A stretch of DNA of 64,000 nt from Terriglobales bacterium (GTDB lineage Bacteria; Acidobacteriota; Terriglobia; Terriglobales; Acidobacteriaceae), in NCBI GenBank assembly GCA_035651655.1, contig DASRFG010000023.1:1-64000 (forward strand), given 5' to 3'. The notes beneath the pieces were generated by a model, which made no database searches, was not told where the DNA came from, and was given only the letters and a program-made list of their open reading frames with translations. A program made the position numbers and the translations under genes. Numbering within the stretch: the first letter of the stretch is position 1; every line of letters starts with the position of its first letter. Positions 1 to 64,000 of this stretch are shown here, piece by piece.

Positions 1-1533
1 TTCCACTTTGAAGCCGAACGATTCGCACGTTCCTTGCAGGAAGTAACCATTGCCCGCCGAGCATTGGGTGTTGAGCTTGAAATCTTTTACCCGGCCGTCT
101 TTAAGGACGATGATCTTGATGTCCTGACCGCCGACATCGCAGATCACATCAGCATCGGGATAGAAGTGCAACGCCGCCTGTGTGTGCGCAACCGTCTCGA
201 CCAGCGCTACGTCCGCCCCGACGGCGTCTTTCAAAATGTCTTTAGCGTAGCCGGTCGTACCCACACCCATGATTCGCAGGGTGGCCCCCTGGTCGCTCAC
301 CTGCTTCGCAACTTTGGCGACAACCTCTTGAGTGTCCTCGATCGGATTACCGTGCGAGAGCTGATAAGTCTTGCAAAGAACGTTGCGGTCCTTATCCACC
401 AGCACAGCTTTTGTTGACGTTGAGCCGCCGTCAATTCCGAGGAATCCTTCGACTACCTGCCCTGGTTCAAACGTTGCCGGCACAAACTTTTTCTTGGCGT
501 ACTTGGTTTTGAACGCAGTAAGCTCGGCGTCATCTTTGGCTAAGGCCTGCCCGCCGCCCTTTTTGGCCTTTTCGATTGCGCGGCCTTCAGTGATGTACCA
601 CTCCAGCTTCTCGTAGCCTTGGTAAACGCCAATGCCGGGGTCTTCCTGCTTGCCGAACTCCACCGCACCGATGCAGGCAAAATATTGAGCATTGTCTGGC
701 GTGCGAACCAACTCTTCCGGATCCACGCCCTCGGGCAGCGGATAATTCCGCTCTTCCCAGATCTTGGGGATGTTCGCTTTCCAGCAATCCCTCATGCCCT
801 TGATGTAGCAATTCGGACCGCCGAGCAGCAGCACAACCGGACGCAGCGTATTGCCGCGGGTAAGCACCGAAAGGTTCTGCTGCACGATGGACTCGAACAG
901 CGACGCCATCAGCTCGGGTGGCGGAACGCCTTGCTTCTGCAGGCCGTTGATATCGGTTTCGGCGAAGACGCCGCACTTGCCCGCCACGGGATGCAGCTTC
1001 AGGCCCTCATAGCCCATCTGGCAGAGCTGATCGGAGGGAATACGCAGCTTGGCGTTGATCTTGTCGATCACCGCGCCGGTTCCGCCCGCGCACTTGTCGT
1101 TCATGGAAGGCAGCTTTTTCTTTTTGCCGGTCTCGGGGTCTTCCTTGAAGATGATGATCTTGGCGTCCTGCCCGCCGAGTTCGATCACCGAGCCGCATTC
1201 GGGATAGAGTTTTTCTACCGCCAGTGACACCGCGTTCACTTCCTGCACGAATTTGGCGCCAATGTGCTTGGCAATGCCCGAGCCGCCCGAGCCGGTGATG
1301 AAGACGCGGTAATTCTCAAACGGCGTTGCCGGAAGGTCAGCCGCGATCGCCTTCAACATCTCGATCGCCTTCTCCGGCTGCTTGGTCTCGTGCCGCTGAT
1401 AGTCCGCCCAAAGAATGGCGTCAGTGTCGCCGTCGATCACCACGACTTTTACCGTGGTGGAACCTACGTCAACGCCCATCCAGAGCAGGTCGTATTTCTT
1501 CTGCGGATCCGCTTTTTCGGTGATTCCTGGCAT
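1..1533 (-). CDS. 2-hydroxyacyl-CoA dehydratase activator-type ATPase, two BcrAD/BadFG domains (3' end outside window)
   Basis: Reading the minus strand from the ATG at 1533 gives an open frame that runs off the left edge, so the C-terminus is missing. Two tandem ASKHA-fold (BcrA/BadF/HgdC) domains are visible. The first begins with the phosphate loop GVDVGSTTVKVVVID near residue 17 and carries CAGGTG and CGVFAE, the two cysteines that in HgdC-type activators bridge a 4Fe-4S cluster between subunits. The second begins with GIDGGSTSTKAVLVD and has CSAGNGY. Known activators use ATP hydrolysis to fire one electron into 2-hydroxyacyl-CoA dehydratases or benzoyl-CoA reductases. AGGAG lies 4-5 bases before the ATG. 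The gene follows the DUF2229/HgdB-like gene at 1627-3399 on the same strand and is probably co-transcribed with it. The true substrate cannot be read from the sequence. Confidence 0.85.
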   Translation of the reverse strand, partial: MPGITEKADPQKKYDLLWMGVDVGSTTVKVVVIDGDTDAILWADYQRHETKQPEKAIEMLKAIAADLPATPFENYRVFITGSGGSGIAKHIGAKFVQEVNAVSLAVEKLYPECGSVIELGGQDAKIIIFKEDPETGKKKKLPSMNDKCAGGTGAVIDKINAKLRIPSDQLCQMGYEGLKLHPVAGKCGVFAETDINGLQKQGVPPPELMASLFESIVQQNLSVLTRGNTLRPVVLLLGGPNCYIKGMRDCWKANIPKIWEERNYPLPEGVDPEELVRTPDNAQYFACIGAVEFGKQEDPGIGVYQGYEKLEWYITEGRAIEKAKKGGGQALAKDDAELTAFKTKYAKKKFVPATFEPGQVVEGFLGIDGGSTSTKAVLVDKDRNVLCKTYQLSHGNPIEDTQEVVAKVAKQVSDQGATLRIMGVGTTGYAKDILKDAVGADVALVETVAHTQAALHFYPDADVICDVGGQDIKIIVLKDGRVKDFKLNTQCSAGNGYFLQGTCESFGFKVE

Positions 1534-1554
1534 CGGTCTCCTAACCCAAACAGC

Positions 1555-1594
1555 AAAAACCTTTAATCACAAAGGACGCGAAGGTTCACGAAGC
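1555..1594. repeat. Short interspersed repeat, copy 1 (CACAAAGGACGC type)
   Basis: The spacer between the two activator-system genes contains AAAACCTTTAATCACAAAGG followed by ACGCGAAGGTTCACGAAG. It closely matches part of the spacer at 12550-12648. This looks like a dispersed noncoding repeat, and here it sits inside a probable operon. Confidence 0.5.
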
Positions 1595-1626
1595 TAACGT
1601 ACAGTCCAATTTGCTTCGCCGCGGCT

Positions 1627-3399
1627 TCAGTGCGCTTCCACGTGATACGGAACCTTGGTGCCCATCTTCTCGGCTACATCAATGGCAAAATTCGCTGCAG
1701 TCCCAATCACGCCTTTGTATTTCGGCACTTGATAGAGTGCCGCCGAAAGCTCCGGATTCTGCGCTACGTATTCCCTTAGCTCGTCAGCGCTCTTGCCGAT
1801 CTTCTGCAACACGTCCTTGAATTCCAGCTTGGCTTTGGCTTTGGCCTCGCCCAGCGCCATTTGGACGCGGCTGTGAGCGTTGATCTCGCCTTCGCCGGAG
1901 GTTTCGATCGGCAGGAAGATCATGTCTTTGTAATGCGCAACCACGGCCGACTGTGCACCGTCAGATTGCGTGGAAGGCATGCAGCCGAACGGCTTCAGCG
2001 ATAGCACCATGTGCGCCAGTTCTTTATTAGTGTAGTAAATGTTCTTGGCGACCTCCAGGTGGCCCTCGCCGCCTTCTGCGCGGGTGTTGTAGTAAGGATG
2101 TCCCACGCGCTGCAGTTCGTATTGGTTGACAAGCTTGTGCCCTGTCCCGCCGAGCGCCTCCACGATCTTGTGGTACTCGCGGGCAAAGATCATCTCCGCA
2201 GCCTTCAGTTTCATCAGCTTGTTGCGGTAAGTCCATTCAATCTTGGCGTGCTTATCCAAGCGCCAGCCGGCGGGCATCACCGCACCTTCCTCCAGCCCGC
2301 GCCGGTCTTTGGTCTTCTGGATCGCCTGATGGATGAGGTAATTGATCCAGGTTGCGATGGACTCGACAATGACCTGTGCGCCTTCACGGTTGAGGAAAGC
2401 GAACATGTTGAAATTGCCGTCGCCTTCGGTAGTCTGAGCCCAGAATTCGCCGGTGATCTTCACGATCGGCTTCACTTTAAGCCGATCCACTTTGATCGAG
2501 TTAAACCGGTCGCGAACGTGATTCAGCGCCTGCACGTAATCATCGCTGTAGAGCTGCTCCAGGAATTTGCCCAGATACTCGACAGTTCCCTTCATCGGCA
2601 GCATGCCCGCAACTTTGCCTAGACGTTCTTCAACCGTCCACGGTGACTTCTTCCGAAGCACTTCATACATGTAGTCCACAACTTCGTCGAGCACTGCATC
2701 GGTTTCGCCGGCGTTCACCTCAAAGGCGCGAATCTGATGCGCGACTTCATTGATCACGTCTCCCATGTTCATGCCGTTGAGCATGTTCAAGAAGAAGTCC
2801 AGATTCATTTCCAAACCGGCTTCTGCTTCGGCCTGGTTGAGCCCGCCCGACTGCTGGAACAACATGACGCGGAATCCGTCAAAGCCGGCATTGCGGAGGG
2901 CGAGCCGGTACTCAGCCTCATACATGCCGAAGCGGCAGGGCCCGCACGCGCCCGCGGTCAGGAAGACGTAGTTATTGATCAGGTCTTCGCGCTTTTGGCC
3001 AGCTTCTTCCAACTGTTGCAGATACTGCACCAGGTTGCCGACAGTGAAATATGTGGGATTGCACTGCCCGTTGTTGCCGTACTCTTTGCCCAGCTGGAAC
3101 GCCTTCACGTTCGGCGTTGGCACGACTTCGCACTTGTATCCCAAGCCTTCCAAGGCACCCTGTACTAGTTTTTCGTGCTTCCAAGTCAGGCCACCAAAAA
3201 GCAGCGTGGTCCGAGGCCGCTGATCGGCTGTGAAGGCATGTTCAATCGGCTTATGGAAATTGTGCGTCTGCTTGTGCACAATGCCAGCTTCCTTTTCCAG
3301 CCGGGCACGCTCTTCCGCCACGCGTTGGCGAATCATTTCCTCAACCGTCGAGATCTGGATAAGTCCGCTGTTGTTCACAGGATGCGTCGAAGTGCTCAT
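1627..3399 (-). CDS. DUF2229 / HgdB-like partner of the 2-hydroxyacyl-CoA dehydratase activator
   Basis: A 590-residue cytoplasmic protein without a signal or membrane segment. The N-terminal part has a predicted coiled stretch (VEEMIRQRVAEERARLEKEA), followed by LLFGGLTWKHEKLVQGALEG, typical of the DUF2229 region that is fused C-terminally to the activase in roughly 1,400-residue proteins of other bacteria. Cysteines that could hold an iron-sulfur cluster appear in NNGQCNPTYF, AGACGPCRFG and KPFGCMPSTQ, as in HgdA/HgdB subunits. AAGGTG sits about 6 bases before the ATG. It lies directly upstream of the activase gene (1-1533), so here the fused protein is split in two. It could act as electron acceptor or scaffold for the activase; the reaction is unknown. 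Confidence 0.8.
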   Translation of the reverse strand: MSTSTHPVNNSGLIQISTVEEMIRQRVAEERARLEKEAGIVHKQTHNFHKPIEHAFTADQRPRTTLLFGGLTWKHEKLVQGALEGLGYKCEVVPTPNVKAFQLGKEYGNNGQCNPTYFTVGNLVQYLQQLEEAGQKREDLINNYVFLTAGACGPCRFGMYEAEYRLALRNAGFDGFRVMLFQQSGGLNQAEAEAGLEMNLDFFLNMLNGMNMGDVINEVAHQIRAFEVNAGETDAVLDEVVDYMYEVLRKKSPWTVEERLGKVAGMLPMKGTVEYLGKFLEQLYSDDYVQALNHVRDRFNSIKVDRLKVKPIVKITGEFWAQTTEGDGNFNMFAFLNREGAQVIVESIATWINYLIHQAIQKTKDRRGLEEGAVMPAGWRLDKHAKIEWTYRNKLMKLKAAEMIFAREYHKIVEALGGTGHKLVNQYELQRVGHPYYNTRAEGGEGHLEVAKNIYYTNKELAHMVLSLKPFGCMPSTQSDGAQSAVVAHYKDMIFLPIETSGEGEINAHSRVQMALGEAKAKAKLEFKDVLQKIGKSADELREYVAQNPELSAALYQVPKYKGVIGTAANFAIDVAEKMGTKVPYHVEAH

Positions 3400-3724
3400 C
3401 GCTTCACCTTCATTTCGTGGCTTGGGGTGGAAGTTCTGTTCGCTAACGGATTATGCAAGATACACCACTAGCATTCGGGTAGTCGTTGCCATTCTTGTAC
3501 TATTCCTTGCTGAATCGAATCCATTTGTAGCGAACGGCTGAAATTGCTGGTCTAAGAGAGTCTGACGCCGCTTAAGTGGGAGCAAAACATTGGCATTCAG
3601 TGACTTACAAGCTCTCCCCCGCATTGCGAAAGGCCTCCTGCGACCGTAGCCGCTGCGAAATTCAGCCGAAGTGATGCCGGGAAGGTAGCTTGCGATGAGT
3701 CTGCGGCGCAAGCGACAAAGCTCC
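3400..3724. other. Gene-free spacer of 325 bases
   Basis: The spacer lies upstream of the DUF2229 gene and downstream of the TPR sensor gene, both on the minus strand. I see no convincing gene, RNA or terminator. A 107-codon frame at 3451-3774 starts inside the TPR gene and has no recognisable features. The promoter of the activator operon should be here, but I could not find a clean -35/-10 pair. Confidence 0.4.
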
Positions 3725-5569
3725 TTAGGTGGAATGTCGCAATTTGTCGTATCGGACAGAGCTGCGCGACTCAACTGACCCGGTGAGGCCTACGCGATTG
3801 AGCAATTGCTGATATCGGCGGTCGGCCCGGAGCTTATCGCCCATAGGTTCGCTGGCAAGATACACCAGGTAATCGCAACGTTCGTCATATGCCCTGCTAA
3901 GCCAGCGGAATGCCTGGTCTTTATCGCCCAAGCCTTCGTAAACCACAGCAATGTATGCTGCGGGTACGTAGCGACCGGCCGAAAGCTGGCGCAGGCGCGA
4001 CAGGATCTCCTTGGCGCCTACGGAATCTCCGGTGATGGCATCCTCGTAGGCCAGCAACATGAGGATTCCAGGATCCTCCCCGGCAGCTGCCAGGGCCTTG
4101 TGAAAGATTTCCTTTGCCTGGGCGTGCATGCCCTTCTGACCGTAAGCCCGTCCCAGATTGATGAGCCCGATCGCGAAGTTCGGATCAAGCTCCAGCGATT
4201 TCTGGTATTGCTCGATGGCCGCGTCGAACTGCCGGTTGAGATAGAGCACCTCGCCCAAAGCGGATGTGATCACTGGCGAGAGTGGATCCAGTTCTTGCGC
4301 CTTCTTACGTTCGGCAATCGCATCGTGTAGATGGCCGATGGCGGTCAGATAGTAGGCGTAATACTGGTGTGCTGTGGCATTGTCCGGACGCAACTGCAGA
4401 GCGCGCTGAAATTCCCGCTGTGCTCCACTGGAATCCCACTCGTATACCAATTTGGCGTAGCCCAGAGATACATGCGCTTCGGCGAGGTTGGGATCAATTT
4501 CTAGCGCTCTGTTGGCGGCGGCCTCAGCTTTTGGAAATGCAGCTTTAGGCGGTAGCGCGGTGTATGGCACTGAGCCGAGCAGTCCGTAGCAGTCAGCGAG
4601 GCCCGCGTGTGCGGCAGCATAGTTGGGCTGTTTCGCGATGGCATGTTCAAAGTACTGGACAGCTTTGGTCAGACTCTCAGGAGTGCGCTTGTTCCAGAAG
4701 TACCGGCCTTTCAGATACGCTTCGTAGGCTTCGGGGTCAACCTGGGGAGCAGGGGTTGAGGAGGTTGGCAGTTTGCTGCTGATCGCGCTGGCAATCGCAC
4801 GGGCGATCTCGCTTTGAATTTGCAACACGTCGCTCAGATCGCGTTCGTAGCTTTGTGCCCAAACTTCAGTTTGATCCTGAACCTGGATCAGTTCTCCCGT
4901 TACTCCGACGCGCCCTCCGGCACGTCTGACACTCCCCTTCAGCACGTAGCCCACCTGAAATTCCTTGCCAATCTCACGCAGAGGTTTGTCGAGATAAGTT
5001 GCATTCAGAGCTACGACGCGGATCTTCTGCGGGCTGACCTGGGACAAGCGGGCGATCATCTCGTCCGTAAGTCCGGCGGCAAAGTACTGCTGGTCAGGAT
5101 CTCCACCCAGATTCTTGAAGGGCAGGACGGCTACTCTCACTCTCGAAGGAGCGGGATTTCTCCAGTGCTCAATCCATCGGGCAATCTGGCCATAATTTGA
5201 GGCGATCGTGATGGTAAAGGCAACTGCAAGCGTGACGAAAACAAGACGCGAGACGTGGATGTTTTGCTTTGCTGTCTTCGGCGCCTCTACGGGGGTTTCG
5301 CTTGTGACATGCTGATTGCTTTGCTCTTGCTTTTCAATGCCGGCCTGGCGGCTGTGCCACCAGGTGTCGAGTTCAGAGCGGTAGGCGTAAACCGTCCCCA
5401 GCTTTTCGTGAAGATGGCGATGGACCGGGAGGCCCTCACTGCGCTCCCAGCGTTGGACCGTCCTGACCTCGCGGCGGAGATAGGCGGCAATTTCCTTCCA
5501 GGAGTCGAGGCGTTCACTGGCAGGGCGATCGCTTGACCCGAGTTGCGGTTCTGCGTCTAAGTCCGCCAT
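3725..5569 (-). CDS. HTH - transmembrane - TolB/FlgO-like - TPR protein
   Basis: A 614-residue inner-membrane protein. Residues about 22-52 (SWKEIAAYLRREVRTVQRWE) form a MerR/excisionase-like helix-turn-helix. One membrane helix follows near 106-126 (LVFVTLAVAFTITIA), then a TolB/FlgO-like domain starting RVAVLPFKNLGGDPD, and then about eight TPR units to the end. The layout predicts a cytoplasmic DNA-binding head and a periplasmic protein-binding tail, as in CadC-like one-component regulators; this is inference. I chose the ATG at 5569 because GGGAG lies 5 bases before it; a TTG four codons earlier is the alternative. A good promoter is present at 5606-5634. The kinase at 38700-42323 shares the TM, TolB-like and TPR parts but has a different input domain. 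Confidence 0.8.
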   Translation of the reverse strand: MADLDAEPQLGSSDRPASERLDSWKEIAAYLRREVRTVQRWERSEGLPVHRHLHEKLGTVYAYRSELDTWWHSRQAGIEKQEQSNQHVTSETPVEAPKTAKQNIHVSRLVFVTLAVAFTITIASNYGQIARWIEHWRNPAPSRVRVAVLPFKNLGGDPDQQYFAAGLTDEMIARLSQVSPQKIRVVALNATYLDKPLREIGKEFQVGYVLKGSVRRAGGRVGVTGELIQVQDQTEVWAQSYERDLSDVLQIQSEIARAIASAISSKLPTSSTPAPQVDPEAYEAYLKGRYFWNKRTPESLTKAVQYFEHAIAKQPNYAAAHAGLADCYGLLGSVPYTALPPKAAFPKAEAAANRALEIDPNLAEAHVSLGYAKLVYEWDSSGAQREFQRALQLRPDNATAHQYYAYYLTAIGHLHDAIAERKKAQELDPLSPVITSALGEVLYLNRQFDAAIEQYQKSLELDPNFAIGLINLGRAYGQKGMHAQAKEIFHKALAAAGEDPGILMLLAYEDAITGDSVGAKEILSRLRQLSAGRYVPAAYIAVVYEGLGDKDQAFRWLSRAYDERCDYLVYLASEPMGDKLRADRRYQQLLNRVGLTGSVESRSSVRYDKLRHST

Positions 5570-5605
5570 TGCGGCTCCCAAGCCAAAGAAGAAAAAAGTG
5601 GAGCG

Positions 5606-5634
5606 AGTTTACGTGAGGGTGCGTGCCTTTTCAA
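5606..5634 (-). promoter_or_regulatory. Sigma-70-like promoter of the HTH-TPR gene
   Basis: On the minus strand TTGAAA (5629-5634) is followed after exactly 17 bases by TAAACT (5606-5611). Transcription would start near 5599, about 30 bases before the ATG at 5569. Confidence 0.55.
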
Positions 5635-5668
5635 TCAGCCGGGCGTTTGTCGAAACAAAGTTGTAAAG

Positions 5669-5685
5669 AACAGTGTCACACTGTT
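5669..5685. promoter_or_regulatory. Inverted repeat, candidate operator
   Basis: AACAGTG-TCA-CACTGTT is a perfect 7-base inverted repeat with a 3-base centre, set about 35 bases upstream of the -35 box of the HTH-TPR promoter. An outer GAAAC/GTTTC pair flanks it less tightly. A DNA-binding site is a reasonable reading; the protein that binds is not known. Confidence 0.4.
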
Positions 5686-5738
5686 TCATGTTTGCCGCTT
5701 GCTTTATAGCTTGCGGCGAAGGTCGGGTCTGGTAGTCT

Positions 5739-5753
5739 GCGTTTAATAAACGC
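5739..5753. promoter_or_regulatory. Perfect palindrome upstream of the MFS gene
   Basis: GCGTTTA-A-TAAACGC is a 7-base perfect inverted repeat located 25 bases before the MFS start and just after a weak TTGCGG-16-TAGTCT promoter-like pair (5711-5738). A repressor bound here would cover the transcription start. Confidence 0.4.
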
Positions 5754-5777
5754 GCCAGGGCACGACATTTCTTGGTT

Positions 5778-7025
5778 ATGAGCTTCGGGAATTTCAGTTC
5801 GTACCAGCGACGGGTGCTTACCCTGTTAATGCTGATCAACTTTGTTAACTACGTTGACCGGCAGATGATATTCCCGCTGTTCCCTTTTCTGCGCCGGGAC
5901 TTCGGCCTGACTTTCTTCCAATCTGGATTGCTCGCGACTTCGTTTACCATCGTGCTGTCAATCGTAAGTTTGCCTTTGGGAATGCTAGCGGACCGTACCT
6001 CGCGGCGGGCGGTGATTGCGGGTGGGGTTCTTTTCTGGAGCGCTGCAACTTTCTTCAGTGGATTGGTGCGCTCATTCCGGGGATTATTGGCCGCACGCGC
6101 TCTGGTGGGAGTGGGCGAAGCAGCCTACACGCCTGCGGGAGCGGCGATCATTTCGGCGGCTTTTCCTAAGACCATGCGAGCGCGAGTGCAAGGCGTATTT
6201 GATATCGGCATGTTCGTGGGCGGGGCAGTGGGAATGGCATTGGGCGGCATCATGGGGCAGTGGTTCGGATGGCGTCCCGCATTTTTTATAGTGGGCTTCC
6301 CCGGATTGTTGCTGGGTTTGTCGGTGTTTAAGCTGCGTGAACCGCGGCGCGTTACGCCAGACGCATTGTTCCCCATCGTTGAGCTGCTGCGTGTGCCGGC
6401 GTATGTGATGGTTCTGGTTGCGGGCTGGTTCAGCGCGTTCGCCGGTTATACATACATCGTATGGGGACCGGAGCTGGTGCAGACCTATAAAGGGTTCAGC
6501 GCGAGTGAATCCGGTGTAGTGCTGGGACTCACGTCGATTTTATCCGGCATGTGCGGGGTGTTAGTGGGAGCGACGGTTTCGGACAAACTTTCACAGGTAA
6601 TGCTGGGGGGCAGAACAATAGTGATTCCAATCGGTTTCATTATTGCCGCGCCGCTGATTTATTTTGCCATTGAAAGCCACAGCAAGATGGGATTCGTGGT
6701 GCTGTTCGGACTGGGGGCCTTTTTCATGAGCTGGTATCACGGCCCGGTGACCGCAACTATTCACGATCTAATTTCGCCGCAAGGCCACGCCACCGCGCTC
6801 GGACTCTATTCTCTTTTTGTTAACCTATTTTCTATGGCAGTGGCGCCGCCTTTGGTGGGAAGACTGGCGGACCGGTATGGTTTGCCCAGCGCGCTCCACG
6901 CCGCCATCGCCGCCCAGTTGGTGGGTGGAATATTGTTTGTGGTGGTGGTGTGGTTGGCCCGGCGTCATCATGCGATGGCAGCCCAAGTTGCCGACCAGAC
7001 GGAAGAATCGGCGGCAGCGTCGTAA
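5778..7025 (+). CDS. MFS transporter, Spinster-like
   Basis: A 415-residue major facilitator protein with twelve predicted membrane helices. The opening NYVDRQMIFPLFPFLRRDFG and the loop 2 motif GMLADRTSRR match the MFS/Spinster group (NYxDR motif). The loop RALVGVGEAAYTPAGAAII carries the R/GxGEA signature of that group. The second half contains the large hydrophilic loop and GRLADRYG. The substrate cannot be predicted from sequence alone; relatives carry hexuronates, aromatic acids or lysophospholipids. ATG 5778 was chosen over TTG 5772. It is divergent from the HTH-TPR gene across a spacer with two inverted repeats, which hints at regulated expression. Confidence 0.85.
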   Translation: MSFGNFSSYQRRVLTLLMLINFVNYVDRQMIFPLFPFLRRDFGLTFFQSGLLATSFTIVLSIVSLPLGMLADRTSRRAVIAGGVLFWSAATFFSGLVRSFRGLLAARALVGVGEAAYTPAGAAIISAAFPKTMRARVQGVFDIGMFVGGAVGMALGGIMGQWFGWRPAFFIVGFPGLLLGLSVFKLREPRRVTPDALFPIVELLRVPAYVMVLVAGWFSAFAGYTYIVWGPELVQTYKGFSASESGVVLGLTSILSGMCGVLVGATVSDKLSQVMLGGRTIVIPIGFIIAAPLIYFAIESHSKMGFVVLFGLGAFFMSWYHGPVTATIHDLISPQGHATALGLYSLFVNLFSMAVAPPLVGRLADRYGLPSALHAAIAAQLVGGILFVVVVWLARRHHAMAAQVADQTEESAAAS

Positions 7026-7100
7026 GAGTTCCGGGTCGAACCGAAACGACACTCTCACACTGCAACATTTCCGGGCAAACACTTTAAGCCGCAATATTTC

Positions 7101-7109
7101 TGTTATATT
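7101..7109 (+). promoter_or_regulatory. Extended -10 promoter of ssb
   Basis: TGT-TATATT fits the TGn-TATAAT extended -10 form. The start of transcription would be near 7116, leaving a leader of about 95 bases before ssb. Confidence 0.45.
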
Positions 7110-7210
7110 GGGCTCACCAATCCCAGGACATCCGCCGTTCATTTCACAGCCAGGCTTGCACGGCCGGAGCCCCGGAGGGCACTCGCATAGATTAAAGAGG
7201 AGCGTCTCCC

Positions 7211-7678
7211 ATGGCAAAAAGTGTTAACAAAGTCATCCTCATCGGCAATCTCGGCAAAGATCCGGAAGTGAAGTACACGCCCAACGGCATGGCGGTCGCG
7301 AAGTTCTCGATAGCAACCAATGAGCGTTTCAAAGATAAGGAAGGCCAGTGGCAGGACCGCACCGAATGGCACAACATTGTTGCCTGGCAACGGCTGGCGG
7401 AAATCTGCGGCGAATATCTGAAGAAGGGCCGCAGCGTTTACGTCGAAGGACGCTTGCAGACCCGTTCGTGGGATGACAAAGACTCCGGTCAGAAGAAGTA
7501 TATGACCGAGATTGTAGCCAACGATATCGTATTGCTGGGTGGACAACGGGATGCTTCGGGTGGCGGGGATGACGCCGGTGGCCGCAGCCGGGGCGCTGCA
7601 GCCAGTTTCGACCAGCGCGTGCCCGAAGCCGACGTGGCGCACGCGACCACAATTACCGACGAAGACATACCCTTTTAG
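7211..7678 (+). CDS. ssb: Single-stranded DNA-binding protein
   Basis: A 155-residue SSB. The OB fold occupies residues 1-110 ([20 protein letters not shown], then [20 protein letters not shown]). A glycine-rich linker follows and the protein ends in DEDIPF, the acidic tip that recruits replication and repair partners. AAAGAGGAG lies 8 bases before the ATG. It binds single-stranded DNA as a tetramer during replication, recombination and repair. In many bacteria ssb sits with rpsF/rpsR, but here it stands alone between an MFS gene and a convergent DUF1835 gene. Confidence 0.97.
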
Positions 7679-7688
7679 GGCTCCCGAT

Positions 7689-8672
7689 TTAGCTTCGGCG
7701 TTTAGGCTGAGCGATTAAGGTCTGCTGTTCTCGATCCCAGCGCCAGGGACTGTCTTTGCCGTGTCTGTCGCTTTGCAGATGCACTCCACCGAACCAGAGA
7801 TCTATCCCATTGTGGCGGATCCAATCTGCCTTACTGGCGAGCAGGCCTCTTCCGAACTGGGTAATTGAGTATGTACCCACCGCGCTTTTTTCGAGTGCCG
7901 GCTTGTGACCTGCGGCGAGCCGATCCAAACGTAAGTAAGTCGAGGAGTCACCCATAAAGGGTGTACTCTCGCGTTCTTGAGTAGCCAGAAACATTTCACC
8001 TCGTTCTTTTTTTCCGTCAGCAACTGCAAGAAGAATCTGCTGCTCGGTACGGGATAGCCCGTTGTGCGCTGATGGATATTCCTCCAAGAAGCGCAGCACA
8101 GCTGACTTCAAAAATGGCAACCCAGGCAGGTCGGCCTTGATGAGAGCGAGTAAGAGGGAGGGCTCGGCCGCGCAAAACATCTTCCACGCCGCCCGGCCGG
8201 AGGAGAATTGTTGAGGTGTAACCGTCTTGCGGTCGGGCAAGAGCTTGAGCAATTGCTGACCATTCAACATCCCAAGCCCATAAAACGGCACAACACCCGG
8301 ATAGGCGTTGATGTTAATCAAACTCAGGCGCGTGTCACCCAGGTCCTGTCCCGCAAACCAATCTAAGAGCTGAATGAGCTGCAGCTGGTCGGTAAGGTCG
8401 TGCTCGAACCATAAAACTACTTCTTTGTATGAGCGGAACGATTTTAGTTTCTGGTCGCGCGCGGCGAACTGCGCCTTGGCTGTTTCGTAAGTTGCCCAGG
8501 CCAGGTCAGCAATATGGCGACTACGAATGCTTGAAAGCTCGTCGAAGCTGACCGGGGGAACCGGGCCTTCATACAGCAAATCGAGCCAGGACAAATAATC
8601 GCCTTCGAGACCGGCCTCTCGAAAACCGAAGATCACCGAGTCGCCGTTAGTGATGTGGAGCAGGGCGGCCAT
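7689..8672 (-). CDS. DUF1835 domain protein
   Basis: A 327-residue cytoplasmic protein beginning ALLHITNGDSVIFGFREAG, the characteristic start of the DUF1835 family, with LWFEHDLTDQLQLIQLLDWF further in. Residues about 190-300 contain a winged-helix-like region (LSRTEQQILLAVADG and TYSITQFGRGLLAS). The function of the family is not established. It converges on ssb with a 10-base gap and faces away from the downstream lipoprotein gene. Confidence 0.75.
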   Translation of the reverse strand: MAALLHITNGDSVIFGFREAGLEGDYLSWLDLLYEGPVPPVSFDELSSIRSRHIADLAWATYETAKAQFAARDQKLKSFRSYKEVVLWFEHDLTDQLQLIQLLDWFAGQDLGDTRLSLININAYPGVVPFYGLGMLNGQQLLKLLPDRKTVTPQQFSSGRAAWKMFCAAEPSLLLALIKADLPGLPFLKSAVLRFLEEYPSAHNGLSRTEQQILLAVADGKKERGEMFLATQERESTPFMGDSSTYLRLDRLAAGHKPALEKSAVGTYSITQFGRGLLASKADWIRHNGIDLWFGGVHLQSDRHGKDSPWRWDREQQTLIAQPKRRS

Positions 8673-8796
8673 GGAGTAGGCGGCTTGAGTTTATGTATCT
8701 ATGCCTTGCAAAACAAGCTCCAGCATCCCTGTCCAACACTGCTGCTGGATTGGACATCTAAGCAGTCTGACGTTTCTTACGCACTACAAACCTAAT

Positions 8797-9771
8797 ATGA
8801 CGGTCCGGCATTCATTCACTCATTTTCTGCTCTTGCCTTGTGTGGCGTTGCTGCTCCTGCCCCTGGCGGGTTGTTATCGCAGCAACATGCAACAAGCACT
8901 GCGCGCGGCAACTATCCAGTCCCCTGAACCATGGCCGCAGCTGCTGGCCGCTTATCAGCCGTGGTTCGGAAATAAGAGCCACATGAACGTCGGTTATTCA
9001 TCTGGAGACGCCGAGGTATTGCGAAAACAAATAGCGCAGGCGCGGCAGCTGGGAATCTCAGGTTTTGTGGTGAACTGGTACGGGCCACGCAAGGAATTTG
9101 AAGATGGCAACTATGCCAAGCTACAAAAAGTGGCTGCTGAAAGTAATTTTAAGGTTGCGATTCAATATGACGAGGCAGTGGACTCGCCGGGCTCCGCAAC
9201 CGATGCCGTGCTGGTTGACTTGCGTTATGCCTATGATCTCTACATTGGGCCGCAGGCTGGTCCGTCACGCGATGCTTACCTGAGGTTGAATGGGCGCCCG
9301 CTGATCTTCATTTTTCCCAAAAACGCGGGCACTAACTGGAACCAGGTGCGACAGGGAGTAGATAGCTGGCCAATGCCCGACAAGCCCTTGCTTATCTACA
9401 AGGATTTCGATGGCCAATATAACGGTGCGTTTGATGGGTTCTATGCGTGGGTGAATCCTGGCAAGGGAGGCTGGACCCCGGACGGGAACAACTGGGGAGA
9501 AGATTACTTGCGCTACTTCTACACCACGGTGAATACGAAATTTCCCGATAAGATAGCGGTAGGCGGCGCTTGGCCAGGGTTCGATGATCGCAAGGCTGGC
9601 TGGAGCCGGAACCGGCGCATCAATTCCCGGTGCGGTCGGACATTCGAAGACACGCTACGAATGTTCCGCGCGTATTACAACGATTCGCATCCTTTGCCTT
9701 TTTTGCTGATTGACACCTGGAACGATTACGAAGAAGGAACGGCCATCGAAAAAGGATTGCCGAAGTGCTGA
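8797..9771 (+). CDS. GH71/GH99-like lipoprotein
   Basis: A 324-residue secreted protein. The ATG at 8797 gives a lipoprotein signal with lipobox LAGC (Cys 26); an upstream start at 8701 would put 32 unlikely residues before it. The body begins LLAAYQPWFGNKSHMNVGYS, has GISGFVVNWYGP, and ends LLIDTWNDYEEGTAIEKG, the shape of GH71/GH99-like (beta/alpha)8 proteins that handle alpha-mannan or alpha-glucan. The acidic residues in the last motif are candidate catalytic or binding residues, but activity is not proven. The protein stops one base before the convergent ypdA stop. Confidence 0.75.
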   Translation: MTVRHSFTHFLLLPCVALLLLPLAGCYRSNMQQALRAATIQSPEPWPQLLAAYQPWFGNKSHMNVGYSSGDAEVLRKQIAQARQLGISGFVVNWYGPRKEFEDGNYAKLQKVAAESNFKVAIQYDEAVDSPGSATDAVLVDLRYAYDLYIGPQAGPSRDAYLRLNGRPLIFIFPKNAGTNWNQVRQGVDSWPMPDKPLLIYKDFDGQYNGAFDGFYAWVNPGKGGWTPDGNNWGEDYLRYFYTTVNTKFPDKIAVGGAWPGFDDRKAGWSRNRRINSRCGRTFEDTLRMFRAYYNDSHPLPFLLIDTWNDYEEGTAIEKGLPKC

Positions 9772-9772
9772 A

Positions 9773-10831
9773 TCAAGCAGTGTCCGGCTTCAGTTTCCTT
9801 TTCAAATCTGCGGCAATGAGCTGTCCGTGAAAGCGGCCGTTTTCGATAAAGATCTCATTCGTTCGCGAGCCGGCGACGATTACCCCTGCAACATAAATTC
9901 CCGGGACATTACTCTCCAGCGTTTCCGGGTCGCAAACTGGGCGGCACTGATCCGCTGAAAGCTCGATGCCCATGCTGCGCAAAAAGTCATAGTCTGGGTG
10001 ATACCCGGTGAGGGCGAAAACAAAGTCGTTCTTCTGAACCACCTCGCCCTCTGGCGTCTCAATTACGACTGATTCCGGCAGGATCTCCAGCACTTGGCTG
10101 CGAAAATAGGCGGCGACTTCCCCATTCTTGATGCGGTTCTCAATGTCGGGCTTGATCCAGTACTTTACGTGACTATGGATGCCAGGGCCGCGGTAGACCA
10201 GAGTTACGCGCGCGCCGTGCCGCCACAGCTCCAGGGCCGCAATAGCGGCCGAATTCTTGCCACCAATCACCAGCACATCGCTGTCGTAATAAGGATGCGG
10301 CTCATTGTAATAATGGTGGACCTTGGGCAAATCCTCGCCCGGTACACCCATGATGTTTGGCAGATCGTAGTAGCCGGTTGCGACGATTACTTTCCTAGTG
10401 GTGTAGTCGAAAATGTGACCTGCCCGGTCATTGGTGGTGATGCGGAAATCGCCGTCACGACCGTTAACGGTTTTCACCCACTCATACTGATGTACATTCA
10501 ATTCATAGTGCTGGGCGACGTTTCGGTAATACTCCAGGGCTTCAGCACGCGTGGGCTTCATGTTGGCAGTATTAAAAGGGATATTGCCAATTTCCAGCAG
10601 TTCCGGCGTGGTGAAGAAGGTCATGTGCGCCGGATAATGAAAAATTGAGTTGACCAGGCAGCCTTTGTCGAGGACGAGCGCCTTCAATCCCAGGTTCTGC
10701 GCATCAATGGCACAGGCCAGCCCCGTAGGTCCGGCGCCGATCACCAACACGTCGGCGCTCGCATGGAGACGCGACGTTGCCTGGCGTCGGGTAAGGGTGT
10801 CGGGAATTTCGGTGGTCTTCTGAAGCGCCAT
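9773..10831 (-). CDS. ypdA: YpdA-family bacillithiol disulfide reductase (FAD/NADPH)
   Basis: A 352-residue flavoprotein with an FAD-binding Rossmann motif (VLVIGAGPTGLACAI, residues about 28-42) and a second dinucleotide motif for NADPH (VLVIGGKNSAAIAALEL). The region YPAHMTFFTTPELLEIG is characteristic of YpdA rather than thioredoxin reductase, and no CxxC redox pair is present. YpdA reduces bacillithiol disulfide with NADPH in Firmicutes. Its presence suggests the organism makes bacillithiol, but the synthesis genes are not in this window. It is divergent from aspA across 222 bases. Confidence 0.88.
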   Translation of the reverse strand: MALQKTTEIPDTLTRRQATSRLHASADVLVIGAGPTGLACAIDAQNLGLKALVLDKGCLVNSIFHYPAHMTFFTTPELLEIGNIPFNTANMKPTRAEALEYYRNVAQHYELNVHQYEWVKTVNGRDGDFRITTNDRAGHIFDYTTRKVIVATGYYDLPNIMGVPGEDLPKVHHYYNEPHPYYDSDVLVIGGKNSAAIAALELWRHGARVTLVYRGPGIHSHVKYWIKPDIENRIKNGEVAAYFRSQVLEILPESVVIETPEGEVVQKNDFVFALTGYHPDYDFLRSMGIELSADQCRPVCDPETLESNVPGIYVAGVIVAGSRTNEIFIENGRFHGQLIAADLKRKLKPDTA

Positions 10832-10978
10832 GAATGTGCAACTCTGGCACTGAGATGCTCAGCGTTCGCACGGCAAAAAAGCGATTCTAGCATGTGGAAT
10901 TTCGCGCACCCGGTTGGTGATGATTCCTGGTGCGGCCTCATACCGACAGCTCAGGGCGGGTTCCCCACGCCAGCCGCT

Positions 10979-10987
10979 TGCTATAAT
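10979..10987 (+). promoter_or_regulatory. Extended -10 promoter of aspA
   Basis: TGC-TATAAT is a perfect extended -10 element. Transcription would start near 10994, giving a 60-base leader before the ATG at 11054. No strong -35 box is needed or seen. Confidence 0.55.
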
Positions 10988-11053
10988 TTTCGCTGAGCTT
11001 CGATCGCGTAAGCAGTTTCAGTCCAGTTGATGCGGCACTCATCAGGAGTGACT

Positions 11054-12502
11054 ATGGCCACCGCCACTAAAGACCTGACGCGCACCGAAAAAGATTCGCT
11101 GGGCACCAAAGAAATTCCTGCCGGCGTACATTACGGAATCCAAACCGCGCGCGCGGTGGAGAACTTCCCTATTTCCGGAATGCGGGCGCATCCTACGCTG
11201 ATCCGCGCCTTTGGCATGGTGAAGCAGGCGGCGGCCGAAGCAAATCTCGAACTCGGATTGATTGACGAAAAGCGCGCTCGCGCGATTGTCCAAGCCGCGA
11301 AGGAAGTGCAGCAAGGTAAGTGGGACGGCGAGTTCGTGGTGGATGTCTTTCAGGCAGGCGCCGGCGTCAGCTTCCACATGAACAGCAATGAGGTGATCGC
11401 TAACCGTGCCATTGAAATCTTGGGCGGCAGTCTGGGTGAGTACTCGATAGTTCATCCCAACGATCACGTCAATTATGGGCAGTCCACGAACGATGTATTT
11501 CCTACCGGGATGCGGCTGGCGACCCTTCTGGAGCTGGAGAAGCTGTATGCCGCCTTGGAAGCTCTCGCTGCGGCGCTGGAGAAAAAGGGTAAAGAGTTTC
11601 ACGACGTCCTGAAGTCTGGCCGCACTCATATGCAGGACGCCGTGCCCATGCGACTGGGACAGGAGTTCACGGCGTATGCAGGCGCCATTCGACGGGCGAG
11701 TGCTGCCATACGCCAGTCTTCGGAGCTGCTGCGCGAACTGGGACTAGGGGGGTCGGCAGTGGGAACGGGCATCAACACTCACCCTGATTATCGTGAGAAG
11801 GCGATCGCTGCCCTTGCGCGCATATCCGGACAAAAGTTGAAACCCGTGGACGACATGCGGTACGCCATGCAGTCAAATCTGGCCATGGCGGCAGTTTCGG
11901 GCGCGCTGCGGAATCTGGCGCTGGAGGTGATTCGTATCTCCAATGACCTGCGGCTGCTCGCTTCCGGGCCCAACACAGGCTTCGCGGAGATCAATTTGCC
12001 GGCGCTGCAGCCGGGTTCTTCGATCATGCCGGGAAAAATTAATCCGGTGATTCCGGAACTAGCGGCGATGGTGTCGTTCCAGGTGGTCGGCAATGACACT
12101 GCAGTCGCGCTGGCGGTGCAAGCGGGCCAGCTGGAGCTCAACGTGATGATGCCGACGATGGCATACAGCGTGCTGCAGTCCATCACAATCCTGACCAACA
12201 TGCTGCACCAGTTCACCGAGTACTGCATCGCCGGGATCACGGCCAACGAGAAGCGCAATAATTTTTACGCGCAGAGCACGGTGTCCCTGGCGACGGCGCT
12301 GAATCCGTACATCGGATACGCCAAGGCGGCAGAGATTGCGAAGGAATCGGTGGCCAGCGGCCGGTCCATCATCGATATTGCACGTGAGAAAAAGCTACTC
12401 AGCGAGAAAGAAATTGCCGAGATCCTCGATCCCAAGCGTATGACTGAGCCGCAGAGGCCGCTGGAGGCAGCGGCAAAAAGAGAGGAAATAAAAAAGAAAT
12501 AG
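11054..12502 (+). CDS. aspA: Aspartate ammonia-lyase
   Basis: A 482-residue fumarase/aspartase superfamily enzyme. The signature GSSIMPGKINP (flexible catalytic loop) is present near residue 320. QSTNDVFPTGMRLA and SGRTHMQDAVPMRLGQEF resemble aspartase more than class II fumarase. It deaminates L-aspartate to fumarate and ammonia. The ATG at 11054 has AGGAG 5 bases upstream; a start at 11027 would lack this. A good extended -10 promoter lies 70 bases upstream. The gene stands alone, with fabH convergent across a repeat-rich spacer. A fumarase activity cannot be excluded from sequence. Confidence 0.88.
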   Translation: MATATKDLTRTEKDSLGTKEIPAGVHYGIQTARAVENFPISGMRAHPTLIRAFGMVKQAAAEANLELGLIDEKRARAIVQAAKEVQQGKWDGEFVVDVFQAGAGVSFHMNSNEVIANRAIEILGGSLGEYSIVHPNDHVNYGQSTNDVFPTGMRLATLLELEKLYAALEALAAALEKKGKEFHDVLKSGRTHMQDAVPMRLGQEFTAYAGAIRRASAAIRQSSELLRELGLGGSAVGTGINTHPDYREKAIAALARISGQKLKPVDDMRYAMQSNLAMAAVSGALRNLALEVIRISNDLRLLASGPNTGFAEINLPALQPGSSIMPGKINPVIPELAAMVSFQVVGNDTAVALAVQAGQLELNVMMPTMAYSVLQSITILTNMLHQFTEYCIAGITANEKRNNFYAQSTVSLATALNPYIGYAKAAEIAKESVASGRSIIDIAREKKLLSEKEIAEILDPKRMTEPQRPLEAAAKREEIKKK

Positions 12503-12549
12503 TTTCGAATTTCTGGTTCGAGTTTCAAGCTTCTGCAGACTAACAACTC

Positions 12550-12648
12550 AAAACGCCTTAACCACGGAGGGCACAGAGGTTCACAAAGGAAAATCTCACC
12601 ACAAAGGACGCCAAGGTTCCGCAGGGAAGATCAAACCACAGAGGATTT
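12550..12648. repeat. Interspersed repeat cluster between aspA and fabH (copy 2)
   Basis: Three related units follow one another: ACCACGGAGGGCACAGAGG, ACCACAAAGGACGCCAAGG and ACCACAGAGG. The first two share AAGG/GAGGTTC with the copy at 1555-1594. On either side lie short inverted tracts, GAGTTTCAAGCTTC near 12519 and AAGCTTGAACTTGAACTTGA near 12671. The whole spacer, 12503-12711, appears to be a composite noncoding repeat between convergent genes. Confidence 0.5.
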
Positions 12649-12711
12649 TAGCCCAGGAAAAGCGGTTAGTAAGCTTGAACTTGAACTTGAAACCTGAAAC
12701 TCGAAACTGCC

Positions 12712-13701
12712 TCAGTACGCCCAGCGCAGAAGCGTGGCCCCAACCGTAAATCCCGCGCCCACGGATGCCAGCATTACCAGACTTCCCTTCTTCAGCTTGC
12801 CTTCCTGGCGCGCGCTGTCCATGGCAAGCGGGATCGTACCGGCGGTGGTGTTTCCGTAACGGTCAATATTGATGATCACGCTCTCCGGACGCAAGCTCAA
12901 GCGCTCCGCGGTGGCGGTGATGATGCGCTTGTTGGCCTGATGTGGAATGAACACATCAATGTCGCTGCCCTTCAAATTGTTGCGCTCGAGCAGACGCTCG
13001 CAGATGTCGGCCTGTTTGCGTACCGCGAACTTAAATACCGCCTGGCCATCCTGGTGAACGTAATGCATTTTCTTGTCCACGGTCTCGTGGGTGGCAGGAT
13101 TGAGGCTACCGCCGCCGGGCATATAAAGAGCACAGCCGCCGGAGCCGTCAACTTCATGAATAAAATCAATGATGCCGGTCGCGTCATCTTCGCTCGGCTC
13201 CAGCAGCACTGCACCGGCACCGTCGCCAAAAATTACGCAAGTGGCGCGGTCGGTGTAGTCAATGATGGAAGACATGGCGTCGGCACCGATCACCAACACC
13301 GTCTTATGCGCGCCGGTAGAAATGAACTGAGCGCCGGTCTGAAGAGCGTAAATAAAAGCCGAGCACGCCGCCGACAGATCAAATCCCCAGGTCCCCTTAG
13401 CGCCGAGTTTGTGCTGCACTACACAGGCGGTTGAGGGAAAAAACATGTCAGGGGTGACGGTGGCAACAATGATCGCGCCGATCTGGTCGGTAGCCAGCCC
13501 CCGTTCGGCAAGCGCCCGGCAGGCCGCCTTCACTGCCAAATCGCTGGTCGCCACGCCTTTGTCCACAATATGCCGCTCCCGGATTCCAGTGCGCTCGAAA
13601 ATCCACTGGTCGGAGGTCTCGACCATTTTTTCGAGATCGTGGTTGGTGAGCAGCCGAGGCGGGACGTAGGTACCCAAAGCAGTGATTTTGGCGCGCAGCA
13701 T
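12712..13701 (-). CDS. fabH: 3-oxoacyl-ACP synthase III
   Basis: A 329-residue KAS III. The catalytic triad is visible: Cys near 113 in [13 protein letters not shown], His in [10 protein letters not shown], and Asn in [12 protein letters not shown]. The N-terminal [14 protein letters not shown] and ERTGIRERH are typical. It condenses acetyl-CoA with malonyl-ACP to start fatty acid synthesis. The start is ambiguous: ATG 13701 is used here, but a TTG at 13710 has GGAG six bases upstream and may be the real start. It is convergent with aspA and divergent from ffs, with no other fatty acid gene nearby. Confidence 0.93.
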
Positions 13702-13811
13702 CTTATTCAATGAATTCTCCAATTGAAATCTATTGTGAGGGATGGAGCTCAGAATTGTCTAACGTATTTGCGTGAGGTGACACTGGCGCGGCATCAAGAG
13801 CGAAACTCGGG

Positions 13812-13840
13812 CTGCCTGTCCGGAGAGGCGATGGTAAAAT
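13812..13840 (+). promoter_or_regulatory. Promoter of the SRP RNA gene
   Basis: CTGCCT (13812-13817), 17 bases, then TAAAAT (13835-13840). A start 7 bases downstream falls at 13847, exactly where the base-paired SRP RNA begins. Confidence 0.5.
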
Positions 13841-13846
13841 GGTTAG

Positions 13847-13953
13847 GGTCAGGTATCGGTCCCGCGCAACGCAATCCCGCCAATCCCGCCAGGTCCGGAA
13901 GGAAGCAACGGTAACGGGCTCGTGCGTGTGCAGTGGGTTCCCGGTGCCTGGCT
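13847..13953 (+). ncRNA. ffs: Small (4.5S-type) signal recognition particle RNA
   Basis: The conserved domain IV apex AGGTCCGGAAGGAAGCA is present at 13891-13907, the Ffh-binding loop. The ends pair: CAGGTATCGG at 13850-13859 with CCGGTGCCTG at 13941-13950 is a continuous helix including G-U pairs. A T-rich run (GCTTTTTGTTTTG, 13951-13963) follows and would end transcription. The length of about 107 bases and the lack of an Alu domain mark the short bacterial type. It works with Ffh and with FtsY, encoded at 26381-27331. No protein-coding frame across this stretch is credible. Confidence 0.95.
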
Positions 13954-14038
13954 TTTTGTTTTGAGTGCCCCTTTTGCCTCTTCCCTTCGAGCCTGGACTA
14001 GCTAACAATAGATCAGCAGATTAGCCGTAACGCGAGCC

Positions 14039-16231
14039 ATGCTCTTCGACGCCCAAGCGCCGCCATCCGCCACCGCTGCCGCTGCCAACACCCTAGAGCG
14101 TTACTTTCAAGTCTCGTTGTATTTGCTAATGGCAGCCGGGTTTGCGAGTGTAGACAGCACTGGTAAATTGGACGGCCCCTCGCTGCTTCTGATGGGGGCT
14201 GCACTCACCACCCGCGGGTACCTCCTCGCCAGAGGGCGACAATTCCTGTTTTCAGAACGAATGACATCATTGCTGACGCTCATTTACGTGGGCTTCTATT
14301 CTGCGGACATCTTCCTGCTTTCGCGAAATTTCGTAAGCGCAACCGTGCACCTGGTCTTGTTTGCGGCGGCGGTGAAGATGTTTTCTGTGCGCCGCGAGCG
14401 CGATTACGTGTACCTGGCGGTGCTTTCGTTCTTGATGGTGCTGGCCGCGGCGGTGCTGACGGTGGACAGCATCTTCCTGGCTGGGTTCACCTTGTTCATG
14501 TTGGTGGCGGTGACCACTTTCATTCTGATGGAGATGCGGCGGTCTGCGGCCCTGGCGGTGGTGCGCGCACGCGAGGATGACACACCGGCGGCCCAGCAGA
14601 AGATGGGGTATTGGCTGGCAGCCTGCGGGCCGCTGTTCGTTACCTTCATTCTGTTGACGGGTACAGCAATTTTCTTCCTGATACCACGCGTCTCCGCCGG
14701 GTACCTGGGCGCTTATGCTCCGGGAACCGAATTTGCTACGGGATTCAGTGAAAATGTGCGCTTGGGACAAATCGGCATAATTCAGCAATCGGATTCTCTG
14801 GTCATGCACATCCAGATCGAAGGAGCGCCCGGCGATGCTTCGGAAATGAAGTGGCGCGGCCTATCGCTGGGATTGTTTGATGGGCGGGGCTGGTCGAATC
14901 CCTTGGCGCAGATCGAAGCGCCACGTGTGAATGACGGACGTTTTCTACTTCCCACGGCGCCGGAAGAACGCGGAGCACGCCTGCCCTCTCGCCCGGTGCG
15001 CTATCGGGTAATCATGGAGCCGATTGGAACCAACGTCTTCTTTCTGGCGCCTAAGGCGGTTTCGGTTGGCGGGCCGTACCGGCAGATCGCAATCGATGGG
15101 GGGGGAGCTGTATTCAATGCGGACCGCGAGCGCGCTATTACCAGCTACGACGGTGTTTCTGAACTCGCACAACCGCCAGCGGCGCTGCTGCGAGCAACCA
15201 GCGGTAACTACTATCCGGCTTCGATCGCGCTGCGCTACCTGCAATTGCCGAAGGTAGATGCGCGAGTCCACGACCTGGCTCGGCAGGTCACGAATACCGC
15301 CAGCAATGATTACGACAAGGCGGTCAGCATCGAGCAGTATCTGCGCACGCAGTTGGGCTACACCTTAGAGCTGCCGCGAACCATTCCGCGTGATCCCATC
15401 GCCGACTTCCTGTTCGTGCGGAAGCAAGGACACTGCGAGTATTTCGCTTCCGCGATGGCCGTGATGCTGCGTACTCTGGGCATCCCTTCGCGAATAGTGA
15501 ATGGCTTTCGCGGAGCTGAATATAACGACTTGACCGGCAGCTACCTGGTCCGTGCGCGCAACGCTCATTCCTGGGTGGAAGCCTACTTCCCAGGGCAAGG
15601 ATGGGTGACGTTCGACCCGACACCCGCAGGCGATGCCCAGGCACACATCGGCTGGCACCGTCTGTGGTTGTATATGGACGCTGCCGCACAGTTCTGGCGC
15701 GAGTGGGTAGTGAACTACGACTTTGGCCACCAGCACACCCTGGCGCAGCAGAGCACGCGCTCGGGACGGGCGGTATGGGAAAGCAGCCGCGAATGGCTGG
15801 GCGCGCGCTATGCCAGGTTGCTGGAACTCGCGCGAGAGGTGCAGGATTCCGTCCGCCTGTCCCCAGGGCGGTGGGCAGGATATGGCATGGGCGCCATGGC
15901 GGCACTTCTGCTCGCATTGAACGGTGGCTGGTTGTGGAAACGCCTGCAATACCGCCGAGTGGCGCGGCGGCCGGAACGCTCACCGCACCTGGCTGCCAGC
16001 ATCTGGTATGAGCGGCTGATACGGGCTCTCTCCCGCCGAGGATGGCAGAAATCGCCGATGCAAACCCCGCACGAGTTCGCAACCACGATTGAGGATTTCC
16101 GTGTACGCCGGCGGGTGACTCAATTCACCGATCATTACGAGCGCGCCCGCTTCGCGGAATCTGCGGAAGACGCGAAGAAACTACCTGAATTGTTCGAAGA
16201 AGTGACGAGCGGCGGGAAATCCGGGGATTGA
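14039..16231 (+). CDS. TgpA-like transglutaminase-domain membrane protein
   Basis: A 730-residue membrane protein. About six N-terminal membrane helices (residues 25-230, DUF3488-like) are followed by a periplasmic transglutaminase-like domain with Cys in QGHCEYFASAMAVMLR, His in ARNAHSWVEAYF and Asp in TFDPTPAG, the complete papain-like triad. One further helix (GMGAMAALLLALNGGWLW) leads to a cytoplasmic DUF4129-like tail. This is the TgpA architecture, which is essential in Pseudomonas and thought to act on cell-envelope proteins or peptidoglycan; the substrate is unknown. Family members usually sit with a MoxR ATPase and a DUF58 gene, but neither is adjacent here. Confidence 0.85.
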   Translation: MLFDAQAPPSATAAAANTLERYFQVSLYLLMAAGFASVDSTGKLDGPSLLLMGAALTTRGYLLARGRQFLFSERMTSLLTLIYVGFYSADIFLLSRNFVSATVHLVLFAAAVKMFSVRRERDYVYLAVLSFLMVLAAAVLTVDSIFLAGFTLFMLVAVTTFILMEMRRSAALAVVRAREDDTPAAQQKMGYWLAACGPLFVTFILLTGTAIFFLIPRVSAGYLGAYAPGTEFATGFSENVRLGQIGIIQQSDSLVMHIQIEGAPGDASEMKWRGLSLGLFDGRGWSNPLAQIEAPRVNDGRFLLPTAPEERGARLPSRPVRYRVIMEPIGTNVFFLAPKAVSVGGPYRQIAIDGGGAVFNADRERAITSYDGVSELAQPPAALLRATSGNYYPASIALRYLQLPKVDARVHDLARQVTNTASNDYDKAVSIEQYLRTQLGYTLELPRTIPRDPIADFLFVRKQGHCEYFASAMAVMLRTLGIPSRIVNGFRGAEYNDLTGSYLVRARNAHSWVEAYFPGQGWVTFDPTPAGDAQAHIGWHRLWLYMDAAAQFWREWVVNYDFGHQHTLAQQSTRSGRAVWESSREWLGARYARLLELAREVQDSVRLSPGRWAGYGMGAMAALLLALNGGWLWKRLQYRRVARRPERSPHLAASIWYERLIRALSRRGWQKSPMQTPHEFATTIEDFRVRRRVTQFTDHYERARFAESAEDAKKLPELFEEVTSGGKSGD

Positions 16232-16275
16232 GGGTCGGCGCACCCGGAAGGTGACCAAGCTCCCTAACTTACGAA

Positions 16276-16284
16276 TGTTAGAAT
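16276..16284 (+). promoter_or_regulatory. Extended -10 element immediately before rimO
   Basis: TGT-TAGAAT ends 11 bases before the rimO ATG. Transcription would begin around 16290, leaving a leader of about 5 bases. No ribosome-binding sequence lies between it and the ATG. Confidence 0.4.
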
Positions 16285-16295
16285 AGATAGATTCC

Positions 16296-17780
16296 ATGCT
16301 GGTCAAAGAGCCCACTGTAGCGCCACCCGCCGACGAATCCAGGACAGCCAAGCCTAAGAAGGTCGGCTTTGTGAGCCTGGGGTGTCCTAAAAATCTGGTA
16401 GATAGCGAAGTCATGATGGGGCTGCTGAGCCGGGCCGGCGCCGAACTGACGCCGCATGCGGAAGATGCTGATGTCATCGTCGTGAATACCTGCTCCTTTA
16501 TAGAGAGCGCGAAACAGGAATCGGTGGACGCGATCCTGGAGATGGCTCGCCATAAGACGGCAGGCCGGGCCCAGAAACTCGTGGTGGCCGGATGCTTGGT
16601 GGAACGGTATCGGGACGAGATTCGGAAGAACATTCCTGAAGTTGACGCCGTGGTTGGGACCGGTGAACTGGAAGGAATTCTCAATGCGACGGGTGTCAGC
16701 GCTGCCGCGAGGACCGAGCAGAATTCACCTTTTGTAATCTTCGGCTCTCGCCCGGAAGGCGAGGCGCGGGCTGCGCAGGGGCGGTTCTCACGTGAGAGCT
16801 GGGACGGCGCGATTTCCGATCTGCCCAACTATCTTTATGACGAGAGCACACCGCGGGTGCTGGCGACACCGCGGCACTCGGCGTACATCAAGATCGCCGA
16901 AGGCTGCGATCACCCCTGCAGCTTCTGCATCATTCCGCAGTTGCGGGGCAAGTTTCGTTCTCGACGTTTTGAGTCAGTAATAGCAGAGGCCGAACGCCTG
17001 GCAAGCAGTGGCGTGCGCGAGATCACGCTCATCGGCCAGGACACTACATGCTACGGGGAAGATTTCGGTCTGAAAGATGGGCTGGCGCTGCTGCTGGAGA
17101 AGTTGGCGGGCATTTCCGAGTTGCGCTGGGTGCGTTTTCTTTACGCCTATCCCAACAAAATTACCGAGCGTCTTTTGGAAACCATCGCGGCCAATGAAAA
17201 GATTTGCTCATACATTGATGTGCCGCTGCAGCACGCTTCAGCCTCGGTCCTCAAACGGATGAAGCGCGGCGGCGGGTACGAGATTTTCCTGCGGTCCATT
17301 GAAAAGATGCGAAAGGTCATTCCCAACCTCACTCTACGCAGTACGTTTATTGTCGGCTTCCCCGGGGAGACCGAGAGCGATTTCGAAGAATTGTGCGAAT
17401 TTGTGAAGCAGGCACAGTTCGACTGGATGGGAGCATTTGGTTACTCCGACGAGGAGGGAGCGGGGGCTCATCAGCTGGATGGAAAACTCTCTTCGAAAGA
17501 GATTGAGAGGCGGAAGCAGCGGGTGATGCAAATCCAGCGGCAGATTAACCGCAAGAAGAACAACGCGCTGGTCGGCAAGCAATTCGACCTGTTGCTCGAG
17601 GGCACATCGGGCGAAACCGAACTGCTGCTGGAAGGGCGAACCGCGATGCACGCCCCTGAAATCGACGGCAAAGTGCTGATCAATGACGCCGGGGACCATG
17701 AGGATGTTCAGCCCGGCGAGTTTTATCGCTGCCAGATCACGGAAGCCCACGATTACGACCTGGTAGGCAAAATTGTGTAA
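16296..17780 (+). CDS. rimO: Ribosomal protein S12 methylthiotransferase
   Basis: A 494-residue radical SAM methylthiotransferase. The N-terminal MTTase domain carries three cluster cysteines in SLGCPKNLVDSE, NTCSFIESAKQ and VAGCLVERY. The radical SAM cluster motif is CDHPCSFC near residues 205-212. PLQHASASVLKRMKRGG and a C-terminal TRAM domain complete the family layout, and the start of the MTTase domain (VSLGCPKN, not MiaB-type) favours RimO. It adds a methylthio group to an aspartate of ribosomal protein S12. The ATG is preceded by a near-adjacent extended -10 element and may be translated from an almost leaderless message. Confidence 0.95.
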   Translation: MLVKEPTVAPPADESRTAKPKKVGFVSLGCPKNLVDSEVMMGLLSRAGAELTPHAEDADVIVVNTCSFIESAKQESVDAILEMARHKTAGRAQKLVVAGCLVERYRDEIRKNIPEVDAVVGTGELEGILNATGVSAAARTEQNSPFVIFGSRPEGEARAAQGRFSRESWDGAISDLPNYLYDESTPRVLATPRHSAYIKIAEGCDHPCSFCIIPQLRGKFRSRRFESVIAEAERLASSGVREITLIGQDTTCYGEDFGLKDGLALLLEKLAGISELRWVRFLYAYPNKITERLLETIAANEKICSYIDVPLQHASASVLKRMKRGGGYEIFLRSIEKMRKVIPNLTLRSTFIVGFPGETESDFEELCEFVKQAQFDWMGAFGYSDEEGAGAHQLDGKLSSKEIERRKQRVMQIQRQINRKKNNALVGKQFDLLLEGTSGETELLLEGRTAMHAPEIDGKVLINDAGDHEDVQPGEFYRCQITEAHDYDLVGKIV

Positions 17781-17836
17781 GGTGGTAAGTGCGGAATCGG
17801 GGAATTGGAAACCCGGGCCCCGAAATTCTGATTCTG

Positions 17837-17872
17837 AATTACCGATTACCCGATTACGAAGTTACCCGATTG
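17837..17872. repeat. CCGATTAC short tandem repeats
   Basis: Three near copies of ACCCGATTAC stand in a row just before yacG (ACCGATTACCCGATTACGAA, then GTTACCCGATTGG). A short hairpin, AATTC-TGATTCT-GAATT (17824-17840), precedes them. A similar but degraded AATCGG-rich tract lies at 54611-54632 after the Gfo/Idh/MocA gene. It looks like dispersed low-complexity spacer DNA. Confidence 0.4.
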
Positions 17873-17875
17873 GTT

Positions 17876-18133
17876 ATGCCTCGCAAGCGTGTCCGCAGCC
17901 TACGCTGTCCTACCTGCAAGAAAATAGTTCTGCGCGACGAGCCAGATTTCCCCTTCTGCAGCGACCGCTGCCGGCTGATCGATTTGGGAAAGTGGGCCAG
18001 CGGCGCCTATGTAATTTCCAGCCCGATTAGTGACCCGGAAAACGCGAATTTGGAATATTCTCCAGACGGTGAATACCGTGAACCGGGACCCACGGGGGAG
18101 TCGGACGACGCTGGTCACAAGCGGCGACACTGA
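17876..18133 (+). CDS. yacG: YacG zinc-binding DNA gyrase inhibitor
   Basis: An 85-residue protein with the family's four zinc cysteines: CPTC near residues 11-14 and CSDRC near 28-32, with LIDLGKWASGAYVIS following as in YacG. In E. coli YacG binds GyrB and blocks gyrase. The acidic C-terminal tail (about 35 residues) is longer than usual. The ATG at 17876 starts the conserved part (MPRKRVRSLRCPTC); the frame is open 29 codons further upstream through the repeat tract, which I regard as noncoding. Its end overlaps the pgpA frame. Confidence 0.9.
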   Translation: MPRKRVRSLRCPTCKKIVLRDEPDFPFCSDRCRLIDLGKWASGAYVISSPISDPENANLEYSPDGEYREPGPTGESDDAGHKRRH

Positions 18134-18623
18134 GCCCGCCGCACGCGCTTCGGGGCCGCTGTGGGCGACTCTGCTGGCCACGTTCTTCGGGATTGGCCGG
18201 CTCCGACCCGGGCCGGGGACGTGGGCGTCAGCAGCGACCGTAGTGCTCTGGTGGGCAATCGCGCGTGGAATCGATGCGGAGAGGCCGTACTGGGTCGCGA
18301 TCGTGCTGGCGGGAGTTGTGATTCTGGTCGGAATTCCAGCGTCAACAAGGGTGGCCCGAGCTAGCCGCAGCGCGGACCCCTCCTTTGTGGTGATTGACGA
18401 AGTAGCCGGCCAGTTGATTGCACTGATTACCTTGCCGCTCAGTTGGAAATCTCTGCTGGCGGGTTTTATACTTTTTCGGGCGTTCGACATCGTGAAGCCG
18501 CCGCCGCTGCGCCATCTGGAACGTATCCCGGCGGGAGCCGGCATCATGCTCGACGATGTTGGCGCAGGCTTGTATGCCCTGGTGGTGGCACGGCTTCTGA
18601 TTCATCTTGGCTGGCTGCGCTGA
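18078..18623 (+). CDS. pgpA: Phosphatidylglycerophosphatase A
   Basis: A membrane phosphatase that removes phosphate from phosphatidylglycerol phosphate. The family's first motif FGIGRLRPGPGTWAS, the acidic FVVIDEVAGQ and AGAGIMLDDVGAG are all visible, with about four membrane helices. The start is uncertain: no ATG is available, and GTG codons exist at 18030, 18069 and 18078; the last leaves 181 residues, close to the family's usual length, and still overlaps yacG by 56 bases. The overlap implies a common message with yacG. plsY and gpsA, also phospholipid genes, lie downstream in the same run. Confidence 0.9.
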   Translation: MNRDPRGSRTTLVTSGDTEPAARASGPLWATLLATFFGIGRLRPGPGTWASAATVVLWWAIARGIDAERPYWVAIVLAGVVILVGIPASTRVARASRSADPSFVVIDEVAGQLIALITLPLSWKSLLAGFILFRAFDIVKPPPLRHLERIPAGAGIMLDDVGAGLYALVVARLLIHLGWLR

Positions 18624-18645
18624 AAATTGCTGCGGTATATAGAGG

Positions 18646-19701
18646 ATGGGTATTTCCGACCGGGTTCTGGGCAAGAAAAACGTCAATGGCAAGCCGCGGA
18701 TTGATTCCGTCCGGCCGGCCGCAGCTCTGCCAGGCGGGGAGATCCGCATTGTGGGCAGCGGCTTGCGCCCACCGGAGTTACGCCGTCCCCGGGTGCAGTT
18801 CGGCGAAGTTGAGGGCTCGATCCTGGTGAGCTCCGATGATTTTGTGATTGCTCGGGTACCGGAAGGGGCGACCTCTGGGCCAGTGGTTGTCGCCACGAAT
18901 GGCCACGTCAGTAACGGGCACGAAGTGAAAGTGGCGGTTACGATTGCCGAAAACCTGCACCCGGTGACCAATCCGGCGCTTGACCTTGAAGGCAACATCT
19001 ATGTGACGTTCTCCGGGTCACGCGGACAGAAAGTTCCAGTGGCAATCTACAAAATTGACACCAACTACACGGTCAAGCCGTTTCTCTCAGAGATGATGAA
19101 CGCGACGGCGATCGCATTTGATCGCGAAGGTCAGATGTACGTGTCTTCGCGATACGACGGGACGGTTTATAAAGTAGCGCCCAACGGCACGATGTCCGCA
19201 TACGCAGAAGGAATGGGCGTGGCCACGGGGATCGCATTTGATCGCGACCAGAACCTTTATGTCGGCGACCGGAGTGGAACAGTCTTCAAAATCGGCCGTG
19301 ACCGACAGATTTTTGTTTTTGCCACCCTTGAGCCAAGTGTCTCTGCGTACCACCTTGCCTTCAGCAGCGAAGGCGACCTGTATATCACCGGGCCCACGAC
19401 CTCCAGCTTCGATTCGGTTTACCGGATAAATCCGCAGGGGCAGGTCTCGATTTTTTATCGCGGCCTGGGACGACCGCAGGGGTTGGCATTCGACGCGGAC
19501 CACAACCTTTATGTTGCTGCATCGCTTGGGGGCAAACGGGGCATTGTCAAAATTACGCCAGACAAGCAAGCGTCGCTCGAAGTGGCTGGCCACGGCCTGG
19601 TCGGGTTGGCATTCGCTCCTGGCCGCTCCGCTGTTCTGGCTACGACCAATGGGGTGCATCATCTCTCGTGGAATATTCAAGGCAAGGCCCTGCTGGACTA
19701 A
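18646..19701 (+). CDS. IPT/TIG domain plus NHL/SMP-30-like beta-propeller protein
   Basis: A 351-residue protein without a clear signal peptide. Residues about 18-97 (IDSVRPAAALPGGEIRIVG) form an IPT/TIG Ig-like fold. The rest holds five or six propeller blades, each with a phrase such as AIAFDREGQMYVSSRYDGTV, GIAFDRDQNLYVGDRSGTV or GLAFDADHNLYVAAS. Such propellers bind proteins or sugars, or act as lactonases; no catalytic residues are evident. It is placed 22 bases after pgpA and 40 bases before cinA in a housekeeping run, which suggests co-transcription but does not explain its job. Confidence 0.75.
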   Translation: MGISDRVLGKKNVNGKPRIDSVRPAAALPGGEIRIVGSGLRPPELRRPRVQFGEVEGSILVSSDDFVIARVPEGATSGPVVVATNGHVSNGHEVKVAVTIAENLHPVTNPALDLEGNIYVTFSGSRGQKVPVAIYKIDTNYTVKPFLSEMMNATAIAFDREGQMYVSSRYDGTVYKVAPNGTMSAYAEGMGVATGIAFDRDQNLYVGDRSGTVFKIGRDRQIFVFATLEPSVSAYHLAFSSEGDLYITGPTTSSFDSVYRINPQGQVSIFYRGLGRPQGLAFDADHNLYVAASLGGKRGIVKITPDKQASLEVAGHGLVGLAFAPGRSAVLATTNGVHHLSWNIQGKALLD

Positions 19702-19741
19702 CTGACCTCCGAGAATTGCTTCCCTGATTTACACTGCTTTC

Positions 19742-20986
19742 GTGAACGCGGAGATCATTGCCATTGGCTCGGAGCTGCTGACTCCTTTCCGCCAGGACAC
19801 AAATTCTCTTTACTTAACGGACAAGCTGAACCGGCTTGGCGTAGAGCTGGACTACAAGACCATCGTAGGAGACTCGCGAGAGCACTTGATGGCAGCGAGC
19901 AAGATCGCGCTGGCCCGAGCCGATGTCATCATTTTCATGGGTGGGCTTGGCCCTACAGAAGATGACTTGACGCGCGAGGCGGTTTCCGATGCGCTTATGC
20001 TGCCGCTGAACCGCGACCCGGAAATTATCGCCGCTCTTGAAAAGCGTTTTACAAAATATAAATTCAAGATCACAGAAAATAACCTGAAGCAGGCCGACGT
20101 GATCGCCGGGGCGACGGTGTTGCCGAATCCCAACGGCAGCGCTCCCGGGCAATGGCTCACCGGCACCTATGACGGCCGGGAGCGAATTATCATCCTGCTG
20201 CCCGGCCCACCCCACGAACTCAAACCGCTGTTTGAAGAACAGTGTGAGGAGCGCCTGAAGGCCAAGCTGCCGCCGCAGTTTATTGCCAGCCGCGTGCTCA
20301 AGGTGGCGATGTTAGGTGAATCAAGCTGCGACTCGCGAATCGCGCCGATCTACCAGAAATATCCACAGGTGCAGACAACGGTGCTGGCCTATGCCGGAGA
20401 AATCGAATTGCACTTGCGCTCGCGTGCCGATTCGCTTGAGGTTGCACAGGGACGGGTAGACAAACTGGCAGAAGAGTTGGAAGACGAGCTTGACGAATAC
20501 ATTTTCTCAACTAAGGGAGAGTCTCTGGCGCAGATCGTGGGCTATTACCTGCAGATGCGTGGTGCGACAGTCTCAGTGGCTGAATCCTGCACCGGAGGCT
20601 TGATCGGCGAACGGTTATCCTCGGTAAGTGGCAGCTCACGCTATTTTGTGGGTGGGGCGATTGTGTACTCCGATGAATTGAAGACGAAGTTTGCGGATGT
20701 GCCTCCCGCGCTGATCAAGAAACACGGTGCAGTAAGCAGTGAAGTGGCAACTGCAATGGCGGAAGGCATACGCAAGCGCTGTGGGACGACGCATGGCCTG
20801 GCGGTAACAGGAATTGCTGGACCGACCGGTGGCACGACGGAGAAACCGGTTGGGCTGGTGTATCACGCCATCTCGGACGGAAACAACACCGAGGTAATGG
20901 AGCGTAAGTTTCCCGGAGACCGCGAGCGAGTACGCTGGTGGGCATCACAACAAGCGTTGGATATGTTGCGAAGAAAATTGATGTGA
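19742..20986 (+). CDS. cinA: CinA: nucleotide pyrophosphatase / nicotinamide-nucleotide amidase
   Basis: A 414-residue two-domain protein starting with GTG. Residues 1-170 are the MoCF-like COG1058 domain (EIIAIGSELLTPFRQDTNS, FMGGLGPTEDD), and residues about 255-414 the amidohydrolase domain (VSVAESCTGGLIGERLS, AVTGIAGPTGGTTEKPVG), with the Ser of the TGG loop region as likely nucleophile. The pair recycles NMN and hydrolyses ADP-ribose for NAD upkeep. The name recalls competence induction in streptococci, but that role is not implied here. Confidence 0.94.
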   Translation: MNAEIIAIGSELLTPFRQDTNSLYLTDKLNRLGVELDYKTIVGDSREHLMAASKIALARADVIIFMGGLGPTEDDLTREAVSDALMLPLNRDPEIIAALEKRFTKYKFKITENNLKQADVIAGATVLPNPNGSAPGQWLTGTYDGRERIIILLPGPPHELKPLFEEQCEERLKAKLPPQFIASRVLKVAMLGESSCDSRIAPIYQKYPQVQTTVLAYAGEIELHLRSRADSLEVAQGRVDKLAEELEDELDEYIFSTKGESLAQIVGYYLQMRGATVSVAESCTGGLIGERLSSVSGSSRYFVGGAIVYSDELKTKFADVPPALIKKHGAVSSEVATAMAEGIRKRCGTTHGLAVTGIAGPTGGTTEKPVGLVYHAISDGNNTEVMERKFPGDRERVRWWASQQALDMLRRKLM

Positions 20987-21067
20987 GCCTTGATTTAGCG
21001 CTGAAAGACATCGAACGGACGAGGTTCCGGCAAGGGTCCTTCGCGACGCTCGGAATGATAAGTTGTC

Positions 21068-21664
21068 ATGCGATTATTCGTAGCCCTCGATATTGAGGAT
21101 GAGATCCGGAACCGTATCGCGCGTTTCCTTGAAGGCGTGCGGGAGTTCGCACCTGACGCGCGCTGGGTCCGTGCGGAATCGCTCCACGTTACATTGAAAT
21201 TCATAGGTGAACAGCCGTCTCCCCGAGCAGAAGATATAAAGAAAGCTCTTGCTGGCATTCAGTCGCAATCGAGTCAAATTATTTTTCGAGGGTTCGGATT
21301 TTTTCCCACGCAGCGATCGGCACGCGTTTTCTGGGCTGGGGTGGAGGCTGATTCGAACCTCGCTTCCCTCGCAGCCCTAGTGGAGCAGCGGCTAGTTGAT
21401 CTAGGCTTGCCGGCCGAAGATCATGCTTTCAATCCGCACCTTACGCTAGCGCGGGGAAGCCAGGAGCGACGAAGTTCAGGTGCGCCCAAGCATCTTTCCG
21501 GTGACCGCACCAACCGCAATTTTCAGCGCTTGCAGGATAAATTAGCGGCCATGCCTGTGCCAGAGTTCGGTACAATGACCGCCCGCGAGTTCTTCCTGTA
21601 CGAAAGCAAGCTCTCGCCCGCGGGCCCACGCTATACCAGGCTGGAACGCTTCGCGCTCTCTTGA
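21068..21664 (+). CDS. thpR: RNA 2',3'-cyclic phosphodiesterase
   Basis: A 198-residue 2H phosphoesterase. Both catalytic HxTx motifs are present: HVTLKFIGE near residue 40 and HLTLAR near 125. The opening MRLFVALDIEDEIRNRI is typical of ThpR (LigT). It opens 2',3'-cyclic phosphates on RNA to 2'-phosphates. The stop codon touches the plsY start without a gap, so the two are very likely translated from one message. Confidence 0.93.
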   Translation: MRLFVALDIEDEIRNRIARFLEGVREFAPDARWVRAESLHVTLKFIGEQPSPRAEDIKKALAGIQSQSSQIIFRGFGFFPTQRSARVFWAGVEADSNLASLAALVEQRLVDLGLPAEDHAFNPHLTLARGSQERRSSGAPKHLSGDRTNRNFQRLQDKLAAMPVPEFGTMTAREFFLYESKLSPAGPRYTRLERFALS

Positions 21665-22300
21665 ATGCGGAATTCACTTCTAATGGCCGCGTCGGTTGCG
21701 TACCTGCTGGGATCAATCCCCTTCGGTTACATTTTGCTGCGAGTTTTTCGCGGAACCGACGTCCGAACCAGCGGCAGCGGCAACATTGGCGCAACCAACG
21801 TGGCGCGGTCGTCGCCCTTGCTTGGACTCGCAACTCTGCTCCTGGATGCAGGCAAGGGTTTTCTGGCGGTCAAGCTTGTTGGAAGTTTTGAAACCGAGTG
21901 GAGTGCACCCGCTCAGCCGTTGTACAGCACTCTGGCTGTGGCTGCTTTCTTTGTGGTGTTAGGACACATGTTTCCCATATGGCTGAAATTTCGAGGAGGT
22001 AAAGGAGTAGCAACCGGCGCGGGCGCATTTCTTGCTCTGGTACCGCTGGCAGTTCTGGGCGCACTACTAGTTTTTGTAGCAGTGCTGTGGTGGTTCAGGT
22101 ATGTGTCCCTGGCTTCGATTGCGGCGACGGCAGCGCTGCCCATTTTCATTTATTGGCTTTACGGGCTCTGCAGATTGGCAATGCGGCCCGTACTGGGCGT
22201 GTCTGTAGCTGTGGCCGTGTTGATCATTGCCCGGCATCACCAAAACATTGCCCGCCTGCTCAATCGCAATGAGCCCCACTTTGCCCTGAGGAACCGATGA
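21665..22300 (+). CDS. plsY: Acyl-phosphate:glycerol-3-phosphate acyltransferase
   Basis: A 211-residue five-helix membrane protein. All PlsY loop motifs can be read: GSIPFGYILLR, SGSGNIGATNVAR, KFRGGKGVATGAG and ARHHQNIARL. It transfers the acyl group from acyl-phosphate to glycerol-3-phosphate, the first step of phospholipid synthesis. The ATG follows the thpR stop directly, and gpsA, which makes the glycerol-3-phosphate substrate, starts 10 bases downstream. This is a coherent plsY-gpsA pair. Confidence 0.96.
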   Translation: MRNSLLMAASVAYLLGSIPFGYILLRVFRGTDVRTSGSGNIGATNVARSSPLLGLATLLLDAGKGFLAVKLVGSFETEWSAPAQPLYSTLAVAAFFVVLGHMFPIWLKFRGGKGVATGAGAFLALVPLAVLGALLVFVAVLWWFRYVSLASIAATAALPIFIYWLYGLCRLAMRPVLGVSVAVAVLIIARHHQNIARLLNRNEPHFALRNR

Positions 22301-22310
22301 GAGAAGTCGC

Positions 22311-23351
22311 ATGAGCGAAATCGCGATTATTGGCGCCGGGGCCTGGGGGACTGCGCTCTCCATTGTTCTGGGGCGCAAGCCGGAACACAAGGTAAGGCTT
22401 TGGGCACACGAGCCAGAGGTGCGCGAGTCGATCCTTATGCGCCGGGTAAATGAATTGTTTCTTCCTGAATATCCGGTGCCGGAATCGGTGACGCCCACCA
22501 ACAGCCTCGGCGACGCTCTTAATGGAGCCGAAATCGTGGTCAGCGTGATGCCTTCTCACCACTGCCGGCGAGTCTTTAAGAACATGGCACAGTTGGTGAC
22601 ACCCGAGATGTTGCTGGTTAGCGCCACAAAGGGTTTGGAGAATGAAACTCTGTTGCGAATGACCGAAGTGATTGCAGATGTCCTGCAGAGTGCGAATCGC
22701 AAGACTTCTCGCATTGGGGCGGTCAGCGGTCCCTCTTTTGCAAAGGAAGTCGCGCGCGGCGATCCCACCGCGGTGGCGATTGCATCGCGAGATGATGAAC
22801 TGATGAAGACGGTGCAGCAGCAGTTCAGTGGTCCTTCATTTCGTATCTACACAAACCACGATGTTGTTGGGGTGGAATTAGGTGGAGCGCTCAAGAATGT
22901 CATTGCGATTGCCGCAGGCGTCTGTGATGGCCTCGGCCTTGGTCACAATTCAGTAGCGGCACTCATCACCAGGGGCCTGGCCGAGATAACTCGCCTGGTG
23001 ATAGCGAGCGGCGGACGCCAGGAAACCATGGCTGGCCTCGCCGGACTGGGCGATCTGGTGTTGACCTGCACTGGCGATCTCTCACGCAATCGCTCCGTAG
23101 GGGTAGAACTGGGGCGAGGCCGCAAGTTGGAAGACATCGTGACGGGTATGCACGGAATGGTTGCGGAAGGTGTGCTCACAACTAATGCCGCGGTTGGATT
23201 AGCGCGAAAGCTCAATGTGGAAATGCCCATAACCCAGCAGATGCACGCTATCCTGCAGTTAGGAAAATTGCCGCGTGAAGCGATCCGCGAATTGATGACC
23301 CGTCCAGCCACAAGCGAAGTGGGGCTTTATCGGAACCTCGGAACGGGATGA
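22311..23351 (+). CDS. gpsA: Glycerol-3-phosphate dehydrogenase [NAD(P)+]
   Basis: A 346-residue cytoplasmic enzyme reducing dihydroxyacetone phosphate to sn-glycerol-3-phosphate. The Rossmann motif IIGAGAWGTALS is at residues 6-17, with VSGPSFAKEVA and the catalytic lysine in GGALKNVIAIAAG. GHNSVAALITRGLAEITRL and AGLGDLVLTCTGDLSRN are diagnostic for GpsA. It supplies substrate to plsY immediately upstream. A palindrome (AGCGGGTACCCGCT, 23357-23370) follows the stop codon, but without a T-run it is not a convincing terminator. Confidence 0.96.
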   Translation: MSEIAIIGAGAWGTALSIVLGRKPEHKVRLWAHEPEVRESILMRRVNELFLPEYPVPESVTPTNSLGDALNGAEIVVSVMPSHHCRRVFKNMAQLVTPEMLLVSATKGLENETLLRMTEVIADVLQSANRKTSRIGAVSGPSFAKEVARGDPTAVAIASRDDELMKTVQQQFSGPSFRIYTNHDVVGVELGGALKNVIAIAAGVCDGLGLGHNSVAALITRGLAEITRLVIASGGRQETMAGLAGLGDLVLTCTGDLSRNRSVGVELGRGRKLEDIVTGMHGMVAEGVLTTNAAVGLARKLNVEMPITQQMHAILQLGKLPREAIRELMTRPATSEVGLYRNLGTG

Positions 23352-23471
23352 GCGAAAGCGGGTACCCGCTCAACGGGTACTTTGGTAACCCTGCGCAGCC
23401 GCAATTTGCGTTTGTGGTTCAACACCGCAAAGTACAATCTAGCTTGACCTCCCCACAACTTGGCCTGACCG

Positions 23472-25304
23472 ATGAGCACGCGATCTTTGCTGCGCAGACT
23501 GCCCATACCCTCGCGTATTCCCATCTTGTACTTGATCCTCGCCGTTTTGATCTCGGTCAGCGTGGTGCCCATGTACTTCTATTCCAGACAGTTGGTGGGC
23601 AACAACCGTGATCGGTTGAAGACCAACGAAATGCTGCTGCAAAACACCATTACGCGCTCTTTGGCGGACGATATTTCGCACCGCCTGGGAACGGTGCGCC
23701 TGATGCTGAGCAATCTCTCTTCGGCCATGAAAGTGGCCAGCGGTGGCGATTTCAGCAACCGCCATGTAAGCGCTCCTGAGCTGCGCGCATTGCTAGAGAA
23801 TTTTGTTTCTTCCTCAGACGATCTGGCTTACGCCACCTTACTCAACAGCGAAGCCAAAGGTATCTCAGCCGGGCGTATCACTCCGGATGCATTTCTCCAA
23901 CGTGAACTTGAGCGTGCCTATGCTGCGTCGCGGGACGGGCGACCTTATAACGGCGAGGCACTCACGCTACAAGACGGGAAAAAGAGCCGCACCATCATGC
24001 TGCTAAGCGCGCCGGTGATGGTGAACGGACATTTTGTGGGTATGATCGGTGGCGTGGTTGACCTGCAGTTCCTTATCAGGCGTTTGCAGGAAGTGAGTAC
24101 GGGCGGCCTGAGTACTTACGTGGTCGACCGCCAGGGCCGACTCGTGGCAGGCGCTACTCCTGAATTTGCTACCGGCCAGGACATGTCGAATGTCGAGATC
24201 GTAAAGAATTTTGTGGACCAGGGCGGCCGCGCGCAGTTCGTTGCCACGAAGGAATTTGAGATAGGAATGGGCAAGCAGAGAATCTCCATGCTGGGGACCT
24301 ACAGCCCAGCGCCTTCCCTGGAGTGGGCGGTCATCGTGCAGAAACCCCAGCAAGAAGCTTACCGCGGTGTCTACGAGATGCAACGCACTGCTGGACTGCT
24401 GGCGTTACTGCTGGTGCTGATCAGCCTGGCGATCAGCAGCTTTGCCGCACGCCAGATTACGCATCCTTTGGAAGTGCTCACCGAATCCAGCCGCGCCATT
24501 GCGCGTGGAGATTTTTCGCAGCGGGTTCATCTGAAGAGCCGCACAGAGATCGGCGAACTGGCCGAGACCTTTAACACTATGTCTCAAGACCTGGAGCATT
24601 TTGTAGCCGACCTTAAGCGCGCCGCGGAAGAGAACCGGGCGCTGTTCTTCGGATCCATTCAGATGCTGGCGGGCGCGGTTGACGAAAAGGACCCCTACAC
24701 TCGAGGTCACTCCGATCGCGTTACCAGGTATTCCGTCCTGCTCGCCACGGAGCTTGCCTTGCCGCCGGAGTTTATTGAGATCGTGCGCATCTCAGCCCAG
24801 CTGCACGATGTGGGCAAGATCGGAATTGAGGACCGGGTGTTGAAAAAGCCGGGTGCACTTACGCCGGAAGAGTTCGAGATCATGAAGACCCACACCACCA
24901 AGGGCGCGAACATTCTGCGCCCCGTCGAGCAATTGAAGGAGATGATTCCGGGCATCGAGTTGCACCACGAGTCGCTGGATGGACGCGGATATCCTCACGG
25001 CTATCAGGGCGAGCAGATTCCGCTGCTGGCGCGCATCATTTCAGTGGCCGATACCTTTGACGCCATTACCACGAACCGTCCTTACCAGGCGGCACACGAC
25101 CCCGCATATGCGGTACGGATCATCAATTCCCTGGCTAACAAGCGCTTCGATCCCAAAGTGGTGGCTGCCTTGACCACAGTCTTTTATCGGGGAGAATTGC
25201 ACGTACGCTCGGTAGCCACTGCCACTCCGTTGGAAGCAGCGTCGAAGGCCCAGGCCGAATTGCCACCTGATGTAGCGGCTGCCGTCGAGAGCGGACGGTT
25301 CTAG
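23472..25304 (+). CDS. Membrane HD-GYP phosphodiesterase with periplasmic sensor and HAMP
   Basis: A 610-residue receptor. A membrane helix at about 17-37, a periplasmic dCache-like sensor domain (about 45-300), a second helix (LLALLLVLISLAISSFAAR), a HAMP domain (about 325-378) and a C-terminal HD-GYP domain. The HD-GYP catalytic residues look complete: HDVGKIG, HHESLDGRGYP and DTFDAITTNRPY. Such proteins degrade cyclic di-GMP in response to a ligand outside the inner membrane. A TACAAT box at 23433-23438 may be its -10 element. The start codon is an ATG 120 bases after gpsA. Confidence 0.9.
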   Translation: MSTRSLLRRLPIPSRIPILYLILAVLISVSVVPMYFYSRQLVGNNRDRLKTNEMLLQNTITRSLADDISHRLGTVRLMLSNLSSAMKVASGGDFSNRHVSAPELRALLENFVSSSDDLAYATLLNSEAKGISAGRITPDAFLQRELERAYAASRDGRPYNGEALTLQDGKKSRTIMLLSAPVMVNGHFVGMIGGVVDLQFLIRRLQEVSTGGLSTYVVDRQGRLVAGATPEFATGQDMSNVEIVKNFVDQGGRAQFVATKEFEIGMGKQRISMLGTYSPAPSLEWAVIVQKPQQEAYRGVYEMQRTAGLLALLLVLISLAISSFAARQITHPLEVLTESSRAIARGDFSQRVHLKSRTEIGELAETFNTMSQDLEHFVADLKRAAEENRALFFGSIQMLAGAVDEKDPYTRGHSDRVTRYSVLLATELALPPEFIEIVRISAQLHDVGKIGIEDRVLKKPGALTPEEFEIMKTHTTKGANILRPVEQLKEMIPGIELHHESLDGRGYPHGYQGEQIPLLARIISVADTFDAITTNRPYQAAHDPAYAVRIINSLANKRFDPKVVAALTTVFYRGELHVRSVATATPLEAASKAQAELPPDVAAAVESGRF

Positions 25305-25322
25305 AGTCGCTTGCGAAAGATC

Positions 25323-26240
25323 CTAAGTGCCAGCTCCTGGCATTCCTCTTTGCCCAGCAGTCGGGTTCGAAGCGAGTTGGTGTTGCAGCCAGTCTGGTTC
25401 GGTTCCAAGCCCGCTCAAAACCGCCGCCCCGAGAGCAAACAGCCCAAAAATGAGAAGCGGGATAACGCCTAGCAAGGGAATGCCCTGTAGCAGGCCTACA
25501 ACAATCGCGCCCACTACAACCGCGCCTATTCCAGCGCCGGTGGAGGTGATCCGATGGCCTACCCAAGCACTAACACCCGTATACCCCACGATTACGATCA
25601 CAAACATCGCAAGGCTGCATGCTCCTATGATTAGCAGGCTTGCCGGTCCGGCCCCATGTGAGAATGTAACCATTACGGAGAAGGCAACGCAGGCGCCCAA
25701 ACCCGCGAGGAGAGCCAATCCGGTGTGGCGGCGCAAAGTCAGGACAATGGTTTGGACTCGTCGCTCTCCGAGAATGGCATAGCCCAGTACAGCCAGAAGA
25801 ACTCCGACTAATAACAGGCCAAGCAATGGAGCCAGCAGCAACAATCCCATTCCTTTGAGTCCCAATGGCAGGCGCTGGTTGACCGCTTCTCCTTTGATCT
25901 GCGCGCTGGGCGCCCGTTGCAAGCCGCCTCCGACCGCGGTTGCGTCACCATGCAGAACAGCTTCCGGCCCCAGCTGCAGAGCCCCGCCGACCACCACCAC
26001 GTCTCCCTGGACGTCTCCGTTCACCTGGACAGAACCGCCTACCGACACCACATCGCCGGTAGCCTTACCTGCAATTCGTATGGAACATCCGATACAGACA
26101 ATGTCTCCAGCGGTTTCATCCGGGCCGACGTAAACCGCCTTTCCGAATTGCACTACATCATCGTCGTCTTTATCGGCGTAAGCTGCTGGAACAAGCAGGG
26201 CTAGCGACACGAAAAGCAGAACCACTATGGAAGTTCTCAT
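25323..26240 (-). CDS. Secreted bactofilin-like repeat protein with membrane domain
   Basis: A 305-residue protein. A signal peptide (MRTSIVVLLFVSLALLVPAAYA) is followed by an acidic DKDDDD stretch and then, at about 30-115, short repeats such as GDVVSVGGSVQVNGDVQGDV and GDATAVGGG that look like a polymer-forming, bactofilin-type beta-helix. About four membrane helices fill the second half. The start at 26240 was chosen because GGGGAG lies 7 bases upstream; an alternative TTG lies five codons earlier. Proteins with this layout are common in soil bacteria, but their function is unknown. Confidence 0.75.
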   Translation of the reverse strand: MRTSIVVLLFVSLALLVPAAYADKDDDDVVQFGKAVYVGPDETAGDIVCIGCSIRIAGKATGDVVSVGGSVQVNGDVQGDVVVVGGALQLGPEAVLHGDATAVGGGLQRAPSAQIKGEAVNQRLPLGLKGMGLLLLAPLLGLLLVGVLLAVLGYAILGERRVQTIVLTLRRHTGLALLAGLGACVAFSVMVTFSHGAGPASLLIIGACSLAMFVIVIVGYTGVSAWVGHRITSTGAGIGAVVVGAIVVGLLQGIPLLGVIPLLIFGLFALGAAVLSGLGTEPDWLQHQLASNPTAGQRGMPGAGT

Positions 26241-26380
26241 AGGGAAACTCCCCAACCGCCATCAATCACCAGGACGCAAGCGGAACGATATCGCGGTGGA
26301 TTTCTGGCTGTCAATGAGTGCACCGGGCGAGCCTCGCCGGTTGTCTATAATTGGAGAGATAACACTTATTCAGGTAAAGC

Positions 26381-27331
26381 ATGATTCAAACCTTATTTGG
26401 CAGCGTCGAGCAAACACCCGGATTGTTAGACCGCATGAAGGAGGCGGTCTCGCGCACTCGCGAGAATCTTAGCGAGCGGATCGAGGACGTAATTTCCTTC
26501 AACAAGGAAATTGACCGCGCCACACTTGATGACCTGGAGGCTACCCTTATTGGGGCTGACCTTGGGACGACGACCACCCACGAAGTGCTGGAGAAGTTGC
26601 GGGACAAGGCAGACCGGAAGCAGATCAAGGACGTGCAAGAGCTCAAGCGTCTGTTGAAGGAAGAGCTGTTGTCCGTACTCAATCAAGGAAATTCTCAACC
26701 CGTGCAAAAGGTGGATGGCGTCCCGGAGGTCATCGTAGTGGTGGGGGTCAACGGTACCGGCAAGACCACGACTATCGGCAAGCTGGCCAGCGTACTGCAG
26801 GCCGATGGAAAATCGGTCCTGCTGTGCGCAGCGGACACGTTTAGAGCAGCGGCGATTGACCAACTGGAGATTTGGGGACAGCGCACGGGCACGGAAGTAA
26901 TCAAAACAAAGCCGGGTGGCGATCCTTCGGCCGTGCTCTTTGATGCCCTTCAGGCCGCCACCGCCCGCCATGTGAATTATGTAATCGTGGATACGGCCGG
27001 CCGTCTGCACACCAAGACGAATCTGATGGCAGAACTGGAGAAGATGCGGCGTACTGCACAGCGCATCATTCCCGGCGCCCCTCACGAGACCTTGCTGGTG
27101 ATGGACGCTACCACCGGCCAGAACGGTTTGCAGCAGGCGCGCTTGTTTACGAAGTCGGCGGGTGTAACCGGAGTTGTGCTCACCAAGCTGGATGGCACCG
27201 CAAAAGGGGGGATTGTCGTTGCCATCAGCCGCGAACTGGGATTGCCGGTCCGTTACGTGGGAGTAGGCGAAAAGGCCGGCGATCTATTGCCGTTCCAGCC
27301 AAAGGAATTCGTGGATTCCCTGTTCGAATAA
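26381..27331 (+). CDS. ftsY: Signal recognition particle receptor FtsY
   Basis: A 316-residue SRP-type GTPase. After an N domain (residues about 15-90) the G domain shows [15 protein letters not shown] (P-loop), [30 protein letters not shown] and GVGEKAGDL, the full set. The acidic A domain of E. coli FtsY is absent, as in many bacteria. It brings Ffh-ribosome complexes to the membrane; the SRP RNA partner is at 13847-13953. A TATAAT box at 26346-26351 lies 29 bases upstream, and AGG with 6-base spacing precedes the ATG. Confidence 0.97.
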
Positions 27332-27390
27332 GAAGGGCACGTCGCAAGGGCGCCCGGAATTCCGTAGATTCACTTGCACTTACTCATGAG

Positions 27391-28551
27391 ATGACAAAAG
27401 CTACTGACGAGCAGTTCATGCAGCAGGCGTTGCAATTGGCCGAGCAGAGTGTGGGGTTGGCATCACCCAACCCCAATGTGGGAGCGTTGCTGGTTAGCGA
27501 TTCTGGCGAGGTGGTAGGCAGCGGCCATTACACTTATGACGGCCTTAAACACGCAGAGGTGATTGCGCTCGAGAAGGCGGGTGAACGTGCGCGTGGAAGC
27601 ACCCTTTACATTAACTTCGAACCCTGCTGCCACCAAGGCCGTACCGGGCCTTGCACCGACGCTCTAACTGCCGCCGGAATTCGCCAGGTAGTTGCTTCTA
27701 TCGCCGACCCAAATCCGCAGGTGCGTGGCAAAGGATTCGCCCGGCTGCGCGCTGCCGGAATTCGAGTGCTGGTTGGGGCGGGAGAAGCGCAAGCCAGCAA
27801 ATTGAACGAAGCCTTTGCCAAATATATCCGCCACAAAACCCCGTTGGTGACGCTTAAAGCGGGCATGACTCTCGACGGCAAGATTGCGCCGCCCTCGGAT
27901 GAATCCGCAGCTTCTGCGATCCTGGGTGGGGGCGGCGTGAGCGGCGGTTGGATCACCAGTGACGCGGCCCGAGCGCACGTGCAGGAACTGCGTCACCAGC
28001 ACGACGCCATTCTGGTGGGAGTAGGCACTATCATCGCGGATGATCCTCTGCTGACGGATCGCAGTGGAAAGCCGCGGAGGCGGGCCCTTCTACGGGTGAT
28101 TGTGGACTCACGGTTGCGGCTCCCGCTCGAGTCCCGTGTGGTGAAAACGGCAAAGGATGATTTGCTGGTGCTGTGCTCGTTTGCTGAAGAGAAGAAACGG
28201 CGGCAACTGGAGGAGCGCGGGGTTCAAGTGGAGCAAGTGCCGCTTGGTTCATCGGATGGGAGGCCGGGAATGCGGGAGATTGCCGTCCGTCTGGGAAAAT
28301 CAGAGATAACCAGCTTGCTGATTGAGGGCGGAGCTATGGTTAACTGGACAGCGCTGGCCTCGGGAGTCGTGGACAAGGTCTTTTTGTACTACGCGCCCAA
28401 AATTCTGGCGGGAACGGGGTCAGTTCCTTTTGCTGCGGGACAGGGTTTTCGAAGGATGAGCGAAGCCGCCCATCTGCGTTCTTTCGCTCTGCACCGGTTC
28501 GGTGAAGACTTTGCGGTGGAAGGCTACTTGCGCGATCCTTACGGAGATTGA
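27391..28551 (+). CDS. ribD: Bifunctional riboflavin deaminase/reductase
   Basis: A 386-residue RibD. The N-terminal deaminase has the zinc site HAEV and PCCHQGRTGPC; the C-terminal reductase begins VTLKAGMTLDGKIAPP and has LLIEGGAMVNWTAL. It converts the pyrimidine from GTP cyclohydrolase II to 5-amino-6-ribitylaminouracil phosphate in two steps. A glycine-rich insert (SAILGGGGVSGG, about 170-182) lengthens the domain linker. ribE follows after 12 bases. No FMN riboswitch fits in the 59-base gap before the gene. Confidence 0.95.
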   Translation: MTKATDEQFMQQALQLAEQSVGLASPNPNVGALLVSDSGEVVGSGHYTYDGLKHAEVIALEKAGERARGSTLYINFEPCCHQGRTGPCTDALTAAGIRQVVASIADPNPQVRGKGFARLRAAGIRVLVGAGEAQASKLNEAFAKYIRHKTPLVTLKAGMTLDGKIAPPSDESAASAILGGGGVSGGWITSDAARAHVQELRHQHDAILVGVGTIIADDPLLTDRSGKPRRRALLRVIVDSRLRLPLESRVVKTAKDDLLVLCSFAEEKKRRQLEERGVQVEQVPLGSSDGRPGMREIAVRLGKSEITSLLIEGGAMVNWTALASGVVDKVFLYYAPKILAGTGSVPFAAGQGFRRMSEAAHLRSFALHRFGEDFAVEGYLRDPYGD

Positions 28552-28563
28552 GACGGAGACACG

Positions 28564-29205
28564 ATGTTTACGGGGTTGATCGAGGAAGTCGGACGCGTTC
28601 AGGAGATAGTCGAAGATCACGGCCAAAGGCGGCTAAGCGTGGCCTGCTCCCGGCTGGCGCGTGAATTAAAGAAAGGTGACAGCATTGCGGTCAGTGGCGT
28701 GTGCCTCACGGCGGTAGATATCGCCGCAGGCTCGTTCACGGCCGACCTTGCGCCGGAGACGTGGATGCGCACTTCTTTTTCCGGTATCGGCAAGGGATCG
28801 CTGGTGAACCTTGAACTGCCGATGAAAGCGGATGGCAGATTCGGAGGACATCTGGTTCAGGGACACGTTGATGGAACCGGAACCGTGATCAGCTTAGAAA
28901 AAATTGGCGAGGGCGGTGACTATTGGTTGCAGGTCGAGATCCCGGATGAACTCGGACGCTATGTGGTATTCAAGGGATCGCTGGCCGTAGAAGGAATCAG
29001 CTTGACGATAGCCCAGGTGGAAGGGAGAACGGTTAGGATTGCCATAATTCCTCACACCCTGGAAGTGACCAATCTTCGATCCCTCAAGCCGGGCGATAAG
29101 GTGAATCTGGAAGTTGACCTGATCGCGAAATATGTGGAGAAGATGCTGCGGCGTTCGGCGCCGGGTTCGGTTACGTTGGAGCGTTTAGTCGCCGAAGGCT
29201 TTTGA
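28564..29205 (+). CDS. ribE: Riboflavin synthase, alpha subunit
   Basis: A 213-residue enzyme with two lumazine-binding repeats. The first starts MFTGLIEEVGRVQ and has SGVCLTAVD; the second starts GHLVQGHVDGTG and has EGISLTIAQV. It dismutates two 6,7-dimethyl-8-ribityllumazine molecules into riboflavin and the RibD product. It is tightly linked behind ribD. The other riboflavin genes (ribA/B, ribH) are not in this window. Confidence 0.95.
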   Translation: MFTGLIEEVGRVQEIVEDHGQRRLSVACSRLARELKKGDSIAVSGVCLTAVDIAAGSFTADLAPETWMRTSFSGIGKGSLVNLELPMKADGRFGGHLVQGHVDGTGTVISLEKIGEGGDYWLQVEIPDELGRYVVFKGSLAVEGISLTIAQVEGRTVRIAIIPHTLEVTNLRSLKPGDKVNLEVDLIAKYVEKMLRRSAPGSVTLERLVAEGF

Positions 29206-29213
29206 TGTTGTAC

Positions 29214-30398
29214 CTATCGTTGCTGTTCGATTTGGCGACGCCGAATCATCCAGATCGTAATGCAATTCACTGCTGCGCCAATCATCGGCAGGGCCATGCC
29301 GGCGCGCACACTGTAGGCTTGCGAGATGTGACCAACTCCCCAGGGAAATACGGCTCCTCCCGCCAGCCCGACCGCAAATAGCACACCGAAAACTGTTCCG
29401 GCGTTGCGCTGATAGCGGTCACCCGCCATGGCCAAGATGGTGGGAAAGATAGCGCTGAATGCGAAACCGGTCGAGGCAACGGCCACTGCGAGCAAAGGCA
29501 AAGAACGGACCAGCAACAGCACGGCGCAGGTCGCCAGTGAGACAGCAGCGCTCAGCAACACGAGTTGCACATCCTTTAACCACCGCAGCAGTCGCGATGC
29601 TGCCACGCGACCGAGCATCAGGCCCGCCCAATATCCCGCGAGCACCCAGGTTGCAATGCGGGCTTGGGCGCCGAGCGTGATCAAGTAGCTGGACGTCCAC
29701 CCGCCGAGGACCGCCTCATTTCCTGATTCAATAAGCAGAAGAAATCCGAACAGCAGCAAGCCCGGATGTCGCAAAACCTCGGCGAGTTCTTGCAAAGAAA
29801 TTGCGTGCGGCTCGCGGGTGGCAGGAAACGTGAGCAGCGCGTACAAGATGCCGCACATTGCCGGCAAGATAGCGGAAGCAATCAGCAATTCCGGAATCGG
29901 TATGCGGGTGGCGACGCTGGCGGTCACGAGCGGCATGAACAGCGCGCCGAAGCCATAAAATACTCCCAGAATGTTCAGCATGGGGCCGCGGTTCTCGGGA
30001 TAAAGATCTGAGGCCAGAACATTGGCCGCGGTATTCAGGCCGCCCCCTCCTGATCCCAGGGCAAGTGTGGCGGCGGCAGCTGCCCAGAAAGACTGAGCAG
30101 CTGCAAAGGCGAGCAGCCCGCCAGCAACCAACAGGGATGAGACCAGCAGCACTGGCTTGTTGCCGAAACGATCAATGAGAGGCCCCACGCCCAAGGTCGC
30201 GAGACAGATGCACAGGTACAGCAACAGAAAGAGATCACCCTTTTGCACAAGATCTATGTGCAGCCGGGAGTGAACCTGCGGAAGTCCAAACAAGGTACCC
30301 AGCAGTGCTAAAACGATGCCGAACATGAACATGCCCGTGCAGGAAGCTGCGAAAAGACGCGTGCGCTTAATCGCAGGGCTCAGCGAGGCGGCGATCAT
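29214..30398 (-). CDS. MFS transporter (sugar/FucP-like group)
   Basis: A 394-residue, twelve-helix carrier. It opens with a helix near residue 15-35 (SCTGMFMFGIVLALLGTLFG), has the loop motif GPLIDRFGNKPVLL, and GGGGLNTAANVLASDLYPE in helix 4-5. The second half shows GRVAASRLLRWLKD. The overall shape recalls fucose/glucose permeases, but the substrate is not determined. It converges on ribE with an 8-base gap. Confidence 0.8.
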   Translation of the reverse strand: MIAASLSPAIKRTRLFAASCTGMFMFGIVLALLGTLFGLPQVHSRLHIDLVQKGDLFLLLYLCICLATLGVGPLIDRFGNKPVLLVSSLLVAGGLLAFAAAQSFWAAAAATLALGSGGGGLNTAANVLASDLYPENRGPMLNILGVFYGFGALFMPLVTASVATRIPIPELLIASAILPAMCGILYALLTFPATREPHAISLQELAEVLRHPGLLLFGFLLLIESGNEAVLGGWTSSYLITLGAQARIATWVLAGYWAGLMLGRVAASRLLRWLKDVQLVLLSAAVSLATCAVLLLVRSLPLLAVAVASTGFAFSAIFPTILAMAGDRYQRNAGTVFGVLFAVGLAGGAVFPWGVGHISQAYSVRAGMALPMIGAAVNCITIWMIRRRQIEQQR

Positions 30399-30519
30399 CA
30401 GCGGTTCGCGCCGGCGAAAGGCTGGTATTGAGCAGACATGTTTGGCAGGGAGCTCGGCGCCTCGATTTTAACAAGCCGGTGAACGGGAGAGATGGGCGGT
30501 GGAATGAAGGGTGTGGAAA

Positions 30520-30720
30520 TCAGAGCTTCTGAATGCGCTTTAACTCAACCTTCAGGGCCTCTGATACTCGCTTGGAGCGTCTTTCGCCACGTGCCACGCG
30601 GCTTACATATGAGCGATCCACCTTCAGTTTCCGGGCGACGCGGGCATACAAACCGCGATATTGAGCGTATCGCGCCAGCTCACGATTTTTGGTAGTATGT
30701 CCTGTCACCAATCGTGACAC
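30520..30720 (-). CDS. Small HTH protein
   Basis: A 66-residue basic protein starting with GTG. The core ELARYAQYRGLYARVARKLK followed by VDRSYVSRVARGERRSKRV is a helix-turn-helix with a recognition helix like that of Xre/Cro regulators. It is probably a DNA-binding repressor. An inverted repeat covers its start codon, and a near-consensus promoter lies 34 bases upstream. It is divergent from a second small HTH gene at 30792. A GTG at codon 5 is an alternative start. Confidence 0.65.
   Translation of the reverse strand: MSRLVTGHTTKNRELARYAQYRGLYARVARKLKVDRSYVSRVARGERRSKRVSEALKVELKRIQKL
30703..30719. promoter_or_regulatory. Inverted repeat over the start codon of the small HTH gene
   Basis: TGTCAC-CAATC-GTGACA, a perfect 6-base repeat with a 5-base spacer. 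A repressor bound here would block elongation into the gene, or the RNA could fold over the start. Autoregulation is the simplest reading. Confidence 0.45.
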
Positions 30721-30753
30721 TCTGCACGTCCACCCTTGGGGACTTGCACTTTT

Positions 30754-30781
30754 AATATAACGCCAGCGTTAAGGGTGTCAA
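30754..30781 (-). promoter_or_regulatory. Strong promoter of the small HTH gene
   Basis: On the minus strand TTGACA (30776-30781), 16 bases, then TATATT (30754-30759). The -35 box is perfect. The start would fall near 30747, 27 bases before the GTG. Confidence 0.65.
30758..30771. promoter_or_regulatory. Palindromic operator candidate between -35 and -10
   Basis: TAACGC-CA-GCGTTA is a 6-base perfect inverted repeat lying between the two promoter hexamers, overlapping the -10 by two bases. This is the position of a classic repressor operator such as those used by Xre/Cro proteins. Confidence 0.55.
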
Positions 30782-30791
30782 GAACTCAATT

Positions 30792-31052
30792 ATGCGTACG
30801 GCAGCGAAGCTTGCAAGACCCGAGTGGGCGGAAAGAATTCTGAACCTGCGCGACAAGTTGGAACTCAGCCAGACAGAGTTTGCAGCAAAGCTTAACGTGT
30901 CTGCTATGGCGGTGTCCCGCTGGGAGCGCGCAATCAATGAACCTCCGGCAGAGGCTTATATTCAGCTCGGAAAATTGGCCGGTGTCCCCGAGTGTTGGTT
31001 TTTCTGGCAAAAGGCGGGGTTGAGCAAGTCCGACCTCAGACGCGCTCTTTAG
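30792..31052 (+). CDS. Xre-family transcriptional regulator
   Basis: An 86-residue HTH_3 protein. Residues about 15-70 read RILNLRDKLELSQTEFAAKL, then NVSAMAVSRWERAINEPPAE, the standard Xre five-helix core, with the recognition helix in AVSRWERA. A short C-terminal tail contains CWFFWQKAGLSKSD. It is divergent from the smaller HTH gene over a 71-base spacer with a palindromic operator, so one or both probably repress the shared region. Its stop codon overlaps the stop of the convergent phosphoesterase gene by four bases. Confidence 0.85.
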   Translation: MRTAAKLARPEWAERILNLRDKLELSQTEFAAKLNVSAMAVSRWERAINEPPAEAYIQLGKLAGVPECWFFWQKAGLSKSDLRRAL

Positions 31053-33892
31053 AAGTGACGATGACGCGGTCCTCCCAAGGCAGCATGGTTGGAGAGCGGC
31101 ATCGGCCGATTGCCCATGCGATCCCGCCACAGAATCGCGTTCAATTGGGACGCCTCGGCCCGGTCCTCGTGGGTGAAGTCCATGAGTTCTGAATCCTCTT
31201 CATCCTGATCCTTGCCGGTGGCGGCATTCATAGTAAACAACAATCCATTGTCGCGATTGCGATAGTCGGCGGTGAATGGCGGCTGATCTCCTTGTCCGGC
31301 AAAGAGCGGCGACATAACCGCCGCCCGCGCGTCGTTGTTGTTCATGGGCGGCAATCCCAACAGAGCTTCGATGGTGCGCACCAGGTTTACCGTGGTGTAG
31401 AAGTGGTGGTCGATAACCGGCTGTGCTGGTGAACCGGGTGAGTACTTGCTGATGACCAAGGCGATGCTGCGATGCGCATCAACATGATCGGCGCCATCCT
31501 GCGCGTCGTCTTCCAAAACGAGGATAGCGGTGTCGTCCCAATAAGCGCTGTGTGAAATTGCTTCGACGACGCGTCCAACCGCCAGGTCGTTGTCTGCAAC
31601 GGAAGCTGAGGGGGTAGGCGAGCCCCGTCGCTTGCCCGAAGTATGGTCGTTCGGCAATCTGAGCAAAACGTAGGCCGGCAACTCTTCACCGCTGCCCTGT
31701 TGCCGCGCTCGGACGAATCCGCTGAACTCATTGAGGAATTCATCCACCCGTAGCTGGTCAGGGTATTCAACGCGGAAATCCGGGAAATTGGGATCGAAGT
31801 GGCCGCGCAATTCCGGTTTTGTGGGAAGGTTGTGCGCTGGTAACGGTATGCGCCAGGGATACGGGCTGGGCGACCCATGCGGCACTCCCACATTGGGGGG
31901 CAGAGGCTCTCCTTTTTTTACCTCGATCCGTCCGCACTCACTTGCTGCCGGGGAAGGCGTACCCTGCTGGGGGGATTGCTGGGCCTCGGTTTCGCCACAC
32001 CACGATGTAGCCACGAACTCGCCATAATGGCGATATGTAAGGTGGTGACTGGCGACGCTCGTCCAAATGTAACCGGTTTGCGGCTCGTTGACGTCAGGTT
32101 CGTTGTCAGCTAATGGAGAGTTCCCTGCTACCTCGCCTTCGTAATCGTAGGTCCGTTCGCCACCACGGTAGGCAATCTGCCAGGTTTTTTCCGTGTAATC
32201 GCTGGTAATGGCGGCAGTGGACCAGACGTGCCCGTCGCCGGAAACCTCGCCGCTGTCGTAGAAGTTATCCAGAATTCCGAACTGGCGCGCCAATTTGTGC
32301 TGATTGGGCGTAATGTCCTCTCCGTACATGCAGAGCGAAGGGTCGCCATCGCCAGGTTTCAAATCCCCGAAGACCTGATCGTAGGTACGGTTTTCCTTGA
32401 TGATGTAAATGACGTGGCGGATGGGATTCGTTCCGTTGCGGAACGCAAGCTGCCCCATTTCGCCATTCATTAAGTTGCTGTGCTCGACTTCCCGCGTAAG
32501 TTCTGCCAATTGAGGTTCCGTTTTGCTGATGCTCAGACGAGCGATGGATCCATGCAGCAGAGTCGCGATATAACCGGCCTCCGACGAGTGTTGGAGCATG
32601 GGATTGGGACTGGTTCCCTGCCCTTTGCCGCTGGCGATGAGCAAATCGTCGCCGCGGACCGCAAGCGCGGTGGGATACCAATCGGTGGGAATAAATCCGA
32701 GTGCCGCAACCGGGTACGACCCAGCCTCGCGATCCGCGAGCTTGGAAACATCGAATACCGCCACCGCGTCCGAGGAAGCATTAGCCACAAACAGATGTTT
32801 TCCGTCAGCGGATTGCGCAAGCGCGTTTGGATAGGTTCCTCCGTACTCCTGACCACGAAGACGGGTGGAAAGCAGTCCGCGTAATTTGCCGTCGCGTGTT
32901 TGCACAACCGCAACGGCGTCTGCATTCGCGAGTGTCACGTACAACAAGCTCTCATCGCGACTCAGCAGCATGGCGGTGGGATGAGAGCCCGCAGCGGTGG
33001 CGGATGACGGCTTGAGCAGCGGCACGGATCGGGTCACTCGACCGTGCTTGAGGTCAAGCTCAGCAACTTGCGATGCGTTCCAAAGGCTGATGAATGCGCG
33101 TTTTCCGTCACGAGTGACGACTGCGCCGTAGGGAAACGCCGACGGCACCAATGGACCGGTGCTCAGATCGAAACGCTTCAGGATCTTTCCTTTTCTCGGG
33201 TCGAGCAGCACAGCGTTATCTGAATAGTTGTTGGCGACCAGCAGCTTCTCGCTCTTACCTGGCACCACTGCGATGCCGGCGGGATAAGGAATCGCGCTGC
33301 CTTTGGGCACCTTTGCCAGGTCAGCGGGTACTTGCTTGCCTTTTGCCAAGGGTTGCAGCGGGATTGGAATGAATCGCTCTGGCGAGATTCGCCCGTGATC
33401 GAAACCATATACCGCGATGCCGTTGCCCGTGTCGCGTGGCCGCTTGCCGGTGGGATCAGTTATGGAAGCAAAGCCGGCATAGAGCCTCTGTCCATCGCCA
33501 CTAAACGTCAGGCCGATGAAGAAGGACTGACGCGCGTGACCGGCGAGACGCGGCTCGGGAAAGTCGGAAATGTGATTGCTCTCCAGGTGGAGGACGGTGA
33601 GCGATTGCCGATATTCTGATTCGGCGGTCCCATAACCAGCATTCAGCGTCACCAAATAATGCCCGTCTGGGCTTAACGCAGCGGTTACAGGAAGGCCATT
33701 GGTATCACCTAAGCGACCCGGCACGGGAGCGACCAGCAACTTGCTTGTGGGCAGCTGCAATGTGCGACGGCTTGCAATCTCTCGCTGATAGGCAACGGCC
33801 AGGGTAGCCAGAAAGAACACGAATATTAATGCGCGCGGTTTCGTCAAGGTTGGCGTCCGTCTTGTAGTTGGATCAAAACCAGAGAGGCTCAT
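31049..33892 (-). CDS. YVTN beta-propeller - phosphoesterase fusion protein, exported
   Basis: A 947-residue protein. An N-terminal membrane helix (ALIFVFFLATLAVAYQ, about 21-36) anchors or exports it. Residues about 60-470 form a YVTN-type seven-bladed propeller (TAALSPDGHYLVTLNAGYGT, ANNYSDNAVLLDPRKGKIL, ANASSDAVAVFDV). The second half is a phosphoesterase-family (AcpA/phospholipase C-like) domain: VIYIIKENRTYDQVFGDL, LDNFYDSGEVSGDGHVWSTA and, near the end, LEDDAQDGADHVDAHRS, with metal-binding Asp, Glu and His residues. It likely hydrolyses phosphate esters in the periplasm. Such fusions are frequent in Acidobacteriota. Confidence 0.85.
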   Translation of the reverse strand: MSLSGFDPTTRRTPTLTKPRALIFVFFLATLAVAYQREIASRRTLQLPTSKLLVAPVPGRLGDTNGLPVTAALSPDGHYLVTLNAGYGTAESEYRQSLTVLHLESNHISDFPEPRLAGHARQSFFIGLTFSGDGQRLYAGFASITDPTGKRPRDTGNGIAVYGFDHGRISPERFIPIPLQPLAKGKQVPADLAKVPKGSAIPYPAGIAVVPGKSEKLLVANNYSDNAVLLDPRKGKILKRFDLSTGPLVPSAFPYGAVVTRDGKRAFISLWNASQVAELDLKHGRVTRSVPLLKPSSATAAGSHPTAMLLSRDESLLYVTLANADAVAVVQTRDGKLRGLLSTRLRGQEYGGTYPNALAQSADGKHLFVANASSDAVAVFDVSKLADREAGSYPVAALGFIPTDWYPTALAVRGDDLLIASGKGQGTSPNPMLQHSSEAGYIATLLHGSIARLSISKTEPQLAELTREVEHSNLMNGEMGQLAFRNGTNPIRHVIYIIKENRTYDQVFGDLKPGDGDPSLCMYGEDITPNQHKLARQFGILDNFYDSGEVSGDGHVWSTAAITSDYTEKTWQIAYRGGERTYDYEGEVAGNSPLADNEPDVNEPQTGYIWTSVASHHLTYRHYGEFVATSWCGETEAQQSPQQGTPSPAASECGRIEVKKGEPLPPNVGVPHGSPSPYPWRIPLPAHNLPTKPELRGHFDPNFPDFRVEYPDQLRVDEFLNEFSGFVRARQQGSGEELPAYVLLRLPNDHTSGKRRGSPTPSASVADNDLAVGRVVEAISHSAYWDDTAILVLEDDAQDGADHVDAHRSIALVISKYSPGSPAQPVIDHHFYTTVNLVRTIEALLGLPPMNNNDARAAVMSPLFAGQGDQPPFTADYRNRDNGLLFTMNAATGKDQDEEDSELMDFTHEDRAEASQLNAILWRDRMGNRPMPLSNHAALGGPRHRHF

Positions 33893-34164
33893 TGTAACTG
33901 AACTACTGCTACACAGCTCTCCAGCAGAACAGAACGCCGAGTACTCTAGCTCACGTGAGTTAAGCGCCGGTCAACTCGGCTAAAGCCTTTCCGCTCAGCA
34001 CCGGTTTTCAGTTTCGCGTGTGTAGCACCCTCGCGCGCGACATTGCATCTACGAACATTCGACCAAGGTTGGAGGCCATCCCGCTGTAAATGTGTAGGCC
34101 TCCAATCAAGAAGAACGACATCAGAGAGGTCTGGTCGCGAATTTATTTGTCCGGGAGGTTATTT

Positions 34165-34593
34165 GTGGCAATTTTACAAGCTGTTGTCAAAGGTTTAACA
34201 AAGCCTGCTCCTAAAGTCATTTCCCCCAACGTGCATGGCGTTCTGGATTACGTGATCGCTGCCACATTCTTTGTGGGAGGGATTTTCATGATGCGACGCA
34301 ATAAACGTGCAGGTATTAGCGCATTGGCTTGTGGGGCAGCCGAGACCGTCACTAGCCTGCTCACTGATTATCCTGCCGGGATTGCTGAGCTGGTGACCTT
34401 TCCGACACATGGCAAGATTGATATGGGATTGGCGGCAATGACAGCTACCCTGCCAGGGTTTATGGATTTTGAAGATGAGCGCGAGAAGACGTTTTTTACC
34501 GCGGAAGCGGTGCTGATGACAGTGCTCGCCGGTCTGACTGATTTTGGAGACGGGCGCGGCTATCAAAGGGCATTTGAGCAAGAGGCTGCGTAA
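34165..34593 (+). CDS. Small membrane protein of unknown function (SPxxHGVLDY type)
   Basis: A 142-residue protein with three or four predicted membrane segments (VIAATFFVGGIFMM, ISALACGAAETVTSLL, TAEAVLMTVLAGLTD). The motif ISPNVHGVLDYVIA near residue 19 recurs in small uncharacterised membrane proteins. The GTG start at 34165 has GGGAGG six bases upstream; the frame is open 25 codons further upstream from an ATG, but without a ribosome site. It precedes and may be co-transcribed with the YihY/BrkB-type gene. Confidence 0.6.
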   Translation: MAILQAVVKGLTKPAPKVISPNVHGVLDYVIAATFFVGGIFMMRRNKRAGISALACGAAETVTSLLTDYPAGIAELVTFPTHGKIDMGLAAMTATLPGFMDFEDEREKTFFTAEAVLMTVLAGLTDFGDGRGYQRAFEQEAA

Positions 34594-34642
34594 CCTCGAG
34601 CAGGACCGGTCCGGAATTCCGCGTGTGCAGATTGGAGGGGTG

Positions 34643-35569
34643 ATGGAATCGCAATGGCGTTTTGGCGGCCTGACACCGTTGCAGCTGGCCAAACGAGTGG
34701 GCCAGCAGATCAATCAAGACGATGTCTTCGGACGATCGGCTCAACTCGCCTACTATTTTCTGCTAGCACTGTTTCCTTTGCTGATCGTGCTGCTCTCGGC
34801 GCTGGGATATTTTGCTTCCGCGGGAACCGAGCTGCGAAACAGCTTGATGCAGTACCTCGCCCAAGCGATGCCGGGATCAGCTTCCCAGCTGGTGAGCCAA
34901 ACGATTACGCAAGTTATTGAGGCGCGAGGCAGCGGCAAAATCGTACTCGGCTTATTGGGCGCGCTCTGGGCAGCTTCGAATGGGATGGGAGCTATTGTCG
35001 AAACCCTGAACATTGCATACGGAGTAAAAGAGACCAGGCCTTATTGGAAAAAGCGAGCGGTCGCGGTGGGATTGACCGCGGCGCTGGCGGCCCTGATTCT
35101 TTGCGCCTTAGTGTTGACCCTGTATGGCGGCAAGTTGGCGGAATTTATCGGCAGCACTGTGGGTTTAGGGCCCGCCTTCGTGATCACCTGGAAAATCGCG
35201 CAGTGGCCCATTGTGGTCGCCTGTATGGGCGTAGGGTTTGCCTTGGTGTACTACTTTGCCCCGAATGTGGAACGTCCGAAGTGGCATTGGGTGTCGCCCG
35301 GCGCTGCGGTGGGTGTGGTGCTCTGGTTACTGATTTCCTTCGGACTAAGGATTTACCTGCACTTTTTCAACTCGTACAACCAGACCTACGGATCGCTCGG
35401 GGCGGTGATCATTTTAATGTTGTGGTTGTACCTGACAGGCGCAGCAATCCTGATTGGTGGCGAAGTGAACTCGGAAATTGCCAAGGCAGACCAAGCACGA
35501 CAGGCGCACCAGAGAAAACTCAACATTATCCAGAGTGATCTCGAACGAGATCTGAAACGGACCGCCTGA
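34643..35569 (+). CDS. YihY/BrkB family membrane protein
   Basis: A 308-residue protein with about six membrane helices. The family pattern is clear: DDVFGRSAQLAYYFLLALFP at residues 23-42, GLLGALWAASNGMGAI, ALVYYFAPNVERPKWHWVSP and YGSLGAVIILMLWLYLTGAA. Once annotated as ribonuclease BN, the family's true role is unsettled; a lipid or solute transport function has been proposed. GGAGG lies four bases before the ATG at 34643. A longer frame from 34544 overlaps the upstream gene and is not needed. Confidence 0.85.
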   Translation: MESQWRFGGLTPLQLAKRVGQQINQDDVFGRSAQLAYYFLLALFPLLIVLLSALGYFASAGTELRNSLMQYLAQAMPGSASQLVSQTITQVIEARGSGKIVLGLLGALWAASNGMGAIVETLNIAYGVKETRPYWKKRAVAVGLTAALAALILCALVLTLYGGKLAEFIGSTVGLGPAFVITWKIAQWPIVVACMGVGFALVYYFAPNVERPKWHWVSPGAAVGVVLWLLISFGLRIYLHFFNSYNQTYGSLGAVIILMLWLYLTGAAILIGGEVNSEIAKADQARQAHQRKLNIIQSDLERDLKRTA

Positions 35570-35586
35570 GCGCGTTGTTTTCCTGT

Positions 35587-36195
35587 ATGCCCGGCACTGC
35601 TTGGAGTAATATACCGCCCGCGATGCAAACCCTTGGTTTGGCGGACTCCACGCCTCGTAGCGAAAGCCGTCTCAAGAGTCTCTTCTGGCCGTCAATTCAG
35701 AGTGGCGCCGATGTGGACTATCTTGGAGTGCAGGGATATTTGCTGTGCACAGCATTTGCGATTCTGGCGTTTCTCAGCTCGGTGGCAATCGGGCATCCTA
35801 TCGCGGGGGCAGTAGCCTTCGTTTTTTACTATCTGAGCGGTGTTGGCATCCGCGAGCACAGCCGCTACGCCGCTGCAATGGCGTTTGTATTCGCGCTTGC
35901 AGAACTTCCAATTTTACCCAGCATACTGAAAGTCTTCTTTGTAGGGGTGCTATTTTCCAATCTGCGCGCCACTTGGATCGCATCCAGATGGAAGGCCGAT
36001 ACCGAAGAATCCGAACTACCGCCGCGCCTGACTGCGACATGGGGTGACAGATTTTCAGATCGGCTTCCGAGTTGGCTTTGGCCCAAAGTGCGGGCTGTCT
36101 ACTATGTCTTGTCTGTCGCCTTCACGGTGCTGCTGCTTTTTGCTGGAATGGCCATGTTCATCCATCATGGCCCGTCATCAATAAGTCGGCGTTAG
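35587..36195 (+). CDS. Hypothetical membrane protein
   Basis: A 202-residue protein with about four predicted membrane segments (LLCTAFAILAFLSSVAIG, AVAFVFYYLSGVGI, AAMAFVFALAELPILP, VLSVAFTVLLLFAGMAMF). I do not recognise a family. The start is unclear: ATG codons exist at 35587 and 35623, and neither has a good ribosome site. It lies close behind the YihY-like gene and may be read with it. Confidence 0.6.
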   Translation: MPGTAWSNIPPAMQTLGLADSTPRSESRLKSLFWPSIQSGADVDYLGVQGYLLCTAFAILAFLSSVAIGHPIAGAVAFVFYYLSGVGIREHSRYAAAMAFVFALAELPILPSILKVFFVGVLFSNLRATWIASRWKADTEESELPPRLTATWGDRFSDRLPSWLWPKVRAVYYVLSVAFTVLLLFAGMAMFIHHGPSSISRR

Positions 36196-36401
36196 GAACA
36201 TCCGAAGACGCCGCGGCCGGTGACCGAAATATCCGGCCATGGTTCGCGGCTGCCCTTTCCGTGTACCAGCAACAGATCCTCGCGCACAAAGTCACTTTTA
36301 CAGCGCGCCGATCAACAGGACAAAACAGGCGGTTACGACACAAACGACGACACAAATCGTCGCGTATCTCAGGCGCTCTTGTCGCAAGCCATTGATAGGA
36401 A

Positions 36402-36478
36402 TGGCGGGGACGACGGGACTCGAACCCGCGGCCTCTGCCGTGACAGGGCAGCGTTCTAACCAACTGAACTACGTCCCC
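36402..36478 (-). tRNA. tRNA-Asp (GTC)
   Basis: The minus strand folds into a full cloverleaf of 77 bases including an encoded CCA. The acceptor stem is GGGGACG/CGTCCCC, the D-arm contains AGTTCAGTTGGTTAGAAC, the anticodon stem-loop is CTGCC-CTGTCAC-GGCAG with anticodon GTC, and the T-arm holds GGTTCGAGTCC. The discriminator base is G, as required for tRNA-Asp. Confidence 0.97.
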
Positions 36479-36915
36479 TAAAAAGTTGGCGTCGGTATGG
36501 CTTCGGCTTGTATTGTACCGTATCGCGAGTTTTGGGGCGGAACCATAAAGACAGGTCAAGGGCTTGATCGCGTTCAATGTCACGGGCGAATACGCAAGAC
36601 CCGAGTGTGCATAACTCTGCTTAATCCCAAGTTCTACACAAGACCGGGCAAAGCAATGCGACATTGTCGCAAAGAAGTGCAAGACCCTGCCGGCGGCCTC
36701 TGTTTCCTCTGAAATGCCCGTCAGTCGAGCGTTTTAGCCATAAATTCATAAAAAACTCCTTGACACGGCTAACGCAAAAAAGCAGAATCCTCCAACGTAT
36801 TCACCCGTTTGTTCCCTTTTATTTGTTCCATCGGCCTAAGAACAAATTTCTTGTCTTTAAGGTGGGAACGGGATTTCATTTTTCCCCGGGCCAACCACTC
36901 TGAGGAGTGCAATCC
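36479..36915. other. Gene-free spacer of 437 bases
   Basis: Between tRNA-Asp and the secreted-protein gene. I see no gene. Its last third is AT-rich compared with its surroundings and contains the promoter noted at 36760-36788 and a leader of about 120 bases. Confidence 0.5.
36760..36788 (+). promoter_or_regulatory. Promoter of the secreted Cys-rich protein gene
   Basis: TTGACA (36760-36765), 17 bases, then CAGAAT (36783-36788). A start near 36795 gives a 120-base leader. Confidence 0.5.
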
Positions 36916-38562
36916 ATGAAGGTATCTAGAAGAAGCATGAAGCACGTCACACGATGTATCTGTACTGTGGCGCTAACCTTGTTTGTTGGCGGAATTGTGT
37001 GGGCGCAGGGTGCAACCCAAACCGGGGCGGTGCTCGAAATTAAAGGCACTGTTTCGCAGGGTGACGCCGTCAAGAACATTGACCTGTTCATAACCGATTC
37101 GCAGATTCATTCCGGGGCTCCGAGGTCGAGTCCATGCGACGAAATTCTTAGTGACTCTTACGTGTTACAAGGTGGATCGCCGAGTGGTTGCGATAACGAG
37201 CCAGGGGATCCGAGCTTCGAAGTGACCCAGAGTCATGGCCAATATTCCTTCACCACGGAGAGCTCACCAGGCTACCGACTCGATGTCACGACAGAATACC
37301 ATTATGAGGGTTGCAACACGGCCGTAACCGTATGCGCCTCGCCTGACACGGGCTTCCTAACGGTCACGAACAATGGCCTATCCACTTTCACTGGAACGAT
37401 AACTCTCTCAGGTAAGTCATCGGGTTGCGGGACAGTATCTGACAGCTCTACAGGGTCACTTTCTCCTGGGGATGGGCCCGATTCTCCCGGGGGCTCAGTC
37501 ACTCTCGTATTGCCGACAGGCCCGCCCGATAGCGATTATATAAGTCCAAGCGACAGCAGCAGTTGCGGCGGATTTAGCAGTAACGTCACCGTCGGCGAGA
37601 TCAAACCGGTAGCGCCAGGCACCACAACCGTCCTGCTACCGGACGGTCCGCTGACTCAGAGTATTACCTTCCCCGCCAGCACGCAGATGGGTGGCGTTGC
37701 CAAAATGAGAGACGTTCTGAGGCTGGTGGATGGCGCCGTTTGCGATGCCACAGTGGCGGCAGGAAATCCCGGAGACACCGCGTATTTCGGCGGATCTTCC
37801 ATCCCAGGCCCACCGGCCGCGAACCCGCGTTGCTTGCGGGTTAGCGGAAATGACGCCGCGATCATAACCAACGAGTGTTTCGATGCGGCTGGCAATCAGT
37901 TCCCCGACTGCACGACCATTAATCAATCGGTGCCGAACCCGGCTTTAATCGGTCTGGACTCGCAGTACAGCAGCAGTTTGGATCCCACAAGCGGGGCATA
38001 TGTGATTGCTCACGATGACGACTCCCACTTAATCGGGCATGTCCCGGGTCCCGACTGGACGAACATCACCAAGTCCTTCCAGCCGGGCTGCACCACCCCG
38101 CCTTGCGGTAGCGGTGGAGGTGGTAAACGTCTCAACGGTCAGGAGACGGTGATCGATCTCAATCTGGACTGCCAGCTTTTGGCATTCACGATTACGCCAA
38201 GGTCCGGCGCACCAACCGTGCCTCCGGGCGGCCTAGTCACGGTTGCAGGAAATATCAGGGGCTGCAGTCCTCAACCAGGATCCTCAACTAACGGCTATGG
38301 GCTACTCACTTTCACGTTTGAGGGGCCACATAAACAAGGTGGCGTCTGTACTCAGACGAGAGTGTCGCTGCCACCTCCTCCGAAGCCAGGCGCACAACAG
38401 GGTGGATTCCCTGTTCGCCTCGCGCCGGTGGGTTTCAATCGATCGTTTAGCTTCCTTCTGCCAGTCCCGAGCAATGCCTGCACGGGACTGTTTAAGTTCT
38501 CGACCACCATAAAGTCGGGCACTGTGTTCTACAACAATACGGCGCCACTTACTGTCCAGTAA
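36916..38562 (+). CDS. Secreted Cys-rich protein of unknown function
   Basis: A 548-residue exported protein; signal peptide core CICTVALTLFVGGIVWAQG. The ATG at 36916 has GAGGAG about 8 bases upstream. The mature protein is rich in Ser, Gly, Pro and Thr and has many spaced cysteines (for example SPCDEILSDS, SGCDNEPGD, EGCNTAVTVCASPD, PGCTTPPCGSGGG, RGCSPQPGS), which suggests disulfides in the envelope or outside the cell. The last part (PPGGLVTVAGNIRGC onward) may be Ig-like. No enzyme motif is seen, and I do not recognise a family. It has its own promoter and a strong terminator, so it is a single-gene unit. Codon use looks like its neighbours. Confidence 0.7.
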   Translation: MKVSRRSMKHVTRCICTVALTLFVGGIVWAQGATQTGAVLEIKGTVSQGDAVKNIDLFITDSQIHSGAPRSSPCDEILSDSYVLQGGSPSGCDNEPGDPSFEVTQSHGQYSFTTESSPGYRLDVTTEYHYEGCNTAVTVCASPDTGFLTVTNNGLSTFTGTITLSGKSSGCGTVSDSSTGSLSPGDGPDSPGGSVTLVLPTGPPDSDYISPSDSSSCGGFSSNVTVGEIKPVAPGTTTVLLPDGPLTQSITFPASTQMGGVAKMRDVLRLVDGAVCDATVAAGNPGDTAYFGGSSIPGPPAANPRCLRVSGNDAAIITNECFDAAGNQFPDCTTINQSVPNPALIGLDSQYSSSLDPTSGAYVIAHDDDSHLIGHVPGPDWTNITKSFQPGCTTPPCGSGGGGKRLNGQETVIDLNLDCQLLAFTITPRSGAPTVPPGGLVTVAGNIRGCSPQPGSSTNGYGLLTFTFEGPHKQGGVCTQTRVSLPPPPKPGAQQGGFPVRLAPVGFNRSFSFLLPVPSNACTGLFKFSTTIKSGTVFYNNTAPLTVQ

Positions 38563-38580
38563 CCATTGCTTTGAAAACTA

Positions 38581-38611
38581 AACCGGGCCGCCAACGCGGT
38601 CCGGTTTTTTT
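38581..38611 (+). terminator. Rho-independent terminator
   Basis: AACCGGGCCGC-CAAC-GCGGTCCGGTT is an 11-pair stem with one G-U pair, followed by a run of T. The other strand also has a T-rich tract past the stem, so it may serve the convergent kinase gene as well. Confidence 0.85.
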
Positions 38612-38699
38612 GGGCCGCATGTTTGTAGCGACTAGTCTCAATACTTCATCTTGAGCGACCGAGATGCTTAGGAGTAGGCAAGACGGGAGACTCTGGCGG

Positions 38700-41600
38700 T
38701 TAGGTCTTCTGGAGATTGGCTCCGCGGGTGGCTTCCGCGTAAATTTTATTCAGGTCAGAACGGTCCAGCAGATGTTCTGCCCCGGCTTCCTTTTTGATGT
38801 CGTCTAACAGGCGTAGGGCCTGCCGGTACTGGTCAGCCCCTTCCGAAATATTGCCCGAAAGCCGAAGTGAGGTCCCCATCAGGTAATGGATCCTGGCGTT
38901 CTCCATGCGCATACCCAGCTTCTCGCTATTACCCAGGATTTGTTGTAGTTCCTGGCGAGCGCGCGTGTAGTCCTTGTTCTGCACGATTGCTTCGGCTCGA
39001 TAGACGGAACACTCGAGCGAGCGTTGTCGTTGGCCAAGAGAATCTGCTTGCTGTTGCAGGTGGGCAAATTCATTGGCGGCCGCGGTCGCGTGTCCCTCGA
39101 CGAGCGCTGCCCTGGCAAGATTGATCTTCGATATAAGAACATCCTCCGGTTGTCCGCCCTGGGAAGCGGTGCTTAAGGCTTGTTGATACATCGCCTTCGC
39201 CCCGCCCACATTTCCGGCGTAGAACAGCACGTCGCCGCGTGTATTCAGGAGGCTTGCGCGTAATGAGTTGTTCTTCAGGTTACGCGCCAATAGTTCTGCT
39301 TCATTCAGGGGAGCAGCGGCTTCGGCGCTCCTTCCCGCCTCCGCAAGAAATCTGCCGAAATCATTCAGGGATTGCGCCAGCTCAATGCTGCGGTCCCCGG
39401 CATCTCGAAGCGACTTGAGCGTGTCTTGCATCGCATTCACGGCGGCCCCATAGCGGCCCTGACGGGCGAAAATGAATGCCATGCTGTGTGACTGGGAAGC
39501 TGCGCCACGGTTGTCCGATGCCTTTCGGTCAAGATCCAACGCCTTGATGAAGTCCGCCATCGCCTGCTCATCATGGCCAAGGTTGCCGTAGGCAACACCA
39601 AGATTGTGGAGAGTGTCGGCAATGTCAGGCGGGACATTCAGTTTCTGGCGCAACTGGAACGCCTGCTGTAAATAAGTGAGAGCGCCCTCATAATCGGCGA
39701 GCCGGAGGTAGACGTTACCGATATTGTTCAAGCAGAGAGCTTGATTGGTTTCATCGCCGGAATCGCGCTGAATCTGTAGTGACTCTTTATACATTTTCAG
39801 GGCTTGTTGGTATTGTCCCCGGTCAAGATAAAGATTAGCGAGATCAATAAGGGTGTCACCGGCCTCTTTCTTGGCTCCGATTTCACGCTCGATCTGCAAT
39901 CCTCGATTAAAGCTGGTCAGGGCTAAATCGGACTTCCCGACGAGTGCCTGTACCTGCGCCATGCTGCTTAGGTCGGATGCCATAGCGCGCTTCTGTCCGA
40001 TCTTCGTATTGATGTCTAACGATTCCTGCAAACTACGCAAAGCCTCATCGGGCTTATTCATGAGGCGATAGGAGATACCCATGGCCAACAAGATCAGTCC
40101 CTTTTGCTCCTGGTTGTCGGATTGAATTGCGAGGCTCAGACCCTTCGTTAAAGGATCGAGAGCGGCCCGCGGATTGCCGCTCATCATCTCCACAGCACCC
40201 ATTTGCCAGAGCGTCCGGATATTTTTGGGGTCGGCCTGCAAGATGCGTGAGAATAGCGCCCGGGCTTTATCGTAATCAGCCTCATCGCGGTAGAGACTGC
40301 CCAAAGCGTATTGCACGTCAGGATTGTCGGGAAGAGTCTTGGACAAGTTCTCGTAAGCTTCGATGGCTTTCTTGTTGTCCCTCACGATTCGAGCGTGAGC
40401 CGCTTCTATAAGATATTTCTCCGCGAGTGGCAGTTGGTACGCGAGCTCGATCGCCTTGCGGGAGACCTGCTCCGCCTCACTATCGTAACCGAGGGCGGAG
40501 TTCGCGTCGGCCAAGCGCGAGAACGCCAGGGCAAATTGTGGGTCCTCCTTGGTAGCGGATCCCAAGCTCTTCACCGCTTCAAGGTTCTTGCCCTCGCGCA
40601 GGAGCTGTACGCCTTGGTTGTAATCACGAAGTGCGAGTGGCGATTTGGAGCTTGGCTGGAAAGAGCTGGCCTTGAGTTCCTTCAGTACGTCAGGCGAAAC
40701 AGAAAGATTCTGGCGGATCGATTCGGCGAGGCGGCTCGCAGCAGCGGGAATATCCTTCTCGCCGGCAGGGTCGAGCTTCAGCGGGATCCGCCGATCTCGG
40801 TTTATGTCCTGAAGGGTGGCGTCAATCTTGATCTGGTCGCCCAATCGGACAAACTGTCCCGACACGACGTTGTCGGCGTTGCTAGATTCTGCGATGCGAG
40901 CGAGTGTAGCCAGATCGATGCTAGTGGAAGGACCAATTCGCAAGTCGGTCAAAAGTTGGTGCACACGATCAGGAGAGACCGTGCGCAGGTGTGCGGAGTG
41001 ACCAACCGCAGTGTTCAACATTTCCGCGAGAGTGGGTCCTAACCAGTCCAGGGATGGGTCACCCGAGGCATTGCGGAACGGGAGGATGGCCAAAGACACC
41101 TGGGGACCGGCGGGCGCGGTTCTGGTGGCGGTTGACTTCGAAAATAGTTTGTCGCGAAAGATGTAACCGGTTCCCGCGAGGAGCAGCACCACCAGGACCA
41201 CCGAGGCAGCGACCCAAGGGAAACCTTGTCCCCATGGCCTGACCGGTGGGAAGCCGAGCGAGGCGGCGGCTTTGTTCCCTTGCCAGACGCTGAGATCGTT
41301 GAGCAGCTCCTGCGCGGTCTGGTAGCGCAGCTTGAGGTCTCTTTCCAGGCACCGGCTGACCACATTACTCAGGCCGCGCGGGACTTTGCTTTCCAAGTCT
41401 GCGACAGGAATGGCACGCTCCTGAGTGCGCTTCAGCAAGCTGGCCAGGGCGGTGTCGGCCTTGTAAGGGGTCTTGCCGCTTAGCAGTTCGTAGAAGATCA
41501 AGCCCACGGTAAAGAGATCAGAACGCTGATCGAGTTCGGTCCCCAGAGCCTGTTCGGGGGACATGTACTCCATGGTGCCGATGAGAGCGCCGCTCTGGGT

Positions 41601-42323
41601 CATGCCTCCGGTCGCCTCTAGTGAGCGTGCCAGTCCGAAGTCCATCACCACCACGCGGCCCTGAGCGTCGCGCATGATGTTCTGCGGCTTCAGGTCGCGA
41701 TGGATGACTCCCTCGCGGTGCGCGGCATCGAGCGCCAGGCAGACCTGCTGCATGATGTCCACCGCCTCTTCAGGCGTGAACTTCTGCCGTTCCAGCAGCA
41801 GGCTGTGCAGGTCGCGCCCCTCAACGTATTCCATGGTGATGAACTTCACGCCTTCGGCTTCGCCGAGGTCATAAATTCGGATTACGTTGCGATGGGTAAC
41901 CTGCCGCGCCAGGATAAGTTCCTGCTTGAAGCGCTGGATGATGGCAGGATTGCCAGCGAGCTCAGGCCGAATAACCTTGAGAGCGACGGTGCGTTCCAGT
42001 TCGCGGTCGGTGGCCTTGTAAACCGCACCCATACCACCTTCGCCTAGCATTTGCAGAATTTCGTACCGTCCGGCAAGGATTGTTCCCGCGGGGAGTGCGG
42101 TTGGGGATCCCCAGTAACCTGCCGACATGGGCGCGCGCTTGGCGGCGACGGCCCCCGGAGCAATGGTCTCGCCGGAAATGGTCTGCGCTGGAAAGGCTTT
42201 ACTTTCAGGGACAGGAGTCAGGGTAGCGGCCGCATCCCGGTGAGCGCCTGAGACAGGACGCATATTCTCGGGCACGAGCGTAGCATCGTCGGGGTTTGGC
42301 GGCGGCTTCTTGTCCTCTTTCAT
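38700..42323 (-). CDS. Receptor Ser/Thr protein kinase with TolB-like and TPR domains
   Basis: A 1,207-residue membrane kinase. After a disordered Pro/Ala-rich start, the PknB-type kinase domain (about 85-345) shows LGEGGMGAVYKA, VALKVI, VIHRDLKPQN and DFGLARS, so it should be active. A membrane helix (WVAASVVLVVLLLAGTGYIF) leads to a TolB/FlgO-like domain beginning VSLAILPFRNASGDPSLDWL, and then more than a dozen TPR units, two of them with the NIGNVYLRLADYEGAL form. The ATG at 42323 was chosen because a TATACT -10-like box (42415-42420) lies inside the longer frame that begins at 42440. It shares its middle and tail design with the HTH-TPR protein at 3725-5569. Confidence 0.9.
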   Translation of the reverse strand: MKEDKKPPPNPDDATLVPENMRPVSGAHRDAAATLTPVPESKAFPAQTISGETIAPGAVAAKRAPMSAGYWGSPTALPAGTILAGRYEILQMLGEGGMGAVYKATDRELERTVALKVIRPELAGNPAIIQRFKQELILARQVTHRNVIRIYDLGEAEGVKFITMEYVEGRDLHSLLLERQKFTPEEAVDIMQQVCLALDAAHREGVIHRDLKPQNIMRDAQGRVVVMDFGLARSLEATGGMTQSGALIGTMEYMSPEQALGTELDQRSDLFTVGLIFYELLSGKTPYKADTALASLLKRTQERAIPVADLESKVPRGLSNVVSRCLERDLKLRYQTAQELLNDLSVWQGNKAAASLGFPPVRPWGQGFPWVAASVVLVVLLLAGTGYIFRDKLFSKSTATRTAPAGPQVSLAILPFRNASGDPSLDWLGPTLAEMLNTAVGHSAHLRTVSPDRVHQLLTDLRIGPSTSIDLATLARIAESSNADNVVSGQFVRLGDQIKIDATLQDINRDRRIPLKLDPAGEKDIPAAASRLAESIRQNLSVSPDVLKELKASSFQPSSKSPLALRDYNQGVQLLREGKNLEAVKSLGSATKEDPQFALAFSRLADANSALGYDSEAEQVSRKAIELAYQLPLAEKYLIEAAHARIVRDNKKAIEAYENLSKTLPDNPDVQYALGSLYRDEADYDKARALFSRILQADPKNIRTLWQMGAVEMMSGNPRAALDPLTKGLSLAIQSDNQEQKGLILLAMGISYRLMNKPDEALRSLQESLDINTKIGQKRAMASDLSSMAQVQALVGKSDLALTSFNRGLQIEREIGAKKEAGDTLIDLANLYLDRGQYQQALKMYKESLQIQRDSGDETNQALCLNNIGNVYLRLADYEGALTYLQQAFQLRQKLNVPPDIADTLHNLGVAYGNLGHDEQAMADFIKALDLDRKASDNRGAASQSHSMAFIFARQGRYGAAVNAMQDTLKSLRDAGDRSIELAQSLNDFGRFLAEAGRSAEAAAPLNEAELLARNLKNNSLRASLLNTRGDVLFYAGNVGGAKAMYQQALSTASQGGQPEDVLISKINLARAALVEGHATAAANEFAHLQQQADSLGQRQRSLECSVYRAEAIVQNKDYTRARQELQQILGNSEKLGMRMENARIHYLMGTSLRLSGNISEGADQYRQALRLLDDIKKEAGAEHLLDRSDLNKIYAEATRGANLQKT

Positions 42324-42626
42324 GTCAACGACTGATAAACCAGGAAACAGGCCATGAGAGAAGCCCGTGGCAGGGTGCCAGATCGCTCGCTCTCCGCGAT
42401 GGCCAAGTCGGATTAGTATATACCGCGCTAAACCTGACATCAGCCGAAAAAATGCGGCAAATGGTATTTGGGCACACCCATCAAGAAGTCGTAATGCAGA
42501 TCAGGAATTCTCACCAGGGCTGAACCCGCGACTTTCCTCCTAGCAAACGGGACGTTCTGCACGGGCATCGTACTGATCAGTTCCAGCAGATGATGAAGCT
42601 GAGGAGTTCCGCGAAAGGACGTCGCT
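42324..42626. other. Divergent promoter spacer between kinase and PoxB-like genes
   Basis: A 303-base spacer without a gene. On the minus strand TATACT at 42415-42420 could be the kinase -10 box, with only a weak -35. For the plus strand, a GGA-rich stretch just before 42627 gives the ribosome site, but I found no clear promoter. Confidence 0.4.
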
Positions 42627-44375
42627 ATGACCGCAGGAGACGTGCTCGTCGAATGTTTGCTCGAGTGGGGTGTTGAGGTTGTTTTCGGTTTGCCGGGAGA
42701 CGGCATCAACGGAATCATTGAGGCGTTTCGCGCCCGCAAGGACAAGATCCGCTTCATTCTGGTCCGGCACGAAGAAGCTGCCGCTTTCATGGCTTGCGGC
42801 TATGCCAAGTACACGGGAAAACTGGGTGTATGCGTGGCCACCTCCGGTCCCGGCGGAATTCATCTGCTGAACGGGCTTTATGACGCCAAAATGGACGGCG
42901 CTTCGGTGTTGGCCATCACGGGGCTGCAATACCACGACCTGATCGGCACGTTCACGCAGCAGGATGTGGAGTTGGACAAACTGTACGCAGATGTGTGCGT
43001 TTACAACCAGCGCATCATGGGTCCAACTCACGTTCAAAACGTGATGAACCTGGCATGCCGCACTGCTCTTGCCTATCACGGCGTGGCTCACGTGACCATG
43101 CCGGTGGATTTTCAGGAAATCGACGTTAAGGACTGGAAACGTTCGAAGCGCAACATCCCCCACCACACTTCCGCTGTGCGCGCGCATGCTATGAAAATTC
43201 CAGCTCTCAGCGAATTGCAGAGAGCGGCCGACATCCTGAATGAAGGAAAGAAAGTTGCGATCCTCGCCGGGCGTGGAGCGCTGCATGCGACCGATGAACT
43301 GGAACAGGTGGCCGACATTCTGGCTGGCCCCATTATCAAACCATTGCTGGGCAAAGCGGCTGTCCCGGATGACAGTCCCTACACGACGGGTCCGATAGGC
43401 CTGCTGGGGACCAAGCCATCGCAGGAGGCAATTGAGGACTGCGACACGATTTTCATGGTGGGCACGTCATTCCCGTACCTGGAGTTCATGCCCAAGCCGG
43501 ACCAAGCCCAGAGCGTGCAGATAGATAGCGATCCCAAGCGGATTGGATTGCGCTATCCGGTCGAGGTTGGACTGATGGGAGATAGCCAAATTGTTCTGCA
43601 AAACCTGATACCGCTGCTTACCCGTAAAGAGGACCGCAGCTTCCTGGAAGCTGCCCAGGCGGGAATGAAAGATTGGTGGCAACTGATGGAAAAGCAGGCG
43701 ACGCGCAACGACAAGCCGATGAAGCCGCAACTGGTGGCATGGGAACTCGGTAAGCGCCTGCGAGATGATGCCATCGTGAGTTGCGATTGCGGAACCGTCG
43801 CTACCTGGTGGGCGCGTCTGATCCGCGCCAGGCGCGGCCAGATGTTTAGCATCTCCGGCACTCTGGCGAGTATGGCCAATGGCATGCCCTACACGATCGC
43901 GGCGCAGGTCGCCTATCCTGACCGGCAGTGCGTTGCGTTTGTGGGAGACGGGGGATTCTCCATGCTGATGGCCGAGTTTGTGACAGCAGTGAAATACAAA
44001 TTGCCCATCAAGGTTGTGATCGTGGATAACCGCAGCCTGGGCATGATCAAGTGGGAGCAGATGGTGTTCCTGGGAAATCCCGAGTACGTCATTGACAACG
44101 CGCCTATAGATTTTGCGGAATTTGCGCACGCGTGTGGCGGGGTTGGGTTTTCTGTGGACGATCCTGCGAACTGCGGCGAGACCATGGACGCATTCCTGAA
44201 TGCGCCCGGGCCAGCGATATTGCGGGCCGTAGTGGATCCATTCGAGCCGCCGATGCCGGCAAAGATCAAACCTGAGCAAGCTTTGCACTTCGCAGAGTCG
44301 CTAGCGCGCGGCGAGCCCAACCGCAAAAAGATCATCCTGACCATTCTTGCTGACAAAGTGAAAGAGATGGTGTAG
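42627..44375 (+). CDS. Thiamine-diphosphate enzyme, pyruvate oxidase (PoxB)-like
   Basis: A 582-residue ThDP enzyme of the acetolactate synthase/pyruvate oxidase superfamily. The N-terminal Pyr domain carries VFGLPGDGINGIIEAF and the catalytic glutamate in VRHEEAAAFMACGYA; the central domain has AILAGRGALHATDEL; the C-terminal PP domain has GTLASMANGMPYTIAAQ and the ThDP-binding GDGGFSMLMAEF through VDNRSLGM. The last two are closer to E. coli PoxB than to acetolactate synthase. PoxB oxidises pyruvate to acetate and CO2 at the membrane. The C-terminal PoxB membrane helix is not obvious here, so a soluble oxidase or another 2-oxoacid substrate is possible. Confidence 0.8.
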   Translation: MTAGDVLVECLLEWGVEVVFGLPGDGINGIIEAFRARKDKIRFILVRHEEAAAFMACGYAKYTGKLGVCVATSGPGGIHLLNGLYDAKMDGASVLAITGLQYHDLIGTFTQQDVELDKLYADVCVYNQRIMGPTHVQNVMNLACRTALAYHGVAHVTMPVDFQEIDVKDWKRSKRNIPHHTSAVRAHAMKIPALSELQRAADILNEGKKVAILAGRGALHATDELEQVADILAGPIIKPLLGKAAVPDDSPYTTGPIGLLGTKPSQEAIEDCDTIFMVGTSFPYLEFMPKPDQAQSVQIDSDPKRIGLRYPVEVGLMGDSQIVLQNLIPLLTRKEDRSFLEAAQAGMKDWWQLMEKQATRNDKPMKPQLVAWELGKRLRDDAIVSCDCGTVATWWARLIRARRGQMFSISGTLASMANGMPYTIAAQVAYPDRQCVAFVGDGGFSMLMAEFVTAVKYKLPIKVVIVDNRSLGMIKWEQMVFLGNPEYVIDNAPIDFAEFAHACGGVGFSVDDPANCGETMDAFLNAPGPAILRAVVDPFEPPMPAKIKPEQALHFAESLARGEPNRKKIILTILADKVKEMV

Positions 44376-44381
44376 CGGAAT

Positions 44382-45722
44382 TTACTGCGGCATAACGTTG
44401 GAGCCGGCGTTAACGCGTAAGGCCACTGATCCGGCCTTCTGTCCGTCGCTCTCCGCGGTCCACGTCAAGTTTTGCCACCCCTTTTGACCGTCCGGAGGAT
44501 TGATTGCGAGCTGAACCGGATAGGTATCATGCGCACGTACCGGGTACACCTGGTCACCGGGCTCTTGCTTCCAGCCAGCGGGCAAGGTGGCGCGAAGAGT
44601 CACCTGCTTGGGCGAGTCAGTGTCGTTGTGAATCAGCAAGGGCAGCAACAACTTGTCTCCGGGTGCGATTCCGGCTTCCGCAGGAAATAGACTTTCAATA
44701 TGCTCGACATTGTGGGCGGTGCGGAAACGATGGTAGAAGGCCCAAGGTCCGCCCAACTCCAATGAAACCCCTTGGCGTGCTTCAGGCTGGTAGCCACGCG
44801 GGCGGACATAGTTGATAGGCGCGGCAGTAATTCCCTCAAATACATCGCTTGTCGGCGAACCGCCAACCAGGGACTTGCCGAAGATCAGCCTCACCGGCAT
44901 CTCAGTAAATTCTTTAAGTTGCTGCTCGGTGAAGTCGGCCTGGGTTTTGTAGTACCTCCAGGCATCGGCAGCGATTTTTGAGTATGGAACTCCCTTCGCC
45001 GGCGAAACATCGCTGGTGGGATATTCGGGTCCATTACCTTTGTAGAAATCGAATCGCAAGGAATCAGAGAAGTAATAAATCTTCTTAGGTTGCCAGGGTC
45101 GCAATCCTTCGCCGTAGTTGTTGATCGTGGAGTAATTGCGCGGGGGATTAACCTGTTCTGGGAAGATTACGGGGTTCGCGGCTAAGTCAAAAGCCTCCGT
45201 TGCAATCACACCGGCTGCCTGATGGTCACCGTGATTCTCGCCTACGACGAAATTGGGCATCCAGGTGAGAATGACTTCTGGGCGAGTTAGACGAACCAGA
45301 CGCACCATCTCCTCGAGAGCAGCGCCATGATGCCAGGTTTCCAGCGAGTGCAGCACGTCCTGGCTAGCGGTGTCCGAACCGCGCAAAAACCAGGCGTTGG
45401 TGACGCCGTATGAGGCAAGCGATTTCCGCGATTCCATTTCGCGAACATCGGCGAGCGCGGCTGCCTGCTCCTGGCCGGCGCCGTTTCCTCCCGAGTTGCC
45501 GCGGGTGCCATAGACCACGGCCACGCGCTTGTGCTGTTGCTCGATCTGTTTGGCCAGGTAAGCGGCAACCTCAATGTCGTCATCGGGATGCCCGACAACC
45601 AGCAGAATGTCGGCCTTGTAGCGCTCATCTGGAGGCGGATTCGTCGGAGCTTGAGGAAGCTGGCACCAACTGAGCGAAGTAAGCAATACGGCGCAGGCAA
45701 GAAGCCGAAGAGGCATACTCAT
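44382..45722 (-). CDS. Exported PIG-L family deacetylase
   Basis: A 446-residue secreted protein: a signal peptide (RLLACAVLLTSLSWCQ), then a PIG-L/LmbE deacetylase domain with the zinc motif VVGHPDDDIEVAAYLAK near residue 42 and the second ligand in GENHGDHQAAG. The last 110 residues form an Ig-like or NEW3-type domain (NDTDSPKQVTLRATLPAGWK). PIG-L enzymes remove N-acetyl from GlcNAc-containing substrates. The signal peptide excludes a role as cytoplasmic BshB in bacillithiol synthesis. It lies 115 bases behind the Oar gene on the same strand, so it may act on an imported or surface glycan. Confidence 0.85.
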   Translation of the reverse strand: MSMPLRLLACAVLLTSLSWCQLPQAPTNPPPDERYKADILLVVGHPDDDIEVAAYLAKQIEQQHKRVAVVYGTRGNSGGNGAGQEQAAALADVREMESRKSLASYGVTNAWFLRGSDTASQDVLHSLETWHHGAALEEMVRLVRLTRPEVILTWMPNFVVGENHGDHQAAGVIATEAFDLAANPVIFPEQVNPPRNYSTINNYGEGLRPWQPKKIYYFSDSLRFDFYKGNGPEYPTSDVSPAKGVPYSKIAADAWRYYKTQADFTEQQLKEFTEMPVRLIFGKSLVGGSPTSDVFEGITAAPINYVRPRGYQPEARQGVSLELGGPWAFYHRFRTAHNVEHIESLFPAEAGIAPGDKLLLPLLIHNDTDSPKQVTLRATLPAGWKQEPGDQVYPVRAHDTYPVQLAINPPDGQKGWQNLTWTAESDGQKAGSVALRVNAGSNVMPQ

Positions 45723-45799
45723 GCTGGAATGAAATCCTTTCTTAATTTCCTTAAAGACAAGTTCACAGCGAGAAAAATGAAAACGATGCTAACACGAAG

Positions 45800-45824
45800 G
45801 GCCGGAGAAACTTGCGCTCCGGCC
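45800..45824 (-). terminator. Hairpin after the Oar gene, possible weak terminator
   Basis: GGCCGGAG-AAACTTGCG-CTCCGGCC is a perfect 8-base GC-rich stem 14 bases after the Oar stop. The following bases are only moderately T-rich, so partial readthrough to the deacetylase gene is possible. Confidence 0.4.
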
Positions 45825-45837
45825 TCATCGTCATCCG

Positions 45838-48800
45838 TCAAAATCGGAAGTGCAATCCGAACTGCATTTGGCGCATGTCAGTGGCCGCTCCGGTGATTTG
45901 TCCCGCTCCCGAAACGTCCACGGTTGAACCTGGCAGTGCCAGATTAGTGTGATTGGGTGCGTTGAAATTCTCCCACCGAAATTCCAAGCTCTTGTTCTCT
46001 GTGATCATGAAATTCTTGGAAAGCGACAGGTTAAAGACGTACTGCGCTGGCCCACGCAAAGACCCCTTGGACGCCGTGCCGTTGCGGAAAGGCTGCTGCG
46101 GCGATGTGTAAGCGCTGGGGTTAAACCACAAGTTGCGGTTGGGGTTGGAGACATGGGGATCGGCAATAATGTCTGGCCGCACGCTGTTGAAATCCGTATT
46201 GAGCAGCGGAGCATTGGAGACATAGGGGGTAAATGCGGCGCCCGACAGCAGCGTAGTCACTCCACTAAAACGCCAGCCACCCACCAAGGCATCCGCAACC
46301 TTGTTCGTCTTCGATCCCCAGCGGCGGCCCTTGCCGAAGGGCAGGTCCCAAGTGTGAAGCAGGGTCAAGGCGTGGGTGTGATCAAAGCTGGCGGGACCGT
46401 GATCGCCCCGAATGTTGTAGTTGTCTGAGAAGTTGTAGCCACCTTCAGAGTTGGTCATGGCTTTCGACCAGGTATAGGTCAGGAGGAAATCCAATCCATG
46501 GGAGGTGCGTTGCTGCAATTTTGCCTGCAGGCCGTTGTAGCTTGAGTTATCGCAGTTGCAAACATCGTAAACGCCCTGCGAAAGACCGAACTTATTAAAC
46601 GGACGGCGTGGGCCGAAGTCACCTGGGCCGGGGACGGCCTGATTCGTATTCCTATTAGCGAAGAGATGCCGGCCAACGTTGCCCACATAGGCGACTTCGG
46701 CCGTCAGATTGGAACGAATCTCATGTTGCACGGATAGGTTCCAGAAATCAGACAGGGGAATGCGATAAGTGTCCAAGGGAAAGAAATAGAAATAGACGCC
46801 AACACCGTCAGGCAGGGGATAGCGCCCGTTTGAGCCAATAGGAACAGGCGGAGGGAGTGGCGGACCTGTGGCAAGAAAATTCGGCACCACCGGCGAATAA
46901 TTATTTGGTGCGCTCAAAAACTGACCGAATTGCACTGGGGGATCCACCTCCGGGTTCTGGCCGAACACAGCTCCTACTCCAGCCGCGTTAAAGCTGCGAC
47001 CGTATCCCGCACGCACGACTGTCGTTGTGCGTAGTTGATAGGCCAGGCCCAGCCGTGGCGCAAATCCCAAGTTGTACGGCTTAATGCCGAAGTTCGAAGG
47101 GACGGAGCCAACCCCGGCGACAAGCACTTCTCCCGTGGTGGGATCAAAGCTGCCTCCGCTACCAGGCTTGGCGCCGGTTTGGGGCAGGTAGTTTTCATAA
47201 CGCAACCCGTAGTTAACCGTCAGCTTCGAGGTGGCGCGCCATGAGTCTTGCCCGAAGAAATAGAGCCGGGTTTGGCGAATGCTGGGGTAAAAGCCCGGAC
47301 CGGTGAAGTTACGCGCGATGAAGCTGGGGTCGCCGAGCAGGTAGGTTGCAAGCCCAAGACCGGTGGTGGCGTTGCCAGCTGCAGCGGTGTCCACATCCGC
47401 GCTGCCAGTGACGCTGTCAGCAAAGGTCAATTCGCCCGATCGGTGATTGCCGCTGTCAATGCGGGTAGTTTGGGCGCGGCGTACGTCTGCACCCCACTTA
47501 ATGGTGTGGTTGCCGCTCTGCTTCGTCCAGTTATCTACCCACTGAAAGTGGTTCTCGGTTTCATTCAGCGGGCAGTTGCATTGATTGACGTTAAGCCCGT
47601 AGCCGAAATTAAACCCGCCATCTCCATTTACATAAAAGGCCGGCATACTGCTGGTTTCCGGTGTACCACGATTTAGGCCGATGAGACCGGCGTCGGATGC
47701 GGGAAAAGTACCGAAGCCACCAGGCCGCACACGAACCCGGTAACGGTAAGCGCCGAAACGGAAATCGGTGATGAGTGTGGGGTTCAAGGCGTAGGTTGCA
47801 CCCAAAGCCAGGCTCTGATTTCGCGCCAGCGAACTGCCAGCAAAATGGAAGGCGGAAGGACCGCCAGCCTCATCGCCGTAAGCGCCGGGGGAGTTCTTAT
47901 CGAAGTTGGCCAGACTGTAACGGCCAAAGAAGTGCATTTTTTCAGAAAAGTTGTAGTCAATCCGGCCATCGTACTGGTCGGAATTAAACTTCTCTGAAAA
48001 GCCTGCGGCGAAATTGTTTGCCACATCGCCTGGAGCGCCGAAATTCGGCATGGGTAGGAAATTGAGTAGCTTCATCATGGAAGCACTCGGTGTCGGTAGG
48101 ACATTGAGACGCCCGCCGCTGGAGAAAGCTTTGCGCCCGGTACCGTCGAAAATTCCGGTGGTGGGATCAAAATTGCCGCTTCTCGGATCGAACACCATTC
48201 CTGCCCGCGCCGCCACCGTGGCGCCTTCGGTGGTGGTCACATTCACAGGATTGGAGCAGGGGCTAGCTGAGGTCGTTCCGTTAGCGCAAATGTAGTTCCC
48301 CAATAGCGCACTCAGATCGCCAGTGCGCTCCGCAGCTGTGGGCACAGTTGTGATAAGGGCTCCGCCCGTCCTGCGCCGGGTTCCCTGATAGTCGAAGAAA
48401 CCGAAAAGCTTGTCCTTACGCAGCGGGCCGCCTACTGAACCTCCGAACTGGTTCCAGCGCAGCGGCGGCTTAAGATGGCTGAAGGGATCTGCCGCATTGA
48501 ACACGTCGTTGCGGAGATATTCAAAAAGCGAACCGTGAAGCTGATTGGTCCCCGACTTGGTGGTCCCTTGAAGTAGCGCTCCGGAAACGTTTCCGAACTC
48601 TGCGTCGTAATTGCTGGAGGTTACTTTGAATTCCTGCAGCGAGTCGGGATTGGGATTCACGACCGCAATGCCTAAAACATTGCTGTGGTTTTCGGTCCCG
48701 TCAAGTTCGAATCCATTGGAATAGAAGTATTGGCCGTTGACGTTGACTTGCAGCCCGCCTTGAGGATTCTCGCTTGAGGCATGTTGAAAGCCGTTCAATT

Positions 48801-49296
48801 GCGATCCAGGCAAGGCCAGCAGTAGCGTCGTGATGTTGCGATTAAAGATGGGAAGACGCTCCACTTCAGCCGCGGACAAGGTGGTGCTTACGTCCGCACG
48901 GTCAGTCTTGAGCAGCGGGCTCTCGGCGGTAACAGTCACACTGCTCTCTGCCTTACCGACGCTGACCTGAGCGTCCACACGGGTGGTTGCGTCCACCTGC
49001 ACCTCGGCAGCGGCCGAGGACTCCGTAAACCCGCTCGCCTTCACCTTTACTTGGTAGTGCCCGGCCAGCAGGTGAGTTTGCGTGTAATTGCCCACCGAGT
49101 TCGTTGTGGTGTTGTAGGAGACGCCGCGGTCCGTGTCGGTAATCACCACTTGGGCGTTGGGAACGGCAGCGCCGCTAGGATCCGTCACAGTGCCGGTAAT
49201 ATTGCCAAACACCGCCTGGGCAAATGCACCGCGAGTAAGCGGCAAGCTGAGCAGCAAGGAAATTACAAGCACTCCCACAACCGTATTCCGGTGCAT
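45838..49296 (-). CDS. Oar-like TonB-dependent outer-membrane receptor
   Basis: A 1,152-residue outer-membrane protein. The signal peptide (VVGVLVISLLLSLPLTRGAFA) is followed by a carboxypeptidase-regulatory-like domain (GNITGTVTDPSGAAVPNAQV), a plug domain (about 120-260, with VERLPIFNRNITTLLLALPG and TKSGTNQLHGSLFEYLRN) and a long TonB-type barrel ending in FGLHFRF, a C-terminal aromatic suitable for BAM assembly. Oar-type receptors are greatly expanded in Acidobacteriota and probably import large glycans or peptides with TonB energy. GGAGG lies seven bases before the ATG at 49296. A TPR gene lies 81 bases upstream, and a deacetylase follows. Confidence 0.92.
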   Translation of the reverse strand: MHRNTVVGVLVISLLLSLPLTRGAFAQAVFGNITGTVTDPSGAAVPNAQVVITDTDRGVSYNTTTNSVGNYTQTHLLAGHYQVKVKASGFTESSAAAEVQVDATTRVDAQVSVGKAESSVTVTAESPLLKTDRADVSTTLSAAEVERLPIFNRNITTLLLALPGSQLNGFQHASSENPQGGLQVNVNGQYFYSNGFELDGTENHSNVLGIAVVNPNPDSLQEFKVTSSNYDAEFGNVSGALLQGTTKSGTNQLHGSLFEYLRNDVFNAADPFSHLKPPLRWNQFGGSVGGPLRKDKLFGFFDYQGTRRRTGGALITTVPTAAERTGDLSALLGNYICANGTTSASPCSNPVNVTTTEGATVAARAGMVFDPRSGNFDPTTGIFDGTGRKAFSSGGRLNVLPTPSASMMKLLNFLPMPNFGAPGDVANNFAAGFSEKFNSDQYDGRIDYNFSEKMHFFGRYSLANFDKNSPGAYGDEAGGPSAFHFAGSSLARNQSLALGATYALNPTLITDFRFGAYRYRVRVRPGGFGTFPASDAGLIGLNRGTPETSSMPAFYVNGDGGFNFGYGLNVNQCNCPLNETENHFQWVDNWTKQSGNHTIKWGADVRRAQTTRIDSGNHRSGELTFADSVTGSADVDTAAAGNATTGLGLATYLLGDPSFIARNFTGPGFYPSIRQTRLYFFGQDSWRATSKLTVNYGLRYENYLPQTGAKPGSGGSFDPTTGEVLVAGVGSVPSNFGIKPYNLGFAPRLGLAYQLRTTTVVRAGYGRSFNAAGVGAVFGQNPEVDPPVQFGQFLSAPNNYSPVVPNFLATGPPLPPPVPIGSNGRYPLPDGVGVYFYFFPLDTYRIPLSDFWNLSVQHEIRSNLTAEVAYVGNVGRHLFANRNTNQAVPGPGDFGPRRPFNKFGLSQGVYDVCNCDNSSYNGLQAKLQQRTSHGLDFLLTYTWSKAMTNSEGGYNFSDNYNIRGDHGPASFDHTHALTLLHTWDLPFGKGRRWGSKTNKVADALVGGWRFSGVTTLLSGAAFTPYVSNAPLLNTDFNSVRPDIIADPHVSNPNRNLWFNPSAYTSPQQPFRNGTASKGSLRGPAQYVFNLSLSKNFMITENKSLEFRWENFNAPNHTNLALPGSTVDVSGAGQITGAATDMRQMQFGLHFRF

Positions 49297-49377
49297 GATG
49301 AAACCTCCGCTTGTGACCATCACTTGCAAATGTCCTACCCGTACGTGTCGTTCTGAAAAGTGCTATGCCCCGGGAAG

Positions 49378-50709
49378 CTATGGCGTCCGGTTCTCGGGGT
49401 CAATCGTTTGCTGAGTCACATCCGCGGCCACGGACGCGCCGGAGAGCTGCGGCGCTCTAGGGGAACCGGCAGAATGGAGCTTCTGAAACAGCGCCATTTC
49501 TCTTTGCTGGGCTGCGGTATCACCCAGCGCCCTGTACGCTGCGGCCAACCGGAAGTGCGCAACTTCGTTTTCCGGTTCGCTGCGAACGGCCTCCAGCAGT
49601 TGTGCAAGCGCTTCCCGCGGTCTTCCTTGGATCATGAGGACGCTAGCCAGACCCATGCGCGCCTGAGAGAAATCGGAATGGTGTTGGACGGCGCGTGAGA
49701 AGTGCTCGATGGCACTCCCAAATTTGCCGCGCTGGCGATAGATCTCGCCGATCTCGTAATCGGCATCGGCATTCTCCGGGGTAACGGCAAGCTCCTGTTC
49801 AAATTCCTTCAGTGCGCCGTCAACCGCATCTGCTTCCTTAGAACTGCGGAGGATCGCCCGCCCCAAGCGGAAGTGAATACCTGGCATGCGGGGATCTATT
49901 TCAAGGATCTTCTTGTACTCCGCGATCGCCAGATCGTAGTGCTGCAGGCTCTCATGAACTTCGGCGGTTGCGTAGTAAGACCAAACCGAATCGGGGGCCC
50001 GCTGCATAAGCTGAGACATGAGCTCGTAGGCTCGATCCGCATGCAGACGCGAGGACTGAAATAGGATTTCGGGGTCGCTGGGATAGCGCTTGAGCAGTTC
50101 ATCGGCCACGCCCATCGCCTTGTCATTTTGCTGCAACCCAGAATAGGCACGCTGCAGGTCGAGCCCGATGAGTTTCCCTAGTTGATCGTCCGGCGGATGG
50201 AGAAAGGCCGATCTAAGGATAGGTATTGCCTCGCGATGCCGTCCCAGCTCGGCATAGCAGAGGCCTAACATCGTCTGGGCCCTGGTCATCCTGGGATTCA
50301 GGCGGAGTGCGCGTTCGAAAACATTGGCCGCATCCAGCACACGGCTTTGGGAGTAATAAGCTACCCCTAAATTGGCGAAAACCTCGGGAGTGTCGGGAGC
50401 CAGCTCCGCGAGTCTTTGCAATAGCTTGGAGGCGCCTGCCCAATCCTTGGCTGACATGGCCTCCTGGGCCTGCGTCGAAATGGCCTCGAGTTCCGCCTGG
50501 TTTGATTGCACCCGATCGGGGTTTCGATTCCGGTTGTGCGCTGACTGCCCCAATGCGGCCTGACAGAGCAGAATCAAAAATACTGTCCCCCAGACGCACC
50601 GGCTGGGGCGATTATGAGGCTTTATCTCCGTGTCCAACTGGGGTAGTTGGACCTGAAAACATTGCAACAAGGTCATGAAGGGGGAGCCGTGTAAGGTGGG
50701 CATTTTCAT
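49378..50709 (-). CDS. Exported TPR protein
   Basis: A 443-residue protein with a signal sequence near residues 38-55 (CVWGTVFLILLCQAALGQ) preceded by an unusually long N-terminus; the start is therefore uncertain, with ATG 50709 and 50676 both possible and neither preceded by a clear ribosome site. About nine TPR units fill the rest (for example VFANLGVAYYSQSRVLDAAN and AIEHFSRAVQHHSDFSQARM). It probably binds other envelope proteins. It lies 81 bases upstream of the Oar receptor on the same strand, a frequent pairing in Acidobacteriota, which suggests joint function. Confidence 0.82.
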   Translation of the reverse strand: MKMPTLHGSPFMTLLQCFQVQLPQLDTEIKPHNRPSRCVWGTVFLILLCQAALGQSAHNRNRNPDRVQSNQAELEAISTQAQEAMSAKDWAGASKLLQRLAELAPDTPEVFANLGVAYYSQSRVLDAANVFERALRLNPRMTRAQTMLGLCYAELGRHREAIPILRSAFLHPPDDQLGKLIGLDLQRAYSGLQQNDKAMGVADELLKRYPSDPEILFQSSRLHADRAYELMSQLMQRAPDSVWSYYATAEVHESLQHYDLAIAEYKKILEIDPRMPGIHFRLGRAILRSSKEADAVDGALKEFEQELAVTPENADADYEIGEIYRQRGKFGSAIEHFSRAVQHHSDFSQARMGLASVLMIQGRPREALAQLLEAVRSEPENEVAHFRLAAAYRALGDTAAQQREMALFQKLHSAGSPRAPQLSGASVAADVTQQTIDPENRTP

Positions 50710-51010
50710 GCCCAGCAGGAACGGGAGTCAAGGAATTTCTTAAATCGATTCAAGCACGGTCCTTGGCCCGCCGCCACCCGTGGGGGAAACGGTTCTGAGT
50801 CAAAGAGAGTTTCTGCTTTGCTGCAACACATTTCACCTGAGTCCGGTACAAATTTCGGCTCGTAGGTGTAACTCACAGTCTCCGCAAGTATTTACCGCCG
50901 ATCCCCGGAAAGGATTGTTGGTTCTTCAATTGCCATCATGAGGCTGCCCTCCCCAGGGTGCCAGACTTCTCGCTCGCAAGTTACGAGTGAAAAGAGCAGG
51001 GGTCATAACA
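50710..51010. other. Gene-free divergent spacer
   Basis: About 300 bases between the TPR gene and the TonB-like gene. It should hold two promoters, but I could not identify a convincing hexamer pair, hairpin or RNA. Confidence 0.35.
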
Positions 51011-51463
51011 ATGATTACTCGTCTCCCCCAGGTTGCGCTGATGGCAGTCCTTGCTTCAACCCTGTGCCTGGCCTCGACTGGCCCGGAGGGTTTCCGGACC
51101 TCCCCAATAAGACATCCCCAGCGGGTTGGAAACGAACGCCTCCTGAGCGGTTCGGTGAACATCCTCAATTTCGCGCCTTTAGAAGAGGCGGATGTGGAGA
51201 TGGCGTGTGGGTCGTCGCAGCCGCCCAAAGCTTTGGCGACGCCGCATTCTGTGCTGACCGCGATTCCTGACAACGTGAGCATTACCGTGAACTTCATTAT
51301 CGGAACCGACGGTCAGGTTTACAGCCCGTTTGTTCTGGACGGCGCTGGGGCCTCTCTCGACCGCAAAGTGGTAGAGACGGTTCGCCGGTGGCGTTATGTA
51401 CCAGCCCTCTGCAATGGCGCCCCGACCGAAGCCGAAGTCAAAGTGAGGCTTTCGAGTCGTTAA
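51011..51463 (+). CDS. Small exported protein with TonB C-terminal-like domain
   Basis: A 150-residue protein with a signal peptide (MITRLPQVALMAVLASTLCLA) and, from about residue 85, a TonB_C-like fold: VSITVNFIIGTDGQVYSPFV, then GASLDRKVVETVRRWRYVPA and TEAEVKVRLSSR. The usual inner-membrane anchor and Pro-rich spacer of TonB are absent, so it cannot transmit energy in the usual way. It may bind the receptor plug or another periplasmic partner. AGGGG precedes the ATG by about 10 bases. It lies near, but divergent from, the TPR-Oar genes. Confidence 0.72.
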   Translation: MITRLPQVALMAVLASTLCLASTGPEGFRTSPIRHPQRVGNERLLSGSVNILNFAPLEEADVEMACGSSQPPKALATPHSVLTAIPDNVSITVNFIIGTDGQVYSPFVLDGAGASLDRKVVETVRRWRYVPALCNGAPTEAEVKVRLSSR

Positions 51464-51677
51464 GAAAGCGGCGGCTCTCCCCCTTAATTCAACGCGAAAA
51501 TGGGCCGTCCGCGGCGTGCAATCGGCCCATATTCGCGCCACCCGAAAGTAACGCGCTGCCAGCGCGTTCCGCGCCTGCGAATGTCATCCTAGGACTTTAT
51601 AATTTAGGGAATTTTGGCGCGGGAACTAGGGATTGCGAACGCATCTAATCTGCGCAAGTCCCCGGGAGCGAAACGTG

Positions 51678-53450
51678 ATGCATCAGGCGCGCAAATGCCT
51701 GCTCGCGGTGATCTCGATTTTGCCCATCATCGGCTGTGGCGGTGGCTCGGGTTCGACCCCATCGACCATCACCGTGACGGTATCTCCCTCTTCCGCAACC
51801 CTAGTTCCGGGCGCTCAGCAACACTTTTCGGCGGCGGTGAGCGGCGCCACCAACCAAGCTGTCACATGGCAAGTGGATGGCGGCACCGGCGGTAACGCGA
51901 CGCTGGGGACCATCACTTCGGCGGGGCAATATACCGCTCCCGCCAGCGTGCCAAAGCCGCCACTGGTCACAGTTTCCGCCGTTGCTCAGGCGGGAGGAAT
52001 GGGCTCAGCCGCGGTCACCATTTCACCTCCTCAAGGCGCCGCCAATCAGACACCCCAGACGCCCCCTATTGAACTAGGGACCTCGGGCGGAAATTTGAAC
52101 GACTCGACCACGAGCGGGACGACAACCACGTGTTGTTCAGGGACTTTGGGCGTACTCGTGATCCGTGCAGGGACGCAATATATCCTGAGCAACAACCACG
52201 TTCTAGCGAGATCCAACCAGGCCACGCTGGGCGAACTGATCGGCCAACCGGGATTGGTGGACACGGAGCCAAATCATTGCGACCCCACGCGGGCGACTCC
52301 GGTGGCGACCCTGAGCCAGTTCGTGCAACTTCCGTCAGGGGGGACGGACAGCGCGCCTGTGCCGGGTACTGTGGATGCGGCGCTGGCGGCGGTGACTCCA
52401 AGTATGGTGGATCCGTCAGGCCGGATTCTCGGGTTTGGCCCTTCGCCAGATACCTGCCTGCAATCGCCTTCGAATTCAGCATGTGCAGCAGCCCCAGCGC
52501 TGGCTCCCGCTCTTCCTGCGCTCGCCATGAAGGTAGCCAAGGCAGGTCGCAGTACGGGACTAACCTGCTCTACCATTGACGCTATTAACGCGCGAGTAAA
52601 AGTGGCGTACCAAAGTAAATGCAGCAAGACTGCCCCCAACTTTACCGTGGTGGAATTCGACAACCAGGTGAGCGTCAGCGGACAACAATTCAGTCAGGGT
52701 GGAGATTCGGGTTCATTAATGGTAAATGCCCAGACTGCCCAGCCGATTGCACTGCTGTTCGCGGGCAGTGACGGCGCACCCTTTGAAACGATTGGGAATC
52801 CGATCGCGCAAGTGCTCAATCACTTGGCAGATCCGAACACCGGAGCGGTGCCTGTAATTGTTGGCGGAGGCCAGCACTCAATTGCCTGTCCTGCGGGTTC
52901 CGTGGGCGCAATTGCAGCGAATGTAACGACGGCCGTACCAGAGGCTGAGAAAGCCCGAGCGGCCAATGTCTCGATGCGCAACGCTACCCGCCTGATGCGC
53001 AATCTGGCAGTGTCCGGAGTGGCTGTGGGAACCAGTGAAGACAGTCCCGGCGAGGCCGCGATTCTGGTGACAATCAACAGCGCCAGATTGGAGGGCAAAC
53101 TAGCGCGCGACGTAGTACCTGCGACAATTGACGGTGTGCGCACAAGAATTGTCCCAGGAACTAGCTCGGCGTTGGCGGAAGCCGAGATCAGACGTGGGAG
53201 TGCAGTAAAAGCGCGGGTGGCTCGCGGATTAATGAGAAATCCGGCCGTGTTTGCGGTCGGAGTGGGAGCGAGTAACGATAGCCCTGGTGAAGCCGCGCTG
53301 GTAGTCGTAGTGGATAAAAATACGACCTACACGCCGCCTGCCGTGATTGAGGGCGTACGCACCAAAGTGGTCCGCGGCGGTCGTTTTGTGGCTTCCGGAT
53401 GGAACGAGTCTGCACAACCGCAGAGCTGCTCATTGAAGCGTCACAATTAA
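51678..53450 (+). CDS. Lipoprotein with Ig-like domain, Nal1-like serine protease and duplicated C-terminal module
   Basis: A 590-residue protein. Lipobox IIGC (Cys 20) follows a short signal; GGGAG lies nine bases before the ATG at 51678. Residues about 30-115 form a bacterial Ig-like fold (ITVTVSPSSATLVPGAQQHF). The protease region shows His in ILSNNHVLARS, Asp in GTVDAALAAV and Ser in QGGDSGSLMV, a trypsin-like triad as in plant NAL1 and its bacterial relatives. The last 150 residues contain two copies of one module: LMRNLAVSGVAVGTSEDSPG with IDGVRTRIV, and LMRNPAVFAVGVGASNDSPG with IEGVRTKVV. The substrate and the role of the repeats are unknown. Confidence 0.78.
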   Translation: MHQARKCLLAVISILPIIGCGGGSGSTPSTITVTVSPSSATLVPGAQQHFSAAVSGATNQAVTWQVDGGTGGNATLGTITSAGQYTAPASVPKPPLVTVSAVAQAGGMGSAAVTISPPQGAANQTPQTPPIELGTSGGNLNDSTTSGTTTTCCSGTLGVLVIRAGTQYILSNNHVLARSNQATLGELIGQPGLVDTEPNHCDPTRATPVATLSQFVQLPSGGTDSAPVPGTVDAALAAVTPSMVDPSGRILGFGPSPDTCLQSPSNSACAAAPALAPALPALAMKVAKAGRSTGLTCSTIDAINARVKVAYQSKCSKTAPNFTVVEFDNQVSVSGQQFSQGGDSGSLMVNAQTAQPIALLFAGSDGAPFETIGNPIAQVLNHLADPNTGAVPVIVGGGQHSIACPAGSVGAIAANVTTAVPEAEKARAANVSMRNATRLMRNLAVSGVAVGTSEDSPGEAAILVTINSARLEGKLARDVVPATIDGVRTRIVPGTSSALAEAEIRRGSAVKARVARGLMRNPAVFAVGVGASNDSPGEAALVVVVDKNTTYTPPAVIEGVRTKVVRGGRFVASGWNESAQPQSCSLKRHN

Positions 53451-53583
53451 CACACTGTAAACATGAAGTCTGGCTGCGCTTCATTGACACTTGCCAAGCC
53501 GGACGTTACCCTTCGCCTTCGGCAATTCACACAAATACCAGACAAGCTAGCAACCAGAATTGGCAAACTTGCTGATGGCGTGA

Positions 53584-54594
53584 GTGCCTGACAAGATCGA
53601 AATGGTTCGCTTCGGCATCGTCGGATTTGGACTACACGCCACTAAACGGCTAATGCCGGGCTTCGCCAAAGCCAAGAACTCGCGGGTAAGCGCGCTGAGC
53701 CGGCGAAATCTGGAGGAGGCACGCGCCTCAGCCCAGCAGTTCAATATTCCGCTCGCGTTCGATTCAGTTGAGCAATTGTCCCAATCGCCCGAAGTGGACG
53801 CCGTACTGGTCACCACACCGAATGCCGTGCACCTTCACGACGTGCTGGTGGCGCTCTCCCACGGCAAGCCGGTGCTGGTGGAAAAACCCATGGGCGTAAA
53901 TGCTAAGGAATGCCGGCAGATGGTGGAAGCGGCACATAAAAAGAACCTACTGCTGGGTGTAGCGCAAGTGTTTCGTTTCGAGGAGAGCGTCCGACGCTTG
54001 CGGGAGCGTGTGGCTGCCGGAGAAATAGGCAAGCCGATCTTTGCGCGTTCCGAGTTTTCCTTCAATGGCCGGGGGCATGCGCGCAAATGGATGAACGACC
54101 TCTCCATTTCTGGAGGCGGGCCGATTGCAGATATTGGAGTGCACTGCATTGATGCGCTGCGCTACATCTTGAATGACGAGATCGTGCGCGTCAGCGCCAG
54201 TACGACGGCAGACAGCGAATCCAAGCAGGTGGAGGCGACGGCGCTGCTGGGACTCGAGTTCAAGCGCGGAACGTTGGGATCGGTGGCAGTTTCCACGCGA
54301 GCCGAATATCGGACGCCTCTGGAACTTGTAGGTGAAACCGGCGTGCTGCGGGTGGATGATGCGCTCAACGTGGAGCGGCCGGTGCTCATCCAACTGAGAC
54401 GCGGATGGGATGTGGTGGACAGCGAGGAAGTCTCAAATCAATTGGCTTACGCGCGTCAAGTGGACGCATTCGCGGACGCGGTGGAAGGCAAAGCGTCGTT
54501 TCCGGTGCCCGGAGAAGAAGGATGGAGAAATCAGTTGGTGCTCGATGCCGCCTATCGCAGCGCCCGCACCGGAAAATCAGAAGAAGTTAAGTGA
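53584..54594 (+). CDS. Gfo/Idh/MocA family oxidoreductase
   Basis: A 336-residue NAD(P)-dependent dehydrogenase. The Rossmann motif FGIVGFGLHATKRLMPG is at residues 9-25, and the catalytic EKP motif (VLVEKPMGVNAKECRQ) near residue 97. GGGPIADIGVHCIDALRYI holds the second family motif with its His. Members oxidise or reduce sugars and inositol-like substrates; the substrate here is unknown. The frame begins with GTG 53584; ATG 53602 is an alternative, and neither has a clear ribosome site. No sugar pathway genes are adjacent. Confidence 0.88.
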   Translation: MPDKIEMVRFGIVGFGLHATKRLMPGFAKAKNSRVSALSRRNLEEARASAQQFNIPLAFDSVEQLSQSPEVDAVLVTTPNAVHLHDVLVALSHGKPVLVEKPMGVNAKECRQMVEAAHKKNLLLGVAQVFRFEESVRRLRERVAAGEIGKPIFARSEFSFNGRGHARKWMNDLSISGGGPIADIGVHCIDALRYILNDEIVRVSASTTADSESKQVEATALLGLEFKRGTLGSVAVSTRAEYRTPLELVGETGVLRVDDALNVERPVLIQLRRGWDVVDSEEVSNQLAYARQVDAFADAVEGKASFPVPGEEGWRNQLVLDAAYRSARTGKSEEVK

Positions 54595-54695
54595 ATCGCG
54601 TAAACGCGGAATCGGCTAATCGGGAAATTTGATCTAGGCAATGTTTAGCTGCCCGCTTGGATCTCAGTTGCTCGAACCCAATCCCGATTCTTCGG

Positions 54696-55442
54696 TTACT
54701 TCCGCTGTATGCCTCTAGCCTGAAGGATCGCCCAATGCCACTCTTGGCCGGGAGCAAGCGTAATCCCAAGCGGTTGTTTGAATATGGCCGTGCTCAATGG
54801 CTCAGCTGAACCTTTCAGGTGGTAAAGCAGGGTGGTGTCTGGACGCCTCAAAGCTTGCGAGTCAGGGGCGGGGACATCTCCGGCCGTTGCCGGCAATAGG
54901 CGGGCGGGACCGAAAGTTGCGGCAGCCATACGATTGTCGCGTCTGACAATGGTAAGCCCAACCGTAATTTCCTGAAGTTCCCAGGTAGTTCCGTTGTAAA
55001 CCGAGACCTGCAGGTCATCTCCCGCAATCGCCGCGGGACCGTCCAGCTTCGCCAACTCGGAGTCCGGCAGATCCAGCTGCATGGGAACAGCCAGCACAGC
55101 ATGGTTCTGCGCGGTAAAAGAGAAACTGCAGGTCACTTCCGGACTTTGAGGCTGCTCCGATTGCAACGCTCTCAACATCGCCAGACCGGTAGCCAGATCG
55201 CGGCGCTCGGTCAGTTCGATGAGCTGGCGTAACTCAGAAAAATTTTCATTGGTAATGACCGGCAGCTCTGCCTTCTTGCTGTTGCGTAATTCGCGGGCGA
55301 CATCACCCAACGGGCGCTGCGCCGCACCTTGTGCGTCCTGAGCTTGTGCTGGAACCACGAAACATGGCGCTTCAAGCATGGCGAACACCAGCCAAACCGC
55401 GATGTTTCTTAATTGGCTTTCGAAAATCATTCCTGCTCGCAT
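54696..55442 (-). CDS. Exported hypothetical protein
   Basis: A 248-residue protein with a signal peptide (NIAVWLVFAMLEAPCFVVPA, ending AQAQ). The mature part begins with a helical stretch (GDVARELRNSKKAELPVITN) and then looks beta-rich (VTCSFSFTAQNHAVLAVPMQ, LQVSVYNGTTWELQEITVGL, WHWAILQARG), a fold like secreted FxLYD-type domains. I do not recognise a family with certainty. The start could be ATG 55442 or 55430. It is convergent with the dehydrogenase gene and divergent from the TPR gene. Confidence 0.62.
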   Translation of the reverse strand: MRAGMIFESQLRNIAVWLVFAMLEAPCFVVPAQAQDAQGAAQRPLGDVARELRNSKKAELPVITNENFSELRQLIELTERRDLATGLAMLRALQSEQPQSPEVTCSFSFTAQNHAVLAVPMQLDLPDSELAKLDGPAAIAGDDLQVSVYNGTTWELQEITVGLTIVRRDNRMAAATFGPARLLPATAGDVPAPDSQALRRPDTTLLYHLKGSAEPLSTAIFKQPLGITLAPGQEWHWAILQARGIQRK

Positions 55443-55649
55443 TCTAACTGCGGAGACCCCGCGCAAAACGCAACCCGAACTCAATTGATAACTAAAGAAG
55501 CTATTTTGGAATTCTATCCAGACAGGGAGTTATGTAACGCTTGGACATCCGCACGTTGGTATTAGAACAAGCGGACACCCGGCCTAAGTTACTTGTTTGC
55601 AGCGCCGGATATGCCAGTATTTAGTCAGATCTCACGGACCACTCATCCC

Positions 55650-56795
55650 ATGTCTGGAAACCACGGCCCAAAAGTTACTGCTGCGCTGCTTATGTCTTTC
55701 TTTCTTCTGTTCGCCCAGCCGGCCCGGAGCCAACAGATCGTCTATGACCGCTACATCAAGGTAAAGCTTCCGGCTGATTGGACGGAAAAGCGCTCCTGGG
55801 AACTGGGCGATGACCGGTCCATTCCTCTGTATAACTCAAGCCTGGCAGCGGTAGCGTTCGTGTGGGGATTTGATATTCCGCTCTACCATCCCTCGTATGT
55901 AAAGACGGTTGCCGAAAACGGCCGACTGAAACAGCGAATCGAATTTGACCTGAGCGCCTGGCCGGCTGAAGCTTCCCGCTACTATGCCATGGTGTCGAGT
56001 GGGTATAGGGTGCGCGCCACGCCCAAGGTCGTCACCGTGGGGCCGTCGTTCAAACCCGCGCAAGTACGGTACCTGGGCCAAGTAAAGATAGGGAATGCCC
56101 AACTCGAGTTGGCGGAATATTTTACTGATGAGGTAGTGAGCCCGGACTTTGCGGCGAAATATAAATTGCGTCCGGAGTTTATCGGCAGCAAGGTGCAAAT
56201 CTTATTTGGTCAGGCTATCTTCGGGAAAAAACACGGCTACACGTTAACCGCATGCCGCTTCGCCAGCGCTCCCGACGTTGAGCTGCTTGCAGCCGAGCCG
56301 GCGAAATCGAATATCGAATGGATTAGGCCGCTGCTGGAGAACATCGAGCAAGTGTCGAAGACAGAGCAGGCCAATGCAACCGCCGCCGAGCACCAGCGGG
56401 ACATGGTCAGTCACGCTCTGGCGATGACTCGGGCCCAGGAGCATCCTTATGAGCTGGCGCTGGAACAGCTGCAAGCCGTGTTGGCCGCGAACCCGGATGA
56501 CGATAACGCACTGGCGGTGAAGGGCGAGATACTGCTCGAGCAGAGCAACCTAGAAGCGGCGGAAAAAACGTTGCGCCAAGCAGTCGCCATCAATCCTACG
56601 AACGACCGAGCAAATTTCGCTCTGGCAAGCACTCTCTGGCGGGAGAACAAAAGGGATGAGGCACTGGCAGGACTTGACCTTGTCCAGAAAATCAGCCCAC
56701 TGTACCCAGGAATTGACTTGGTTTTAATGGAGAAGAGGGCCGCTCACCCGGTTGCCGCTGCGGCACAACCCCTCAAAGCTCCGGCTGATCATTAA
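55650..56795 (+). CDS. Exported TPR-containing hypothetical protein
   Basis: A 381-residue protein. Starting at ATG 55650 gives a good signal peptide (KVTAALLMSFFLLFAQPARS); an in-frame ATG at 55611 would put extra residues before it. The middle (QIVYDRYIKVKLPADWTEKR onward) is an unfamiliar beta-rich domain. Two or three TPR units follow near residues 270-350 (ALEQLQAVLAANPDDDNALA, AEKTLRQAVAINPTNDRANF). It probably acts as a binding protein in the periplasm. No linked partner is evident. Confidence 0.7.
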   Translation: MSGNHGPKVTAALLMSFFLLFAQPARSQQIVYDRYIKVKLPADWTEKRSWELGDDRSIPLYNSSLAAVAFVWGFDIPLYHPSYVKTVAENGRLKQRIEFDLSAWPAEASRYYAMVSSGYRVRATPKVVTVGPSFKPAQVRYLGQVKIGNAQLELAEYFTDEVVSPDFAAKYKLRPEFIGSKVQILFGQAIFGKKHGYTLTACRFASAPDVELLAAEPAKSNIEWIRPLLENIEQVSKTEQANATAAEHQRDMVSHALAMTRAQEHPYELALEQLQAVLAANPDDDNALAVKGEILLEQSNLEAAEKTLRQAVAINPTNDRANFALASTLWRENKRDEALAGLDLVQKISPLYPGIDLVLMEKRAAHPVAAAAQPLKAPADH

Positions 56796-56824
56796 TCAAG
56801 CGGTTCTCGGTTAAATACCCGGAT

Positions 56825-56941
56825 TTACATGCCTCCAGTGGAGCGCAACCGCGCCACCGGGTCGGCAACTGGTTGACGACGAAAAACCCAACGGGCCACC
56901 ACGAATCCCACCGCAACCCACCAAAAATGCAGCGCTTTCAT
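56825..56941 (-). CDS. Candidate 38-residue membrane microprotein
   Basis: The ORF MKALHFWWVAVGFVVARWVF (first 20 residues) continues with a basic tail RRQPVADPVARL and ends STGGM. The first 20 residues make one membrane helix and RR would face the cytoplasm. It sits behind the metal permease gene on the same strand and has signs of its own expression: a TTGACC-16-TAGCTT promoter-like pair at 56993-57020 and a GGGGG ribosome site nine bases upstream. The ribosome site is part of a hairpin at 56948-56969. No homolog search was possible, and the ORF could be chance. Confidence 0.45.
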   Translation of the reverse strand: MKALHFWWVAVGFVVARWVFRRQPVADPVARLRSTGGM

Positions 56942-56947
56942 GTGTCA

Positions 56948-56969
56948 CCCCCGCCTCAAAAGCCGGGGG
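56948..56969 (-). promoter_or_regulatory. Hairpin covering the microprotein's ribosome-binding site
   Basis: In the minus-strand RNA CCCCCG pairs with CGGGGG across a 10-base loop; the second arm is the likely Shine-Dalgarno sequence. No U-run follows, so it is a poor terminator but could gate translation. Confidence 0.4.
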
Positions 56970-56992
56970 AAGACGCTTGAGGCTACAGTTCC

Positions 56993-57020
56993 AAGCTAAC
57001 ACCTTTACACGAAAGGTCAA
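56993..57020 (-). promoter_or_regulatory. Promoter candidate for the microprotein, with overlapping inverted repeat
   Basis: TTGACC (57015-57020), 16 bases, then TAGCTT (56993-56998), preceded by TGT as in an extended -10. The perfect repeat ACCTTT-ACACG-AAAGGT (57001-57017) lies between the two boxes. Confidence 0.4.
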
Positions 57021-57086
57021 TGTACGGCGGTCACCTCGAGGAGGTTACGTAATGTTACTTCCATCGTATTGATCTAGAGCACCGTC

Positions 57087-57965
57087 CTATTGCCGTTCGC
57101 CAGTTCGCGCGCTCACTTCCATCTCCCGATGCAGCTCGTGGTTGGGATGCAAGCGATGCAGAATCACATGGAGGAGAAACATCAGGATCAGCACGGCGCC
57201 GAAAGTACATACAATGGTGGCGCCGGTAGGAAGATCGAATAAAACCGAGAAGTAGACTCCGAGCGCGGAAACCAATGTCCCCATGGTCCAGCCGATCGCC
57301 AGTCGAGGGCCAATCCGGTCAGCGAACAGCATGGCTCCGACCGAGGGAACGACCAGGTAGCAGAAAACCAGCAACACTCCAGCGATAGATACGGAAGAGG
57401 TGACTACAAAGCCGAAGGACGCGTAAAACAAGAAATCCCAGAAGCGAATATTCAATCCCCTGGCCGCGGCGGCAGCCGGCTGGGTGGAAATAAGAAGAAA
57501 GTTGTGGCGAAAGATGTAATGAAATAATCCAATGACCCCATAAAGGGCCGCGGTTTTGATGACGTCGTGCTTGGAAACCGCCAGAATGTTGCCGACCAGC
57601 ATGTCTTTGAGGTGCTCGGTTTCACCCGTAGCCTTACTCATGGCGAGGATGGCCGCAGCCGAAGCCACGGCATAGGCAATTCCAATGAACGCCTCCTGGG
57701 GAATATGCCCACGGCGGGTGCGCGCCAGGGAAAAGATCCCCGCCCCTACAAATGTGAATGCCAGGCTGAGCCAATAGGCGCCACTGCCGTGCGGATCCAT
57801 TCCTATCAGAATGGCGATGGTGGCGCCCAAGGCAGCGATCTGCGCCAGCGCAAGATCCACGAAAATGACGCCACGTTCCACCACATGCACGCCCAGGTAG
57901 GCGTGGATGCCGGTGAGGATGAGACTGGCGAGAAAAGGGGCCAGCAAAAATGGAAGAATTTCCAT
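57087..57965 (-). CDS. Zinc/manganese ABC transporter permease
   Basis: A 292-residue, eight- or nine-helix ABC-3 family permease (ZnuB/TroC type). It starts LLAPFLASLILTGIHAYLGV, then VDLALAQIAALGATIAI, and VFCYLVVPSVGAMLFADRIG is typical of the coupling region. It follows the binding-protein gene by 15 bases. His-rich HLHPNHELHREME at the C-terminus may touch metal in the cytoplasm. No ATPase gene is next to it in this window, so the transporter needs one encoded elsewhere. Metal specificity (Zn or Mn) is inferred from the family only. Confidence 0.88.
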   Translation of the reverse strand: MEILPFLLAPFLASLILTGIHAYLGVHVVERGVIFVDLALAQIAALGATIAILIGMDPHGSGAYWLSLAFTFVGAGIFSLARTRRGHIPQEAFIGIAYAVASAAAILAMSKATGETEHLKDMLVGNILAVSKHDVIKTAALYGVIGLFHYIFRHNFLLISTQPAAAAARGLNIRFWDFLFYASFGFVVTSSVSIAGVLLVFCYLVVPSVGAMLFADRIGPRLAIGWTMGTLVSALGVYFSVLFDLPTGATIVCTFGAVLILMFLLHVILHRLHPNHELHREMEVSARTGERQ

Positions 57966-57980
57966 AGTCCTCCTCGGGAG

Positions 57981-58928
57981 CTACTGTCCAACTTCCTTGA
58001 AGCCTTTGATTAAAAGGGCAATGTCATAGTCGAAGAGCTTGAAGTAGTCTGTGACTTGCTTTTCCCCGCCCACCGAGGGCAGCAAGACTAACACCTTGCC
58101 TCCTACTGCGCTGGCAATACTGTTTGGCGTTTTCAAGTCGAAGTAGGGTTCCACCACAATTAGCTTTACATTGTCTCGTTTCATCATCTGAATCAGCTCG
58201 ATGGTGTGGCTGGGAGTGGGTGGAATGCCCGGGCGCGGCTCGACGTATCCCACCACATCCAAACCGAAATGCTTGACAAAGTTTGGCCATGAACGGTGGT
58301 AAGTCACCAGCTTGCGGCCGTGATAGGGTTTCAATTGCTGGTCCCAAACTCTTTCCGCTCCGGTCAGACGTCTGTCGAAGTCCTGAAATCGTTGCTGAAA
58401 ATAACTAGCGTCCTTGGGCTGCAGTTCGCCCAATTTTTCCGCGATTCCCTTGGCAATGCGCCTGCCGTTGCCCGGATCAAGCCAGTAATGCGGGTTTCCC
58501 AAAGGGTGAACATCGCCCATGGCACGGGTCACTTGTCCGGTGGGAATTTCCAAAATTTCGGCAAATTGCGAAGCATCGAGATACCCGGGCGCTCCAACCT
58601 GGATGCGAGGGTTTCCCGATTGCGTGATCAGCGGCGGTAGCCACCCGATTTCCAGTTGCAACCCAACTACGATCAAGAGGTCGGCCTGGCGAAGCTTCAA
58701 CAGAAAGCTGGGTTTTGGCTCCACGAAATGCGGGTCCTGATACCCCTTGGCGATGGATTCCACGTTAATGCGATCCCCGCCGACTTCCTGGGCGAGGGAT
58801 GCCAGATCGGTGGTGGAAGTGACCACAGTCAGCTTTTTCGCCTGGGCAGCAACCGGCATCAATACGACTGCCAGAACCAGAACGATAGCTATGAGGCTTA
58901 ACGAACGGGCATTGGTGTTTAGCATCAA
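57981..58928 (-). CDS. Periplasmic zinc/manganese-binding protein (ZnuA/TroA-like)
   Basis: A 315-residue cluster A-I solute-binding protein. The signal peptide (IVLVLAVVLMPVAAQA) precedes VVTSTTDLASLAQEVGGDR. The expected metal ligands are present: His in YQDPHFVEPKP, His in GNPHYWLDPG, His in VTYHRSWPNF and an acidic residue in VVEPYFD. The long His/Asp-rich loop found in true ZnuA is missing, as in TroA or MntC-like proteins. It delivers metal to the permease at 57087-57965. It follows the barrel gene by five bases. Confidence 0.9.
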   Translation of the reverse strand: MMLNTNARSLSLIAIVLVLAVVLMPVAAQAKKLTVVTSTTDLASLAQEVGGDRINVESIAKGYQDPHFVEPKPSFLLKLRQADLLIVVGLQLEIGWLPPLITQSGNPRIQVGAPGYLDASQFAEILEIPTGQVTRAMGDVHPLGNPHYWLDPGNGRRIAKGIAEKLGELQPKDASYFQQRFQDFDRRLTGAERVWDQQLKPYHGRKLVTYHRSWPNFVKHFGLDVVGYVEPRPGIPPTPSHTIELIQMMKRDNVKLIVVEPYFDLKTPNSIASAVGGKVLVLLPSVGGEKQVTDYFKLFDYDIALLIKGFKEVGQ

Positions 58929-58933
58929 GACTC

Positions 58934-60214
58934 CTAGAACGGGTGAGCGCCGTGCGCTCCCAAGGAAAATTGTATTTGCATCAGCACTTCGTTGGCATCC
59001 AGACCCTCAGCGTAATGGGTAAAGCGATATTGGCCGCGAATCTGGCTAAATTCACTCGGCCAGTAGGTCAGCACCGCGGACCCGCCTTTATCGGTGAACC
59101 TGCCATTGCGGCTGCGATCAGCCCAATCGTACCGCCCACCGATGAACCAGCGGCGGCCCAACTGGTAATCCCCTGAGGTGTAGAAGCCGAAGCTGCGCTG
59201 CTCCAGCGGAAGTTGTTGCCGCTGGCTCCAAATCAGCTCTGTGCGGCCAATAAAAGAATGATAGATGGCGCGGCGTAAAGGCTTCCACCGAACAGTCGCA
59301 TCGATCCCGTACAGCTGGGTCAGGAAATTGGAGCCGAGATCGTTGTGCCCACGCGCATAGGAGAGTCCCAGGTCGAGATTGGTGGACTCCGTAATATCGC
59401 GGTAACCGCGCAGGTGGGCTACCGTGCTCACATCGCTTTTGCGGAACGACTTAAAGACTTCATCTGAGTCACCACGAAATACCTGTCCGGTGGCTTGCAG
59501 GAAGATTCCCTTAGGCGCCGGCAGAATACGCTCAATGGAGAAACCCGCGTCATTGATACCATCCTCGCCACCGACCAGATTTTCGCTTACCAGAGGCCGG
59601 TCCACCCAGGGCAGCACGTGATTGTGCATGGTATTTACTTTACCGAATGCTGAACGCATCTTGCCGGCGCGCGCGACAAACCCGGCAGGCAGCGCCGTGA
59701 AAGTAATGTATCCCTCCTCAAGATTCACGCCGCTCTCACCGAATGACAGAAAAAAATCGCCGCGCGCGTAGGGATCAATAATGGCTTGCAAGCCGAGCTC
59801 CGATTCGTGCATTTGAAGAGCTGGCGACGGCCGGATGGAATTCCCTCCCCCGGTGGCGATGAAGTCGCCTATGGCGCTTATGTCCGGATTCAGCGCCTTG
59901 GCTGCGGCTGAAGCACCACCGTAAACCGGCAAGGGGCCCGCGGAAGGCGCCGCCTCTACTTGCACGGTGGGGGCCGGGGCAGATGGCGCGGGCGCGACTG
60001 GCGCCGGGGCCGGCGCTGCGGCTTGCGCCACCTGTTGACTCTTAAGAACGCGAACCTGCCCTTCGAGCGCGATAATGCGCTCTTCGAGAGCTTTGATCCT
60101 GGCATCTACAGCCCCCGAAGCCCGCTCCACTGCCTGAGTGGGTAGGGGATTCTGCGCCTGGAGAGACATCGAGCTTGAGATCAACACAAAGAGCAAGAGC
60201 CTGTGGGTTGTCAT
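58934..60214 (-). CDS. Outer-membrane barrel with N-terminal coiled coil, metal-operon linked
   Basis: A 426-residue protein. Signal peptide (LLLFVLISSSMSLQA), a coiled coil (VDARIKALEERIIALEGQVR, about 36-58), an Ala/Pro linker, and a porin-like beta-barrel from about 110 (HESELGLQAIIDPYARGDFF, YITFTALPAGFVARAGKMRS) ending in a C-terminal Phe after HGAHP. The coiled coil could form a trimer or reach the peptidoglycan. Its place, five bases before the binding-protein gene, suggests that it lets zinc or a metal complex through the outer membrane. It does not look like a TonB-dependent receptor: no plug domain is visible. Confidence 0.8.
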   Translation of the reverse strand: MTTHRLLLFVLISSSMSLQAQNPLPTQAVERASGAVDARIKALEERIIALEGQVRVLKSQQVAQAAAPAPAPVAPAPSAPAPTVQVEAAPSAGPLPVYGGASAAAKALNPDISAIGDFIATGGGNSIRPSPALQMHESELGLQAIIDPYARGDFFLSFGESGVNLEEGYITFTALPAGFVARAGKMRSAFGKVNTMHNHVLPWVDRPLVSENLVGGEDGINDAGFSIERILPAPKGIFLQATGQVFRGDSDEVFKSFRKSDVSTVAHLRGYRDITESTNLDLGLSYARGHNDLGSNFLTQLYGIDATVRWKPLRRAIYHSFIGRTELIWSQRQQLPLEQRSFGFYTSGDYQLGRRWFIGGRYDWADRSRNGRFTDKGGSAVLTYWPSEFSQIRGQYRFTHYAEGLDANEVLMQIQFSLGAHGAHPF

Positions 60215-60306
60215 CGCATTACTCCTTCATTCGGGTCCCCGAAATTGAGAGAGAAACTGCCGGCCAGCGCGACCTTTTGCCGACGAGAGATAAGATGAGA
60301 ACAGTT

Positions 60307-60627
60307 TTATGCGATCGGAGGAGCGCGCGGGCCCAGGGCTGGAGTTTCCAAACTGACGGTCCGCTCCGCTGACGAACCAACATAGATTGTTTGATGAAGG
60401 TTCGAAGAGAGTGCAAATGGCAAACTTACCGGCCCGGAAGGCTGTGCCATCAGACAAGTTAGACATTTGCCGCTGGAGGAAGCAAAAGATGCGGCTACGT
60501 TCGAGTGTTTGACGAGCGTTGTGCTGGCACAAAGATGCGCTGCTTGTAACGCTGACGCTAAAAGGATCGCCACTATGCTCAAGAAGTTGACAACCCGGCG
60601 ACTTGCGCTGATGTCCACACTCCTCAT
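60307..60627 (-). CDS. Small exported protein with CxxC (DUF2946-like)
   Basis: A 106-residue protein. A signal or anchor helix (VVNFLSIVAILLASALQAAHL) is followed by SSGKCLTCLMAQPSGP, a CxxC pair, and the tail ends ALGPRAPPIA, similar to the RxPP ends of DUF2946-like small proteins found near metal or cytochrome genes. It is the first gene of the putative metal operon, 92 bases before the barrel gene. It may be a metal chaperone or membrane adaptor; this is inference. The ATG at 60627 has only a weak ribosome site. Confidence 0.55.
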   Translation of the reverse strand: MRSVDISASRRVVNFLSIVAILLASALQAAHLCASTTLVKHSNVAASFASSSGKCLTCLMAQPSGPVSLPFALSSNLHQTIYVGSSAERTVSLETPALGPRAPPIA

Positions 60628-60639
60628 ACGTGGGTGATC

Positions 60640-60657
60640 CTGCTATCTTAACAGCAG
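60640..60657. promoter_or_regulatory. Imperfect inverted repeat, possible metalloregulator site
   Basis: CTGCTATCTTAACAGCAG has matching ends (CTGCT/AGCAG) and lies in the 61-base spacer between the metal operon and the divergent PD-(D/E)XK-like gene. It could be a Zur/Fur-type box, but the centre is not symmetric. Confidence 0.25.
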
Positions 60658-60688
60658 AGCCGTTACTTATCGCGAGCCACTCAATTCT

Positions 60689-61555
60689 ATGCCCAACAGC
60701 CGCGGAAACGGTAACCTGGGGTATATCTCCGAGTTGCGCCGGGCACTGAGCGAATGCAGCCAAAAGTATGCATCGGCCGCTGGTGCGCCGCACCGGCTGA
60801 GCTACGGGGGAGTGCCCACGGTTGTCTTTGAGCCCGATCCGCAGGGACCCCGGCACGGGAACTTCTTGACTACGAGTTATCGTGCCATGCTGCGGAATCC
60901 GTCCTGGCAGCGCCGCCTGGCCAAGACCCACTCACAACGCAAGCGCTTGCCGCAGCCTGACAACGGCTGCTGGAGCGAACTGGACTCCTGCAACAGCTCC
61001 GATGCGCTGCTCATGAATATTTTCTGCTACCCGCGGATCCTGGCTTACATGCCAGTGGCTTCACTGCTGGGCGTGGACACCGAAGGTGTGCCGGAATTTG
61101 GATATCGAGCGAGGGTGCCGTTGCAAGGCGGCCGCTTCGACCGCACAGAGGTGGACATGCGAGTGGGCAGCTTGCTGGTGGAAGCCAAGCTGACCGAGGC
61201 CCATTTTCAAAGGAGAGAGAAAACGGCGGTGGAGCGGTATTCCGACTTTAGTGAAGTTTTCGATTGCGGGCGCCTGCCTCAAAGCGCGAGTGAATACTTC
61301 AGCTACCAGCTGATCCGCAATGTGCTGGCGGCCCATGCCTCGGGCTGCTCATTTTGCTTAATGTGCGACTCTCGCCGCCCAGACCTGATCGGTTTATGGT
61401 TTGAGGTTTTGCAGTGGGTACGGCCGGTGGCCTTGCGCCTGCGATGCAAGCTGCTCACCTGGCAGGAACTGGCGGCCACGCTGCCTCCCAAGTTGCAGAA
61501 GTTCTTGCAGCAAAAATACGCGATTCTGGGCACTCCCGCTGGCTTCTCAGCGTAA
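60689..61555 (+). CDS. PD-(D/E)XK nuclease-like protein
   Basis: A 288-residue cytoplasmic protein. The block RTEVDMRVGSLLVEAKLTEA (about 152-171) fits the PD-(D/E)XK core, with Asp followed by a hydrophobic strand and ExK. SSDALLMNIFCYPRILAYMP and YFSYQLIRNVLAAHASGCSF are shared by a group sometimes labelled PGN_0703-type putative restriction endonucleases. Several cysteines occur in the second half (SGCSFCLMCDSRRPD). No methylase or other defence gene is nearby, so a repair or housekeeping role is equally possible. It is divergent from the metal operon and followed by a phosphoesterase gene 21 bases on. Confidence 0.6.
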   Translation: MPNSRGNGNLGYISELRRALSECSQKYASAAGAPHRLSYGGVPTVVFEPDPQGPRHGNFLTTSYRAMLRNPSWQRRLAKTHSQRKRLPQPDNGCWSELDSCNSSDALLMNIFCYPRILAYMPVASLLGVDTEGVPEFGYRARVPLQGGRFDRTEVDMRVGSLLVEAKLTEAHFQRREKTAVERYSDFSEVFDCGRLPQSASEYFSYQLIRNVLAAHASGCSFCLMCDSRRPDLIGLWFEVLQWVRPVALRLRCKLLTWQELAATLPPKLQKFLQQKYAILGTPAGFSA

Positions 61556-61576
61556 GGCTAAATCTACGTAAGGGCG

Positions 61577-62050
61577 ATGAGTGAAAAGCGCTTTACCGTG
61601 GGAGTGATCTCGGATACGCATGGCCTTTTGCGTCCGCAGGCTCTGGCAGCTCTAAAAGGTTCCGATTACATCGTTCATGCCGGTGATGTGGGGTCGCCAG
61701 AAATTATTGGACAGCTCGCCGAGATAGCCCCCGTGACTGCGGTTCGTGGCAATGTAGATACGGAGGCATGGGCACGGAAGCTGCCTGAGACTAATGTTCT
61801 CCAGGTCGGAGGCGTATCTCTTTACGTGCTTCACGATTTGGCGCAACTGGATTTGAATGCGGCTGCGGCCGGATTTGCAGCGGTGATCTCGGGTCACTCT
61901 CACAAGCCCAAGCACGAACTCCGCGACGGAGTGCTCTATTTAAATCCCGGCAGCGCAGGACCAAGACGTTTCAAACTGCCGGTGACGGTGGCACGGCTAC
62001 ACGTGGTCGGGTTGAAGCTGAAACCCGAGATCGTTCACCTGCAGGTTTGA
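61577..62050 (+). CDS. YfcE/MJ0936-type metallophosphoesterase
   Basis: A 157-residue metal-dependent phosphodiesterase. All calcineurin-like motifs are visible: GVISDTHG (residues 9-16), VHAGDVG, VRGNVD, VLHD and ISGHSHKPKHE, followed by YLNPGSAGPRR. These are the two-metal ligands. Members hydrolyse phosphodiesters in vitro; the physiological substrate is unknown. It is in line with the PD-(D/E)XK-like gene and may be transcribed with it. Confidence 0.9.
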   Translation: MSEKRFTVGVISDTHGLLRPQALAALKGSDYIVHAGDVGSPEIIGQLAEIAPVTAVRGNVDTEAWARKLPETNVLQVGGVSLYVLHDLAQLDLNAAAAGFAAVISGHSHKPKHELRDGVLYLNPGSAGPRRFKLPVTVARLHVVGLKLKPEIVHLQV

Positions 62051-62113
62051 ACCTAGCCGGGCAGGATGCCGGTGCTGCAAGGAATCTCTCTTTGTTCGCG
62101 ACGGCCAGGGAGA

Positions 62114-63331
62114 TTATTCGGGCGATTTGCGCCAGGATTGCCCACCATCGTCCGTCATCCATCTCTGATTGACGGACGTGGTGATGGCACCGTGACGGCT
62201 GTCTGAGAACTGCAGCCGGGTTATATCGTCTTTCAGTTCTATTCCGTCAACACTTGGCCAAATGCGCTGCCAGCGCCGCCCTGAATCGGGAGAGTGGAAC
62301 AGGGTACCCGCCGAGCCGCCCGCCCATATATCTGAGCCTATGACAGACAAAACCCGGAACGAGGCCGGTTCCCCGACTGCAATGGGAATCCAACTTATTC
62401 CGTCAGCAGAACGCAGCAGGCCGCCGCTAGGTGAAAGCGACCAGCGCAGCGGTGGAACTTGTTTTTTAGTCTTGGCGTCAGCAAGCACTCCGGGAGCAGC
62501 CGACTGTGACACTACCCTGCGAGCCGACGTGGTGGGGTAGGCGTACTGAGATGGTGAAGCGTCCGCTCGGGAACTGATTTCTTCCTGTGCGGTGGGCGCG
62601 GTGGCCGGTAACTTCCCCACGGCTCCAGCAGGAGCGGTCTCGGCAGCTACGTTGACCTCGCTCGTCTCTGAAGCACGCCCCGCGGCTGACTCGGCACGAG
62701 CAAGCAGGTCGGCAGAAGGAGTCGCGACAGCAGCGCTCTTCAGCCCCTGTAGCCGGACGGCATCCTTCTTGGCTAACGTGTTTGCAGCGGACCTTCGTGC
62801 CGGTCGGCTTTCCTTCAAGGCCGCGAACGCAGACGGCTTAGACTCATTGGAGGCACGTGTTTCATTAGCCATTGGCGGTTGTGCCGCCGAGACCACTTCG
62901 CGGGCAGGATTCGGCAATTGCGGAGCCGCCATCTTTGTTGCCGAAGATCTCGCCGGTAGGGTCTGCTGCGGCCGCTGAACCATTACAGCCACTGCGAGGA
63001 CTGCCACCGCAGAGGCCACAGCGGCCCAACGAAATATTGGCGGCCGTAAGAAGTGGAAGCGCGCCGCGGACGTGGACGGGATTCGAATTTCCTCCCCCTC
63101 GGGGAGGGAGAGCGCGAGGAGCTCGCGACAGTCGGAACATCCCGCCAAGTGGTGCAGCACTCGCATCTGCTCCGGGTTGGTCAACGATCTTTCCTGGAAT
63201 GCGGTGAGCAGATCGGCATCCGGATGGCCGGCATCCCCATGATGTAGCGTATCCCGATGAGCTGTCGAGTTCCGCAGCCGCTCAATTACGAATTTTGGTA
63301 GTTCTGGCAATTCCTTTTCACTCCGGTGCAT
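62114..63331 (-). CDS. Anti-sigma factor with zinc-finger head and YCF48/BNR-like tail
   Basis: A 405-residue membrane protein. The cytoplasmic head has the zf-HC2 anti-sigma motif HHLAGCSDC (about 61-69), preceded by HPDADLLTAFQERSL. A membrane helix follows near 101-117 (WAAVASAVAVLAVAVMV). A long Ala/Ser-rich linker leads to a C-terminal domain with BNR/YCF48-like strips (GLLRSADGISWIPI, GTLFHSPDSGRRWQRI, WMTDDGGQSWRK). It should bind the sigma factor encoded just upstream, whose frame it overlaps by 14 bases, and the tail may sense a periplasmic signal. The sensor end is unusual for an anti-sigma factor. Confidence 0.85.
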   Translation of the reverse strand: MHRSEKELPELPKFVIERLRNSTAHRDTLHHGDAGHPDADLLTAFQERSLTNPEQMRVLHHLAGCSDCRELLALSLPEGEEIRIPSTSAARFHFLRPPIFRWAAVASAVAVLAVAVMVQRPQQTLPARSSATKMAAPQLPNPAREVVSAAQPPMANETRASNESKPSAFAALKESRPARRSAANTLAKKDAVRLQGLKSAAVATPSADLLARAESAAGRASETSEVNVAAETAPAGAVGKLPATAPTAQEEISSRADASPSQYAYPTTSARRVVSQSAAPGVLADAKTKKQVPPLRWSLSPSGGLLRSADGISWIPIAVGEPASFRVLSVIGSDIWAGGSAGTLFHSPDSGRRWQRIWPSVDGIELKDDITRLQFSDSRHGAITTSVNQRWMTDDGGQSWRKSPE

Positions 63332-64000
63332 TGCTGGTCTGAGTACGGGCCCGCCCTTCTTTAGAGAACGGGGGCACCCGCGATTTTTGCGTCAAATGTT
63401 GCCGGACATTTACCTCCAGATCGCGGACATCCACATCCAGCAACTCCTCGGCTCGGCGACGATCCAGCCCGAGCCGCACCAGATTCGCCACGATCCGCTT
63501 GCGCAGCATGCCAGCCAGCTTGTCGAGACGCCGGCTGATGCTGGAGGCGTGCACACCCAACATCTGCGCGATCTCCACTAACCTGCGCTGGTCGAGATAG
63601 TAAGCCGAGAGCATAAAGCTCTCGTCGGCAGCGAGCGATGCCAACGACGCATCCACCGCCGCCTTCAAACGGCTGTCTACCACGCCAGCGGCGTGGTTGA
63701 GTGGATCGGCTCCGTTCTTGCCTGTGGGGACCGGCACATCCTCGACTTGCTCGTCAAGGCTCACCAACCGTCTTTGGGTGCGGTAACGATCGATGTACTG
63801 CTGGGCAAGAACTGTACGCAGCCAACCTTCCAGCGATCCTCGTCCGGTGTACGAGGATAGCTTCGAAAGGCGGCAGCCGTCACGGGTCCGCAAGCCAAAC
63901 AGGTCCGCGTAAACAGACTCTGCCAAATCGTGCGCCGCTGAATCCTCCTTGGCTATGTGCAGGGCCATCGAGTAAAGTTTGGCGCGGTACAGCAGCATAA
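63318..64000 (-). CDS. Sigma-70 family RNA polymerase sigma factor (5' end at or beyond window edge)
   Basis: An ECF-like sigma factor. Region 2 is seen in ESVYADLFG and WLRTVLAQQYIDRYRTQRR, and region 4 in MLSAYYLDQRRLVEIAQMLG with the recognition helix VHASSISRRLDKLAGMLRK. An ATG at 63998 starts the visible frame, but the region 2 start looks short, so the real start is probably outside the window. Its last 14 bases overlap the anti-sigma gene, which supports translational coupling. The C-terminal tail (RVPPFSKEGRARTQ) lies in the overlap. The target promoters are unknown. Confidence 0.85.
   Translation of the reverse strand, partial: MLLYRAKLYSMALHIAKEDSAAHDLAESVYADLFGLRTRDGCRLSKLSSYTGRGSLEGWLRTVLAQQYIDRYRTQRRLVSLDEQVEDVPVPTGKNGADPLNHAAGVVDSRLKAAVDASLASLAADESFMLSAYYLDQRRLVEIAQMLGVHASSISRRLDKLAGMLRKRIVANLVRLGLDRRRAEELLDVDVRDLEVNVRQHLTQKSRVPPFSKEGRARTQTSNAPE

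Follow-up and report, generated by a model that had tools for sequence, protein, structure and literature searches.

A four-gene cassette in the stretch of DNA that we analysed (the window, 64,000 nucleotides, C23:1-64000) encodes a putative metal-uptake set with its own outer-membrane barrel and without an ABC ATPase, and this arrangement recurs across Acidobacteriota. We infer that the cassette imports a divalent metal, most likely zinc, and we tentatively and slightly prefer the reading in which it does so without ATP, over one in which an unrelated ATPase is borrowed; the evidence on this point conflicts. The genes all lie on the minus strand in the order small protein, barrel, binding protein and permease, separated by 92 bp, 8 bp (counted from the ATG) and 15 bp, respectively. 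The features discussed below are as follows.

57087..57965, minus strand: ABC-3 permease without an ATPase partner, 292 aa (P0001; PF00950, 3.6e-34)
57441..57500, minus strand: stretch coding for the ATPase-docking loop of the permease, residues 156-175, with AxxxG kept (A166, G170) and eroded in a nested lineage
57825..57875, minus strand: TM2 motif RGVIFVDLALAQIAALG of the permease, residues 31-47, in which the usual permeation histidine is Q42
57981..58925, minus strand: periplasmic metal-binding protein, ZnuA/AztC-like, 314 aa (P0002; PF01297, 1.7e-53)
58934..60214, minus strand: outer-membrane barrel, 426 aa (P0003), assigned from an AlphaFold model, porin matches and an 11-row family alignment
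60307..60627, minus strand: small, N-terminally hydrophobic protein, 106 aa (P0004), with H31, C55xxC58 and a C-terminal R101-x-P-P

The first-pass annotation had described a metal uptake operon with its own barrel and no ATPase on either flank of the permease, and its coordinates, gene order and gene content were all confirmed on re-check: PF00950 and PF01297 are present, and a whole-genome PF00005 search returned no ABC ATPase in the window, the nearest match being an exporter at C23:71358. Among the matches listed, 64 of 74 distinct named loci have the same gene order, the remainder being mostly cut by contig ends, which excludes chance linkage. Barrel, binding protein and permease recur together throughout the phylum; a contig scan for relatives listed 80 of 458, so the cassette may also occur in other phyla. 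At none of the 117 loci of the window's clade (74 named loci, 12 from the class, the window among them, and 31 from the phylum) does the set contain an ATPase, which is kept inside it in a sister group of 3 loci from one family. An ATPase gene inserted in close relatives would have pointed to a simple local loss, as the annotation had noted, but insertion is limited to this distant sister group, and local loss is therefore not the explanation. Nor is an assembly gap, since the gene set is conserved phylum-wide and the single-contig genome G069 carries the cassette and also lacks the ATPase. A tblastn search of plasmids with the permease gave only distant Staphylococcus permeases, and searches of open-licence papers listed no description of the cassette or of an ATPase-less metal ABC permease in Acidobacteria. 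Upstream of 94 cassettes we found no common palindromic operator, only isolated pairs, and the palindrome of one such pair (L159/L160) resembles what we take to be a Zur-like box. Another cassette (L227) has a divergent upstream DtxR-type repressor with a FeoA domain, by which manganese or iron is possible as substrate.

The binding protein has as its best solved relative a zinc-uptake binding protein (2ov1, 8.5e-31), and His66, His146 and His210 are invariant in an 11-row alignment. The barrel protein consists of a signal peptide, a coiled coil, a low-complexity linker, a 16-strand porin fold and a C-terminal GAHGAHPF; in the AlphaFold model (pLDDT 81), a 39-residue helix follows the signal peptide. 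General and anion porins (Omp32, VhChiP, OprO, DcaP) are the best PDB matches, with TM-scores of 0.43-0.54 across the top ten, and no Pfam family matches the protein. A TonB-dependent receptor is a 22-strand barrel with a plug and a TonB box, whereas the model has 16 strands and no plug domain, and Pfam finds no receptor domain, in agreement with the earlier statement that this is not a TonB-type barrel. The proposed dedicated metal route across both membranes likewise fits the phylum-wide linkage of barrel, binding protein and permease. The small protein has no Pfam family; when 24 of these proteins encoded upstream of barrels are aligned, with rows picked for CxxC and not for the remaining residues, H31, C55, C58, R101, P103 and P104 are invariant. 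One of these 24 members matches DUF2607 weakly (0.0046), and P0004 itself does not. The barrel and the small protein are putative components of metal uptake.

The permease has the expected fold and an altered membrane metal site. Its structural model, of middling quality (pLDDT 66), matches PsaB (7kyp) with Z 15.7 over 191 residues, and matches under Z 8 are unrelated folds. The intramembrane Asp-His-Asp site of ZnuABC importers is not preserved: histidine is replaced by glutamine and the second aspartate by glutamate in 43 of 43 ATPase-less permeases, and the first aspartate is shifted by one residue. A manganese ABC importer is reported to require the corresponding residues (PMC8487065), and their change in all 43 supports uptake without ATP. 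However, position 42, in TM2, is glutamine in the three ATPase-bearing sister permeases as well (3/3) and histidine in ordinary permeases (12/12), so the His-to-Gln change alone is no mark of ATP independence.

An orphan ZnuC-type ATPase elsewhere in the genome had been suggested as a check, and we ran this search. The genome of the window, a draft of 39 contigs that is 99.78% complete, contains a single ABC-3 permease, a single ZnuA and 38 matches to the ATPase domain, of which none is ZnuC- or FecE-type and almost all are otherwise partnered; it contains no second type II or FecCD-type permease from which an ATPase could be borrowed. In leave-one-out scoring, true ABC-3 ATPases reached 166-285 bits and the best ATPase of this genome 146-155, with the closest margin being 166-178 versus 153 bits, and none of the ATPases tested grouped with ABC-3 or FecE ATPases in the tree. 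As a control, E. coli ZnuC scored 191 bits versus 112 for the best single-domain ATPase of the genome. The same scores and tree recovered no ABC-3/FecE-type ATPase in G069 either. The best-scoring AztA-like ATPase (C15:27300) was excluded as an orphan partner, as SsuA/SsuC-type genes of its own lie beside it. The only ATPases of the genome with no permease next to them are LolD-like (C13:5849) or form a split OppD/OppF-like pair (C6). ATPases near the cassettes in L102, L120, L121, L153 and L290 belong to other systems (UvrA, ModC-, ABC-2- and TupC-like, named by inspection of sequence, length and neighbouring genes).

With a combined ZnuC+FecE model, 18 of 30 cassette genomes had no match above 182 bits, including all 8 from the family of the window, and the other 12 have a ZnuC/FecE-type ATPase somewhere in the genome, with the cut falling between 199 and 185 bits and set after the scores were known. 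Three sister genomes scored 268-272 bits with this model, whereas under the first ZnuC model the ABC-3 ATPases of the sister group scored no more than 131-134 bits. An earlier count of ZnuC in 5 of 59 cassette genomes used a threshold that would miss such sister-type ATPases, and we rely on the 30-genome count instead; the ZnuC matches above 360 bits in five relatives are training rows of the model itself and constitute no independent proof.

The docking loop gives evidence in both directions. In the permease tree, the 43 ATPase-less permeases fall into a single group (SH-aLRT 99), to which the ATPase-bearing group is sister. AxxxG is kept in 35 of 38 window-type permeases (A166 in 36, G170 in 37) while the rest of the loop is variable, and this retention favours a borrowed ATPase, as does the report that A213 and G217 of IsdF are jointly required for contact with the shared ATPase FhuC in S. 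aureus (PMC10147376). It is quite possible, if not the reading that we would choose, that the permease continues to work as an ABC importer, taking an ATPase of another subfamily in trans, with only the loop-less lineage being ATP-free. A precedent is given by the S. aureus Hts, Sir and Isd systems, which are reported to lack ATPases of their own and to use FhuC (PMC10147376), and genus g74 has two species in which a FecCD-FecE operon lies directly upstream of the cassette. However, FhuC is shared within a single subfamily, hardly any ATPase of the window genome is without another partner, and the docking loop is more relaxed than in ordinary permeases at positions 161, 164 and 171. The first-pass proposal of an ATPase shared with another system has the AxxxG motif in its favour and, against it, a genome that offers neither a recognised ZnuC/FecE-type ATPase nor another type II permease whose ATPase could be borrowed.

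Uptake without ATP, the reading that we prefer, is supported by the absence of an ATPase from the set throughout the clade and by the lack of a recognised ABC-3/FecE ATPase in both the window genome and G069. It is further favoured by loop erosion in a nested lineage, together with the missing expected-subfamily ATPase in the window's family. In a nested group of five permeases (SH-aLRT 98), the loop is 7 residues short in two and lacks 14-15 residues in three; a wider search found erosion in nine genomes (3 residues in one, 7 in three and 14-15 in five), and the docking-loop helix is absent in five of these nine. This lineage probably has one origin rather than several. The persistence of A166 and G170 in a variable loop, as if an ATPase docks there, opposes the reading, as do the 12 genomes with a ZnuC/FecE-type ATPase and the g74 operon. 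In the clade of the window itself, independence from ATP has only a marginal edge. On this account, a ZnuABC-type importer would have lost its ATPase gene and the remainder would have become fixed in Acidobacteriota. Metal would enter the periplasm through the dedicated porin-like barrel; there the small H/CxxC protein and the binding protein, with its three histidines, would handle it before its delivery to a permease dimer, which would pass it without ATP hydrolysis, drawn by the membrane potential and very low free cytosolic metal. The ATPase-bearing sister and the kept, shortened and deleted docking loops are the proposed intermediates. Taken whole, an ATP-free, binding-protein-dependent importer of the ZnuB/BtuC fold with its own pore, driven by membrane potential alone and with its intermediates preserved, is plausible but falls short of probable.

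It is very unlikely that a cognate ATPase was overlooked as unassembled or too diverged, for although the genome is a draft and the sister ATPases scored low with the first ZnuC model, its completeness is high, single-contig G069 equally lacks one, and leave-one-out scores and tree separate true ABC-3 ATPases from the tested ATPases of both genomes. Just as improbable is a cassette that no longer imports, with the permease as a sensor, a binding-protein anchor or a gene being lost: the motor and the usual permeation histidine are gone, but across the phylum the genes for permease, binding protein and barrel stay linked and strongly conserved, without decay.

ABC importers are regarded as strictly ATP-driven. 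With a phylum-wide family of that fold for which no motor is recognised, and a loop series graded from full to none, the possibility of ATPase-free type II import can be put directly to the test. The cassette also defines a candidate non-TonB-dependent outer-membrane route for metal and, with the barrel and the H/CxxC/RxPP protein, draws attention to two protein families not yet characterised; genomes carrying it could be mis-annotated as possessing, or having lost, zinc ABC import.

BioY-type S-components are an unrelated membrane protein and are not known to have a binding protein or an outer-membrane barrel. Solitary ECF S-components such as BioY are nevertheless described as an ABC-related membrane part that can function without its ATPase module (PMC4820897). 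TRAP transporters likewise receive their substrate from a binding protein and are powered by a cation gradient in place of ATP (PMC8276074), a likeness that holds only if our preferred explanation is right. Their membrane proteins and substrates are unrelated to those of the cassette. The Zur-regulated ZrgABCDE zinc operon of Vibrio places a small DUF2607 protein, ZrgD, beside a zinc-binding protein gene but has its own ATPase, ZrgC (PMC9817125), and the DUF2607 link of our small protein is the weak one described above. With the S. aureus FhuC systems the cassette shares ATPase-less permease operons (117 of 117 loci here) and AxxxG in the docking loop, but FhuC belongs to the subfamily of its own permeases (PMC10147376), and such an ATPase was recognised in 12 of the 30 cassette genomes and in neither the window genome nor G069. 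Finally, the cassette has in common with ZnuABC and PsaABC, whose binding proteins are of cluster A-I, the permease family and fold, the binding-protein family and the neighbourhood of the two genes, with AxxxG kept in the window and lost in the nested lineage; it differs from them in having no ZnuC-type ATPase in the operon and none recognised in the genome, in the His-to-Gln change and in adding a porin-like barrel and an RxPP protein.

The cassette consists of four minus-strand genes with intergenic gaps of 8 (barrel to binding protein), 15 (binding protein to permease) and 92 bases (small protein to barrel), and their order is as the first-pass annotation had read it:
60307-60627, minus strand: small CxxC protein P0004, no Pfam match
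58934-60214, minus strand: barrel P0003, no Pfam match
57981-58925, minus strand: binding protein P0002, ZnuA (PF01297, 1.7e-53)
57087-57965, minus strand: permease P0001, ABC-3 (PF00950, 3.6e-34)

In the model of P0003 (38 rows; pLDDT 81), a signal peptide, a 39-residue helix and a disordered linker are predicted to precede 16 strands. Foldseek finds its nearest folds among porins of the general and anion types (best E 5.7e-10; top-ten TM-scores 0.43-0.54), not among TonB receptors, and the model thus supports the earlier view that the barrel is not of the TonB type. P0001 was modelled with middling confidence (pLDDT 66), but its best matches, PsaB (Z 15.7) followed by further permeases of the BtuC fold, stand well clear of unrelated rows. 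The ATPase reported missing from both flanks is indeed missing, since the PF00005 profile has no match anywhere in the window. Divergent from the cassette, a plus-strand gene (60689-61555) matches PF22558 REase-ARP, a restriction-endonuclease-like family (5.5e-41).

The absence of the ATPase is not a local loss. An ABC-3 match was present in 18 of 61 relatives, and the 11 that have the window-type permease showed no ZnuC-type ATPase above 142 bits. In a scan of named genomes, the best 80 of 458 relatives were all Acidobacteriota MAGs bar one 4.35-kb contig (L117) filed as Candidatus Bathyarchaeota, whose permease (77% identity) is probably there through a binning error. With 6 repeats of genomes already counted left out, 73 of the 74 named loci have the binding protein and 64 the barrel as well, while any ABC ATPase lies within 5 kb in 2, both belonging to other systems. 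A phylum survey found some permease match in 88 of 247 genomes; of 40 loci fetched, 34 matched the permease strongly and were counted, and the ATPase is missing from the set in 31. Among these 31, two g74-genus species (L219, 9802-11626; L248, 8875-9669 plus the frame upstream) have a same-strand FecCD-FecE operon immediately upstream of the cassette, and L227 has an ATPase on the opposite strand. An ATPase inserted in close relatives had been named as the sign of simple local loss; it was found only in family f13, at three loci (L234, L235 and L238), between binding protein and permease, with the barrel in front in both loci extending that far, whereas outside f13 none of 117 loci, some organisms possibly counted twice, has one inside the set. 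A wider search found the window permease type in 86 of 396 genomes. This is a stable, phylum-wide metal-import cassette, ABC-derived and without a recognised motor.

In several lineages the ATPase-less permease ends in HEAT repeats (PF13646, 2e-14 to 3e-23), a C-terminal domain that is possibly a new interaction module:
L071, 2497-3918: HEAT-repeat permease
L212, 5845-7296: HEAT-repeat permease
L217, 5000-6487: HEAT-repeat permease

In a permease tree of 58 rows, from which the docking-loop columns were excluded, the 43 ATPase-less permeases form one group (SH-aLRT 99) whose sister is the three ATPase-bearing f13 permeases (joint branch 99); the fine structure is unsure, given several long branches and a quick search. 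Within the 43, a nested group of five (support 98) has an eroded ATPase-docking loop, shorter by 7 residues in two and with 14-15 residues, the whole helix, gone in three. The wider search raised this to nine genomes (3 residues lost in one, 7 in three, 14-15 in five), probably of a single evolutionary origin. The helices on either side of the loop are intact, the binding protein and barrel genes still adjoin these permeases, and none of the 15 permeases with an adjacent ATPase shows such erosion. Import without ATP is the reading we tentatively prefer, with somewhat less than even confidence. Downstream of one loop-deleted cassette (L290, 2304-3742), a TupB-like permease and ATPase were recognised by eye.

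Evidence in the other direction comes from the 38 loop-retaining ATPase-less permeases (loop at residues 156-175 in P0001), the window's among them: 36 have A166, 37 have G170 and 35 have both, with free variation at most loop positions around them. This conservation counts against ATP-free import, and an unrelated ATPase acting in trans is a realistic possibility, if on the doubtful side. Further docking positions are less constrained than in ordinary permeases: position 161 is hydrophobic in 25/38 versus 12/12, 164 acidic in 22/38 versus 11/12, and 171 aliphatic in 28/38 versus 12/12; position 165 is hydrophobic in 0/38 versus 12/12, and also in 0/3 of the ATPase-bearing f13 sister. Around the loop, R153, F156, R174, W176 and D177 are kept in 34-38 of the 38, not being conserved in ordinary permeases, and may signal a new partner or gate. 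For Staphylococcus aureus IsdF, published work describes a coupling-helix Ala and Gly as jointly needed to contact the shared ATPase FhuC (PMC10147376).

A ZnuC and FecE model run on 33 genomes (30 with the cassette, 3 of f13) gave clear matches (at least 199 bits) in 12/30 and 3/3; the remaining 18 cassette genomes, including all eight tested from the window's family, have nothing above 182 bits. Therefore, the earlier proposal of an ATPase shared with another system fails as a general answer for the expected subfamily; borrowing from an unrelated subfamily is possible and, if true, would be new in itself.

That a cognate ATPase was missed is very unlikely. The window genome has 38 PF00005 matches, one ABC-3 permease, one ZnuA, and no FecCD permease besides a cross-match of P0001 itself. 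By their neighbours, nearly all its ATPase loci adjoin partners from other systems (PotABC, LptB, OpuC, SsuABC, MlaEF, LolCDE, FetAB, ModBC, PstB, Ccm, SufC, Opp and exporters, names assigned by eye, using sequence and gene neighbourhood); the exceptions, with no permease next to them, are an OppD/OppF-like pair at C6 and, at C13:5849, a LolD-like ATPase. A ZnuC model was trained on ABC-3 loci of the ordinary kind from the same class and applied to 30 of the window genome's ATPase loci: Escherichia coli ZnuC scored 191 bits versus 112 for the best single-domain ATPase of that genome. In leave-one-out runs, true ABC-3 ATPases reached 166-285 bits, compared with 146-155 for the top ATPase of the window genome. 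A tree of 67 ATPases groups no member from this genome or from G069, a cassette-bearing single contig of 2.4 Mb, with ABC-3 or FecE types, and G069 likewise has no recognised ATPase of either type. The genome-wide search for an orphan ZnuC-type ATPase that the first-pass annotation had suggested thus recognised none. By eye, a 503-aa frame at about 89.7-91.3 kb of the window's contig (L023, 1201-2712) fuses a MobA-like molybdenum-cofactor nucleotidyltransferase to an MlaF-like ABC ATPase.

A role of the cassette other than transport is highly improbable. The permeation path of the permease was remodelled, in part earlier than the ATPase loss. Three essential residues, Asp47, His51 and Asp94, line this path in a manganese importer (PMC8487065). 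In the alignment, Gln replaces the His in 43/43 ATPase-less and 3/3 f13 permeases, and 12/12 ordinary ones have His. At the second Asp, Glu stands in 43/43, Asp in 3/3 f13, and Asp in 8 and Glu in 3 of the 12 ordinary ones; an Asp one residue ahead of the first-Asp position occurs in 43/43 ATPase-less permeases versus 0/15 others. The binding protein keeps His66, His146 and His210 in 11/11, its closest solved relative is a zinc-uptake binding protein, and zinc is our best guess for the metal. Manganese or iron is also conceivable, since a FeoA-domain repressor of the DtxR/MntR type (L227, 2494-3222, minus strand) is found upstream of one cassette and divergent from it.

The small protein is a genuine fourth part of the cassette. 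Screening by a simple CxxC criterion turned up a candidate upstream of the barrel in 62 of 98 loci having at least 500 bases there, a few of them false, such as a thioredoxin-like protein in L082. Across 24 chosen small proteins, 17-34% identical to P0004, H31, C55, C58, R101, P103 and P104 are invariant; the 24 were picked for CxxC and a plausible look, leaving H, R and both P free of selection. One of the 24 matches the DUF2607 profile weakly (0.0046). Vibrio parahaemolyticus has a Zur-regulated operon, zrg, in which the DUF2607 protein ZrgD is listed beside the gene for the zinc-binding protein (PMC9817125), and we regard this tie as a lead rather than as family membership.
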